45,607 nucleotides of DNA from contig JAUIJI010000008.1 in assembly GCA_030431435.1 (NCBI GenBank), forward strand, positions 1 to 45,607. The letters are read 5' to 3'. This DNA comes from Alphaproteobacteria bacterium. GTDB lineage: Bacteria > Pseudomonadota > Alphaproteobacteria > Sphingomonadales > Sphingomonadaceae. Below are positions 1 through 45,607 of this stretch, in pieces. Position 1 is the first letter of the stretch. Each line of letters begins with the position of its first letter. The translations under genes and the position numbers were made by a program. The notes under the pieces are model-generated. The model made no database searches. It was not told the origin of the DNA and saw nothing but the letters and a program-made list of their open reading frames with translations.

Positions 1-1
1 G

Positions 2-385
2 AAGGCCAAGGCGGCGATGGCCCAGTCAGGCATGGACGACAAGGTCCTCGTCCACATGGATGCCATCATCGGCTCCATGACGGTGAAGGAACGTGCGCGC
101 CCCGAACTGATGAACGCCAAGCGCAAGAAGCGCGTGGCGGCAGGCTCGGGAACCTCGGTGCAGGAGGTCAACAAGCTCCTCAAGATGCACCAGGAAATGG
201 GCCGCGCGATGAAGCAGATCAAGAAGATGGGCGGGCTGAAGGGCCTTGCCGCCATGTTCGGGGCAGGGGGCGGTGGTGCCCCCGGCGGCGCTCCCGGGGG
301 AACGGGTGGCGGCATGCCGGGCCTTCCCGGTGGCGGCGCAGGCGGGCTTCCGCCTGATCTCCAGAATTTGTTGAACAAGAAGTAA
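2..385 (+). CDS. ffh: Signal recognition particle protein Ffh, C-terminal part (5' truncated by window)
   Basis: The frame is open from base 2, so this is the last 127 residues of a longer gene. It holds the methionine-rich M domain that binds 4.5S/SRP RNA and signal peptides. The family signature RVAAGSGTSVQEVNKLLK is visible, followed by a Met/Lys-rich helix (HQEMGRAMKQIKKMGG). The protein ends in a Gly/Pro-rich flexible tail and the charged end LLNKK. The GTPase NG domain lies outside the window. rpsP follows after 41 bases, the common alphaproteobacterial order. Ffh works with FtsY in co-translational targeting of membrane proteins. Identification is firm; only the 5' end is missing. Confidence 0.95.
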   Translation, partial: KAKAAMAQSGMDDKVLVHMDAIIGSMTVKERARPELMNAKRKKRVAAGSGTSVQEVNKLLKMHQEMGRAMKQIKKMGGLKGLAAMFGAGGGGAPGGAPGGTGGGMPGLPGGGAGGLPPDLQNLLNKK

Positions 386-390
386 TTACA

Positions 391-411
391 CAATTTCAAA
401 TATTTGAATTG
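391..411. promoter_or_regulatory. AT-rich palindrome between ffh and rpsP
   Basis: A perfect 14-base palindrome (ttcaaatatttgaa, 395-408) is extended by three more pairs around a one-base bulge. It ends about 15 bases before the rpsP start and just ahead of its ribosome binding site (ggaaagg). Such AT-rich symmetry stands out in a high-GC genome. It could be an operator, a small mRNA hairpin, or an RNA processing site between ffh and rpsP. The role is inferred; the symmetry is seen. Confidence 0.45.
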
Positions 412-426
412 GAAAGGTAACACAAA

Positions 427-969
427 ATGGCAGTAACTATCCGTCTCGCACGCGGTGGTGCGAAGAAGCGTCCCTATTACCGCATCGTGGCTGCTGACAG
501 CCGCCGTGCCCGCGATGGCCGCTACCTGGAACAGATCGGCACCTACAACCCGATGCTGCCCAAGGATGACGAAAACCGCGTCAAGCTGAACGAAGACCGC
601 GCCCGCTACTGGCTGAGCGTTGGTGCCACCACCAGCGACCGCGTCGCCCGCTTCCTCGATGCTGCCGGCATCAAGGAACGCGCACCGCGCAACAACCCGA
701 AGAAGGGCGAACCGGGCGACGCCGCCAAGGAACGCGCTGAAGAGAAGGCCGCCAAGGCCGCAGAAGCTGAAGAAGCCGCAAAGGCTGCCGCAGCCGAAGC
801 CGAAGCAGTGGCAGAAGCTGTCGAGGACGTGGTGCCGGAAGATGCGACTGCAGAAGATGCAGCTGCCATCGCTGACGAGCAGGCCGAAGGCGGCACGCCG
901 AACGAGCAGGCCGACGACACGGCAACTGCCGACGAAGCACCGGCTGCTGACGAGAAGTCGGAAGGCTGA
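427..969 (+). CDS. rpsP: 30S ribosomal protein S16 with long acidic tail
   Basis: Residues 1 to about 85 are a normal S16: it opens [20 protein letters not shown] and continues with [14 protein letters not shown] and [20 protein letters not shown]16 is needed for 30S assembly. The protein is 180 residues, about twice the usual size. The extra part is a low-complexity tail, first Lys/Ala/Glu-rich, then Ala/Asp/Glu-rich, with no recognisable domain. Alphaproteobacterial S16 proteins often carry such tails, but this one is long. An AAGG-type ribosome binding site lies 8-10 bases before the ATG. rimM follows 2 bases after the stop, so the two are surely co-transcribed. Confidence 0.97.
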
Positions 970-971
970 TC

Positions 972-1478
972 TTGGCACAGGACAAGCCCGTCACCCTCGC
1001 CGCGATCACCGGCGCTCATGGGGTGACGGGCGAAGTCCGCCTGAAGCTGTTCGGCGAGGGGCTTGCCTCGCTGAAACAGCACAAGAGCTTCAATGACGGC
1101 GCGCTGACGCTGAAGAAGTTGCGGGATGACAACAAGGGCGGCGCAATCGCCCGTTTCGAGGAAATCGCAGACCGCAATGCAGCGGAAAAGCTGCGCGGCA
1201 CCGTGCTCACCGTCTCCCGTTCTGCCCTCCCGCCACTGGCCGAGGGCGAATATTACCATACAGACCTGATCGGCCTTGCCGCCGTCTCCACCGACGGGGA
1301 AGCGCTCGGCACCGTCATCGCCGTCGAAAACTATGGTGCAGGCGACGTGATCGAGATCGAACGGCCTGCGGCGGAGGGCCAGAAGCCGAAGAGTTTCATG
1401 GTGCCGATGCGGGTCGAAGCCGTTCCCGAATGGGATGGCGAACGGCTTGTCGTGTCTGCCGACTTTGCCAATGCCTGA
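972..1478 (+). CDS. rimM: 16S rRNA processing protein RimM
   Basis: The 168-residue product has the RimM N-terminal motif (AAITGAHGVTGEVRLKLF, about residues 9-26) and a C-terminal PRC barrel (EYYHTDLIGLAAVSTDGEALGTV). RimM binds S19 and helps mature the 30S head. The start is TTG, two bases after the rpsP stop; no better start gives the complete N-terminal barrel. The Gly/Lys-rich segment RDDNKGG between domains is typical. In most relatives trmD follows directly, whereas here four small membrane-protein genes intervene. Confidence 0.93.
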   Translation: MAQDKPVTLAAITGAHGVTGEVRLKLFGEGLASLKQHKSFNDGALTLKKLRDDNKGGAIARFEEIADRNAAEKLRGTVLTVSRSALPPLAEGEYYHTDLIGLAAVSTDGEALGTVIAVENYGAGDVIEIERPAAEGQKPKSFMVPMRVEAVPEWDGERLVVSADFANA

Positions 1479-1495
1479 CCGGGCAGAGGCTGCAG

Positions 1496-1524
1496 TTGAA
1501 CTTACTGCGTTATTGCACTAATAC
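1496..1524 (+). promoter_or_regulatory. Putative sigma-70-type promoter for the small membrane-protein cluster
   Basis: TTGAAC (1496-1501) and TAATAC (1519-1524) are separated by exactly 17 bases, in the 76-base gap after rimM. The match to the vegetative consensus is good and transcription would begin about 20-25 bases before the ATG at 1555. If real, the genes from 1555 through trmD and rplS have a promoter besides the one serving rpsP-rimM. Prediction from sequence only. Confidence 0.45.
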
Positions 1525-1554
1525 ACCTGCGGGACGATCCAGCGGGAGAATGCC

Positions 1555-1980
1555 ATGACGGCGACCCTCATCATACTCGCAATCGCGGCGCTATTTGCAG
1601 CACTTGGCGGCGGACTGGCGCTTGGCCTGCACCTGTTCAAGCGATCGATGCCGCGCAAGAAGCGGATCGCGTGGTCTGCGGGCCTTGCCGCAATCCTGCC
1701 GATGATCGTGCCGCTTGTCGCGTTCCTGATCGAGGGCGTGGCGTTTTCAGCAGACGAGGCATCGGAGATGGTGATCGGCACGCTCGCGATCCTCAGCACC
1801 ACGGCGATTGCGGGTTTCGTGCTGTGCCTGCCCGCTGCGTGGTGGGTCACCACCAAACTCGCAGTGACCGGCGGCGACAATGACGATGGCGAGGACCTGC
1901 CTTTGCTGGAGGACACGCACCAGCTGCCCGAAACTGTTGACGTCACCGTCAATGACCGGATGGCACCGCAGGCAAGCTGA
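1555..1980 (+). CDS. Small membrane protein of unknown function
   Basis: The 141-residue product has three clear hydrophobic segments (about residues 3-27, 40-62 and 75-98) separated by basic loops (FKRSMPRKKR), then a hydrophilic acidic tail of about 40 residues (GGDNDDGEDLPLLEDT). I do not recognise the family. The ATG at 1555 has a gcggga ribosome-binding-like stretch upstream. The next gene begins four bases after its stop with a similar layout (membrane segment, basic KRREWPRSRR loop, two further segments), so the first two genes of this cluster look related. Topology is a reading by eye. Confidence 0.75.
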   Translation: MTATLIILAIAALFAALGGGLALGLHLFKRSMPRKKRIAWSAGLAAILPMIVPLVAFLIEGVAFSADEASEMVIGTLAILSTTAIAGFVLCLPAAWWVTTKLAVTGGDNDDGEDLPLLEDTHQLPETVDVTVNDRMAPQAS

Positions 1981-1984
1981 CCCC

Positions 1985-2314
1985 GTGATCTTTGCGCTGA
2001 TCTTCTTCATTTTCGCGATCATCCTGCTCAACGGCTTTGCTGCGGGCATGGCGGCGGCGATTTATCTGAAGCGCAGGGAATGGCCGCGCAGCAGGCGGAT
2101 ACTGATCGCAGTGGCGCTGGCGGGGCTGATACCCGTGCTGATGTTCAGCGGGGTCGCTCTGTTCTCGCCGGGCTCGGTGGAGGAGACGGGACTGGTCATC
2201 GGCTTCCTGCTCCTCGTGTTTGGCGGAGGCGGGGCGCTCGTTTCGCTCCCTGGCGCGATCATGATGAGCCGCATGGTCGAGCGCGGGCCCTCGCTTGGCG
2301 ATACGTTTGAATAG
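1985..2314 (+). CDS. Small membrane protein of unknown function (GTG start)
   Basis: A GTG at 1985, four bases after the previous stop, begins a 109-residue protein with a hydrophobic first segment (VIFALIFFIFAIILLNGFAAGMAAAIYL), a basic loop (KRREWPRSRR), and two further membrane segments. The frame is also open upstream, but starting there would add a non-hydrophobic stretch overlapping the preceding gene. Placement of the KR-rich loop after the first segment resembles the preceding gene, suggesting an old duplication. Function unknown. Confidence 0.7.
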   Translation: MIFALIFFIFAIILLNGFAAGMAAAIYLKRREWPRSRRILIAVALAGLIPVLMFSGVALFSPGSVEETGLVIGFLLLVFGGGGALVSLPGAIMMSRMVERGPSLGDTFE

Positions 2315-2358
2315 CGCAGCATTTGCCTTGCGCGACAACGCAAGCTAGCGCGGATGCC

Positions 2359-2691
2359 ATGCCCGTTCTCGAGATCAGCTTCGGCCTTGCTTACTGGATA
2401 GTGCCGGTTGCGGTGGGGTATCTCCTGTCCCGCTTTCGCCCTCAATTGGCATGGTGGAAATGCGGGCTTGTCTCGGGACTGCCCTTTGCACTGGTGCTGC
2501 TCGGCTTCGCCATCTGGATCGCGATGACCTCGGACATATCCACTTGTGACAATCCGCCGTGCCAGAACATGGCACCGCTGTTCTTCTGGGCTGCGCTCGC
2601 AGGATCGGTGTTTACGCTGGGGCTTGGCTTTGTGCTGGGTCTTGTGGGCCGCGCATTTGCGCCGAGAATGCGCCAATCGAAAGGGGAGTGA
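2359..2691 (+). CDS. Small membrane protein with CxNPPC motif, paralogue of next gene
   Basis: The ATG at 2359 gives a 110-residue protein (MPVLEISFGLAYWIV). A TTG 36 bases upstream is less likely because it adds a polar leader. Three membrane segments are visible. Between the second and third lies CDNPPCQNMAPLFFWAALAG. The next gene has the matching [20 protein letters not shown] at the same place and shares the overall plan, so the two are tandem paralogues. The paired cysteines likely lie outside the cytoplasm and could form a disulfide or bind metal; that is inference. The stop overlaps the next ATG by one base. Confidence 0.72.
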   Translation: MPVLEISFGLAYWIVPVAVGYLLSRFRPQLAWWKCGLVSGLPFALVLLGFAIWIAMTSDISTCDNPPCQNMAPLFFWAALAGSVFTLGLGFVLGLVGRAFAPRMRQSKGE

Positions 2692-3020
2692 TGGTTGAAC
2701 TGCTGATTTCTGCGCTGGTTTTCGGCTTGCCGCTTCTCGTCGGCTTCCAGCTGGCACGCCGCAAGCCTGACTGGGGACCGTTCCGCGTGTCCTTCCTTGC
2801 TTCGCTGCCGATGGGCGTGGTGTTCCTGATCGGCGCGATCATCCTTCCGTTTACCGTGAGCACTCCGCCCTGCGCAGAGCCGCCATGCCCGGACCCTGCG
2901 CCCCTGTACTTCTGGGCCATGCTGATCTGGGGCATCGTCGCGCTGTTGGTGGGCTTCGGCCTTGGCATGGTGGGCCATGCCATGGGCGCTAAGAAGCACA
3001 AGAAGCAGCCATCCGAATGA
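2691..3020 (+). CDS. Small membrane protein with CxxPPC motif, paralogue of preceding gene
   Basis: The ATG at 2691 overlaps the preceding stop (GTGATG), which argues for translational coupling; an aaggggag ribosome binding site lies just upstream. The product is 109 residues: a membrane segment, the [11 protein letters not shown] loop, a second segment, then [16 protein letters not shown] and a last segment ending in a Lys-rich tail ([11 protein letters not shown]). It shares the Cys-Pro-Pro-Cys region and length with its neighbour. Its own stop overlaps the trmD start by four bases, so expression is tied to trmD. Family not recognised. Confidence 0.75.
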
Positions 3021-3757
3021 CTTTCGCCGCCACTGTCCTGACGCTCTATCCGGAGATGTTTCCCGGGCCGCTCGGCGTGTCGCTGGCGGGCCGCGCGCTG
3101 GAGCGGGGGGACTGGTCGATCGAGACTGTCCAGATCCGCGACTTCGCGACCGACAAGCACCGCACGGTGGATGATACGCCGGCCGGTGGCGGTGCGGGCA
3201 TGGTGCTGAAGGCGGATGTGCTGGGGAGCGCGCTTGACCATGCCATAGAGGCACAGCCTGAGGTTTCAATCCTCGCCATGACGCCGCGCGGCAAACCGAT
3301 CACGCAGGAGCGCATTCGCGCAATCGCATCCGGCCCCGGCGTCACCATCATCTGCGGCCGTTTCGAGGGCTTTGACGAGCGCATTTTCGAAGCGCGTCCA
3401 AGAATCGAGGAAGTGAGCCTTGCCGATATCGTGCTGTCGGGCGGGGAACCGGCGGCATTGGCCATATTAGACGCTTGCATTCGCCTGCTTCCCGGCGTAA
3501 TGGGCGCGCCTTCAAGCGGTATTGAGGAAAGCTTCGAAAGCGGCCTCCTGGAATATCCGCAATATACCCGACCTGTTGAATGGGAAGGGCGCACGATCCC
3601 TGAAGTGCTGCGATCGGGGGATCATGCGAAGATTTCGGCATGGCGAAAGCACATGGCGGAAGAGACTACTCGGTTACGCAGGCCGGACCTTTGGGAGCGT
3701 CATGAGGGCGCTCGGGACCAGCCTGCCTCTGGCGCGCGGCGTGAAATGAAGGATTAG
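3017..3757 (+). CDS. trmD: tRNA (guanine-37-N1)-methyltransferase TrmD
   Basis: TrmD methylates G37 of tRNAs reading CNN codons, preventing +1 frameshifts. The 246-residue protein shows the SPOUT trefoil-knot motifs: [12 protein letters not shown] (about 58-69), [10 protein letters not shown] (about 113-122), [15 protein letters not shown] (135-149) and [10 protein letters not shown] (194-203). Length is normal. The start overlaps the end of the preceding membrane-protein gene (ATGA), and rplS begins four bases after its stop. The insertion of membrane-protein genes between rimM and trmD is unusual, but trmD itself looks intact. Confidence 0.96.
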
Positions 3758-3761
3758 GGCC

Positions 3762-4133
3762 ATGGGTCTTATTCAGGAACTCGAAGCTGAAAGCATTGCT
3801 TCGCTTGCAGAGGGGAAGGACATCCCCGATTTCCGCGCCGGTGACACCGTGCGCGTTGGTGTGCGCGTCGTCGAAGGCCAGCGCACCCGTACCCAGAACT
3901 TCGAAGGCGTGGTGATTGCCCGCTCGAACCGTTCGATCAACAGCAATTTCACTGTTCGCAAGATCAGCTTCGGTGAAGGCGTGGAGCGTGTGTTCCCGCT
4001 GTATTCGCCGAACATTGAATCGATTACCGTGGTCCGCCGCGGTATCGTGCGTCGGGCCAAACTCTACTATCTGCGCGGCCGCACCGGCAAGCGCGCCCGC
4101 ATCGCCGAGCGTCGGGAGAATGTTGGCCAGTAA
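3762..4133 (+). CDS. rplS: 50S ribosomal protein L19
   Basis: The 123-residue protein opens [32 protein letters not shown] and contains the L19 core [39 protein letters not shown], ending with [21 protein letters not shown]19 sits at the 30S-50S interface. It is the last gene of the ffh-rpsP-rimM-trmD-rplS run and is followed by a strong terminator. An ATTAGGG-type ribosome binding site overlaps the end of trmD. Confidence 0.97.
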
Positions 4134-4167
4134 GGCCGCGAGACATCTCCAAAACAAACGAATTAGG

Positions 4168-4204
4168 CGGGGCGGTTCCAGATTTCAGGAGCCGCCCCGT
4201 TTTT
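4168..4204 (+). terminator. Rho-independent terminator after rplS
   Basis: A 12-base-pair stem (4168-4179 with 4188-4199, one G-T pair) closes an 8-base loop and runs straight into five T residues (4200-4204). It is GC-rich (cggggcgg / ccgccccg), a textbook intrinsic terminator, 35 bases after the rplS stop, ending the translation operon before asd. Confidence 0.9.
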
Positions 4205-4262
4205 CATTGCACTCAAGCGCAGGCGCGCTAGGCAGCGCCGCGACGAATTACGGAGTTAATCA

Positions 4263-5288
4263 ATGGGGTATCGTGTTGCAGTAGTGGGTGCCACGGGCAA
4301 TGTCGGGCGCGAAATGCTCGCCATCCTGGCCGAGCGCGGCTTTCCGATGGACGAAGTGGCAGCAGTCGCTTCCCCGCGCAGCCAGGGCACCGAGATCGAG
4401 CTGGGTGACACCGGCAAGATGCTCAAGTGCAAGAACATCGAGCATTTCGATTTCACCGGCTGGGATATCGCGCTGTTTTCCTGCGGCAGCGGGCCGACCA
4501 AGGAATATGCGCCCAAGGCTGCGGCTGCCGGCTGCGTGGTGATCGACAACAGCTCGCTCTACCGCATGGACCCGGACGTGCCGCTGATCGTGCCTGAAGT
4601 GAACCCGGACGATATCGACGGCTATACCAAGAAGAACATCATCGCCAATCCCAACTGCTCCACCGCGCAGATGGTGGTGGCGCTGAAGCCGTTGCACGAT
4701 GCCGCCACGATAAAGCGTGTGGTCGTATCGACCTATCAGTCGGTCTCCGGCGCGGGCAAGCAGGGCATGGACGAGCTGTTCGAACAGAGCCGCGCGATCT
4801 TCGTCGGTGATCCGGTCGAACCTGCCAAGTTCACCAAGCAGATCGCCTTCAACGTCATCCCGCATATCGACGTGTTCATGGATGACGGTTCCACCAAGGA
4901 AGAGTGGAAGATGGTGGTCGAGACCAAGAAGATCCTCGATCCCAAGGTCAAGGTGCAGGCCACCTGCGTGCGCGTGCCGGTGTTCGTGGGCCATGCCGAA
5001 TCCATCACGCTGGAGTTCGAGAAGGAACTGTCTGCCGAACAGGCGCAGGACCTGCTGCGCGAAGCACCGGGCCTGATGCTCGTCGACAAGCGCGAGGACG
5101 GCGGATACGTCACCCCGGTCGAATGTGCCGGTGACTATGCCACCTACATCAGCCGCGTGCGCGACGATTCCACCGTCGACAATGGCATCGCGCTGTGGTG
5201 CGTGTCGGACAATCTGCGCAAGGGCGCTGCCTTGAACGCGGTGCAGATCGCAGAATTGCTGGGCCGCAAGCACTTGAAGAAGGGCTGA
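4263..5288 (+). CDS. asd: Aspartate-semialdehyde dehydrogenase
   Basis: Converts aspartyl phosphate to aspartate semialdehyde with NADPH, the branch point to lysine/diaminopimelate, threonine and methionine. The 341-residue protein has the nucleotide-binding GATGNVG (9-15), the active-site cysteine in NPNCST (Cys132), and the catalytic histidine in FVGHAES (His244). It reads full-length and uninterrupted. An acggag ribosome binding site lies upstream of the ATG. It stands alone after the rplS terminator; the next gene begins 22 bases downstream and could be co-transcribed. Confidence 0.96.
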   Translation: MGYRVAVVGATGNVGREMLAILAERGFPMDEVAAVASPRSQGTEIELGDTGKMLKCKNIEHFDFTGWDIALFSCGSGPTKEYAPKAAAAGCVVIDNSSLYRMDPDVPLIVPEVNPDDIDGYTKKNIIANPNCSTAQMVVALKPLHDAATIKRVVVSTYQSVSGAGKQGMDELFEQSRAIFVGDPVEPAKFTKQIAFNVIPHIDVFMDDGSTKEEWKMVVETKKILDPKVKVQATCVRVPVFVGHAESITLEFEKELSAEQAQDLLREAPGLMLVDKREDGGYVTPVECAGDYATYISRVRDDSTVDNGIALWCVSDNLRKGAALNAVQIAELLGRKHLKKG

Positions 5289-5295
5289 TCCGCGA

Positions 5296-5330
5296 TAGGG
5301 TTCAAGGGCAATGACCGCTTTTGAACCCTA
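5296..5330 (+). promoter_or_regulatory. Hairpin enclosing the start site of the DUF4336 gene
   Basis: Perfect 10-base arms tagggttcaa (5296-5305) and ttgaaccct-a (5321-5330) enclose a 15-base loop that contains most of the AAGGGC ribosome binding site and the ATG at 5311. The right arm lies within the first codons of the gene. Such a hairpin could limit ribosome access or present the start in a loop. The structure is seen; a regulatory role is inferred. Confidence 0.4.
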
Positions 5331-6060
5331 CGCCCCTCTCAATGTGCCCAAACCCTTTGGTGAGGGGGTGTGGATTGTCGATGGTCCTGAAATCGCCATG
5401 GATTTTCCCCTCGGGCTGAAGGTGCCTTTTCCCACCCGCATGGTGGTGGTGCAGCTTGAAGATGGCCGGTTGTGGCTCCATTCCCCGATTGCGCCGGATG
5501 ATGGGCTTGTCGCCGCGATCCGCGACATGGGGGAAGTGGCCTTCCTCGTCGCCCCAAATTCCATCCATTATTGGTACATGCCTGAATGGCACGTGCTGTT
5601 TCCCCAGGCGGCGTGCTTCTATGCCCCTGGAATTGCCGAGCGGGCCGAAGGGCGCAAGGCCATGCCTGATGGAGTTGTGCTGACCAACGATGCGCCTGCA
5701 GAATGGGCTGGACAGATCGATCAGGTCCTTGTTCCCGGGCCCGTGGTGAGCGAAGCCGTGTTCCACCATCGCAGGAGCAAGACCGTGGTGCTGGTGGACC
5801 TCATCGAGAACTTCGAACCCGCGCGGATGAACAGCTGGTTCTGGCGTGTCGCCGGGCGCTTTGCCGGGGTTGTCGATCCCGATGGTCGTGCACCGGTAGA
5901 TTACCGCGCGACTTTCCGCAAGAACAGGGATGAAGTTGCCGCCCGACTGGAGCAGGTGATTGCCTGGCAACCGAAGCGCGCCGTGATGGCCCACGGCAGG
6001 CCCTATGTTGGCAACGCCGTTGCGGAACTGCGCCGATCCTTTCGCTGGGCAGTCGGCTAG
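5311..6060 (+). CDS. DUF4336 domain protein (metallo-beta-lactamase-like fold)
   Basis: The 249-residue protein resembles the DUF4336 family: an N-terminal FGEGVWIVDGP, a central TRMVVVQLEDGRLWLHSPI, then FLVAPNSIHYWYMPEWHVLFPQAACF. Proteins of this type look like metallo-beta-lactamase relatives, but no activity is established and the classic HxHxDH cluster is not evident; isolated His residues (NSIHYW, HHRRSK, MAHGRPYVG) remain. No signal peptide, so cytoplasmic. It lies 22 bases after asd on the same strand and ends 49 bases before the convergent efflux gene. Confidence 0.7.
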   Translation: MTAFEPYAPLNVPKPFGEGVWIVDGPEIAMDFPLGLKVPFPTRMVVVQLEDGRLWLHSPIAPDDGLVAAIRDMGEVAFLVAPNSIHYWYMPEWHVLFPQAACFYAPGIAERAEGRKAMPDGVVLTNDAPAEWAGQIDQVLVPGPVVSEAVFHHRRSKTVVLVDLIENFEPARMNSWFWRVAGRFAGVVDPDGRAPVDYRATFRKNRDEVAARLEQVIAWQPKRAVMAHGRPYVGNAVAELRRSFRWAVG

Positions 6061-6108
6061 CGGCCATCAAGGCTGGCGGCTGCCAGCGTGGCGGGACGGG
6101 CGTGACGG

Positions 6109-7683
6109 TCAGGAAGGGTGTTTGCCCGGTCCGCGCGGCGGTGAGGGTTTCTTCATCAGCATGATCAGCGGCACCGCGGCCAGCACCAGCCACATCAGCA
6201 TGTAGTAATCGTTGATATAGCCGATCATCGCTGCCTGGCGGTTCACCTCGGCATCCATCATCATCAGTGCTGCGCTGCCGAAGCCCTGGAACCGGTCGAG
6301 CGAGGACAGGTCCACCGCGTTGCTGGTGGCCGAATTGACATGCGCGCCAAGGTCCGCATGCGATATCTGGATGCTGCGCGAAAGCAGGAACGCCATCACC
6401 GCGATGCCGATCGACGAACCGACCGAGCGGGCGAGGTTGGTGATGCTCGATGCCTCTGTCCGCAGCTGCGGTGCCAGCGTGGCAAAGGCGAGCGTGTTCA
6501 GCGGGATGAAAACGAAGCCGATGCCAAGGCCCTGCACAAGGCCCGAAGACACCAGTTCCCATGTGCCGACATCGATCGACCATCCGCTCATCATGTGGAA
6601 AGACCATGCGGTGACGAGAAAGCCCAGAGCGACGAGGACACGGGAATCGATCTGCTTGCGGATCATGAAGGAGGCGATCTGCATGCTGCCGATCACGCCG
6701 ATGCCGCGCATCATCAGGATTACGCCGGTATCGATCGCACTGTAGCCCAGCAGGCCCTGCAGCATCGGTGGCAGCAGCGCCATGGACGAGAACATCACGA
6801 AGCCGACCACGGTCAGGAACAGGATCGCCACCACCAAATTGCGGTCAGCGAAAAGCGCGCGATCGAACAGGGGGTGCTTGCCGGTCATGATGTGGACCAC
6901 GGCCATCCACCCGCTGCACAGGCAGACCAGCAGGTAGATCCAGCATTCCATCGATTCGAACCATTCGACATGCGGCCCGCGGTCGAGCAGCAATTGCAGG
7001 CTGGCCAGCATCGCCCCGATCAGCGCGAAGCCGAGCAGGTCGAAGGGGCGCTTGCGGGTCTCGGTCGCGGGCATGGCGCCCAGCAGCAGCATGAAGGCGA
7101 TCGCGCCCAGCGGCACGTTGATGTAGAAGACGAAGCGCCACGACCAGTACTCGGTCAGGTATCCGCCCAGTACCGGGCCGATGATCGGACCGAGCACCAC
7201 GCCCGCGCCCCACAGTCCCATCATCTGCGCGTGCTTGCTGCGCGGGGTGATATCCAGCATCACGGCCTGCCCGACGGGGATGAGGAAGGCTCCCGCTACG
7301 CCTTGCAGCGTGCGGAACAGCACCATGTCGCCCAATCCCTGCGCCGCGCCGCAAGCGACGGAGGTGATCACGAAGGCGAGGATCGAGCCGAGGATCAGCC
7401 GCCGGGTGCCGATCCGCGCGCCAAGCCAGCCGGTAATCGGCAGGGCCACGGCGCTGGCGATGATATAGCTGGTCAGCACCCAGGTGATCGTATCGGGCGC
7501 CGCGCCAAGCGTGGTCTGCATATGCGGGATCGCGACATTGGCGATGGTCGCATCGATCAGCTGCATCATCGATGCCAGCATGACGCCGGTGATCACCAGC
7601 GCAGGGCTGGCAACGGGGATATGGGGCGCGTCCTCCGCGGGCGCAGGCGGCTGGCCTGCGGGGGCAGGGGCGCTGGCCGCCAT
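6109..7683 (-). CDS. DHA2-family drug:H+ antiporter, EmrB type
   Basis: A 524-residue major-facilitator transporter of the 14-helix DHA2/EmrB group. After a Pro/Ala-rich leader come MLASMMQLIDATIANVAIP, the helix-2/3 loop GARIGTRRLIL, and the antiporter motif region GAGVVLGPIIGPVLGGYLTEYWSWRFVFYINVPLG. It would pump hydrophobic compounds across the inner membrane in exchange for protons, handing them to the adaptor encoded just upstream. The ATG is three bases after the stop of that adaptor gene, so the two form an emrAB-like operon. The substrate cannot be told from sequence. Confidence 0.9.
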   Translation of the reverse strand: MAASAPAPAGQPPAPAEDAPHIPVASPALVITGVMLASMMQLIDATIANVAIPHMQTTLGAAPDTITWVLTSYIIASAVALPITGWLGARIGTRRLILGSILAFVITSVACGAAQGLGDMVLFRTLQGVAGAFLIPVGQAVMLDITPRSKHAQMMGLWGAGVVLGPIIGPVLGGYLTEYWSWRFVFYINVPLGAIAFMLLLGAMPATETRKRPFDLLGFALIGAMLASLQLLLDRGPHVEWFESMECWIYLLVCLCSGWMAVVHIMTGKHPLFDRALFADRNLVVAILFLTVVGFVMFSSMALLPPMLQGLLGYSAIDTGVILMMRGIGVIGSMQIASFMIRKQIDSRVLVALGFLVTAWSFHMMSGWSIDVGTWELVSSGLVQGLGIGFVFIPLNTLAFATLAPQLRTEASSITNLARSVGSSIGIAVMAFLLSRSIQISHADLGAHVNSATSNAVDLSSLDRFQGFGSAALMMMDAEVNRQAAMIGYINDYYMLMWLVLAAVPLIMLMKKPSPPRGPGKHPS

Positions 7684-7686
7684 GGC

Positions 7687-8757
7687 CTATTCGCTGTCTT
7701 CGGTGAACACGGTGACTTCGGTCGAAAGCCCGGCGATCAGCTGGCGCGGGCTCTGCTCGTCCAGTTCGATGCGCACGGGCACGCGCTGCGTCACCTTGAT
7801 CCAGTTGCCGGTGGCGTTCTGGGCAGGGAGCACGGAAAATTCCGACCCTGTCCCCGCGCCGATCGATGCGACATGGCCGTGCAGCACAAGGTCGGGATAG
7901 GCATCGAGGCGCACTTCGGCGCGCTGTCCGGCGGCCATGTGATCGAGGTCCGTCTCCTTGAAATTCGCCTCGACAAAGGTGCTGCCGCGCGAAACCAGCG
8001 TCAGGATCGGCAGGTTGGGCAGCACCTGCTGGCCGATCTGCAAGCGGTCTGCCTCGGCCACGCGACCGGCAGATGGTGCGCGGATTTCGGTGCGGCGCAG
8101 GTCCAGCTCTGCCGAGGCGCGCTGCGCCTGAGCTGCAGCGATGCGCGGATCCTGCCCCGGAACCGCGCTGCCACGGGCCAGCCTTGCGCGCGCTTCGGCC
8201 TGTTGCGCCTCGGCCTGACGCAACCGGTCCTCTGCCTGGGCAACGGCGTGCTGCGCCGCGTCATAGGCCGCACGGGTGGTGAAACCGCGTTCCAGCAGTT
8301 CCTCCTGCCGCCGGAACTGCGTGCGGGCAAAGGCGATATCCTCGCGCGCTGCGGCAATGTCCACGCCGGTAAGGCTGGGATCGTTCCGCTTGGCGGTGAG
8401 GTCTGCTTCGGCGGTGGCAATTGCCGCGTTGGCGGCCTGGATCTGCAGCTGGAACGGCTCTGGATCGATGCGGAACAGCAGGTCGCCCGCGTTCACCTCG
8501 TCATTCTCCGCCACCGCAACCTCGACGATACGCCCGCCGACTTCGGCGCTGACCGCGACCATGTCCTGCTTGATATAGGCATTGTCGGTGCTCACCTTGC
8601 CTTGCTGGCTGAGCCAGTAGAATGCCGCCGCTGCAACCAGCACCAAGGGCACGGACAGCATCAGCACGATACGCCTGGCTTTACCGCTCTTCCTGCCGGT
8701 GCTTTCCGGTTGCGCGTATTGGCCCGGTTCGGGCGTTTGCGGGTCGGCTTCCGCCAT
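7687..8757 (-). CDS. HlyD/EmrA-type membrane fusion protein
   Basis: The 356-residue periplasmic adaptor partners the EmrB-like transporter encoded downstream. A short polar N-terminus is followed by one membrane anchor (ARRIVLMLSVPLVLVAAAAF, about residues 27-47), a split lipoyl domain (KQDMVAVSAEVGGRIVEVAVAENDEVNAGDLLFRID), an Ala/Gln/Arg-rich coiled coil (about 100-190) and the second lipoyl half (RAPSAGRVAEADRLQIG). The ATG at 8757 was chosen over an upstream start because AAAGGA lies 6-8 bases before it and the extra N-terminal residues would be non-homologous. Expression is probably from the divergent intergenic region upstream. Confidence 0.88.
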   Translation of the reverse strand: MAEADPQTPEPGQYAQPESTGRKSGKARRIVLMLSVPLVLVAAAAFYWLSQQGKVSTDNAYIKQDMVAVSAEVGGRIVEVAVAENDEVNAGDLLFRIDPEPFQLQIQAANAAIATAEADLTAKRNDPSLTGVDIAAAREDIAFARTQFRRQEELLERGFTTRAAYDAAQHAVAQAEDRLRQAEAQQAEARARLARGSAVPGQDPRIAAAQAQRASAELDLRRTEIRAPSAGRVAEADRLQIGQQVLPNLPILTLVSRGSTFVEANFKETDLDHMAAGQRAEVRLDAYPDLVLHGHVASIGAGTGSEFSVLPAQNATGNWIKVTQRVPVRIELDEQSPRQLIAGLSTEVTVFTEDSE

Positions 8758-8790
8758 GTTCCTTTGAGTCCCTCTCAGCTTTGCGCGCTG

Positions 8791-8817
8791 TTTATAGGGA
8801 ATGGTTTCTAACAACAA
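8791..8817 (-). promoter_or_regulatory. Putative promoter for the emrAB-like operon
   Basis: On the minus strand TTGTTG (8817-8812) is followed after 15 bases by TATAAA (8796-8791). The -10-like box is strong, the spacing slightly short. It lies about 35 bases before the adaptor start, inside the 115-base gap between divergent genes. No obvious operator symmetry or adjacent regulator gene is present. Confidence 0.35.
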
Positions 8818-8872
8818 CTGGTCTGCTGTGCGGGGCTGACCGCGCCCCCGCAGTGAGCTAGGACAACCCGCG

Positions 8873-9529
8873 ATGAGTTCCATGACCTTGCACGCAGACC
8901 TCTTTTTCAGCTTTCGCTCGCCCTATTCCTACCTCGCGGTGGGCCGCTATCGCGCGCTGGCGCAGCAATATGATTTCTCCATCCGCTTGCGCACGGTAAT
9001 GCCGCTGGCAATTCGCGATCCGCAATTCTTCGCCCGCGGCAATCCGCTGATGATGCCCTATGTGCTGGCAGATGTGCAGCGGATGGCGGACTATCTCGGT
9101 CTCCCGCTTGCCTGGCCGGATCCCGATCCGGTGGTGCAGGACCTTGAGACGCGCGCTATCGCGGCAGAGCAGCCGCATATCCGGCACATATCGCGCCTTG
9201 GTGAAGCGGCAGAGCGGCTCGGGGAAGGGCTGGCCTTTGCGCATGAAGCAGCACAGCTGATCTGGCGCGGAACCAGGGGCTGGAACGAGGGCGATCACCT
9301 TGCCGGCGCTGCTGCGCGGGCGGGGCTGGACGGGCAGGCGCTGCAAGACATGGTTGCCAGCGAGGCTGCCACGCTTGATGACGGTATCGAACAGAACCAC
9401 GCCGCGCTGGAGGCGGCAGGCCATTGGGGCGTGCCGACGCTGGTGTTCGACGGGGAACCCTTCTTCGGGCAGGACCGTATCGACATCGCGCTCTGGCGCA
9501 TGAAACAGGCAGGATTGCAGGAACGATGA
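8873..9529 (+). CDS. DsbA-family / 2-hydroxychromene-2-carboxylate isomerase-like protein
   Basis: A thioredoxin-fold protein of 218 residues. The N-terminal LFFSFRSPYSYLAVGRY carries the S-P-Y-S signature of 2-hydroxychromene-2-carboxylate isomerases in place of a CxxC motif, and the C-terminal WGVPTLVFDGEPFFGQDRI has the cis-Pro loop and the closing FxGQDRI. Kappa-class GST-like isomerases use glutathione to open aromatic catabolic intermediates; whether this one does so is unknown because no catabolic genes are nearby. No signal peptide. Its stop overlaps the ATG of the hydrolase that follows, so they are translated together. Confidence 0.85.
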   Translation: MSSMTLHADLFFSFRSPYSYLAVGRYRALAQQYDFSIRLRTVMPLAIRDPQFFARGNPLMMPYVLADVQRMADYLGLPLAWPDPDPVVQDLETRAIAAEQPHIRHISRLGEAAERLGEGLAFAHEAAQLIWRGTRGWNEGDHLAGAAARAGLDGQALQDMVASEAATLDDGIEQNHAALEAAGHWGVPTLVFDGEPFFGQDRIDIALWRMKQAGLQER

Positions 9530-10278
9530 GCATGGAAACGATCGCAAGCTTCGATGGCGCGGAACTGGCTGTGCACCGCGTTGGCGAAGGCAGACCGGTG
9601 CTGCTGCTGCACGGCCTGTTTTCCAGCGCGGCGATGAACTGGATCGATTTCGGCCATGCGCGGACGCTGGCCGAGGCAGGGTTTGAAGCGATCATGCCCG
9701 ACTTGCGCGCGCATGGACAAAGCGCCACGCCGCATGATCCGCAAGCCTATCCGCCTGATGTGCTGATGCGCGATGCCCGCGCAGTGGCGGATGCTCTCGG
9801 TCTCGAAGCTGGCAGATACGACCTTGTCGGCTTTTCGCTTGGCGCGCGCACTGCGGTGAACGCCGTGCTGGCCGGGATGCAGCCGCGCAGGCTGGCGCTG
9901 TGCGGGATGGGCCTGCAGGGGCTTTCCGGCTGGGCGCGGCGCAGCGCCTTCTTCATCGATGCCATCGACCGTTTCGAGGAGGTGAAGCACGGCGATCCTG
10001 CCTATTTCGCCGTGTCCTTCATGCGCAAGATGGAGGTGGACCGCGTGGCCGCGCGGCTGTTGCTGCAGGCTGTCGAGGATATCGAGGATGCTGACCTGTC
10101 CGGCATCACCATGCCCACAGGTGTCATCTGCGGCGATCAGGATCGCGACAACGGATCGCCGCAGGACCTTGCCGATGCATTGCCGCAAGGAACCCATATC
10201 GAAATTCCCGGTACGCATATGTCCTGCGTCACAAAACCGGAACTCGGGCAGGCCATCGCAAGTTACCTGTCCGATTGA
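9526..10278 (+). CDS. Alpha/beta-fold hydrolase
   Basis: The ATG at 9526 overlaps the preceding stop (ATGA) and gives a 250-residue protein. Visible features: oxyanion-hole segment VLLLHGLFSS (about 25-34), nucleophile elbow VGFSLGA with Ser104, a likely catalytic acid in GVICGDQDRDN, and a histidine near the end in IPGTHMSCV. A cap region lies between. This is a typical single-domain esterase or C-C hydrolase of unknown substrate. Coupling with the HCCA-isomerase-like gene hints at a shared small-molecule pathway. An alternative start further upstream would overlap the neighbour by about 100 bases and is unlikely. Confidence 0.87.
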   Translation: MSMETIASFDGAELAVHRVGEGRPVLLLHGLFSSAAMNWIDFGHARTLAEAGFEAIMPDLRAHGQSATPHDPQAYPPDVLMRDARAVADALGLEAGRYDLVGFSLGARTAVNAVLAGMQPRRLALCGMGLQGLSGWARRSAFFIDAIDRFEEVKHGDPAYFAVSFMRKMEVDRVAARLLLQAVEDIEDADLSGITMPTGVICGDQDRDNGSPQDLADALPQGTHIEIPGTHMSCVTKPELGQAIASYLSD

Positions 10279-10367
10279 GAAGACACTCGTCGAGGTTCGA
10301 TGGCCATATAGCTGTGGCTGCGACATCCCTTGGCGGCGTGGGACGAGCTGTGAGGGGAAACAGGATC

Positions 10368-11369
10368 ATGAAAACTAGCTGGATCGCCGTATTCGGGCTC
10401 GCCACCGTCGCATGCTCTGGCGTGGGCGATAGCTATGGATCGCCTGCATCAGCCAGCGACATCACCGGTACATTATTCGTCGCCAACAAGCGCGGGGCGA
10501 GCCTCAGCCGGCTGGATTTGGCGAGCGGCGAAGAGACGCACCGTGCGACCACATGCGAGAACCCGCACGAATTGACAGTCTCGCCTGATGACACGCTGGT
10601 GATGGTGGCCTGCTATTCGGGCCGGACGGTGGAAGCTTATCGCACGGCAGACCTGTCGCGAGCTTACCAGGCGGATCTTGGCGCCAGTGCGCGCGTGCAC
10701 AGCGCTGTGTGGCTCGACGATGACCGGATCGTGGCTGGCGCAGAAGGCCGCGGTTCGCTGGTCGAGATGGAGCCGCAGGAAGATGGCACTTTCGCGCTCA
10801 CCGAAATTGGCAGTGGCGGTGATGGCCCGCATATGGTCGCGGTCAACGATGCCGGCGATACGGCATGGGGCACCTTCATCCCGGCGGGGAGCGTGGTGCG
10901 ATATGACCTGGTCACGAACGAGGAAGCGCTTCGCATCCATGTGGGCGAGGATATCGAGGCACTGGCGCTGTCGCCTGACGGCTCGACTGTCTGGGTCGGC
11001 TCGAACAGCGCGAACACTGTCTATCGCCTCGACGCGCGAACGCTGGAGGTTCAGGCCGCAATCCCTGTGGGTGAGGTTCCGATCCGCATCGCCGCGCATC
11101 CGGGCGGGCAATATGTCGTGTCGTCCAATTTCGGCAGCGGCGATCTCAGCGTGATCGATACTGCGAGCAATGAGGTTGTGCGGACGATCCCTGTCTCAGG
11201 CTCTCAGGATGCGGCGCAAGTGACCCTGGTGTTCAATGAAGACGGTTCCCGCCTCTACGCCGCAGAAACCGGCGATGACGTGATCGCCGAGGTCGACTTC
11301 GAGACTGGCGAAGTGTTGCGGCGCTTGCCAGCAGGGCCGGGCGGTGACGGGCTGGCGGTGATTGACTGA
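10368..11369 (+). CDS. Beta-propeller (YncE-like) lipoprotein
   Basis: A 333-residue protein. The ATG at 10368 has a gaggggaaa ribosome binding site and gives a signal peptide MKTSWIAVFGLATVAC ending in a lipobox-like TVAC, so it is probably a lipoprotein with the rest in the periplasm. The body is a run of about seven propeller-like repeats (GTLFVANKRGASLSRLDLASGE; TVWVGSNSANTVYRLDARTLEV; YVVSSNFGSGDLSVIDTASNEVV; RLYAAETGDDVIAEVDFETGEVL). Such YVTN/YncE propellers bind partners or ligands; no active site is evident. It ends near a pair of REP-like palindromes. Confidence 0.85.
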   Translation: MKTSWIAVFGLATVACSGVGDSYGSPASASDITGTLFVANKRGASLSRLDLASGEETHRATTCENPHELTVSPDDTLVMVACYSGRTVEAYRTADLSRAYQADLGASARVHSAVWLDDDRIVAGAEGRGSLVEMEPQEDGTFALTEIGSGGDGPHMVAVNDAGDTAWGTFIPAGSVVRYDLVTNEEALRIHVGEDIEALALSPDGSTVWVGSNSANTVYRLDARTLEVQAAIPVGEVPIRIAAHPGGQYVVSSNFGSGDLSVIDTASNEVVRTIPVSGSQDAAQVTLVFNEDGSRLYAAETGDDVIAEVDFETGEVLRRLPAGPGGDGLAVID

Positions 11370-11380
11370 TACTCCCCATT

Positions 11381-11406
11381 CGTCGCCCCGTGCTTGACAC
11401 GGGGCA
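11381..11406 (+). repeat. REP-like palindrome, unit 1 (facing unit 2)
   Basis: A CGTCG head is followed by an 8-base-pair stem gccccgtg / cacggggc (11385-11392, 11398-11405) around the loop CTTGA. The unit at 11445-11470 has the same head and loop on the opposite strand with a different but still complementary stem. Layout and position between genes match REP elements of alphaproteobacteria. No transposase (RAYT) gene is in the window. Confidence 0.65.
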
Positions 11407-11444
11407 GGGCTGCCTCTTGTCCGAACCATGCAACAAGTAAGCCT

Positions 11445-11470
11445 TGGCCCGCATCAAGTGCGGGCCGACG
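11445..11470 (-). repeat. REP-like palindrome, unit 2 (inverted relative to unit 1)
   Basis: Read on the minus strand: CGTCG head, stem ggcccgca / tgcgggcc, loop CTTGA. The stem bases differ from unit 1 in several pairs but stay fully complementary, which is the usual sign of a REP family. Units 1 and 2 face each other across 38 bases, a BIME-like arrangement. Confidence 0.65.
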
Positions 11471-11501
11471 AAGCAGGGCGTCTTCCCCTGATCAAGCCAA
11501 C

Positions 11502-11538
11502 AAAAAGGGCGCCGACCCTTGCAGGTGGCGCCCTCTTT
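11502..11538 (-). terminator. Terminator of the rpsF-rpsR-rplI operon (possibly bidirectional)
   Basis: An 8-base-pair stem agggcgcc / ggcgccct (11506-11513 with 11527-11534) closes a 13-base loop. On the minus strand it runs into TTTTT directly after the stem, 26 bases past the rplI stop. On the plus strand it is followed by CTTTTA, so it may also end transcription from the propeller gene. Confidence 0.8.
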
Positions 11539-11563
11539 TATCGCTTGAGCGGTGAAGTCAGCC

Positions 11564-12196
11564 TCAGGCTTCCTCTTCACCTGCTTCGTCAGCAGCGGCC
11601 TCTTCACCGGCATCTTCGGCCGGGGGAAGGTCGCCCAGTTCGCGATCGGGATCGAGCTCGTGCTGGAAGCCGGCTTCGGCTTCTGCCGCAGCTTCTTCCT
11701 CGTTCATCTGCGCAATCACGTCGACACCCTGGCTCTGCAGTTCGGCTTCGTCATCCGAGCGGGCCACATTGGCCTTCACGGTGATCTGGACTTCCGGGTG
11801 CAGGGCGATGGTCACGTCGAACATGCCGATGGTCTTGATCGGCGCGCCCATGATGACCTGCTTCTTGTCGATGTCGTGGCCCTTGTCGACCAGACCGGCA
11901 GCGACGTCACGAACGTTGACCGAGCCATACAGCTGGCCAGTGTTCGAAGCAGCACGGATGAGAACGATCTCTTCGCCGGCAACCTTGTTGCCCTGCGCTT
12001 CGGCAGCCGTACGCTTTTCGGCGTTTTCCGCTTCGAGGCGTTCGCGGTTGGCTTCGAAGACAGCCTTGTTCGCATCATTGGCGCGAAGGGCCTTCTTCTG
12101 CGGCAGCAGGAAGTTGCGGGCATAGCCGTCACGCACGGAGACGACGTCACCGATGGTGCCGAGCTTTTCGACGCGTTCGAGGAGAATGATATCCAT
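11564..12196 (-). CDS. rplI: 50S ribosomal protein L9 with acidic tail
   Basis: The 210-residue protein begins MDIILLERVEKLGTIGDVVSVRDGYARNFLLPQKKA, the 23S-binding N-domain of L9, followed by the long connecting helix (ANKAVFEANRERLEAENAEKRTAAEA) and the C-domain. It exceeds the usual 150 residues because of a 45- to 50-residue tail rich in Glu and Ala (EEEAAAEAEAGFQ... AGEEAAADEAGEEEA). A GGGGAG ribosome binding site sits in the 14-base gap after the rpsR stop. Last gene of the operon. Confidence 0.95.
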   Translation of the reverse strand: MDIILLERVEKLGTIGDVVSVRDGYARNFLLPQKKALRANDANKAVFEANRERLEAENAEKRTAAEAQGNKVAGEEIVLIRAASNTGQLYGSVNVRDVAAGLVDKGHDIDKKQVIMGAPIKTIGMFDVTIALHPEVQITVKANVARSDDEAELQSQGVDVIAQMNEEEAAAEAEAGFQHELDPDRELGDLPPAEDAGEEAAADEAGEEEA

Positions 12197-12210
12197 GTGT
12201 CTTACTCCCC

Positions 12211-12420
12211 TTACTTCACGATGTAGGGCAGCAGGCCCAGGTGGCGGGCGCGCTTGATGGCCTTGGCCAGTTCACGCTGCTTCTTGGCAGAAACGGCGGT
12301 GATGCGGCTCGGCACGATCTTGCCACGCTCGGACATGAAGCCCTGCAGCAGGCGCGTGTCCTTGTAATCGATCTTCGGCGCGTCCTTGGCGTTGAACGGG
12401 CAGGACTTGCGGGGCCATCT
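12211..12420 (-). pseudogene. rpsR: 30S ribosomal protein S18, 5' end missing
   Basis: Read from 12411 to 12211 on the minus strand, 66 codons give a clean S18 body: [20 protein letters not shown], then [20 protein letters not shown] and so on to GLLPYIVK. The expected N-terminus (about eight residues like MARPFFRR) and its start codon are absent. Upstream in this frame there is no ATG, GTG or TTG for more than 20 codons; instead the sequence is the S6 gene in another frame. The nearby ATG (12418-12416) is out of frame with S18. S18 is a core ribosomal protein, so a sequence or assembly deletion is the likeliest cause. The body itself is undamaged. Confidence 0.85.
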
Positions 12421-12710
12421 TCGTGTTCTTCGACAGCGATGGGCAGCCAGCGGATGACGTCTTCGTTGCTCTTGTTCTGGCGCTCAAGTTCGGCCACCAG
12501 CGAACCCGGTCCGTCGATGTTCAACATCACGAAGTGGGCCTTGCGGTTACGGTCGATCTTGTATGCGAGGGACTTGAGGCCCCAGGTTTCGGTCTTGGTG
12601 ACCTTGCCGCCATTGTTCTCGACGATTTCCGTCGTGGCAGCTGCAAGCGCATCAACCTGAGCCTGGCTCAGATCCTGGCGCGCAAGCAACACGTGCTCGT
12701 AAAGAGCCAT
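12216..12710 (-). CDS. rpsF: 30S ribosomal protein S6, C-terminus lost and fused out of frame into rpsR
   Basis: Residues 1-100 ([20 protein letters not shown] ... [15 protein letters not shown]) are a normal S6, including [19 protein letters not shown] and the core [12 protein letters not shown]. Residues 101-164 are a wrong-frame reading of rpsR (Arg/Ser/Pro/Cys-rich) and not real protein. The usual end of S6 (about 20 charged residues), its stop codon, the intergenic gap and the start of rpsR are all missing at about 12411-12418. S6 binds S18 on the 30S platform. A GGAAG ribosome binding site precedes the ATG. Treat the annotated end as an artefact of the deletion. Confidence 0.85.
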
Positions 12711-12754
12711 GTCACGCTTCCTTTCATGTTCCTGCCGATCGCTGGCTTGTCCGT

Positions 12755-12776
12755 CCGGATGACGGGGCCCCTCCGG
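12755..12776 (-). promoter_or_regulatory. Hairpin in rpsF leader (possible S6:S18 control site)
   Basis: Five-base arms ccgga / tccgg enclose a GC-rich loop containing ggggcccc, 45-65 bases before the rpsF start. In several bacterial groups an S6:S18 complex represses rpsF translation by binding a leader hairpin. This structure is only a candidate: I cannot confirm the consensus fold from sequence alone. Confidence 0.25.
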
Positions 12777-12845
12777 CTTTCTTCAACAACCCGTTCCGCT
12801 GTGGAAAAGGTTTCCACGAGGGCCGTCGCCCCCGCGGAAGAGGCG

Positions 12846-12873
12846 CACATAGACGAATTGCCCCGGAATGCAA
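12846..12873 (-). promoter_or_regulatory. Possible rpsF promoter
   Basis: On the minus strand TTGCAT (12873-12868) and TATGTG (12851-12846) are 16 bases apart, giving a leader of about 130 bases before rpsF. A moderate match only. The same stretch lies upstream of the divergent DUF3237 gene. Confidence 0.3.
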
Positions 12874-12912
12874 GCGCGGCTAGCATCGGCTTTCAATCGA
12901 GGGGAGTATTCC

Positions 12913-13422
12913 ATGAAGCGTGCCATCATCGCCACAACTGCGGCAATCGCTGCAACCTTTGCCGCACCTGCCACCGCGCAGGAAGCCCCGCCGGAACCGG
13001 GGCTGGAATTGCTCTACCGCTCGGTCGTGTCGCTGGGCGAGGCGATCGAGGTGGGTGAAACCGCGCGCGGCGTGCGGCGCATCATCCCCATTACCGGCGG
13101 AACCTTCGAAGGGCCGGACATGCGCGGCGAGATCCTGCCGATGGGCTGGGACTGGCAGCTCGATGTCACGGGCGGCTGCTCGCAGATCATCGCCGACTAT
13201 TTCCTGCGTACGGATGACGGGGCGGTGATCAACGTCGTGAATACCGGCGCGCTGTGCCGCCCGAACGAGGATGGCCCGCGCCCGGTGCGCACCAGCCCCG
13301 TGTTCGAAGCGCCGCTGGGCAAATACGAATATCTGAGCGAAGGCGCCTATATCGGTACGCTGGGCTTTGATCCCACGGTCCAGGAACCGCACGTCGTCAT
13401 CACCGTATACAAGGCGAACTGA
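12913..13422 (+). CDS. Exported DUF3237 protein
   Basis: A 169-residue protein with a clear Sec signal peptide (MKRAIIATTAAIAATFAAPATAQ, cleavage about residue 22-23). The mature part matches DUF3237: GEAIEVGETARGVRRIIPITGGTFEGPDMRGEILPMGWDWQL and ADYFLRTDDGAVINVVNTG. The family is a small beta-barrel of unknown function; most relatives are cytoplasmic, so the signal peptide is notable. A gaggggag ribosome binding site precedes the ATG at 12913; the ATG 45 bases upstream lacks one. Divergent from rpsF. Confidence 0.85.
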   Translation: MKRAIIATTAAIAATFAAPATAQEAPPEPGLELLYRSVVSLGEAIEVGETARGVRRIIPITGGTFEGPDMRGEILPMGWDWQLDVTGGCSQIIADYFLRTDDGAVINVVNTGALCRPNEDGPRPVRTSPVFEAPLGKYEYLSEGAYIGTLGFDPTVQEPHVVITVYKAN

Positions 13423-13499
13423 CGCGCACGACTTGCGCGGTCGCCTCGCAGTCGGCAAGGCTGGCCAGCGGATCACAAGCTGACACGTAAGGAATCTGC

Positions 13500-14468
13500 A
13501 TGCCCGGTGGCCTTGTCGCCCTGCTAGACGACGTATCGATCATCGCCCGCACCGCTGCCGCCAGCGTGGACGACATTGCAGCGGCTGCGGGCCGGGCAGG
13601 GTCCAAGACGGCGGGGGTGGTGATCGACGATGCGGCGGTGACGCCAAGCTATGTCACCGGCCTTTCGCCCGCGCGCGAACTGCCGATCATCTGGAACATC
13701 ACCAAGGGCAGCCTGAAGAACAAGCTGCTGATCCTGCTGCCGGGCGCGCTGCTGCTCAGCGAATTCCTGCCGGGCGCGATCATCTTCCTGCTGATGCTGG
13801 GCGGAGGTTACCTGTGCTATGAAGGCGCTGAAAAGGTGCTGGAAAAGCTCGGCGGCGAAAAGCACGGCAAGACGGTGGATGACGTGATCGAGGATCCCGT
13901 CGCCTTCGAGAAGCAGCGCGTATCAGGCGCAATCCGCACCGACCTTATCCTGTCGGCCGAAATCATGGCGATCACCCTGAACGAGGTGGCTGCCGAAGAC
14001 CTGCTGACGCGCGGCGCGGTGCTGGCGCTGGTGGGAATCGCGGTGACGGTCGCGGTCTATGGCACGGTGGGGCTGATCGTGAAGATGGACGATGTCGGCC
14101 TGCACCTGGTCAAGAACGGTATTACAGCAGCGGGCCGCAAGTTCGGACGCCTGCTGGTGCAGGGAATGCCAAAGCTGCTGGTGGCGCTGTCGCTGATCGG
14201 CACCATCGCCATGCTATGGGTCGGCGGCGGGATCATCCTGCATGGGCTGGAAGAGATCGGCCTCGGCGCTCCTGCGCATATTGCCCACGACATCCAGCAC
14301 TGGGTGGAACAGGCCACTGCAGGGCTGGGCGGAGTGCTCGGCTGGCTGACCTATGCTGCCCTGTCAGCGATTTTCGGCCTTGTGCTGGGCGCGGTGATCG
14401 CGCTGCTGCTGCACAAGGTGCTGGGGCTGGGCCATGCGGTCGAGGACGCAGAAGCGGAAGCGCACTAG
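13500..14468 (+). CDS. DUF808 family inner-membrane protein (YedI-like)
   Basis: The 322-residue protein matches the DUF808/YedI family: MPGGLVALLDDVSIIARTAA and AGVVIDDAAVTPSYVTGLSPARELPIIWNITKGSLKNK, then repeated membrane segments (LLILLPGALLLSEFLPGAIIFLLMLGGGYLCYEG; GAVLALVGIAVTVAVYGTVGLIV; LIGTIAMLWVGGGIILHGLEEIG; AIFGLVLGAVIALLLHKVLG). Function is unknown. An aaggaa ribosome binding site lies before the ATG. It converges with the next gene, the two stops being three bases apart. Confidence 0.9.
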   Translation: MPGGLVALLDDVSIIARTAAASVDDIAAAAGRAGSKTAGVVIDDAAVTPSYVTGLSPARELPIIWNITKGSLKNKLLILLPGALLLSEFLPGAIIFLLMLGGGYLCYEGAEKVLEKLGGEKHGKTVDDVIEDPVAFEKQRVSGAIRTDLILSAEIMAITLNEVAAEDLLTRGAVLALVGIAVTVAVYGTVGLIVKMDDVGLHLVKNGITAAGRKFGRLLVQGMPKLLVALSLIGTIAMLWVGGGIILHGLEEIGLGAPAHIAHDIQHWVEQATAGLGGVLGWLTYAALSAIFGLVLGAVIALLLHKVLGLGHAVEDAEAEAH

Positions 14469-14471
14469 GCG

Positions 14472-14981
14472 CTACATCCAGCGTGCATGGCGCGGCGGAA
14501 TGTCGTCGGGCTCTGCTTCAGGCACAGGTTCCGGATCGGGCATCGCTTGCGGGATGGGATGCGCGCTGGGGGCATCTTCTGGCGCGCGCGGCCTTGCCGG
14601 TGGGGCCAGTTCGCTCATGGCTTTTTCCCCGCCGTGGCAATCCTCTTGTGCGTCATGGTCCACAAAACCGAGCCGCCCCTCGGCAATCGCATCGCGTCGG
14701 CGGCGGCGCTCTTCGGCGATCCATGTGTCGACATCGCTCCAGCAGCGGCCATCGCTGCATTCCACGCGCTCGTCCGGGTGGATCACGAACCACGGATCAT
14801 CCTCGGCTGCGCGCTGGTCCACCACCAGCGGGGTGAGGATGCGTTCGGAACTGACTTGCCAGCCAACCACATTGGCGCGCACCAGGTCGACTTGGCTGTC
14901 ATCGAAATAGGCGTGCACCAGATATGTCCCGCGTTCTGCCGGGATCATCCCCACACCGGCTGGCCGGTAACTCTTCGCCAT
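14472..14981 (-). CDS. Uncharacterised cytoplasmic protein with Pro-rich tail
   Basis: I do not recognise this family. The ATG at 14981 has AGGGG about 9 bases upstream and gives 169 residues; an ATG nine codons further up lacks a binding site. The first 100 residues look folded (ERGTYLVHAYFDDSQVDLVRANVVGWQVS; a DxRCWSDVDTWIAEERRRRRD stretch), while the last 50 are Pro/Ala/Glu-rich and probably disordered. No signal peptide or membrane segment. Tail-to-tail with the DUF808 gene, and downstream of the Mur ligase on the same strand. Confidence 0.65.
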   Translation of the reverse strand: MAKSYRPAGVGMIPAERGTYLVHAYFDDSQVDLVRANVVGWQVSSERILTPLVVDQRAAEDDPWFVIHPDERVECSDGRCWSDVDTWIAEERRRRRDAIAEGRLGFVDHDAQEDCHGGEKAMSELAPPARPRAPEDAPSAHPIPQAMPDPEPVPEAEPDDIPPRHARWM

Positions 14982-15072
14982 TACGCAAATACCCCTGTCT
15001 TCCGGCATGGCACGCTAGGAGAAGCGACTGAAAGAGCGGCGAAGGAGTGTCGTTAACGCGGAATTGAGGATG

Positions 15073-15098
15073 TTTTGGAGATCACAATCTCTCCAAAA
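15073..15098. repeat. Inverted repeat at the 3' end of the Mur ligase gene
   Basis: Perfect nine-base arms ttttggaga (15073-15081) and tctccaaaa (15090-15098) with an 8-base loop spanning the stop codon of the minus-strand gene. No T-run follows on either strand, so a standard terminator is not supported; it may protect or end the mRNA. Confidence 0.4.
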
Positions 15099-16503
15099 TC
15101 GACCGCGCAAACACGCTCAGCGTATCGTCGCGCGCGCCCATGATCACGATGCGGTCACCCGGTTCGGCGATCTCGAGGATATGGTCGCCACACGCCTCGC
15201 GCTCCGGAATGTGGAGGGCATGGCCGCCTGCCTCGCGGATCAGCTTGACGATCCGCTCGGTGCCTTCGGAACGGTCCACCGTGCCGCCGAAATAGACCGG
15301 ATCGCACATCACGGCGATATCATCATCGCCCAGCACCTCGGCAAAGGTCTTCGCCAGCTCGTGGCCCATCTGCCGCAAGGGTCCGTAACCGTGCGGCTGG
15401 AAGAAGGCGATCACCCGGCCTTCATGGGCTTTCAGCGTCTCCAGCGTGGCGCGGCATTTCTCCGGATTGTGCCCGAAATCGTCGATCACCGTGATGCCGT
15501 TGGCGCTGGTGCCGACAATGTCGAAACGTCGTGCAAGCCCCTTGAAGCTGGCCAATGCCATCGCCGCATCGTGCACCTCGACGCCCATGGCCACTGTCCC
15601 GGCAATCGCGGCGAGCGCGTTTGAAAGATTGTGCCGCCCCGGCATCGGCAGGCGCAGCGAATGGGCGGTGTTGTTGCGCCGGTCCACCAGCAGGGCGGAA
15701 ATGCCGGTCGCATCCTCGATGATCGTGCCCGGCTCCACGCCGATATCGGCCTTGGGGTGGTCTATCGCGAAGGAAATGCGCTTCTTCGCCTTGTCCCCCA
15801 GCCACAGGCAGTCTTCATCATCGTAATTCACCGCTGCAATGTCCGCGCGCGCCACGAAATCGCCGAACAGGCGGCGCAATTCCTCGATGCTCTTGTGATC
15901 GAGGCTGACGTTGAGCAGCACCGAGACGGTGGGATTGTAGAGGTCGATCGAACCGTCGCTCTCGTCCACCTCGCTCACGAATGTGCCGTGATAGCCCACG
16001 CAGGCGCTGGCGAAGGGGTTTTCGCGGCTGACGAAGTTCTTCATCACCGCACCGTTCATGATCGTGGGATCGCGGCCATCCTCGCTCAGGATCCAGCCGG
16101 TCATGCCGGTGACGGTGCTCTTGCCGCTGGTTCCGCCGATGGCGATGGCCTGGGGCGCGGCGTTGAACAGGCGGGAAAGCAATTCGGCCCGCGTCATGCG
16201 CGCGCAGCCAAGCTCGTTGGCGCGGGCGACTTCGGGCACGGTGTCTTCGATCGCGGCGCTGGCCACCAGCACCTGATTGCCGGACTGGATGCCGCTGCCG
16301 TCCTGCGGGAACAGCTCCACCCCCTGCGCTTCGAGGAAGGCCTTCTTTTCCAGCGTGCGCCCCTGGTCAAAGCTGCGGTCAGAGCCGCCTACGCGCGCGC
16401 CACGCCCTTTCAGGATCATCGCCAGCGGCAACATTCCCGATCCCCCGATGCCGCAGAAGAAATAGGGCCGGTGAAGCAGCGCGTCGTCAGGGGTGTCGTT
16501 CAT
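15082..16503 (-). CDS. Mur ligase family protein, MurC/Mpl-like
   Basis: A 473-residue UDP-muramate amino-acid/peptide ligase. Visible: N-terminal UDP-binding CGIGGSGM (17-24), ATP loop GGTSGKST (123-130), SEVDESDGS (177-185), NVSLDHKSIEEL, PGRHNLSNALAA and DDFGHNPEK. MurC adds L-Ala to UDP-MurNAc; Mpl reattaches recycled tripeptide. The C-terminal DDFGHNPEK departs from the DD(Y/F)AHHP usual in MurC and Mpl, so this is a divergent branch. It stands apart from any division cluster and faces an LD-carboxypeptidase gene 58 bases away, which fits recycling (Mpl role) better than a second MurC. Substrate assignment is inference. Confidence 0.8.
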   Translation of the reverse strand: MNDTPDDALLHRPYFFCGIGGSGMLPLAMILKGRGARVGGSDRSFDQGRTLEKKAFLEAQGVELFPQDGSGIQSGNQVLVASAAIEDTVPEVARANELGCARMTRAELLSRLFNAAPQAIAIGGTSGKSTVTGMTGWILSEDGRDPTIMNGAVMKNFVSRENPFASACVGYHGTFVSEVDESDGSIDLYNPTVSVLLNVSLDHKSIEELRRLFGDFVARADIAAVNYDDEDCLWLGDKAKKRISFAIDHPKADIGVEPGTIIEDATGISALLVDRRNNTAHSLRLPMPGRHNLSNALAAIAGTVAMGVEVHDAAMALASFKGLARRFDIVGTSANGITVIDDFGHNPEKCRATLETLKAHEGRVIAFFQPHGYGPLRQMGHELAKTFAEVLGDDDIAVMCDPVYFGGTVDRSEGTERIVKLIREAGGHALHIPEREACGDHILEIAEPGDRIVIMGARDDTLSVFARSILERL

Positions 16504-16561
16504 GACATGAGTGACTATTGCGGGAGTGGCGCTTTGTGAAGCGGGAGATTAGAGGAAAGGG

Positions 16562-17374
16562 ATGACAAAGCGCATCGGCATCGTCTGCCCCGGCAAGCCC
16601 ATCCTGCGGGAACGCGCGGACAGGGTGCTGGAACTGGCAGCACGCGACTATCCGCAGCTGGAACTGGTGCTGCATCCCGCCTGCACGCAGGAACACGGCC
16701 ATTTTGCCGGTGATGACGCCACGCGTGCGGCTGCCTTGCTGGAGTATGCCAATGACCCGGCCTTCGATGCGATCTGGTTCGGCATGGGCGGCTATGGCTC
16801 GGCGCGGATCGTGGGGGAGGTGCTGGCAGGGCTGGGCGCTGCGGCGCAGGACAAGACCTACCTCGGCTATTCGGATTGCGGCGTGTTGCTGGGCGCGCTC
16901 TACAAGCAGGGGATCGGCAGGCCGGTGCACGGTCCGCTGGTGGGCGATATCCGCCGCGATGATGGCGAGGCATGCGTGCGCCGCGTGCTGGACTGGTTTG
17001 CAGGAGGCATGCAAGGCATCGAACCCGGCCTCGACAGCCGCCCGGCTGCTGCCTTCAACCTGATGACGCTGGCCATGCTGGTCGGCACCGATTTCATGCC
17101 GGACCTTTCCGGCCATGTGGTTCTGGTGGAAGAGGTTTCCGAGCATCTCTATGCCGTGGACCGGCTGTTCTTCCACGTGACCCAGCACCTCAAGGGCGTG
17201 GCTGGCATCCGCCTTGGCGAAGTCTCGGACGTGCCGGAAAATGACCGCCCCTTCGGCTATGACGAGGAGGAAATCGCCCGCTACTGGTGCGAAAAGGCGG
17301 GCATTGCCTACCTCGGGCGTGCGCAGATCGGGCATTCGGCTGCCAACAGGATTGTCCCCTTCGGTCTTGCCTGA
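16562..17374 (+). CDS. ldcA: LD-carboxypeptidase (peptidase family S66)
   Basis: Removes the terminal D-Ala from the murein tetrapeptide during cell-wall recycling. The 270-residue protein shows the S66 triad: Ser104 in GYSD, Glu190/191 in LVEEVSEHLY, and His258 in IGHSAAN; also the opening KRIGIVCPGKPI and IWFGMGGYGSARI. No signal peptide, consistent with a cytoplasmic enzyme. Divergent from the Mur ligase gene across 58 bases and 46 bases before fabD. The pairing with a Mpl-like ligase suggests tetrapeptide to tripeptide to UDP-MurNAc-tripeptide recycling. Confidence 0.88.
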   Translation: MTKRIGIVCPGKPILRERADRVLELAARDYPQLELVLHPACTQEHGHFAGDDATRAAALLEYANDPAFDAIWFGMGGYGSARIVGEVLAGLGAAAQDKTYLGYSDCGVLLGALYKQGIGRPVHGPLVGDIRRDDGEACVRRVLDWFAGGMQGIEPGLDSRPAAAFNLMTLAMLVGTDFMPDLSGHVVLVEEVSEHLYAVDRLFFHVTQHLKGVAGIRLGEVSDVPENDRPFGYDEEEIARYWCEKAGIAYLGRAQIGHSAANRIVPFGLA

Positions 17375-17420
17375 AAGCCTGCGCGCACATAGGCGGGCCG
17401 CAACAGGAGGAGATTTCACG

Positions 17421-18356
17421 ATGATCGCATTCGTCTTTCCGGGGCAGGGCAGCCAGAAAGTGGGCATGGGCGCAGAGCTTGCAGCCGCCAGCGCAGCCGC
17501 GCGCGAAGTGTTCGAGGAAGTGGACGAGGCGCTGGGCCAGAAACTCACCGCCATCATGATGGATGGGCCGGAAGACCAGCTGACGCTGACCGAGAACGCA
17601 CAACCCGCGATCATGGCACATTCGATCGCCATCGCCCGCGTGCTGGAGCGTGATTTCGGCGTGAAGCTGTCGGAGAAGGGCGAGGCTGTCGCCGGTCACT
17701 CGCTGGGCGAATATTCGGCGCTGGCGGCCGTTGGCGCCTTTTCGCTGGCGGATACGGCGCGGCTGCTGAAGCTGCGCGGGCAGGCGATGCAGCAGGCCGT
17801 GCCGGTGGGCGTGGGCGGCATGTGCGCGCTGCTGGGTGCAGACCTTGAAAAAGCCACTGCGCTCGCTGAAGCTGCGGCACAGGGTGAGGTGTGCGAAGTC
17901 GCCAATGACAATGATCCGGGGCAGGTCGTCCTGTCCGGCCATGCCGGCGCAATTGCTCGCGCGGTGGAACTGGCGAAGGACCATGGCTGCAAGCGCGCCG
18001 TGCCGCTGCCGGTCTCCGCGCCGTTCCATTGCTCGCTGATGCAGCCTGCCGCCGATGCGATGGCAGAAGCGCTCGCCGCAACCCAGCCGCAGCCGATGCT
18101 GCTGCCGGTCTATTCCAACTTCACCGCCACGCTCACCAGCGATCCTGCCGTGGAGCAGGACCTGCTGGTCAAGCAGGTGACCGGCCGCGTGCGCTGGCGC
18201 GAAAGCATGGAAGCGATGGGCGAGGCAGGTATCACGCGCTACGTGGAACTGGGCGGCAAGGTCGTCGGCCCGATGATCCGCAAGATCGTGGCGGACAGCA
18301 CACAGGACAGCCTCGTCTCGATGGCTGATATCGAGGAATTCGCGAAAGGACTTTGA
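17421..18356 (+). CDS. fabD: Malonyl-CoA:ACP transacylase
   Basis: Loads malonate onto acyl carrier protein for fatty-acid synthesis. The 311-residue protein has FVFPGQGSQKVGMG at the start, the active-site GHSLGEYSA (Ser94), the carboxylate-binding Arg119 in LKLRG, and catalytic His203 in SAPFHCSLM. An ideal AGGAGG lies 10 bases before the ATG at 17421; longer starts upstream are rejected. fabG would normally follow at once, but a GxxExxY element lies between them. Confidence 0.95.
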   Translation: MIAFVFPGQGSQKVGMGAELAAASAAAREVFEEVDEALGQKLTAIMMDGPEDQLTLTENAQPAIMAHSIAIARVLERDFGVKLSEKGEAVAGHSLGEYSALAAVGAFSLADTARLLKLRGQAMQQAVPVGVGGMCALLGADLEKATALAEAAAQGEVCEVANDNDPGQVVLSGHAGAIARAVELAKDHGCKRAVPLPVSAPFHCSLMQPAADAMAEALAATQPQPMLLPVYSNFTATLTSDPAVEQDLLVKQVTGRVRWRESMEAMGEAGITRYVELGGKVVGPMIRKIVADSTQDSLVSMADIEEFAKGL

Positions 18357-18380
18357 GCGGCTTCCGGGGCGGAGGATGAG

Positions 18381-18860
18381 ATGAATCACGCGGAGACGCG
18401 GAGACGCGGAGAGGGCGAGATTGCCGTCGATGAACTCTCGGCAGAGGTCATCGATGCTTGCATCGCGATTCATCGTGAACTGGGGCCGGGATTGCTGGAA
18501 AGTGTCTATGAACTGGTGCTGGCTTCTGAACTGGAGCGAAGGGGCTTGAAGGTCGCCCGGCAGGTGCCGGTCGACATTTCGTTCCGCGACCAGAACCACC
18601 CGGCGGCGTTTCGTATCGATATTCTCGTCGATGACCGTCTCGTTCTGGAGATCAAGTCAGTCGAGCAGCTTACTAGGGCGCACGCGAAGCAATTGCTGAC
18701 TTACTTGCGTCTCACGCACCAGCCCGTAGGGCTGCTTCTCAATTTTTCTGGTGCTACCATGAAGGAAGGTATCAGGCGGATCGTCAACGAACACCGGCAG
18801 CCGGAAGCGCCCTCCGCGTCTCCGCGTCTCCGCGTGAAAAATTCTATTGGAGAGCGATAA
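18381..18860 (+). CDS. GxxExxY protein (PD-(D/E)XK-like) carried in an inverted-repeat element
   Basis: A 159-residue protein of the GxxExxY family: GPGLLESVYE (35-44) holds the name motif (G37, E40, Y43), followed by a nuclease-like core with Asp80 (FRIDILV) and Glu90-x-Lys92 (LEIKS), then QLLTYLRL and VGLLLNFSG. The fold suggests a PD-(D/E)XK enzyme, function unproven. The N-terminal residues (HAETRRRGE) and C-terminal ones (SASPRLRVK) are encoded by the two arms of a 25-base inverted repeat. The stop codon abuts the fabG start (TAAATG) and the fabG ribosome binding site lies in its last codons. Codons and location suggest insertion into the fab operon. Confidence 0.88.
   Translation: MNHAETRRRGEGEIAVDELSAEVIDACIAIHRELGPGLLESVYELVLASELERRGLKVARQVPVDISFRDQNHPAAFRIDILVDDRLVLEIKSVEQLTRAHAKQLLTYLRLTHQPVGLLLNFSGATMKEGIRRIVNEHRQPEAPSASPRLRVKNSIGER
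18387..18411 (+). repeat. Inverted repeat, left arm of GxxExxY element
   Basis: A 25-base arm made of cac then repeats of gcggagac, six bases inside the GxxExxY start codon. It is a perfect reverse complement of 18812-18836; both arms then share ggcg next to the interior, with a two-base offset. A related solo copy (20 of 25 bases) lies at 27937-27961. Confidence 0.85.
18812..18836 (-). repeat. Inverted repeat, right arm of GxxExxY element
   Basis: Reverse complement of the left arm, 25 of 25 bases. It encodes the SASPRLRV end of the GxxExxY protein. The element spanned by the arms is about 450 bases. No target-site duplication is evident in the flanks. Confidence 0.85.
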
Positions 18861-19622
18861 ATGTTCGACCTTACCGGAATGAATGCCCTCGTCACTGGCG
18901 CTGCTGGCGGGATTGGATCGGCCATCAGCCGTGCTCTGGCCGCACAGGGTGCGCGGCTCGCGCTTTCGGGTACCAATGCCCAGAAGCTGCGCGCCTTTCG
19001 CGAAGAGCTGAACGACAGCTACGAACATGACGCGGGCCCGCATGTCGAGATCACTTGCGATTTGTCGAACCGCGAGCAGGTGGACGAGCTGGTGCCCGCC
19101 GCGCTCGATACGCTGGGCGGGATCGATATCCTCGTCACCAATGCGGGTATCACGCGCGACAACCTTGCCATGCGGATGAAGGACGAGGAATGGGCCGATG
19201 TGATCACCATCAACCTTGAATCGACCTTCCGCCTGATGCGCGCCGCTGCGCGCCCGATGATGAAGGCGCGCTTTGGCCGCGTGATCGCCATCACCAGCGT
19301 GGTGGGGGCCACCGGCAATCCGGGGCAGATGAACTATTGCGCTGCCAAGGCCGGGATCACCGGCATGACCAAGAGCTTCGCGCAGGAAGTGGCGAGCCGC
19401 GGCATCACCGCCAATTGCGTTGCCCCCGGTTTCATCCGCACGCCGATGACCGATGTGCTGACGGACGACCAGAAGGCCGCGATCAACACCCGCATCCCCA
19501 TGGGCCGCATGGGCGAGGGCGAGGATATCGGCGCTGCCGTGGCCTTCCTCGCCTCGAAGGAGGCGAGCTATGTCACAGGCCAGACGATCCACGTGAACGG
19601 CGGCATGGCGATGGTGAGCTGA
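18861..19622 (+). CDS. fabG: 3-oxoacyl-ACP reductase
   Basis: NADPH-dependent reductase of fatty-acid elongation. The 253-residue short-chain dehydrogenase has TGAAGGIG (12-19), NAG (94-96), and the catalytic Ser146, Tyr159, Lys163 (ITSVVG; YCAAK), ending HVNGGMAMVS. It is slightly longer than most FabG (about 245) because of an insert near NDSYEHDAGPH. A GGAGAG ribosome binding site lies within the last codons of the upstream GxxExxY gene. acpP and fabF, common downstream partners, do not follow here; dnaN does. Confidence 0.93.
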   Translation: MFDLTGMNALVTGAAGGIGSAISRALAAQGARLALSGTNAQKLRAFREELNDSYEHDAGPHVEITCDLSNREQVDELVPAALDTLGGIDILVTNAGITRDNLAMRMKDEEWADVITINLESTFRLMRAAARPMMKARFGRVIAITSVVGATGNPGQMNYCAAKAGITGMTKSFAQEVASRGITANCVAPGFIRTPMTDVLTDDQKAAINTRIPMGRMGEGEDIGAAVAFLASKEASYVTGQTIHVNGGMAMVS

Positions 19623-19784
19623 GGCGGTGCGACATGGGCAGACTTTTCCCCAAGGAATCGCCCCTTGCGCGGATGAATCCTTGCCCCTGTATCCACCCCC
19701 GTTAAGACTGAATCCGTAATTTTCCGGCGCCAGGCAGCGATTCCGGCCAATCAGGGTCAATCGCGGCGCAAGAAGGGGTAAGCG

Positions 19785-20912
19785 ATGAAGGCCACCATCG
19801 AACGCGCGAAACTGCTGCGTTGTCTGTCTCACGTCCAGTCCGTGGTGGAACGCCGCAACACCATCCCGATCCTGTCCAACGTGCTGATCGAGGCATCGGC
19901 AGACGGGCTGGTGAAGATCATGGCGACCGACCTCGACCTGCAGGTGGTCGAAAGCCTGCAGGCCGCATCGGTGGAGGATGCCGGATCGATCACGGTTTCC
20001 GCTCACCTGCTGTTCGATATCGCCCGCAAGCTGCCCGATGGCACGCAGGTCAGCCTGGAGACGGCGGACAACCGCATGGTGGTGAAGGCCGGGCGCGCGC
20101 GCTTCCAGCTGCCCACCCTGCCGCGTGACGATTTCCCCGTGATCGTGGAAGGCGATCTGCCGACCAGCTTTGAGATCCCGGCAGAGCTGCTGGCCGAACT
20201 GATCGACCGTACGCGCTTCGCCATCTCGACCGAGGAAACGCGCTATTACCTCAACGGCATCTTCTTCCACGTCGCTGACGAGGACAAGCCGGTGCTGAAG
20301 GCCGCCGCCACCGATGGCCACCGCCTCGCCCGCTTCACCATCGACCGCCCGGCTGGCGCCGAAGGCATGCCTGACGTGATCGTGCCGCGCAAAGCCGTGG
20401 CCGAGCTGCGCAAGCTGCTGGAAGAAGCACTCGATGGCAACGTGCAGGTGGACCTCAGCCCCTCGAAGATCCGCTTCACGCTGGGCGGGGAGGGCGGCGT
20501 TGTCCTCACCTCCAAGCTGATCGACGGCACCTTCCCCGATTACAGCCGAGTGATTCCCACCGGCAATGACAAGCTGCTGAAAGTTGATCCCAAGAGCTTC
20601 TTCGCAGGCGTTGACCGCGTGGCCACCATCGCCACCGAGAAGACCCGCGCCGTGAAGATGGGCCTCGATACCGACAAGGTTACGCTCTCTGTCACCAGCC
20701 CGGACAATGGCAATGCGGCAGAGGAACTGGCGGCGGACTATCGCTCCGAAGCGATGGAAATCGGCTTCAACGCCAATTACCTGAAGGATGTGCTCGCCCA
20801 GATCGACAGCGATACGGTGGAACTGCACCTCGCCGATGCGGGCGCGCCCACGCTGATCCGCAAGGATGAGAGCAGCCCGGCGCTTTACGTGCTGATGCCG
20901 ATGCGGGTGTGA
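19785..20912 (+). CDS. dnaN: DNA polymerase III subunit beta (sliding clamp)
   Basis: The 375-residue protein shows the three clamp repeats: MKATIERAKLLRCLSHVQSVVERRNTIPILSNVLIEA at the start, ATDLDLQVVESL, then KAAATDGHRLARFTI in the second domain, and the typical C-terminal SSPALYVLMPMRV. The clamp holds polymerase III on DNA and docks repair proteins. An AAGGGG ribosome binding site precedes the ATG. It lies apart from dnaA or other replication-origin genes, in the fab region. Full-length, no damage seen. Confidence 0.97.
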   Translation: MKATIERAKLLRCLSHVQSVVERRNTIPILSNVLIEASADGLVKIMATDLDLQVVESLQAASVEDAGSITVSAHLLFDIARKLPDGTQVSLETADNRMVVKAGRARFQLPTLPRDDFPVIVEGDLPTSFEIPAELLAELIDRTRFAISTEETRYYLNGIFFHVADEDKPVLKAAATDGHRLARFTIDRPAGAEGMPDVIVPRKAVAELRKLLEEALDGNVQVDLSPSKIRFTLGGEGGVVLTSKLIDGTFPDYSRVIPTGNDKLLKVDPKSFFAGVDRVATIATEKTRAVKMGLDTDKVTLSVTSPDNGNAAEELAADYRSEAMEIGFNANYLKDVLAQIDSDTVELHLADAGAPTLIRKDESSPALYVLMPMRV

Positions 20913-20924
20913 TCGAAGCGGGCT

Positions 20925-21494
20925 TCAGCGCCTGAACGTGCTCAGCAATCCTTCGAGCCATCCCGCCTTTCTGTTCAGCGGTTGCGGCGGGACATATTCG
21001 GGCGCGACTTCCAAGTTTGCGATAAACGCATTGAATGTCAGTCCCGTGGGGACAAATCCTTCATTGCCTTCGAGAACATGTTCGGGCTCCATCGGCAGCA
21101 TTTCGTGGTCGAACGAGATAACTTGCTGTTCTTCACTATCGCGCAAATCCAGGCATAGGCCGTTGCCGCCCCAGTCCATCGCAAAGAGAAGATAGGCCCG
21201 ATCGACATTCTGGCTGTAGCGCCCGGTTTCTTCCATCCAATCCTTCAAGGTGATGAGATGGAAGCCGGAAGGATCTTCGGCCGGCGAGCAGAAGATGTCG
21301 ACAAAGACATTGCCGGGATATTGCTGCGGCAAGGCCAGAGTACGTTCAAGGTGGCAGCCGCCCGTTTTGCGATAAAAGTCAGCCACTTCGGTAGGTAGAG
21401 ATGTTCCTAGCCGTTCTTCAAGAATGTCAATGAACTGCTGGTCCCACGCTCCCAGAACCTTCTGGCGTATCGCGGCAATTTCATCGAGCTGCAC
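20925..21494 (-). CDS. SMI1/KNR4 (SUKH) family protein
   Basis: The 189-residue protein matches the SMI1/KNR4 fold: IEILEERLGTSLPTEVADFYRKTGG-like opening (FIDILEERLGTSLPTEVADFYRKTGG is visible as two adjoining stretches, residues 21-46), then FHLITLKDWMEET and YLLFAMDWGGNGLCLDLRDSEEQQVISFDHE. Many SUKH proteins are immunity factors for contact-dependent or polymorphic toxins; no toxin gene is adjacent, so this may be an orphan immunity or housekeeping member. Base composition looks a little lower in GC than neighbours. It converges with dnaN and shares orientation with the downstream reductase, separated by two bases. Confidence 0.8.
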   Translation of the reverse strand: MQLDEIAAIRQKVLGAWDQQFIDILEERLGTSLPTEVADFYRKTGGCHLERTLALPQQYPGNVFVDIFCSPAEDPSGFHLITLKDWMEETGRYSQNVDRAYLLFAMDWGGNGLCLDLRDSEEQQVISFDHEMLPMEPEHVLEGNEGFVPTGLTFNAFIANLEVAPEYVPPQPLNRKAGWLEGLLSTFRR

Positions 21495-21496
21495 AA

Positions 21497-22819
21497 TCAG
21501 CCCCTGGCCCGGATCATCGCTTCGATATCGACGAACTTTTCGCGCGGGGCGCCTTCGCGGGCGAGTTTTTCCTCGGCTTCCTCGATCTTCTTCCAGTCGC
21601 GGAAGGTGACCACGTCCAGTCCGCGCTGTTCCACCAGCGCATCGAAGCCTTCGCGGCCCTGCTTGCCTGCCGGGCCAAGAATGCCGTCGTCCATGTCCTC
21701 TCCGATCGACTGCACGATGTCATAGCCATCGGGGCGGTTGGTGCCGATCGTGCCTGACGGGCCGCGCCGCGCCCAGCCGACGCAATAGAGGCCGTGCAGG
21801 ATGCGCCCGTCATCATTGGCGAAGCGGCCCGCGCGCTCGTCAAACGGAACGCCGGGGATGGGGGATGTGCGATAACCGATACAGCTGATCACAAGGTCTG
21901 CCGGGAGCGTAGCGGTCTCGCCAGTGCCACGCGCGCGGCCGCGCACCAGTTCGGTATGCTCGATCTCCACGCCCTCAACCTTGCCATCGCCTTTCAGCGA
22001 AACGGGCTGCGCGAAGAAGGCGAATTCCACCGCCACCGGTTTTTCGGCGCGGATATCCTCGGGAATCGCGGCAAACTGGCGCAGGATCGTGGCGCTCTTG
22101 CGCAGGCCGGGTTCGAGCATCGCGTCCTCCGCCTCGTCGGGCAGGTCCCCCTGGTGGACATGCGGGCAAGCCCGGTCGAGATTGCCCAGCTCTCCCAGTT
22201 CCTTGGGCGTCATCATGATCTGGTGCGGGCCTCGGCGACCAAGGATGACGATCCGCTCGATCTTCGATGAAACCAGCGCATCGAGCGCGTGGCTCACGAT
22301 GTCGCTGCCGGCAAATTCCTCGCGCGTCTTGGACAGGATGCGGGCAACGTCCAGCGCCACATTGCCCATGCCGATCACCACGGCAGTCTTGCCTGACAGG
22401 TCGGGATCGAGAGTGGCAAATTGCGGGTGGCCGTTGTACCAGCCGACGAAAGCAGCCGAGCCGAACACATTGCCCAGATCCTCGCCACTTATCCCCAGAT
22501 CGCGGTCCTTGGGCGCGCCTGTGGCCAGCACGACCGCGTCGTAAAGCTCCTGCAATTCGGCAACCGACACATCCTGGCCGATGGTGACATTGCCGACGAA
22601 GCGGACATTGTCCGTCAACGCGACCTTTTCATAGCGCCGGGAGACACCCTTGATCGACTGGTGATCGGGCGCAACGCCGGTGCGGATCAGGCCGTAAGGC
22701 ACTGGAAGGCAATCGAATATATCGACCCGCACATCTTCGCCAAAGGCCTTCTGCGCGGCTTCTGCGGTATAGTATCCCGCCGGGCCGGAACCGATAATCG
22801 CGATATGCCGTGTGGCCAT
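21497..22819 (-). CDS. FAD-dependent ferredoxin/adrenodoxin-NADP+ reductase
   Basis: The 440-residue protein begins with the FAD loop IAIIGSGPAGYYTAEA (GSGPAG at 10-15) and has a second nucleotide loop for NADP (VVIGMGNVALDVARIL, about 147-162), the PYGLIRTGVAPDH signature, and a C-terminal YCVGWARRGPSGTIGTNRPDGYD flavin-binding stretch. These mark the adrenodoxin reductase/FprA type, passing electrons between NADPH and a ferredoxin that serves P450s or other oxygenases. No ferredoxin or P450 gene is in the window. The SUKH gene starts two bases after its stop. Confidence 0.92.
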   Translation of the reverse strand: MATRHIAIIGSGPAGYYTAEAAQKAFGEDVRVDIFDCLPVPYGLIRTGVAPDHQSIKGVSRRYEKVALTDNVRFVGNVTIGQDVSVAELQELYDAVVLATGAPKDRDLGISGEDLGNVFGSAAFVGWYNGHPQFATLDPDLSGKTAVVIGMGNVALDVARILSKTREEFAGSDIVSHALDALVSSKIERIVILGRRGPHQIMMTPKELGELGNLDRACPHVHQGDLPDEAEDAMLEPGLRKSATILRQFAAIPEDIRAEKPVAVEFAFFAQPVSLKGDGKVEGVEIEHTELVRGRARGTGETATLPADLVISCIGYRTSPIPGVPFDERAGRFANDDGRILHGLYCVGWARRGPSGTIGTNRPDGYDIVQSIGEDMDDGILGPAGKQGREGFDALVEQRGLDVVTFRDWKKIEEAEEKLAREGAPREKFVDIEAMIRARG

Positions 22820-22981
22820 CCGCGCCCTCCCTTTCCCAATGGGCTGATAGTAACCCTATTCGCGCAACGCTCAAGGGCGCATAAAACTGCGCAAATCCCA
22901 ATCGGGGACAGGTGCTGAAAACAGGAGAAAATCCCGCTCGAATTAACGCTTTTTCAAAGCTGAAAGCGCCATATCGCGTCC

Positions 22982-25726
22982 ATGCAAGCGGGACAGAAAG
23001 CGAAAGTCGGGAAAAAGGCGGCTACGCAAGCCAGTGGAGCTGCGCGTGCTCCATTGGCAGAGAAGCCCGCAGCCGACCTGCAACTGGTCCCGCAGCAGCA
23101 AGCCGCGCTTGCGCCGGATGGCACTGCCGAGCGGCGCCGGGGCGTGCGCCGTGAACCTGCTCCAGACCGCGCTTTCTCGCCGCTGGACGAGCAGCCCGCC
23201 ACCCAGCGAATCCTGCCGGAATCATGGCGCTATCTCATCGTCTCGATGGCGTTCTCGCTGCTGCTTGCCTATTTCGTAACCGGAAGCCTGCCCGGCTTCA
23301 TAAGCTCGCTGGCGCTGGGGGCTTCGCTTGTCGGTGTCAGCCTGGTTGGCCGTGTGCGCGATGGCTTTGTCAGCCAGAGCAGGTTCCAGCAGCTGATCGG
23401 TGCAGCAGCGATTGCGCTTCTGCCGCTGTTCCTCTTCGGCTTGGGCATGGCCCGCTGGGCAGCGCAGGATGGCCTGCCATGGGATGCGGCCTTTGCGATC
23501 CTCGTTGCCGTTGGCGCCATGGCGGCAACCTATCTGCGGCGCATGCCGGGCATGATCCTGGCGTCGCAAGCGGCGATCTGGTCTGCCACGCTGTTGATCA
23601 GCAGTTCGCTTCTCGGCACACTTGGATTGCTCGTTGCCAGCGCCTTCGCAGCCTTGCTGAGTCGTGAGCAACTGGCGTTCGAAAAGGAGCAGGACCGCAA
23701 GCGGGAGGCGCAGGAACGCGCCCAGACCCGGGCTAGGGATATTCTTTCCGATTACGAGGAGACCGGGCAGGGCTGGTTCTGGGAAACCGACCGCCGTTCG
23801 CTGCTGTCCTATGTTTCCGCCCCGGTCGCGGCAACGCTGGGAACATCGCCTGAGCAGCTGATCGGCAAGCCATTGGCGAAGCTTCTCGATCTGTCGGACC
23901 GTGACGGGACCGGTGAACGCACGCTGGTGTTTCACCTGACGACACGTTCGGCATTCCACGAACTGGCTGTTCGCGCAGCCAGCGCATCGGAGGATCGCTG
24001 GTGGTCGATCAGCGGCAGGCCGATCTATGATGAATACAACAATTTCATCGGCTTCCGTGGTTCCGGCACAGACCTCACCGAACGCAAGAAGAGCGAGGAG
24101 GAGGTGTCGCGCCTCGCCAATTTCGATTCGCTGACGGGTCTGGCCAATCGCTTCCAGATTTCGCAGGTGCTCGGCAAGATCCTGAATTCGCAACAGGTCG
24201 ATAACCGCGCCTGTGCGATCTTCCTGCTGGATCTCGATCGCTTCAAGCACGTCAATGATACGATGGGCCACCCGGCAGGCGATACGCTGCTGCAGGTGGT
24301 GGCGCAGCGTCTTCAGCGCGCGGTGGGCAAACTGGGCCAGGTCGGCCGCCTTGGCGGGGATGAATTCCAGGTGGTTATCCCTGGCCGTCACCATCGCCAG
24401 ACGCTGGCAGACCTCGCTCGCGAGATCATCCATTCGCTTTCGCAGCCCTATTCGATCGACGGCCAACGGGTGATCATCGGTGCCTCGCTGGGCATCGCGA
24501 TCGCGCCCGATCATGGCGACAATTCCGAAGAGCTGATCCGCAATGTCGACCTTGCGCTCTATGCGGCAAAGGATGGCGGGCGCGGGCGTTACCACTTCTA
24601 TGCCGAAGACTTGCATGCCGAGGCGGAAGCCCGTGCGCAGATGGAAGAGGAATTGCGCGATGCGGTGGCCAAGAACGAGCTGCAGCTCTTCTACCAGCCC
24701 GTTGTTTCCGCCGAAACGGAGAAGATATCGGGGTTCGAGGCGCTGCTGCGCTGGCATCACCCGGTCAAGGGATGGGTTTCGCCCGAACGCTTCATCGGGA
24801 TTGCCGAAGATACCGGCCTGATCGCCCAGATCGGCGAGTGGGCCTTGCGCAAGGCCTGTTCCGACCTTGCCGAGATGAAGGCGGACGTGCGCATGGCGGT
24901 GAACGTGTCACCGCTGCAATTCTCCAATCCCAACCTTCCGGCCGTGGTGACGCAGGCCATCGCGCAGGCCGGCATCGTGCCGCGCCAGCTGGAGCTGGAG
25001 ATCACCGAAAGCGTGTTCCTCAACGATGACGAGGGTACCGACGCCATGTTCAAGGCGCTGAAGCGGATTGGCGTTCGCCTGGCGCTCGACGATTTCGGCA
25101 CCGGCTATTCCTCGCTCGGCTATTTGAAGAAAGCGCCGTTCGACAAGATCAAGATCGACCAGAGCTTTGTTCGCGGTGCCACGGAAAAGGGCAGCCGCAA
25201 CGGGGCCATCATCGCCTCGATCACCGGGCTGGCGCAGGCGCTGGGCATGGAGACGACGGCGGAAGGCGTGGAAACGCTGGATGAACTGGACCTCGTGCGC
25301 ATGCATGGTTGCAGCCATGTGCAGGGTTATATCTACGAACGCCCGCTTGATCCCGAAGCGGCGATGGCTCGACTCAAGGAAGGCCTGGTCGCCGTGGCGC
25401 GCGGGCCGCAATCCTCGCGCGCGCCGCGCCAGAAGATGCTGCGCAAGGTCGTGCTTGGCCACGCCGGGAACCTCTATGACGGCAGGATCCGCAACATTTC
25501 CGCTACAGGCGCGATGATCGAAGGGTTGTGGAATGTTCCGGTGGGCACCCAATTCGACCTGCATCTTTCGGGCGACTTCGCCATCACCTGCACAACGCGC
25601 TGGAGCATTGATGACAGGATCGGCGTGCAATTCGAAGCGCCGCTGGAACGCAACCAGCAGGGCTTCTTCCTGGCAGTGCAGGGCGCGCCGCCGGTGCCGG
25701 CGAAGGACCGCAGCAACGCCGCCTGA
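22982..25726 (+). CDS. Membrane PAS-GGDEF-EAL-PilZ cyclic-di-GMP protein
   Basis: A 914-residue signalling protein. Order: basic cytoplasmic N-terminus (1-80), about five membrane segments (about 83-228), coiled coil, PAS domain (about 255-370), GGDEF (about 375-545, GGDEF at 458-462 intact), EAL (about 555-805; FEALLR 585-590, LDDFGTGYSSL and EGVET intact), then PilZ (about 815-905; RNISATGAMIEG, RIGVQFEAP). GGDEF makes and EAL breaks cyclic-di-GMP; PilZ binds it, so the protein may sense its own product. No RxxD inhibitory site precedes GGDEF. A separate transcript is likely; no operon partner is close. Confidence 0.95.
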   Translation: MQAGQKAKVGKKAATQASGAARAPLAEKPAADLQLVPQQQAALAPDGTAERRRGVRREPAPDRAFSPLDEQPATQRILPESWRYLIVSMAFSLLLAYFVTGSLPGFISSLALGASLVGVSLVGRVRDGFVSQSRFQQLIGAAAIALLPLFLFGLGMARWAAQDGLPWDAAFAILVAVGAMAATYLRRMPGMILASQAAIWSATLLISSSLLGTLGLLVASAFAALLSREQLAFEKEQDRKREAQERAQTRARDILSDYEETGQGWFWETDRRSLLSYVSAPVAATLGTSPEQLIGKPLAKLLDLSDRDGTGERTLVFHLTTRSAFHELAVRAASASEDRWWSISGRPIYDEYNNFIGFRGSGTDLTERKKSEEEVSRLANFDSLTGLANRFQISQVLGKILNSQQVDNRACAIFLLDLDRFKHVNDTMGHPAGDTLLQVVAQRLQRAVGKLGQVGRLGGDEFQVVIPGRHHRQTLADLAREIIHSLSQPYSIDGQRVIIGASLGIAIAPDHGDNSEELIRNVDLALYAAKDGGRGRYHFYAEDLHAEAEARAQMEEELRDAVAKNELQLFYQPVVSAETEKISGFEALLRWHHPVKGWVSPERFIGIAEDTGLIAQIGEWALRKACSDLAEMKADVRMAVNVSPLQFSNPNLPAVVTQAIAQAGIVPRQLELEITESVFLNDDEGTDAMFKALKRIGVRLALDDFGTGYSSLGYLKKAPFDKIKIDQSFVRGATEKGSRNGAIIASITGLAQALGMETTAEGVETLDELDLVRMHGCSHVQGYIYERPLDPEAAMARLKEGLVAVARGPQSSRAPRQKMLRKVVLGHAGNLYDGRIRNISATGAMIEGLWNVPVGTQFDLHLSGDFAITCTTRWSIDDRIGVQFEAPLERNQQGFFLAVQGAPPVPAKDRSNAA

Positions 25727-25780
25727 CACGCTGCCTTATCCCTGCTGACAAGGGTGCTGTTCCCCGCTAATGGCAGCCGC

Positions 25781-27601
<1,821 letters not shown>

Positions 27602-27602
27602 T

Positions 27603-27845
27603 ATGAAGCCGAGCGAGAAAGCTGCAAAAGCTAGGGCGGAGCTTGAGGAAGCAATTCTGGAGTACTTGAGCCTACATCCCGAGGGCGCGATCAACAATCA
27701 GATCGCGCGCGACCTTGGTCTTGAGTCCGACTTTGCCGGTCGCCAGAAAAACTACCTCAGCTATTCGGTCCTCGGCGGTTTGATGAAGCGCGGATTGGTC
27801 GTGCGAGAGGAAGTCGACGGCAAAAAACCGTTCAAGCTGGCCTGA
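27603..27845 (+). CDS. Small winged-helix protein
   Basis: The ATG at 27603, one base after the lepA stop, gives 80 residues. A helix-rich start (MKPSEKAAKARAELEEAILEYL) is followed by a winged-helix pattern: INNQIARDLGLESDFAGRQKNYLSYSVLGGLMKRGLVVREEVDGKKPFKLA. The charged wing and C-terminal strand resemble small DNA-binding regulators. I do not recognise a named family. It lies between the two lepA-tail copies, so it may be cargo of a small integrated element. Ribosome binding site gggggagg overlaps the lepA end. Confidence 0.7.
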   Translation: MKPSEKAAKARAELEEAILEYLSLHPEGAINNQIARDLGLESDFAGRQKNYLSYSVLGGLMKRGLVVREEVDGKKPFKLA

Positions 27846-28031
27846 CGGCGATGGAATTATCCTGCCCGGCGCGGGGAGGGGGACCATCCGCAGGATGGTA
27901 GCGGCACCCTCTCATTGCTCTTGACCCATTTTGACCCTCGCAGAGGCGCAGAGACACGGAGTTTGCGGGAGCGCCCGCAAAGGCGGCCTGCCCCGGCGGA
28001 GGCGAAGCTAGCCGATGGTCTACACCGGAGG
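27846..28031. repeat. Repeat-rich gap with hairpins and a solo GxxExxY-type repeat arm
   Basis: Contains the hairpin ccatccgcaggatgg (27883-27897) beside ggggaggggg, a solo copy of the GxxExxY-element arm at 27937-27961 (20 of 25 bases identical), and a 7-base-pair stem ttgcggg / cccgcaa (27963-27980). No gene is supported. Similar small palindromic blocks recur at 30300-30600, so this is mobile or repetitive intergenic DNA. Confidence 0.55.
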
Positions 28032-28081
28032 AATGTGAGTATTCCGCAGGAGGCGTTTGTTGTGGCACTTCTGATGGGTGG
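28032..28081 (+). pseudogene. Partial second copy of the lepA 3' end (copy B)
   Basis: In frame it reads [17 protein letters not shown], compared with [17 protein letters not shown] in lepA. The differences are largely at third codon positions or conservative (I to V, A to V), which indicates it came from a real lepA gene of a relative, rather than by recent copying. The frame continues with unrelated residues to a stop. No start. It marks the far edge of a segment inserted at lepA. Confidence 0.6.
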
Positions 28082-28108
28082 AATGATAGCGGCGGTTGCG
28101 GCTCTTGC

Positions 28109-28309
28109 TTACCAATTCACATCGTAAAAGTTGTTTTCACCGTTTGGGCATCCTTCTCGGAGCATCAACGCACCTCGCTTGGCGGCGGCCTCTTCAGTTC
28201 CGAATACTTCGACTGAGTAACCGCAACGAGAGCATGTGAGGTCAAGACAAGGAACATCTCCATAGTCTCCTTCTGTCGTGCTCTCGTAGACATCCACTGA
28301 AACCTTCAT
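28109..28309 (-). CDS. Small Cys-containing protein, unknown
   Basis: A 66-residue protein with an excellent ribosome binding site (AGGAGGAGGCG directly before the ATG). It has CLDLTCSRCGY and a later Cys (REGCP), a possible zinc-ribbon-like site, and an acidic/polar start (MKVSVDVYESTTEGDYGDV). I do not recognise the family. Base composition is lower in GC than the core genes around. It overlaps the end of the lepA-tail remnant region and lies on the other strand. Confidence 0.7.
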   Translation of the reverse strand: MKVSVDVYESTTEGDYGDVPCLDLTCSRCGYSVEVFGTEEAAAKRGALMLREGCPNGENNFYDVNW

Positions 28310-28662
28310 CGCCTCCTCCTATAGAGCATTTGGCGCTTCTAGAAGAATTCCGCGATGGGGGCTACTAACTAGCGTTGGAGTTACCGTCGCATTCGCCAGC
28401 AAACTTCGTAGACTAGCGACTGTCCTTTATCGCTAATCAAAACTGTGGATTCTGAATTCTTGGCACTTGAAAGTTTGGAGTGCCAAAGCGCATGTGTGAA
28501 GGCTGACGTGAATGTGGGAGTCGAGCGGCAACTCGACCCCCGTTCACCCACCGATTTCCTGAGCGGTCGCGGTGGATGCTGTCCCGTCTCCGGGACGCCT
28601 TGCCTATGGCAACGGCGCCTACAGCCAGTCAAGCGGCCGCTGTTTTGCACAGGGTTATGCAC
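28310..28662. other. 353-base gap without a supported gene
   Basis: Lower-GC, non-coding looking. Overlapping ORFs on both strands (28381-28854 minus, 28445-28873 plus) have no recognisable features. Two perfect 6-base-pair hairpins are visible: gtcgagcggcaactcgac (28518-28535) and gtcccgtctccgggac (28582-28597). No promoter or tRNA is clear. Possible relic of an integrated element. Confidence 0.5.
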
Positions 28663-28929
28663 ATGGCTGACTACAGGATTACACACAGTCGCAAAGATGG
28701 AGCCGACGCTGATCGTCGCTTGGATGGCTTTCAGATTGAAGGCCGATATTACAATATTGACCAAGTCATTGATTGGATTCGAAGTGGCGCCCATCGCTTT
28801 TGGGTGTCTGTGTATGGGCGCTCGGTTTGGGTCGAAGTGCGGCAACACTCCCAATCTGGTCGCTATTTTCTGACGACTGAAGGTGATGGCTTTCCGCCAA
28901 ACAACCTGTTGGCACTTCCCGATTGTTGA
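28663..28929 (+). CDS. DUF3892 domain protein
   Basis: The 88-residue protein matches DUF3892: MADYRITHSRKDGADADRRL, then DGFQIEGRYYNIDQVIDWI, FWVSVYGRSVWVEV, and the conserved end YFLTTEGDGFPPNNLLALPDC. The family is small, unexplained and often found in mobile or defence contexts. The ATG at 28663 begins the conserved region; an in-frame ATG two codons earlier is also possible. No clear ribosome binding site. Located in the lower-GC island. Confidence 0.7.
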   Translation: MADYRITHSRKDGADADRRLDGFQIEGRYYNIDQVIDWIRSGAHRFWVSVYGRSVWVEVRQHSQSGRYFLTTEGDGFPPNNLLALPDC

Positions 28930-28998
28930 GTTGGCACCAACAGAAATTGCTCACCGAATGATCTTGCAATCTCAACGGCAAGACGGAGTTTCAACGAT

Positions 28999-29559
28999 AT
29001 GGCTGGTACAAGAGAACTGATCGCACTGCGGAATGGCATCGACGATTTGATCAACGAATCTTTTAAGAAGAAGAGCGGGCGCGTGCTGTCTACAGATGAT
29101 TTCTTGAAGGAAGTTCGGAAGCGTCTTGGTCGAGAAATTGCTGCGGCTGAATGCGAGCTGCTCGAAATCGCGCTGAAAAGGCTGATCGATAGCGTTGGAA
29201 GGCGGAAAGCGGGTAGGCAAAGAACCGAGGGAGAACTGGACCTTTTTAGCGAATATCCGAATATTCCACAGACCTTGATCGTCGGCGATAGCAAAAGAAA
29301 AAGAATAGAAGAGATGTCGATTAGCGAGGTTGAAAAGTATATCGTTTGTCATTCGCCAAAAGCAATTAGTGAGCGCAATGAGGCGTTGAAGCGCATGGTT
29401 AATGATCTAATACCATTTCGAGATTCGAGCGAAGACACTATCGAAGAGCTTGTCAAAAAGAAAAACAAGTCGCTTGTCGGTGATGGCAAGAGCGCCTTTG
29501 ACTGGTCGTCAGAGCATGCTTCTAAGTCGAGCGAAGATGATATGGTGTCAGCGAGCTAG
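28999..29559 (+). CDS. Uncharacterised island protein
   Basis: A 186-residue hydrophilic, mostly helical protein (MAGTRELIALRNGIDDLINE; FKKKSGRVLSTDDFLKEVRK; LIDSVGRRKAGRQRTEGEL). Residues 100-186 include SISEVEKYIVCHSPKAISERNE and a Ser/Glu-rich end. No motif, signal peptide or membrane segment. The base composition is clearly poorer in GC than the core genes, with A/T-ending codons, so it is probably acquired. Function unknown. Convergent with the toxin-antitoxin pair. Confidence 0.65.
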   Translation: MAGTRELIALRNGIDDLINESFKKKSGRVLSTDDFLKEVRKRLGREIAAAECELLEIALKRLIDSVGRRKAGRQRTEGELDLFSEYPNIPQTLIVGDSKRKRIEEMSISEVEKYIVCHSPKAISERNEALKRMVNDLIPFRDSSEDTIEELVKKKNKSLVGDGKSAFDWSSEHASKSSEDDMVSAS

Positions 29560-29580
29560 AACCTAGTTGCTATCGGGCAG

Positions 29581-29871
29581 CTACCCTGCCGCCCGTTCAA
29601 TCAAATCCAACGCCGCCTTCGGGTCCGCATCTACCATGCCCAGCAGCGTCCGCGCGGGAGCATCCGGCGAGCGGCGATTCTGTTCCCAATCTCGCAACGT
29701 TGCCACAGGTACACGTAGCTTGGCGGCGAACTTCACCTGGCTGAGTTTGGTCTTGGCGCGGATGGCCTTGACGTCGGGGCCAGCGGCGACGCGGCCCCTT
29801 GTGGTATCGCCTTCTGCATAGGCGATGGCATCAGCCAGCCCGGCTGCGATCTTTTCGAATGCGCTAGACAC
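29581..29871 (-). CDS. XRE-family antitoxin (NadS/HigA-like)
   Basis: The GTG at 29871 gives 96 residues starting VSSAFEKIAAGLADAIAYAEGD, matching the usual antitoxin start; a longer form from 29922 only adds Arg/Glu-rich residues. The helix-turn-helix is VKAIRAKTKLSQVKFAAKLRVPVATLRDWEQNRRSPDAPAR, with LLGMVDADPKAAL behind it. AAAGGG lies upstream. It would bind the RelE-like toxin encoded upstream and repress the pair. Toxin-first gene order, as in higBA. Confidence 0.82.
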   Translation of the reverse strand: MSSAFEKIAAGLADAIAYAEGDTTRGRVAAGPDVKAIRAKTKLSQVKFAAKLRVPVATLRDWEQNRRSPDAPARTLLGMVDADPKAALDLIERAAG

Positions 29872-29933
29872 TTCATTTTCCCTTTCGCGTTGCTCTCGCC
29901 CAATAGGGGGCCGGACGAGCATTCCGGCCTCTT

Positions 29934-30272
29934 TCAGCGTGCGCTCAAACTATCCCTCAAACCACCTACCATCGAACGCAGCGCATTGCGTTCGCCTTGT
30001 GACAGGTTTGCTTTCTCGCCCTTGCCGAAAACAGTCAGCAGGAACACCGGAATGTCACCGCCTCCAAAATACCAGACAATGCGATAGCCGCCGGACTTGC
30101 CCTTGCCGCGACCGGCCAGTCGCGCCTTGCGGACGCCGCCCGTGCCTTGCATCACATTGCCTGCCTCCGGATTGGTGGTCACGAGGTCAACAGCAGACTT
30201 CATCTCGTCCTCGCCCATCTTTGCGTCCTTTGCAGCGCGCAGATAACTTTCGGTCTCGATTACTGTCTGCAT
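29934..30272 (-). CDS. RelE/HigB-type toxin
   Basis: A 112-residue RelE-superfamily protein ([83 protein letters not shown]). Such toxins cleave mRNA on the ribosome; basic Arg/Lys residues in the central strands fit. The ATG at 30272 was chosen because the much longer upstream reading runs into palindromic repeats. Antitoxin follows after about 60 bases, so this is a type II toxin-antitoxin pair. Located at the edge of the accessory region. Confidence 0.83.
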
Positions 30273-30792
30273 GATGGATAGTCCTATACGGCAGAGCCGT
30301 AGTTCTTGCAATGGATATTTGTCCGGCAATGCCGTCATTGCATCCGCGTCCCCCTCCCGCTTGCGGGGAGTCGCAGACGTGACGCAGTCACAGCGGTTAG
30401 GAGTGGGCATGGGCTCGCAAGAGCCCACCCCGCTGCGACTAGGCGACACGTCGCCAAGTCTCGCTGCCCCTCCCGCAGGCGGGAGGGGAGAAATGATGTT
30501 CGAAGCCGGTGTTAGGGAGCGTTCAAGGGAGGGCGGTTCTTGATCGAAAGGTCGCAGGCCCACCCCCGGCCCCTCCCGCAGGCGGGAGGGGAGAGGTTGT
30601 GTTCGCGCCCAGCTTCAAAAACGCCCGATGCACCCTGATCGCCCCCGGCCTTGGCGGGTTGCGCCGTTCCTCTTCGGTCATTTGTTTTGTCCCTCAAGCG
30701 CCGGGCGGGGCGCATCCGCGCCCCTTGGCTGCCTCGCAAAAGCTCGGGCGGCCGGTCGGCCTCGCGGTCCGTCAGCGACGGCCCGTCTGGTG
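30273..30792. repeat. 520-base non-coding stretch filled with palindromic repeats
   Basis: Two identical copies of a palindrome with core cctcccgcaggcgggagg lie at 30467-30488 and 30570-30591, the sequence match extending a few bases beyond. A related one (cctcccgc / gcggggag) is at 30352-30370. Between them are nested smaller palindromes: gtgacgcagtcac, gggctcgcaagagccc and ggcgacacgtcgcc, enclosed by agtcgcag ... ctgcgact. Plus- and minus-strand ORFs across this area are products of the repeats. No gene is supported. Confidence 0.7.
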
Positions 30793-30793
30793 C
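30746..30793 (+). repeat. Direct repeat unit 1 with variable hairpin
   Basis: The unit opens gggcggccggtcggcc then tcgcggt, then a 13-base hairpin ccgtc-agc-gacgg (30769-30781), then cccgtctgg. Unit 2 (31656-31704) matches the 23-base head at 22 positions and the tail, but the hairpin stem differs at four of five pairs while staying complementary. It lies right after the stop of the 253-aa gene. Confidence 0.7.
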
Positions 30794-31554
30794 TAGTCTT
30801 CAACTGGCTTCTCCCCATAAGGATCAATCCATTCCCATCCGTCATCCTTCGGCTCGCGGTGGGCGCGGCGTTCGAGCATGGCTCTGGTGGCTTCGTCCGG
30901 TTTGGGGAGGGCATTGATAGGGTCCGGTTCGGGTGGCGGGTCGTCCGGCGGGGATTGCCTGGCGCGCTGGGCTTCCATCTTCGTGCGGTTGAAGAGGCGT
31001 TCGATCTCGGCGTCGATTTCGGCGAGGGTCTGCTGTTCTTCCTCGAGATCGAGCATGGCGCGTTCGCGTTCCCATTCGGCGCGCCATTGCTTTTTCAGGC
31101 GGGCGAGCATGAACTTGTCGGCGCCGTTCATGGCGCGGGCGGGGCCGCCGGCGAAGCGGTGCGGGGCGCGGCTCCTCAGCATGAACATCAGCAGCTGGTC
31201 ATTATAGACGCGGCGGGTGCCGACGAACTTGCCATAGGCGAAGACCGGTTCCTCCACGCCGTTCAGGGCGCGGTCCATGGTGACGTCCTCGATCATCTGG
31301 ATGCCGATATCGAGCGCGGCCTCCCACGCCTTGCGGAAGGGTTCGGCGCCTTTTGCGCGGCGCAGGTCATAGGCGCTCTTGGGGGAGAGGCCCACGGCGC
31401 GGGCGGCGCTTTTCACGCTGCCGGTATCGGCCAGCGCCTCGATGAAGGCGCGCTGGCGCTCGGGCGTCCAGCCGCTGTCGCGCAGCTTGGCGCGCGGCAC
31501 GGGGCGGAAATCGGGCAGGGTGCGGGCGGGTTTGGTGGTGATCTTTCGTGTCAT
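30793..31554 (-). CDS. HTH protein resembling phage terminase small subunits, unknown
   Basis: The ATG at 31554 gives 253 residues; a GTG two codons earlier is possible. An N-terminal basic stretch leads to a helix-turn-helix (SGWTPERQRAFIEALADTGS; VKSAARAVGLSPKSAYDLRR), an alpha-helical middle (FRKAWEAALDIGIQMIEDV), a long charged helix with ERERAMLDLEEEQQTLAEIDAEIERLF, and a Pro/Asp-rich tail (PPDDPPPEPDP). The HTH pattern recalls small terminase subunits or regulators, but no other phage gene is nearby. High GC. Bracketed by the two direct repeat units. Function not established. Confidence 0.7.
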   Translation of the reverse strand: MTRKITTKPARTLPDFRPVPRAKLRDSGWTPERQRAFIEALADTGSVKSAARAVGLSPKSAYDLRRAKGAEPFRKAWEAALDIGIQMIEDVTMDRALNGVEEPVFAYGKFVGTRRVYNDQLLMFMLRSRAPHRFAGGPARAMNGADKFMLARLKKQWRAEWERERAMLDLEEEQQTLAEIDAEIERLFNRTKMEAQRARQSPPDDPPPEPDPINALPKPDEATRAMLERRAHREPKDDGWEWIDPYGEKPVED

Positions 31555-31655
31555 GCTCACCCATCCGGGTGAGCGTCCTCGCTGCTGTTCCCTCCGCTGC
31601 GCTCCGGGGCAGTGCAGTTTATCCTGAGCGGCTGCTGCAAGCAGCCAGCCGAAGG

Positions 31656-31704
31656 GGGCGGCCGGTCGGCCTTGCGGTCGCCACCATGGCGCCCGTTCTG
31701 GCGC
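31656..31704 (+). repeat. Direct repeat unit 2 with variable hairpin
   Basis: Head gggcggccggtcggcc then ttgcggt; hairpin cgcca-cca-tggcg (31679-31691); tail cccgttctggcgc. Same direction as unit 1, about 910 bases apart. It lies about 100 bases before the start of the 253-aa gene on the other side. Confidence 0.7.
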
Positions 31705-31754
31705 GACTCTCTGCGTGGTTTGAAAAGCTGTAGGAAAGCCTTTTTGTCCGGGTG

Positions 31755-32777
31755 TCAGGGCTTGGTGGCGCTGACCAGCGAGTAATATCCGCCGCCGGTG
31801 CGCGTGGCCTGCACATCGGTGAAGCCCGCGCTTTCGAGGATCTCGCGGAATTCGGGGAGCGAGTACTGCTTGCCCAGCGTGCCGACCAGCATCAGCAGGC
31901 TGAAGCTTGCGGCATACCAGGGGCCGTCGAGCTCGTCGTCCATAAGTATTTCGGAAAGAAGGATTTTTCCGCCCGATGGCAGCGCGTCAAAGCTCTTCTT
32001 CGCGATCAGCCGGTTGGTTTCCTCGGACCAGTCGTGGAACACGTTTGCGAAGAAATGCGCGTCATGCCCGGTCGGCCATTCCTCCTCGAACATGTTGACC
32101 GGTGCCGTTGTCACCCGCCCCGTCAGCCCCGCCTGTTCCACGAATTTGGCGGCTTCGCGGCACATCTCCTTGAGGTCCATCAGCGTGACCTGCATCCGCG
32201 GATTGGCCCTTGCGATCTCGATCCCGTAGACGCCCGACCCGCAGCCCACGTCCATCAGCGTGCCGATATCGCCGAACAGCGATTGCGCCGCCGCTCCGCG
32301 TGCCGGGGCCATGGAATGCGCGTGCATGAACTTCGCGATGCGTTCGGCCACCTCCTGGCTCATGTGCCCGCGCTCCCATTCGGGGCCGCCTGACACGGCA
32401 TCGGCAGGGCGCTTGCCGGTCTTGAGCGTTTCCAGCAGTTGCGCATGCATCGGGATCGTTTCGCGGAACCGGAACAGGAAGCCGCCCCAATAGCCCTCGG
32501 CGTCGGGATGGAGCCAGGTGCGCGCCTGCGGGGTGGCGGTCCATCGTCCGTCGCGCTTCTCGACCAGCCCGCTCGAGGCCAGCGCGGCCAGATGGATGCC
32601 CAGTGCGCGCTCGTCGACCTTTATCTCCGCAGCAAGTTCGGCCGTGGTCATGGGGGCGTTGCCCAGTGCGCGGAAGGTGCCGACTTCGTCCGCAACAGTC
32701 GCTACCGGCAAGCGGAACTGCGATTCCCACATGTCCCAGATCAGCCGGTCATCTGCGCTTGGCGGTAGTGGTCCCAT
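31755..32777 (-). CDS. SAM-dependent O-methyltransferase
   Basis: A 340-residue two-domain enzyme of the acetylserotonin/hydroxyindole O-methyltransferase type: an N-terminal winged-helix dimerisation domain (MTTAELAAEIKVDERALGIHL, LVEKRDGRWTATPQARTWLH), then a Rossmann fold with SAM-binding LMDVGCGSGVYGIEIAR and the acidic strand VTLMDLKEMCREA, FFANVFHDWS and LLSEILMDDEL. It transfers a methyl group to an oxygen of a small molecule. The ATG at 32777 has GGGAGAG upstream; the longer frame runs antisense to the neighbouring gene and is not real. Divergent from a CmcJ-like gene across 108 bases. Confidence 0.88.
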   Translation of the reverse strand: MGPLPPSADDRLIWDMWESQFRLPVATVADEVGTFRALGNAPMTTAELAAEIKVDERALGIHLAALASSGLVEKRDGRWTATPQARTWLHPDAEGYWGGFLFRFRETIPMHAQLLETLKTGKRPADAVSGGPEWERGHMSQEVAERIAKFMHAHSMAPARGAAAQSLFGDIGTLMDVGCGSGVYGIEIARANPRMQVTLMDLKEMCREAAKFVEQAGLTGRVTTAPVNMFEEEWPTGHDAHFFANVFHDWSEETNRLIAKKSFDALPSGGKILLSEILMDDELDGPWYAASFSLLMLVGTLGKQYSLPEFREILESAGFTDVQATRTGGGYYSLVSATKP

Positions 32778-32885
32778 CAGTCTCTCTCCCTGTTGCAGGC
32801 CCGAACCCTGCCAGCGTGCTTGCGCTTCGCAGGTGCTGCGTGCCATGATCCTAACGATAGTTACAAAGTGCGCGGAGAGAGACAA

Positions 32886-33794
32886 GTGGCCACTGCAACA
32901 GCCGACAATATTGAAGACAGCGCGCGCGAGGTCCGCGCCATGATGCGCTATGTCGATGAGGGGGACTTCGTCACCCGCCGCTATGTCAGCCAGGGCGAGG
33001 AAGTGAACACCGGCACATATTCCGATCACGAGGTGACGATCCGCGATGGGATGCCGATCCGCGACCACTTCACGCTCGACACCCACGGCTTCATGATTGC
33101 GAAGAGCAATACCGCAGTGTCGGACTTCCACGACAAGGATCAGGTGGATGCACTGTATGAACGCGAGGTGGAGCGTGAAGTGCTGCGTCTTACCGGTGCA
33201 GACAAATGCGTGGCGCGCGGGTGGATGCTGCGAACCAGTGCGGACCTTACCGAGCACGCTGCCAACAAGAAGGGCAATTACCAGCACCGCGGCGGCATCC
33301 AGCCCACTGCGGGCGAGGCGCATGTGGACAGCAATACCGCTACGTCGCAGCGCATGGCCGAGGCGACCTATCGCGAGGCTTTTCCGGATGGTCACGGTTT
33401 CAAGCGTTTCCTCGTCTCTAGCTTCTGGCGCACTTTCTCGGCCCCGCCGCAGGACATTCCGCTTGCCTTGTGCGACGGGCGAAGCGCCAATTCCGGCGAG
33501 GAGAAGAACAACACCCTGATCATCTGCGACGAATTCCCCACGGGGGACGCCTTGACCGCACCGATCGATGGCGAAGACAGGCTGATGGCGGCAACCATTT
33601 TCTCCTACCACCCGGATCACCGCTGGTGGTATTTCTCGAACATGCAGGCAGACGATGCGCTCCTGTTCAAATTCCATGACAGCGACCATTCGCGCACCTG
33701 GCGCTGTCCGCACTCCGCATTCATCGACCGCAGCGCGGTAAACCCCAATATCCGCGAGAGCATCGAATGCCGCAGCGTGGCTTTCTGGGAGTAG
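32886..33794 (+). CDS. CmcJ/AsaB-type oxidoreductase
   Basis: The 302-residue protein matches the CmcJ/NvfI/AsaB family: AREVRAMMRYVDEGDF, VEREVLRLTGADKCVARGW, a HVDSNTATSQRMAEATY stretch with a conserved His-Asp, and a C-terminal YFSNMQADDALLFKFHDSD then WRCPHSAFIDRSA. In cephamycin synthesis CmcI and CmcJ together install a methoxy group: CmcJ hydroxylates, CmcI methylates. Here the partner methyltransferase is of another type, but the divergent pairing has the same logic. GTG start at 32886 with ggagag upstream. Substrate unknown. Confidence 0.85.
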   Translation: MATATADNIEDSAREVRAMMRYVDEGDFVTRRYVSQGEEVNTGTYSDHEVTIRDGMPIRDHFTLDTHGFMIAKSNTAVSDFHDKDQVDALYEREVEREVLRLTGADKCVARGWMLRTSADLTEHAANKKGNYQHRGGIQPTAGEAHVDSNTATSQRMAEATYREAFPDGHGFKRFLVSSFWRTFSAPPQDIPLALCDGRSANSGEEKNNTLIICDEFPTGDALTAPIDGEDRLMAATIFSYHPDHRWWYFSNMQADDALLFKFHDSDHSRTWRCPHSAFIDRSAVNPNIRESIECRSVAFWE

Positions 33795-33855
33795 CGACTG
33801 CGTCGCGGCGAGACGAGCCCGCGCACTTATCCGCGCATGTGTCGCGTGACTTCAC

Positions 33856-33883
33856 TTGGCGTTCACGCAACCTCTGGTTATAG
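33856..33883 (+). promoter_or_regulatory. Possible bamD promoter
   Basis: TTGGCG (33856-33861) and TTATAG (33878-33883) with 16 bases between, ending 10 bases before the bamD ATG, which would imply a nearly leaderless transcript. Weak evidence. Confidence 0.3.
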
Positions 33884-33893
33884 GCCTGTCCTC

Positions 33894-34688
33894 ATGAAGA
33901 CTTCGAAGATCTTGTCGCTTGGCGTGATTGCCGCTTCGGCACTGGCTGTTTCGGGCTGTTCGGCTTTTGGCGGTGGCAGCGGCCCGCGGGAGACGGCTTA
34001 CGTCGCGCGCGACGTGGAATCGCTCTATTCGGCAGCAAAGGCACGGCTTGATCGCGGTGACTTGCAGGTGGCGGCAGCGCTGTTTGACGAGGTCGAGCGC
34101 CAGCATCCCTATTCCCCCTGGGCCCGACGTGCCCAGCTGATGAGCGCTTTTGCCTATTATGCGCGCGGCCAGTACAACCAGTCGATCCAGTCAGCCACGC
34201 GTTTTCTGTCGATCCATCCGGGCAACCGCGATGCGCCCTACGCCTATTACCTGATCGCCATGTGCTATTACGAGCAGATCAGCGATGTCGAGCGTGACCA
34301 GGCAATCACCATGCAGGCGCGCCGTGCCTTGCAGGAAGTGATCCGCCGTTATCCCAGCAGCGAATACGCAGCGGATTCGCGCCTCAAGCTGGACCTTGTG
34401 AACGATCACCTTGCCGGCAAGGAAATGGAGATCGGCCGCCATTACGAGCGGACCGGACACTGGCTTGCCGCCCAGATCCGCTTCCGCAAGGTTGTGGAGG
34501 AATTCGATACCACCAGCCACGCGGCAGAGGCTCTGTTCCGCCTGACCGAAACCAGTCTTGCTCTGGGCATTCCCGAGGAGGCCCGCCGTTACACGGCCGT
34601 GCTGGGTGCGAACTATCCGGGCAGCGAATGGTACGAAAAGGCCTATGAGCTGATCGAGGACCACCATCCCGAAGCTCTTGGCGGCTGA
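33894..34688 (+). CDS. bamD: Outer membrane protein assembly factor BamD
   Basis: A 264-residue lipoprotein: signal peptide MKTSKILSLGVIAASALAVSGC with lipobox VSGC, then TPR-like repeats (YSAAKARLDRGDLQVAAALFDEVERQHPYSPWARRAQLM; FAYYARGQYNQSIQSATRFLSIHPGN; HYERTGHWLAAQIRFRKVVEEF). It is the essential partner of BamA in folding outer-membrane barrels. The ATG at 33894 is chosen over one 57 bases upstream because only this gives a proper signal peptide. recN follows 67 bases later. The bamD-recN-ligA order is common in alphaproteobacteria. Confidence 0.94.
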   Translation: MKTSKILSLGVIAASALAVSGCSAFGGGSGPRETAYVARDVESLYSAAKARLDRGDLQVAAALFDEVERQHPYSPWARRAQLMSAFAYYARGQYNQSIQSATRFLSIHPGNRDAPYAYYLIAMCYYEQISDVERDQAITMQARRALQEVIRRYPSSEYAADSRLKLDLVNDHLAGKEMEIGRHYERTGHWLAAQIRFRKVVEEFDTTSHAAEALFRLTETSLALGIPEEARRYTAVLGANYPGSEWYEKAYELIEDHHPEALGG

Positions 34689-34755
34689 TCCACAGGAAGC
34701 AGCAAAGCGGGCAATTGCGATTCCCCACCGCCCGACGTAAGCCTTGGCACCTGCC

Positions 34756-36420
34756 ATGCTGACTTCGCTCGCCATTCGTAACATCGTGTTGATTGATGCG
34801 CTGGACTTGTCCTTCGGGCAGGGACTCGGCGTGCTGACTGGCGAAACGGGCGCAGGCAAGTCGATCCTTCTCGATGCCCTGGGCCTTGTGCTGGGCAACC
34901 GCGCGGAAACGGCACTGGTGCGGGCCGGGGAAGACAAGGCCAGCGTTACCGCCACTTTCGAATTCGCAAAGCTGCCGGCACACGTCGCCGAAGCTCTTGC
35001 CGATGCGGAAGTCGAACTTGAGTCAGGGGAGCCGTTGATCATCCGGCGCACAATGAAAGCCGATGGGGGAAGCAAGGCCTTCGTCAACGACCAGCCTGTG
35101 GGCGTTGCGCTGTTGCGCACGATTGCGCCGGCACTGGTTGAACTGCACGGCCAGCACGATGATCGCGGCCTTGTGAATCCGCGTGGGCACCGTGCACTGC
35201 TCGATCGCTATGCCGATAGCGACGTGGCAGGCGTTGCGGCGGCGCATGCCCAATGGCAGCAGGCTGATGGCAAGCTGGAGGCAGCGCGCGATGCAATTGC
35301 GCAGGCGAAGGCGGATCAGGACCTGTTGCTCGCGCACCTATCCGAACTCACCAATATCGCGCCCGAGGAAGGGGAGGAGCAGGAGCTCGCCCTGTCGCGT
35401 GCAGACATGCAGAAGGGCGAGAAGCTTTCCGGCGATCTTGAGGAACTGCGCGCCTTCTGGGACGGATCGGACAGCGCGCTTGCCCAGATGCGCAGCGCAG
35501 CGCGGCGGCTGGACCGGATTGCCGACCAGCACCCCATGATTGCCGAGGCCTTGTCCGCATTGGACCGCGCAGTGATCGAGGCGGGGGAAGCAGAGGAAAA
35601 GCTCGTCGCTGCTGCCGAGGCCATGCAGTTCGACCCGCTCGAACTCGACCGTATCGAAACCCGCCTGTTCGAACTGCGCGCGCTGGCCCGCAAGCATGAT
35701 TGCAGCGTCGATGATTTGCCCGCGACCATGCGCGGGCTACGCGAGCAGCTCGATGCCATCGAGCATGGCGAGGCGGATATTGCCGCGCTGGAGAAAGAGG
35801 CCGAGGCAGCACGGCAAGCCTATGTCGCCAAGGCCGAGGCGCTGCATGCAACGCGCGTTTCCGCCGGGATGGCGCTGGACGAAGCGGTGGCGGCTGAACT
35901 TGCCCCCCTCAAGCTTGATGCCGCGCGTTTCCGCACTGCCGTGACGGAGCTGGACGAGGAGAAATGGGGCGCATCCGGCATGGATTCGGTGGAGTTCCTG
36001 ATCGCCACCAATCCCGGCGCGGACTTCGCGCCTCTGGCCAAGATCGCATCGGGTGGCGAACTCTCGCGTTTCATCCTCGCGCTGAAAGTGGCGCTGGCGG
36101 AGAAGGGCGGGGCTGCTACCGTGATCTTTGACGAGATCGATCGCGGCGTCGGCGGGGCGGTGGCCTCTGCCATTGGCGAGCGGCTGGCGCGGCTGGCGTC
36201 GGACGGGCAATTGCTGGCCGTCACCCACAGCCCGCAAGTCGCAGCACGCGGCAATCGCCATTACATGATCGCCAAGTCTTCCGAAGGCACGGTGACGCGC
36301 ACGTCGGTTGCCTTGCTGGATGATGCAGGCAGGCAGGAGGAGATCGCGCGCATGCTTTCAGGCGCAGAAATCACCGCCGAGGCACGCGCGCAGGCTGACA
36401 GGTTGCTGGAAGGGGTATGA
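34756..36420 (+). CDS. recN: DNA repair protein RecN
   Basis: A 554-residue SMC-like ATPase acting early in double-strand break repair. The head is split: Walker A GETGAGKSI (29-37) in the N-terminal lobe, and the signature SGGELSRFILALKVAL plus Walker B TVIFDEIDRGVGG in the C-terminal lobe. Between lie coiled coils rich in Glu/Ala/Lys (about 160-370). ELHGQHDDRGL is typical. The lipoprotein gene that follows begins one base after the stop. Confidence 0.95.
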   Translation: MLTSLAIRNIVLIDALDLSFGQGLGVLTGETGAGKSILLDALGLVLGNRAETALVRAGEDKASVTATFEFAKLPAHVAEALADAEVELESGEPLIIRRTMKADGGSKAFVNDQPVGVALLRTIAPALVELHGQHDDRGLVNPRGHRALLDRYADSDVAGVAAAHAQWQQADGKLEAARDAIAQAKADQDLLLAHLSELTNIAPEEGEEQELALSRADMQKGEKLSGDLEELRAFWDGSDSALAQMRSAARRLDRIADQHPMIAEALSALDRAVIEAGEAEEKLVAAAEAMQFDPLELDRIETRLFELRALARKHDCSVDDLPATMRGLREQLDAIEHGEADIAALEKEAEAARQAYVAKAEALHATRVSAGMALDEAVAAELAPLKLDAARFRTAVTELDEEKWGASGMDSVEFLIATNPGADFAPLAKIASGGELSRFILALKVALAEKGGAATVIFDEIDRGVGGAVASAIGERLARLASDGQLLAVTHSPQVAARGNRHYMIAKSSEGTVTRTSVALLDDAGRQEEIARMLSGAEITAEARAQADRLLEGV

Positions 36421-36421
36421 C

Positions 36422-39000
<2,579 letters not shown>

Positions 39001-39013
39001 GGAAGTGCACGCA

Positions 39014-39175
39014 ATGCCGGCAAAAGGCTTTCTGCAACAGTTGGTCAAGGATCTGGAGGCGCCCACCGAAGTGCGCCGCTTCGGCAGCGGCTGGCTGGCA
39101 GGTCATGCTTTTGCCTGGAAGCGCCACCGTCATGGCAAGGTCCCGATCCCGGCCAGTCCGTCTGACAGCATCTAG
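39014..39175 (+). CDS. Possible 53-residue protein after ligA
   Basis: The ATG at 39014, 13 bases past the ligA stop with an aggga-like site before it, gives 53 residues (MPAKGFLQQLVKDLEAPTEV then RRFGSGWLAGHAFAWKRHRHG). It has an amphipathic start and a basic end, no motif. Position in the operon and clean codons support it, but it could be chance. Function unknown. Confidence 0.5.
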   Translation: MPAKGFLQQLVKDLEAPTEVRRFGSGWLAGHAFAWKRHRHGKVPIPASPSDSI

Positions 39176-39235
39176 GCTCCGGGCGGTATCTTTCGGGAAT
39201 CGGGAACAATTGCTGCTGCCATGTGCTGCATGGAC

Positions 39236-39979
39236 ATGAGCACAACGCGCACCGCCAAACTCTATCGCATGGTGATGGACAAGCACGTCTGTCCCTATGG
39301 CACCAAGTCCAAATGGTTGCTCGAGCGCGAGGGCTATGCGGTTGACGATAACTGGCTGACCACGCGTGAAGAGACCGATGCCTTCAAGGCAGAGCATGAT
39401 GTGGAGACGACGCCGCAGACCTTCATCGGCGGTGTGCGGATCGGCGGATATGAGGCGCTGCGCGATCATTTCGACCTGAAGGTCAGTGACGATGGCGATA
39501 CATCCTACCAGCCCGTGATCGCGGTGTTTGCTGTGGCGGTGGCACTGGCGCTCGCGCTCAGCTTCGCCTTGTTCGGGTCCCCCCTGACCATCCGCGCGGG
39601 GGAGTGGTTCATTGCCTTCTCAATGGCGATGCTGGCGATGCTCAAGCTGCAGGATGTCGAGAGCTTCTCGACCATGTTCGTCGGCTATGACCAGCTTGGC
39701 ATGCGCTGGGTGCCTTATGCCTATGCATATCCCTTCCTTGAGGCGCTCGCTGCGGTGCTGATGGCAGCTCACCTGCTGCCCTGGATATCGATTCCCGTGG
39801 CGCTGTTTATCGGAACGGTGGGTGCCGCATCGGTATTCTACGCGGTCTATGTCCAGAAGCGCGAGGTCAAGTGCGCCTGCGTCGGCGGTGGCAGCAATGT
39901 GCCTTTGGGCTTTGTGTCCCTGTCCGAAAACCTGGCGATGATCGGCATGGGGCTGTGGATGCTGCTCAAGCCTTACTGA
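39236..39979 (+). CDS. Monothiol glutaredoxin fused to a MauE/DoxX-like membrane domain
   Basis: About 247 residues. The first 80 are a glutaredoxin: KLYRMVMDKHVCPYGTKSKWLL, where the second Cys of CPYC is Gly (monothiol), and VETTPQTFIGGVRIGGYEAL with the TxP cis-Pro and GG motifs. The rest has four membrane segments (AVFAVAVALALALSFALFG; GEWFIAFSMAMLAMLKL; AYPFLEALAAVLMAAHLL; WISIPVALFIGTVGAASVFY) and a CACVGGGSNVPLGFV motif typical of MauE-like redox carriers. It probably moves reducing power or glutathione-linked thiols at the membrane. The start is uncertain (39221, 39230 or 39236); no good ribosome binding site. Confidence 0.85.
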   Translation: MSTTRTAKLYRMVMDKHVCPYGTKSKWLLEREGYAVDDNWLTTREETDAFKAEHDVETTPQTFIGGVRIGGYEALRDHFDLKVSDDGDTSYQPVIAVFAVAVALALALSFALFGSPLTIRAGEWFIAFSMAMLAMLKLQDVESFSTMFVGYDQLGMRWVPYAYAYPFLEALAAVLMAAHLLPWISIPVALFIGTVGAASVFYAVYVQKREVKCACVGGGSNVPLGFVSLSENLAMIGMGLWMLLKPY

Positions 39980-40040
39980 CTTGCCTTATTGGCCCGGCGG
40001 GCTTAACGGCGCGAGCGTGACGACCGCCCGTTTCTCATCC

Positions 40041-40403
40041 ATGCGCAACGCTGCCGCCATGCTGCTGGTGGCCGTTGCACTGTTCCTGCAGGCCGCCGTA
40101 CCGCAGGGCTGGATGATGGACTCCGACGCGTCAGGCGCGATCACGATCGAGGTCTGTAACTCGGACCAGCAGCTTGTCATTCCGTTGAAGGACGATGCTC
40201 CCACCCATCAGGATAATGACTCCGCTGCCAAGACCTGCGCATTTGCCGGAATGCAGCACGCCGGGATCGACAATGATCCCAACCTGGGCTTGCCACTCCC
40301 GTCGCCGGCGCTCGCCGCCTATGACGCGGTGCGCGAGCAGGCGCTTTCACCTGACCGGCCTGCCAGCCTGCCGCCAGCCACGGGGCCACCCGCTTTCGCC
40401 TGA
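40041..40403 (+). CDS. DUF2946-like small exported protein
   Basis: The ATG at 40041 gives 120 residues with a signal peptide (MRNAAAMLLVAVALFLQAAVP); GTG at 40017 is an alternative. The mature part has VCNSDQQLVIPLKDDA and a His/Asp/Met segment (PTHQDNDSAAKTCAFAGMQHAG), as in DUF2946 proteins, which often sit with copper genes. It precedes a TonB receptor by 58 bases, suggesting they work on the same metal or ligand. The family assignment is moderate. Confidence 0.65.
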   Translation: MRNAAAMLLVAVALFLQAAVPQGWMMDSDASGAITIEVCNSDQQLVIPLKDDAPTHQDNDSAAKTCAFAGMQHAGIDNDPNLGLPLPSPALAAYDAVREQALSPDRPASLPPATGPPAFA

Positions 40404-40461
40404 CACTTGAAGACCGGCTACGCATCGCGCGGCCAAACCTGGTTCAGACGAAAGAAAATCC

Positions 40462-42567
40462 ATGTTTTCAAAACAGATCTTGCTGGCCGCTGTAGCTGCC
40501 ACGCCATTCGCATTGCTCCCCTGCCACGCGCTTGCTCAGGACGAAGCCGACAATGAAATCCTGACCGACGTCATCCTCGTGTCTGCTGATCGGGCGGACG
40601 CGTCCGTCGACAGCAGTGAACCGCCGCACCAGATCGCGCTTCCTGCTGACTCGGTGGCAATCGCCGCGCGCATGCCGGGGGCTGCGGCCATCGGTAACGG
40701 CGCCTTGTCAGGCCAGCTGTCCTATCGCGGGCTGTTCGGCGAGCGCGTGCTCGGTCGCGTCAATGGCCAGCGTTTCGCCACCGGTGGCCCCAATGCCATG
40801 GACCCGCCGCTGCATTATGCGCCGTCCATCCTGGTTGACCGGATCGAAGTGGCGCGCGGTGTTGCACCGGTTTCGCAGGGCCCGAGCCTTGCAGGCGCCG
40901 TGAACGCCGAACTGGTGCAGGTGCCCTTCGCATCCGGTGCCTCGCCCGAGGTACACGGCCGTTTCGGCGCGCAATATCGCAGCGTGGACGAAAGTTATGC
41001 AGTCGGCGGTGCAGTCGGGCTTTCGACTGCGAACTGGCGCATCGGCGTGCTGGCTTCGCGCGAAGAGGGTGACGATTACGATTTCGATGGCGGCACTGTT
41101 GGCAGCTCGTCATTCGAGCGCACCAATTATGGCGTCCATGCCGGGATGAAGCTGGGTGATGGCGAGCTGTTCGCCGAATATCGTCGCAACGAGACCGACC
41201 CGACGGGCAATCCCGCTTTCCCGATGGATATCCAGTATTTCAACACGGATTTCCTGCGCGGTGGATATTCGGGCCAGATCACCGATACCATCGCCCTGAA
41301 GCTGACGCTGGGCCATGTGTCCGTGCGGCACCTGATGGACAATTACTCGCTGCGCGATCCCGATCCTGCGGCCATGCAGACACGCGCGACTTTCGCTGAT
41401 GCTGACACGACAACGGCAGAGGGCAGCCTGCGCTTCGGTTCGCCCACGCGCAATGTCACCGTAGGCGGCGATGTCGAGCTGACCGAGAAATATGTCCGCA
41501 TCACCAATCCGTTCAATGCCAACTTCTTCCTCGAAGCACAGCCGGACCTGACTTCCGATCGCTACGGTGCATTCGTGCAGCTTCGTAATGCTGTGGGCGC
41601 TGCCGAGTTCGAACTGGGCGCGCGGCTTGACCGGACCGAGCAGTCTGCCGGAACGCCCGAACTGGGCAGCGCGGTGCCGATGGGACCGAGGAACCTCGCC
41701 ATCGCCTATATTGCGTCGGCGCGCGAGGCCGCTGACACGACATTCGACGCCGTGCTGCGCGTCTGGCTTCCGGGGGACGAGGTGACCCCACGCCTTACTC
41801 TGGCCCGCAAGACCCGCGTGCCCAGCGTGCTGGAACGGCTCGGCTGGCTTCCCACCGGGGCCAGCTTCGGGCTTGCCGATGGCAATATCTATGTCGGTAA
41901 CCAGGCGCTGGAGCCCGAAACCGCATGGATCGCCGAGGCAGGCTTCGATGTTGATGCAGGGCCAGTGAGTTTCCGCCCGACCGTGTTCTATCGCCGGGTG
42001 GATGATTACATCCAGGGCACGCCGTTCGATGCCACCGTGGGTGTGATCGATACGCCTGTCGAAATGGTTGCCAACATGAATGGCGATGCTACCCCGCTGA
42101 TGTTCCGCAATGTCGATGCCGAGCTTTACGGTTTGGACGTGGATTTCACCGTGCAGGCAACACAGAACCTGCTATTCGAAGGTGCTGCCAGCTTCGTTCG
42201 CGCCAAGCGCCGGGACATCGCTGACAACCTCTATCGCGTGCCGCCCGCCAATGCCCGCCTTGCCGCCATCTGGCAGCAGGATCGCTGGTCATTGGGTGCA
42301 GAAGTGACGGCAGCGGACGAGCAGGATCATGTCTCTGCATCGAACGATGAAACCGCCAGCGATGGCTATGTCGTTGTCGGCCTGTTCGGCAGCTTTGCCG
42401 TGGCGGATGGCATCACCCTCGATGCCGGTGTCGAAAACCTGTTCGATGCCTATTACCAGCCCCACCTGTCGGGTGTGAACCGCGTTGGCGCATCTGATGT
42501 TGCGCTGGGCGATCGCTTGCCGGGGCCGGGCCGCGGTGTGTGGGTGCGGACCAGCATCGCGTTCTAG
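40462..42567 (+). CDS. TonB-dependent outer-membrane receptor
   Basis: A 701-residue receptor. Signal peptide MFSKQILLAAVAATPFALLPCHALAQ, a plug domain (IALPADSVAIAARMPGAAAIGNGALSGQLSYRGLFGERVLGRVNGQRF; ILVDRIEVARGVAPVSQGPSLAGAVNAELVQV), then a barrel of about 22 strands ending in the aromatic WVRTSIAF. It takes up a ligand with TonB/ExbBD energy. The link to DUF2946 and the glutaredoxin fusion suggests a metal such as copper, as in NosA/OprC-type receptors, but the ligand is not proven. A strong hairpin follows. Confidence 0.9.
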   Translation: MFSKQILLAAVAATPFALLPCHALAQDEADNEILTDVILVSADRADASVDSSEPPHQIALPADSVAIAARMPGAAAIGNGALSGQLSYRGLFGERVLGRVNGQRFATGGPNAMDPPLHYAPSILVDRIEVARGVAPVSQGPSLAGAVNAELVQVPFASGASPEVHGRFGAQYRSVDESYAVGGAVGLSTANWRIGVLASREEGDDYDFDGGTVGSSSFERTNYGVHAGMKLGDGELFAEYRRNETDPTGNPAFPMDIQYFNTDFLRGGYSGQITDTIALKLTLGHVSVRHLMDNYSLRDPDPAAMQTRATFADADTTTAEGSLRFGSPTRNVTVGGDVELTEKYVRITNPFNANFFLEAQPDLTSDRYGAFVQLRNAVGAAEFELGARLDRTEQSAGTPELGSAVPMGPRNLAIAYIASAREAADTTFDAVLRVWLPGDEVTPRLTLARKTRVPSVLERLGWLPTGASFGLADGNIYVGNQALEPETAWIAEAGFDVDAGPVSFRPTVFYRRVDDYIQGTPFDATVGVIDTPVEMVANMNGDATPLMFRNVDAELYGLDVDFTVQATQNLLFEGAASFVRAKRRDIADNLYRVPPANARLAAIWQQDRWSLGAEVTAADEQDHVSASNDETASDGYVVVGLFGSFAVADGITLDAGVENLFDAYYQPHLSGVNRVGASDVALGDRLPGPGRGVWVRTSIAF

Positions 42568-42578
42568 GTGAAGCGCGC

Positions 42579-42614
42579 AAGGGCGGCCTCGCTGTGTCAG
42601 GCGGGGCCGCCCTT
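42579..42614 (+). terminator. Terminator-like hairpin after the TonB receptor
   Basis: Perfect 10-base-pair stem aagggcggcc / ggccgccctt (42579-42588 with 42605-42614) around a 16-base loop, between convergent genes. The T-run is short (TTTGCC), so it may be partly Rho-aided or bidirectional. The minus-strand gene stop lies four bases downstream. Confidence 0.7.
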
Positions 42615-42617
42615 TGC

Positions 42618-43979
42618 CTATTCTACCCGCCCCGTGCGGCGCGCCCTGTTCGGGGCATACCAGTCCCTCGGGAAGCGCTCGGCGTGTTCGTAAAACGCCT
42701 CATAGGCGGGCCAGGGGACGTGGCCTTCGCCGTGCTGGTACCACCCGAGTGGAAAGGCGAGCTGTTCGCGTGATTGCGGCACCGGCATGCCGAAACGTGG
42801 CGTATTTGCACCGTAGATCGCCCATGCGGGCTGGGCGGCGGCATAGGCTTCCCACATGCCGCGCGGATCAACCCAGCTGTCGCCTGCCTCGGCCAGGCCG
42901 CTGGTGATGAACAGCGGGTAAGGCGCGCGTAGGGCAATCAGCGAATGCGCATCCACCGGCAGATCGTGCACGGTCAGCGGGTCGCGGGCATAGTTCATGA
43001 TATTCGGCGTGAACCAGTGGAAGGCTCCGCTTCCCGCCATGTTTTCCCACCTTTCGCCAAAGTCGCGGCGCATCAGCTTGGCACCGCCTGCACCGGAGCT
43101 GGAGACATGGGCATCGTGGAATTTGTCATCGAAGGCGGCGGCGACGAGCACGCCCTTGCCGAAACGCGAATGGCCGGTGAGGCTGATACGGTCAGCCGCA
43201 ATGCGCTGATCTTTCGCCAGTTGCTCGCGCAATTCGCTCGCGCCCCATGCCCATGCACGCAGCGCTCCCCAGTCATGCTGCAGGCGCGGCCAGCGGGCGA
43301 GGCCGATGACTCCGTCCTGCATCTCTGCCGCATTGTCAGCCTGCAATCGCTGCGGACGATACTGGACATAGACCCACCCACGTTCGAGTGCCTGACGGAT
43401 CGGATCAGGCGGTTCGGAGCCGCCGAAATCCGGCGTTACGCCGCCCGGCCACATATAGGTGTAGTTGATGATGGCAGGCAGGTTGGTGCGGTTCTTGGGA
43501 AAGAAGATCGTCGCGTCGACCACCGGGCCTGATCGGCCGTCACGGGTCGAAATCCGGCCCTGCCAGTGATCGATGGTGGCAATATCGGAATATTGCGCAA
43601 CGCTGGCCGTAACGAGTGGCACCTTTTCCCATTCCACGAGCATAAGGCGCATGGTCGCCGGAATGCGCCCGACCCACACATCTTCCACCATCTCGCGCAG
43701 TTCATGTCGGCGCGTTACCCAGCCAAGCCGGTTCTCCTGCGTCGGCCATTCGAACAGCGGCGGCAAGGTGTATTCGCCAACATTGGCTTCGACGGTGTTG
43801 GCGGCGTTGGCGTCTTCCGGGTTGCCGCTCGCTCCTTGGCGCAATTCACCAAAGCCGAAGCGTTCGCGTTCGGCGCGGTGCACCTCTTCGCTCGTCACTT
43901 GCGCGGCAAGCGGGGCGGCGAGCAAGGCCATCATCGCTGCCAGCCACAGCTTCACGAAGGCTCGGGTGCCTCGATCCAT
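42618..43979 (-). CDS. CE15-like glucuronoyl esterase (alpha/beta hydrolase)
   Basis: The ATG at 43979 has GGGGGAG upstream and gives 453 residues with a signal peptide (MDRGTRAFVKLWLAAMMALLAAPLAAQ). The nucleophile elbow GHSRFGKGVLVAAAFDDKF matches the G-x-S-R-x-G-K motif of carbohydrate esterase family 15, with His where Cys is common. SSSGAGGAKLMRRDFGE and the C-terminal HGEGHVPWPAYEAF (catalytic His) also fit. Family members cut ester bonds between lignin and glucuronoxylan, though many bacterial ones have other roles. The start overlaps the upstream gene by 28 bases. Confidence 0.85.
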   Translation of the reverse strand: MDRGTRAFVKLWLAAMMALLAAPLAAQVTSEEVHRAERERFGFGELRQGASGNPEDANAANTVEANVGEYTLPPLFEWPTQENRLGWVTRRHELREMVEDVWVGRIPATMRLMLVEWEKVPLVTASVAQYSDIATIDHWQGRISTRDGRSGPVVDATIFFPKNRTNLPAIINYTYMWPGGVTPDFGGSEPPDPIRQALERGWVYVQYRPQRLQADNAAEMQDGVIGLARWPRLQHDWGALRAWAWGASELREQLAKDQRIAADRISLTGHSRFGKGVLVAAAFDDKFHDAHVSSSGAGGAKLMRRDFGERWENMAGSGAFHWFTPNIMNYARDPLTVHDLPVDAHSLIALRAPYPLFITSGLAEAGDSWVDPRGMWEAYAAAQPAWAIYGANTPRFGMPVPQSREQLAFPLGWYQHGEGHVPWPAYEAFYEHAERFPRDWYAPNRARRTGRVE

Positions 43980-44656
43980 TTCATCACTCCCCCGGCAAAT
44001 GGCGTCCACCAGCCCATCTGGATATCGGCCTCGGCGAGCATGTCGCCCACCCAGTTGTTGCATGTGTAGGCCAGCGTATAGCTTCCCGTCGCATGGTAAT
44101 AGGCATCGGCCGGATTTGTCCCACGCAGGATCTCGCGCGGGGCCTCGGCAGGTGGCAGGCTGGCTTCGATCGCGGTGACGAGGCGATCATAGGCCTCGCG
44201 GCTGATCGTGACCGGACGATGCGTGTCAGAAGGGGCGGGGCGCACATAATGGCTCACCCGCATCACCGGCTCGCCGCCCATGATTGCGATGCGCAGCGCG
44301 GTGCTTGCTTTCAGGTCTCCCCAGGTCGGCACGTTGAGAAAGACTTCGCGCTCGCCCCAGCCAATCGCGATATGGGTGGGGATGCGTCCGTCAGGCCGGA
44401 TGATCGCGCTGGGAAAGGTCTCGCGCCAGTCCTTCTGCGCGGTCACCACCGGCATGACGATCCCGGTATGCGTGCCATTGGTCTCGACCATGATGGTCAC
44501 GCCATCCGCGATTGCGGGCGTTTCCCCGTTGCGCGGGATCGAACTGCCGATCCAGCCAGTGAGGAAGAACAGCACCACAACCAGCGCCAGTGCTGCCAGC
44601 AGCGCGCCGAGAGCCTTGCCGAGGCGGTTCAGCCAGCGAAGCGGTGCCTGAGCCAC
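43952..44656 (-). CDS. TIGR02117/DUF2459 family protein
   Basis: The 234-residue protein has one N-terminal membrane anchor (LGALLAALALVVVLFFLTGWIG) and a periplasmic domain of TIGR02117 type: TIMVETNGTHTGIVMPVV, IAIGWGEREVFLNVPTWGDL, LRGTNPADAYYHATGSYTLAYTCNNWVGDML. His/Cys in THTG and TCNNW suggest a papain-like (NlpC/P60-related) arrangement; no activity is known. It overlaps prmA at its 5' end (28 bases) and the esterase at its 3' end (28 bases), forming one operon. Confidence 0.85.
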   Translation of the reverse strand: MAQAPLRWLNRLGKALGALLAALALVVVLFFLTGWIGSSIPRNGETPAIADGVTIMVETNGTHTGIVMPVVTAQKDWRETFPSAIIRPDGRIPTHIAIGWGEREVFLNVPTWGDLKASTALRIAIMGGEPVMRVSHYVRPAPSDTHRPVTISREAYDRLVTAIEASLPPAEAPREILRGTNPADAYYHATGSYTLAYTCNNWVGDMLAEADIQMGWWTPFAGGVMKWIEAPEPS

Positions 44657-45534
44657 AGGATCGACCAGTCGCCATTGATTATGCGGTGCTGCAGGCGGAA
44701 ACCCGCCTGATGATAAGCTGCGCGAACGCCAGCTTCCTGCGTCGCCAGCAGGCCTGCCAGCACGATATGGCCGCGCGGTGCCACGGCGGCCGCAAATTCG
44801 GGCGCCATGGCGATCAGCGGCCCCGCAAGGATATTGGCGATCAGCAGGTCAAATGGCGCGCGCTGGCGCAGGAATTCGTCTTCCATCCCGTCTGCGATCA
44901 GCATGGCCAGTTCGCCGCGACCGTCACCAAGCCTAATGTCGTTCATCGCCGCATTGTCGATAACGGCGGGCAGGCACAGATCGTCGATATCGCTCGCGGT
45001 GGCATAGGCGTTGGGCCACAGGTTCATGGCAGCAAAGGCGAGGAGGCCGGTGCCGGTGCCGATATCGGCAATATCACGCGCCACCACTCCGCGACGCTTC
45101 ATGGCATCAAGCATGGCCAGGCAGCCCGCAGTGGTCTCATGCTGGCCGGTACCGAAGGCCTGTGCCGCCGGGATGCAGAAATTGACGAGGCCCGGCGCTC
45201 CGGTCGCCGGGTGATCGGGCGTGTGGACATGGAAACGCCCTGCGCGGATCGGATCGACGCCCTTCTGGCTTTCGGCCACCCAGTCTGTTTCGGGCAATTC
45301 CTCGACTGCGATTTGCGGTGCCTTGCCATCAAACAAGGCTTTTACCGCCTTGCGCTCTGCGGCACCGGGCTTGCCTTCGACATAAGCGTCAAGGCGCCAT
45401 GTGTCTGGCGTTTCTGGATCGGTCTCAAAGCCGGTGAGAACGATATTGTCGTCCCAGCCAATCGTCATTTCGCGCTTTTCCAGCGCGGCTTCGACTTCGG
45501 CCTTGGTGGCGGTTGTGGAGAGTTTCCAGCTCAT
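44629..45534 (-). CDS. prmA: Ribosomal protein L11 methyltransferase
   Basis: The 301-residue enzyme trimethylates L11. It has the N-terminal L11-recognition domain, then IPAAQAFGTGQHETTAGCLAML, SAM site VARDIADIGTGTGLLAFAAM, and LLIANILAGPLIAMAPEFAAAVAPRGHIVLAGLLATQE (the N-I-L-A motif for the methylated amine). AAGGA lies before the ATG at 45534. First gene of a three-gene overlapping run with the TIGR02117 protein and the esterase; the overlaps suggest translational coupling. The last 73 bases of the window upstream hold no gene. Confidence 0.95.
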   Translation of the reverse strand: MSWKLSTTATKAEVEAALEKREMTIGWDDNIVLTGFETDPETPDTWRLDAYVEGKPGAAERKAVKALFDGKAPQIAVEELPETDWVAESQKGVDPIRAGRFHVHTPDHPATGAPGLVNFCIPAAQAFGTGQHETTAGCLAMLDAMKRRGVVARDIADIGTGTGLLAFAAMNLWPNAYATASDIDDLCLPAVIDNAAMNDIRLGDGRGELAMLIADGMEDEFLRQRAPFDLLIANILAGPLIAMAPEFAAAVAPRGHIVLAGLLATQEAGVRAAYHQAGFRLQHRIINGDWSILWLRHRFAG

Positions 45535-45607
45535 CGATTTCCTTCCGGCTGCGAACCCTCTTAGCCACCACCATCGTAGCGGGAAAGGCCGCGATTTTGG
45601 CGAAATG

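Follow-up and report, generated by a model that had tools for sequence, protein, structure and literature searches.

The window, by which we mean the whole stretch of 45,607 nucleotides of Sphingomonadaceae DNA analysed here, carries a small GxxExxY gene between fabD and fabG whose two ends are formed by inverted arrays of a short tandem repeat. The relevant features, in order of position, are the following.

17421..18356, + strand: fabD, the upstream neighbour (open reading frame)
18381..18860, + strand: GxxExxY (PDDEXK_3) gene of 159 aa with both arms in its reading frame (open reading frame, PF13366, TIGR04256, AF2 mean pLDDT 86.9)
18386..18416, + strand: upstream arm, consisting of TCAC and then three units of ACGCGGAG type, with the purine-rich strand inward (repeat search, shuffles)
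18432..18782, + strand: core nuclease domain (conserved residues in alignment)
18807..18837, - strand: downstream arm, the same octamer array inverted (repeat search)
18861..19622, + strand: fabG, the downstream neighbour (open reading frame), adjoining GxxExxY in 25/130 loci
27937..27961, + strand: possible solo arm, decayed and similar to the GCAGAGGC code, weak by itself

Results

The window gene and its two arms

An earlier note on this DNA had described a 25-bp inverted repeat around the GxxExxY gene. The repeat search confirms it in a slightly longer form (18386-18416 / 18807-18837), with arms of 31 nt that are 94 % complementary, contain a perfect 26-nt core and leave 390 nt in between. 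The ungapped arm score of 26 compares with a mean of 9.5 and a maximum of 18 in 2000 dinucleotide shuffles of both flanks; chance as the origin of the arms is rejected, as 0/2000 shuffles reach 26. The open reading frame coordinates likewise agree with the description of a gene that separates fabD from fabG, fabD ending at 18356 and fabG starting at 18861, directly after the GxxExxY frame. That the arms encode the ends of the protein itself holds for the window gene, and the downstream arm forms the C-terminus in many Sphingomonas loci too (SASPRLRVNQ-like tails); it does not hold for several relatives from the genus, whose arms fall outside the start-to-stop frame. It looks incidental that the arms code for protein ends.

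The genome to which the window belongs (G000) is a draft of 163 contigs and 2.9 Mb, 90.5 % complete, with one member of the GxxExxY family. The solo relative of the arm reported at 27937-27961 does exist (CTCGCAGAGGCGCAGAGACACGGAG) and is a weak match, with 3 mismatches to the 16-mer. Matches to the 16-mer number 5 in the window, a count equalled by 2/100 shuffles, and no partner arm was found near the solo arm at up to 3 mismatches. The GCAGAGGC code belongs to the fabG-linked genes of three other genomes of the genus (G019, G027 and G037), and the solo octamer array of this type may be left over from an older one.

A PD-(D/E)XK family protein under purifying selection

The assignment of the window protein to the PD-(D/E)XK nucleases, previously made from a motif, is borne out by two profiles, PF13366 PDDEXK_3 (E 1.4e-39, 135.5 bits against a cut-off of 22) and TIGR04256 GxxExxY (E 7.3e-39, 132.7 bits against a cut-off of 35), both matched at full length, with the whole domain covered and the curated cut-off exceeded. 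These are the only profile matches in the unit, with none to a transposase. Across an alignment of 56 proteins E40, D80, E90 and K92 never vary, and Q104 and Y108 hardly do. The alignment includes 55 of the 59 named-genome loci that remained after 21/80 had been set aside for in-frame stops in the match, some of them only past the core; a stop inside the core occurs in only 3/130 loci. This set of conserved residues is what an active PD-(D/E)XK nuclease of the RecB, Cas4 and lambda exonuclease kind should have, the D, ExK and QxxxY motifs presumably belonging to that group.

The AF2 model has a mean pLDDT of 86.9, with residues 21-130 at 93-98 and the arm-encoded ends as its low-confidence part (blocks at 51 and 55-65). 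Its best Foldseek matches are chains of 4ic1 (SSO0001, which we take to be a Cas4) at E 7.8e-3, probability 1.00 and TMq 0.49; the third-ranked match is the splicing endonuclease 2zyz, lower ones include LHK-Exo, lambda exonuclease and AdnAB, and none reaches E <= 0.001. The predicted fold is thus only weakly placed nearest to SSO0001 and the lambda-type exonucleases. A sequence search of the PDB returned no relative at E <= 1, and our full-text searches of open-licence papers yielded none on PDDEXK_3/GxxExxY function or on flanking repeats. The dN/dS ratio is 0.04-0.22 in 7/8 GxxExxY pairs, the remaining pair being saturated: the gene is under purifying selection.

Inverted arrays bracket GxxExxY genes in many bacterial groups

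We compared 130 GxxExxY loci, namely 80 from named genomes, 9 from the genus and 41 from a phylum sample. The 80 lean towards the window's protein because they are the best 80 of 585 confirmed; the 41 come from 50 places, with G000 and 8 partial matches excluded; and two of the loci (L107 and L210) are a duplicate record. Whether arms flank GxxExxY genes elsewhere had been raised in the earlier note, and most loci do have them: heptamer cores CRCNRAG, pointing inward and at least two per side, are present on both sides of 104/130 genes, compared with 9/130 on the wrong strand. The core spacing is 8 in 266 cases, 9 in 84, 10 in 21 and any other value in 21 in all. A run-based count found 70/89 loci (named genomes and genus) and 28/41 (phylum sample) bracketed, the wrong-strand counts being 5 and 2. 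Gene and repeats are strongly linked.

At 71/89 gene loci the arm score exceeds the maximum of 85 neighbour-ORF controls, and in 30/89 the best-matching partner is the downstream flank of the locus itself, where 1 is expected; the comparison includes four loci whose flanks are short. In the phylum sample 32/41 loci lie above the same threshold, with slightly longer flanks. At the other end, 15/89 loci do not pass the 99 % point of the controls and 9/41 phylum-sample loci score 16 or less, several of these 9 carrying other units. By record titles, the loci that score above the control maximum span about ten groups at phylum level, among them Pseudomonadota, Verrucomicrobia, Planctomycetes, Acidobacteria and Bacteroidetes as well as Cyanobacteria, Geobacter/Desulfo- groups, KSB1 and SAR324, and many of them are metagenome assemblies.

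Arms were also inspected in plasmid and viral records, which lie outside the 130 loci. One viral contig (L123, with L124 identical in its letters) holds a distant GxxExxY gene between inverted arrays at 2745-2870 and 3370-3425, with an A+T-rich unit of ACTTAAAATTTT type unrelated to CRCNRAG; on this case, the link of GxxExxY to inverted arrays may be independent of the CRCNRAG unit. A 24.8-kb plasmid of Bacteroides finegoldii (L289) carries a 40 %-identical GxxExxY relative beside radA, with inward arms of CACAGAGGAC type.

The repeat code differs between loci and matches within a locus

Within the genus the code of the repeat unit varies by locus (GCGGAGAC, GCAGAGGC, ACAGAGGC, ACGAAGAC, GCAAAGGC), and both arms of one locus agree. 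With each arm extracted independently at the fabG-linked loci, own arms match at 18.9 versus 11.7 between loci on the same side (0/602 permutations); this extraction covers 24/25 loci, L055 having dropped out with no downstream core, and several downstream arms are shortened in it. A second comparison is biased towards own arms, because the arms had been chosen to match each other, and gave averages of 22.4 for own arms and 18.3 for the nearest same-site relatives (Wilcoxon p 0.002). In 10/25 fabG-linked loci the upstream arm is nearer to the upstream arm of another locus than to its own partner, despite the opposite bias of the extraction. Own arms match beyond same-site relatives, and therefore the two sides change code jointly over time.

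The codes extend to arrays outside the genes. The genome G018 has three genes with three codes, and 59/64 of its outside-gene array matches are nearer to its own arms than to those of G019, with 4 ties and 1 opposite. G019 has two genes with two codes, and 11/17 matches are nearer to its own arms, 1 is a tie and 5 are nearer to those of G018. In both genomes the array matches overlap and are not independent of one another.

Gene-less hairpin elements

A pattern search of G000 revealed inverted array pairs without a gene on the contigs C7, C65 and C82 and two more on C50; C22 carries an array. The pattern used in G000 was near its own code, and a general one served for G018 and G019. The elements measure about 60-200 bp, the larger ones having GC-rich inner hairpins and often a second, nested arm pair. 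Those on C7, C50 and C82 consist of outer GCGGAGAC-type arms around short GC-rich palindromes and a nested inner ACAGAGGC-type pair. Four G000 elements that were compared share one plan with each other and essentially only the arms, not the interior, with the gene unit. The two inverted ends of the C82 element fold as one hairpin (z -10.2 versus shuffles), and hairpins are also predicted for 19 elements from other genomes, in folds made without shuffled controls.

The elements on C7 and C82 are each missing at the same site in 7/7 relatives. At the C82 site three relatives give an identical exact junction with a 3-bp overlap, GCCATCAG compared with GCCAT-element-CATCAG in G000. The 3-bp duplication (CAT) comes from C82 alone, where the preservation of two overlapping genes could also select for it. 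Both elements sit at gene pairs that overlap by a few bases in the relatives, and both genes are still intact. The gene-less hairpin elements look mobile or gained.

Two further observations concern these elements. The nested, Russian-doll arrangement, in which an outer pair of one code surrounds a conserved ACAGAGGC-type inner pair with GC-rich, REP-like palindromes, recurs in the C7, C50 and C82 elements of G000 (L002, L005, L019, L010), in G017 (L252) and in G018 (L244, L245), and no gene of the inner code was detected in G000. Beside the C82 element (L010, about 1017-1131) lies another, non-octamer repeat, for which G019 and G020 have dozens of matches.

Array number and gene presence

Across 40 genomes of the genus, the 6 that bear the gene contain 8-74 array matches and the 34 without it contain 0-12 (median 1; p 4e-5). 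In the phylum sample of 299 genomes, strict arrays occur in 19/32 gene-bearing genomes versus 14/267 others (p 3e-13). Both tests ignore relatedness, and 28/33 array-bearing genomes of the phylum sample fall in two families (f1 and f34). The strict pattern is absent from 13/32 gene-bearing genomes of the phylum sample, in part because their units differ. A backward-pattern control is not independent of the forward search, because the arrays also match the reversed pattern in a shifted register. Two genomes, G208 and G210, have 37 and 63 backward-pattern matches and zero forward ones, which marks a different repeat family. In G033 the fabG-linked gene (C1:937008-937355, L033) has an in-frame stop, and among the six genus genomes with the gene this one has the lowest array count (8).

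The octamer-armed elements could be spread by another enzyme or by template switching during replication, with GxxExxY merely a passenger caught between arrays. Template switching is able to make and correct imperfect palindromes, some genomes of the genus carry arrays without a detected gene (G017, G030 and G038, with 12, 5 and 5 matches), and the sharing of little more than arms between gene unit and compared elements would also fit. However, it is GxxExxY that is bracketed in about ten phylum-level groups and not its neighbour ORFs, array number tracks the presence of the gene, the dispersed codes mostly match resident genes in G018 and G019, and the gene is under purifying selection. The RAYT enzyme was looked for through its Y1 family (PF01797), which appears in 3/40 genus genomes, namely G000 (a weak match, E 4.3e-9), G011 and G020. 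No Y1/RAYT match was detected in G018, G019, G027, G033 and G037, that is, in five of the six gene-bearing genomes, and RAYT as the mobiliser of the hairpins is rejected. We regard a passenger role as unlikely, while taking it seriously.

A second possibility is containment or repair. GxxExxY would then be a nuclease of the host by which octamer hairpins are trimmed or resolved; its arms would be an autoregulatory target, and the elements would spread by other means. A stationary gene beside essential fab genes and under purifying selection is what such a role would predict, the hairpins are stable in predicted folds, and the fold of the protein is nearest, though weakly, to exonuclease-type proteins and not to transposases. 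Against this, array matches are far more numerous in gene-bearing genomes, which is the opposite of what simple containment would give unless the gene is kept only under a high burden. We consider such a role rather improbable.

The gene unit at the fabG site

The earlier note had proposed that the unit of about 450 bp is itself mobile, in effect a transposon recognising its own ends, and had called for a search for fabD-fabG junctions without it. Neither of the two outcomes that it named as a refutation is observed, since most loci have arms and such junctions exist: among 30 FabD loci read in the 40 genus genomes, 15 have only 9-59 bp between the end of the FabD match and the start of fabG, 5 have the gene, 2 have other sequence in between and 8 have no fabG in the stretch. 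By eye the 15 short junctions contain no arms, except for octamer-like letters in G002 that may be a remnant. The family as a whole is found in only 6/40 genus genomes. One unit, on contig C6 of G019, is absent at the same site in G020, where 39 bp lie between the flank matches, and family matches number up to 8 per genome, fragments included, which also speaks for mobility. Against it stands the position of the gene directly upstream of fabG in 25/130 loci, mostly titled Sphingomonas, Novosphingobium, Sphingopyxis and Sphingomonadaceae, with one Arthrobacter; an annotation of Sphingomonas parapaucimobilis places GxxExxY there as well. The five near-identical unit pairs, one of which is a duplicate record, all have shared flanks, and no near-identical unit was found at different sites among the 130 loci, mostly one genome per species, a sampling that may overlook recent moves. 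Few relatives reside on plasmids (8/72,556 records at E <= 1e-10) or in viral loci (5).

Mobility of the gene unit is therefore not supported by the shared fabG-upstream place and the shared flanks of near-identical pairs, and a frequently jumping unit is rejected, no move being seen among the 130 loci. A transposon of this kind is in our judgement very improbable. The gene looks old and stationary, and its shared position suggests vertical inheritance. Ordinary inverted repeats of the fab operon, serving as terminator or attenuator hairpins, would agree with the ability of the arms to pair when the entire unit is folded in silico (z -5.9), but the same anatomy recurs in many groups at loci with no fabG nearby and, the letters in G002 apart, the 15 short gene-less junctions are without such arms, so that terminators are rejected and this explanation retains a negligible chance.

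Discussion

We observe the bracketing of the GxxExxY gene by inverted arrays, codes that match within a locus, co-occurrence of gene and arrays, the presence or absence of two elements between relatives, purifying selection on the gene and conserved active-site motifs in its product. The reading that we favour, with rather more confidence than doubt, is a two-part system that resembles RAYT/REPIN and is built on an unrelated enzyme, a stationary GxxExxY nuclease with mobile cognate hairpins. Its first part would be the stationary gene of a small PD-(D/E)XK nuclease, placed between inverted arrays of CRCNRAG plus 1-3 nt (ACGCGGAG three times in the window), and its second part the dispersed gene-less hairpins of the same genome that carry the code of the gene.

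What we infer beyond this concerns cleavage, recognition specific to the code, movement of the elements by GxxExxY and the route of copying. The nuclease would recognise single-stranded or extruded hairpins of cognate arrays, probably during replication, and would cut near the conserved outer end of the hairpin, TCAC or TCGC. Host repair or replication might then copy the hairpin into a new site, with duplication of about 3 bp as suggested by the one well-resolved site. For the arms next to the gene, a role as reference target or in autoregulation is possible. Both arms and the dispersed elements would stay on one code through repeated copying or conversion among arrays, and this code would drift between lineages.

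In its widest form the proposal states that the GxxExxY proteins of many bacterial groups are small Cas4-like nucleases that read a tandem code of 8-10 bp in the arrays flanking their own genes and copy or insert gene-less hairpins of that code, with concerted evolution of the code in both arms of the gene and in the dispersed elements, and that they are the enzymes of a previously undescribed class of two-part mobile system; on this wider statement we are evenly divided. To our knowledge no nuclease of PD-(D/E)XK type acts as a sole mobiliser, and a search of the open-licence full-text literature found no paper describing a GxxExxY gene with cognate hairpin arrays. If the proposal is true, a widespread nuclease family of unknown function gains a role, short repeats of a class common among bacteria gain a source, and an arrangement like RAYT/REPIN has evolved a second time, independently, around an enzyme whose sequence is not that of a transposase. 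The variation of the code between loci, together with genomes that hold two or three differently coded genes, makes recognition directly testable.

Comparison with known systems

The closest parallel is RAYT/REPIN, which combines a stationary gene with cognate non-autonomous hairpins and has more elements where the gene is present (PMC8049555). The GxxExxY system is similar in having a gene at a shared position and dispersed hairpins of matching code, as seen in G018 and G019, and the likeness is one of how it would work, not of membership. RAYT is a Y1 tyrosine transposase (PF01797), whereas the enzyme here is a PD-(D/E)XK protein (PF13366). The ends also differ, being tandem arrays of 8-10 bp units here and a single REP palindrome in REPIN, and, unlike in RAYT/REPIN, the GxxExxY gene is itself bracketed by the arrays.

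With Cas4, lambda exonuclease and RecB-type nucleases the protein shares the D, ExK and QxxxY residues and a predicted position near their solved folds, although the fold match is weak (best E 7.8e-3). The hairpin elements recall MITEs in being short, gene-less, inverted at their ends and present or absent between relatives; unlike the MITEs of DNA transposons, they end in tandem arrays with a changing code and share their arms with a gene that has no transposase profile.
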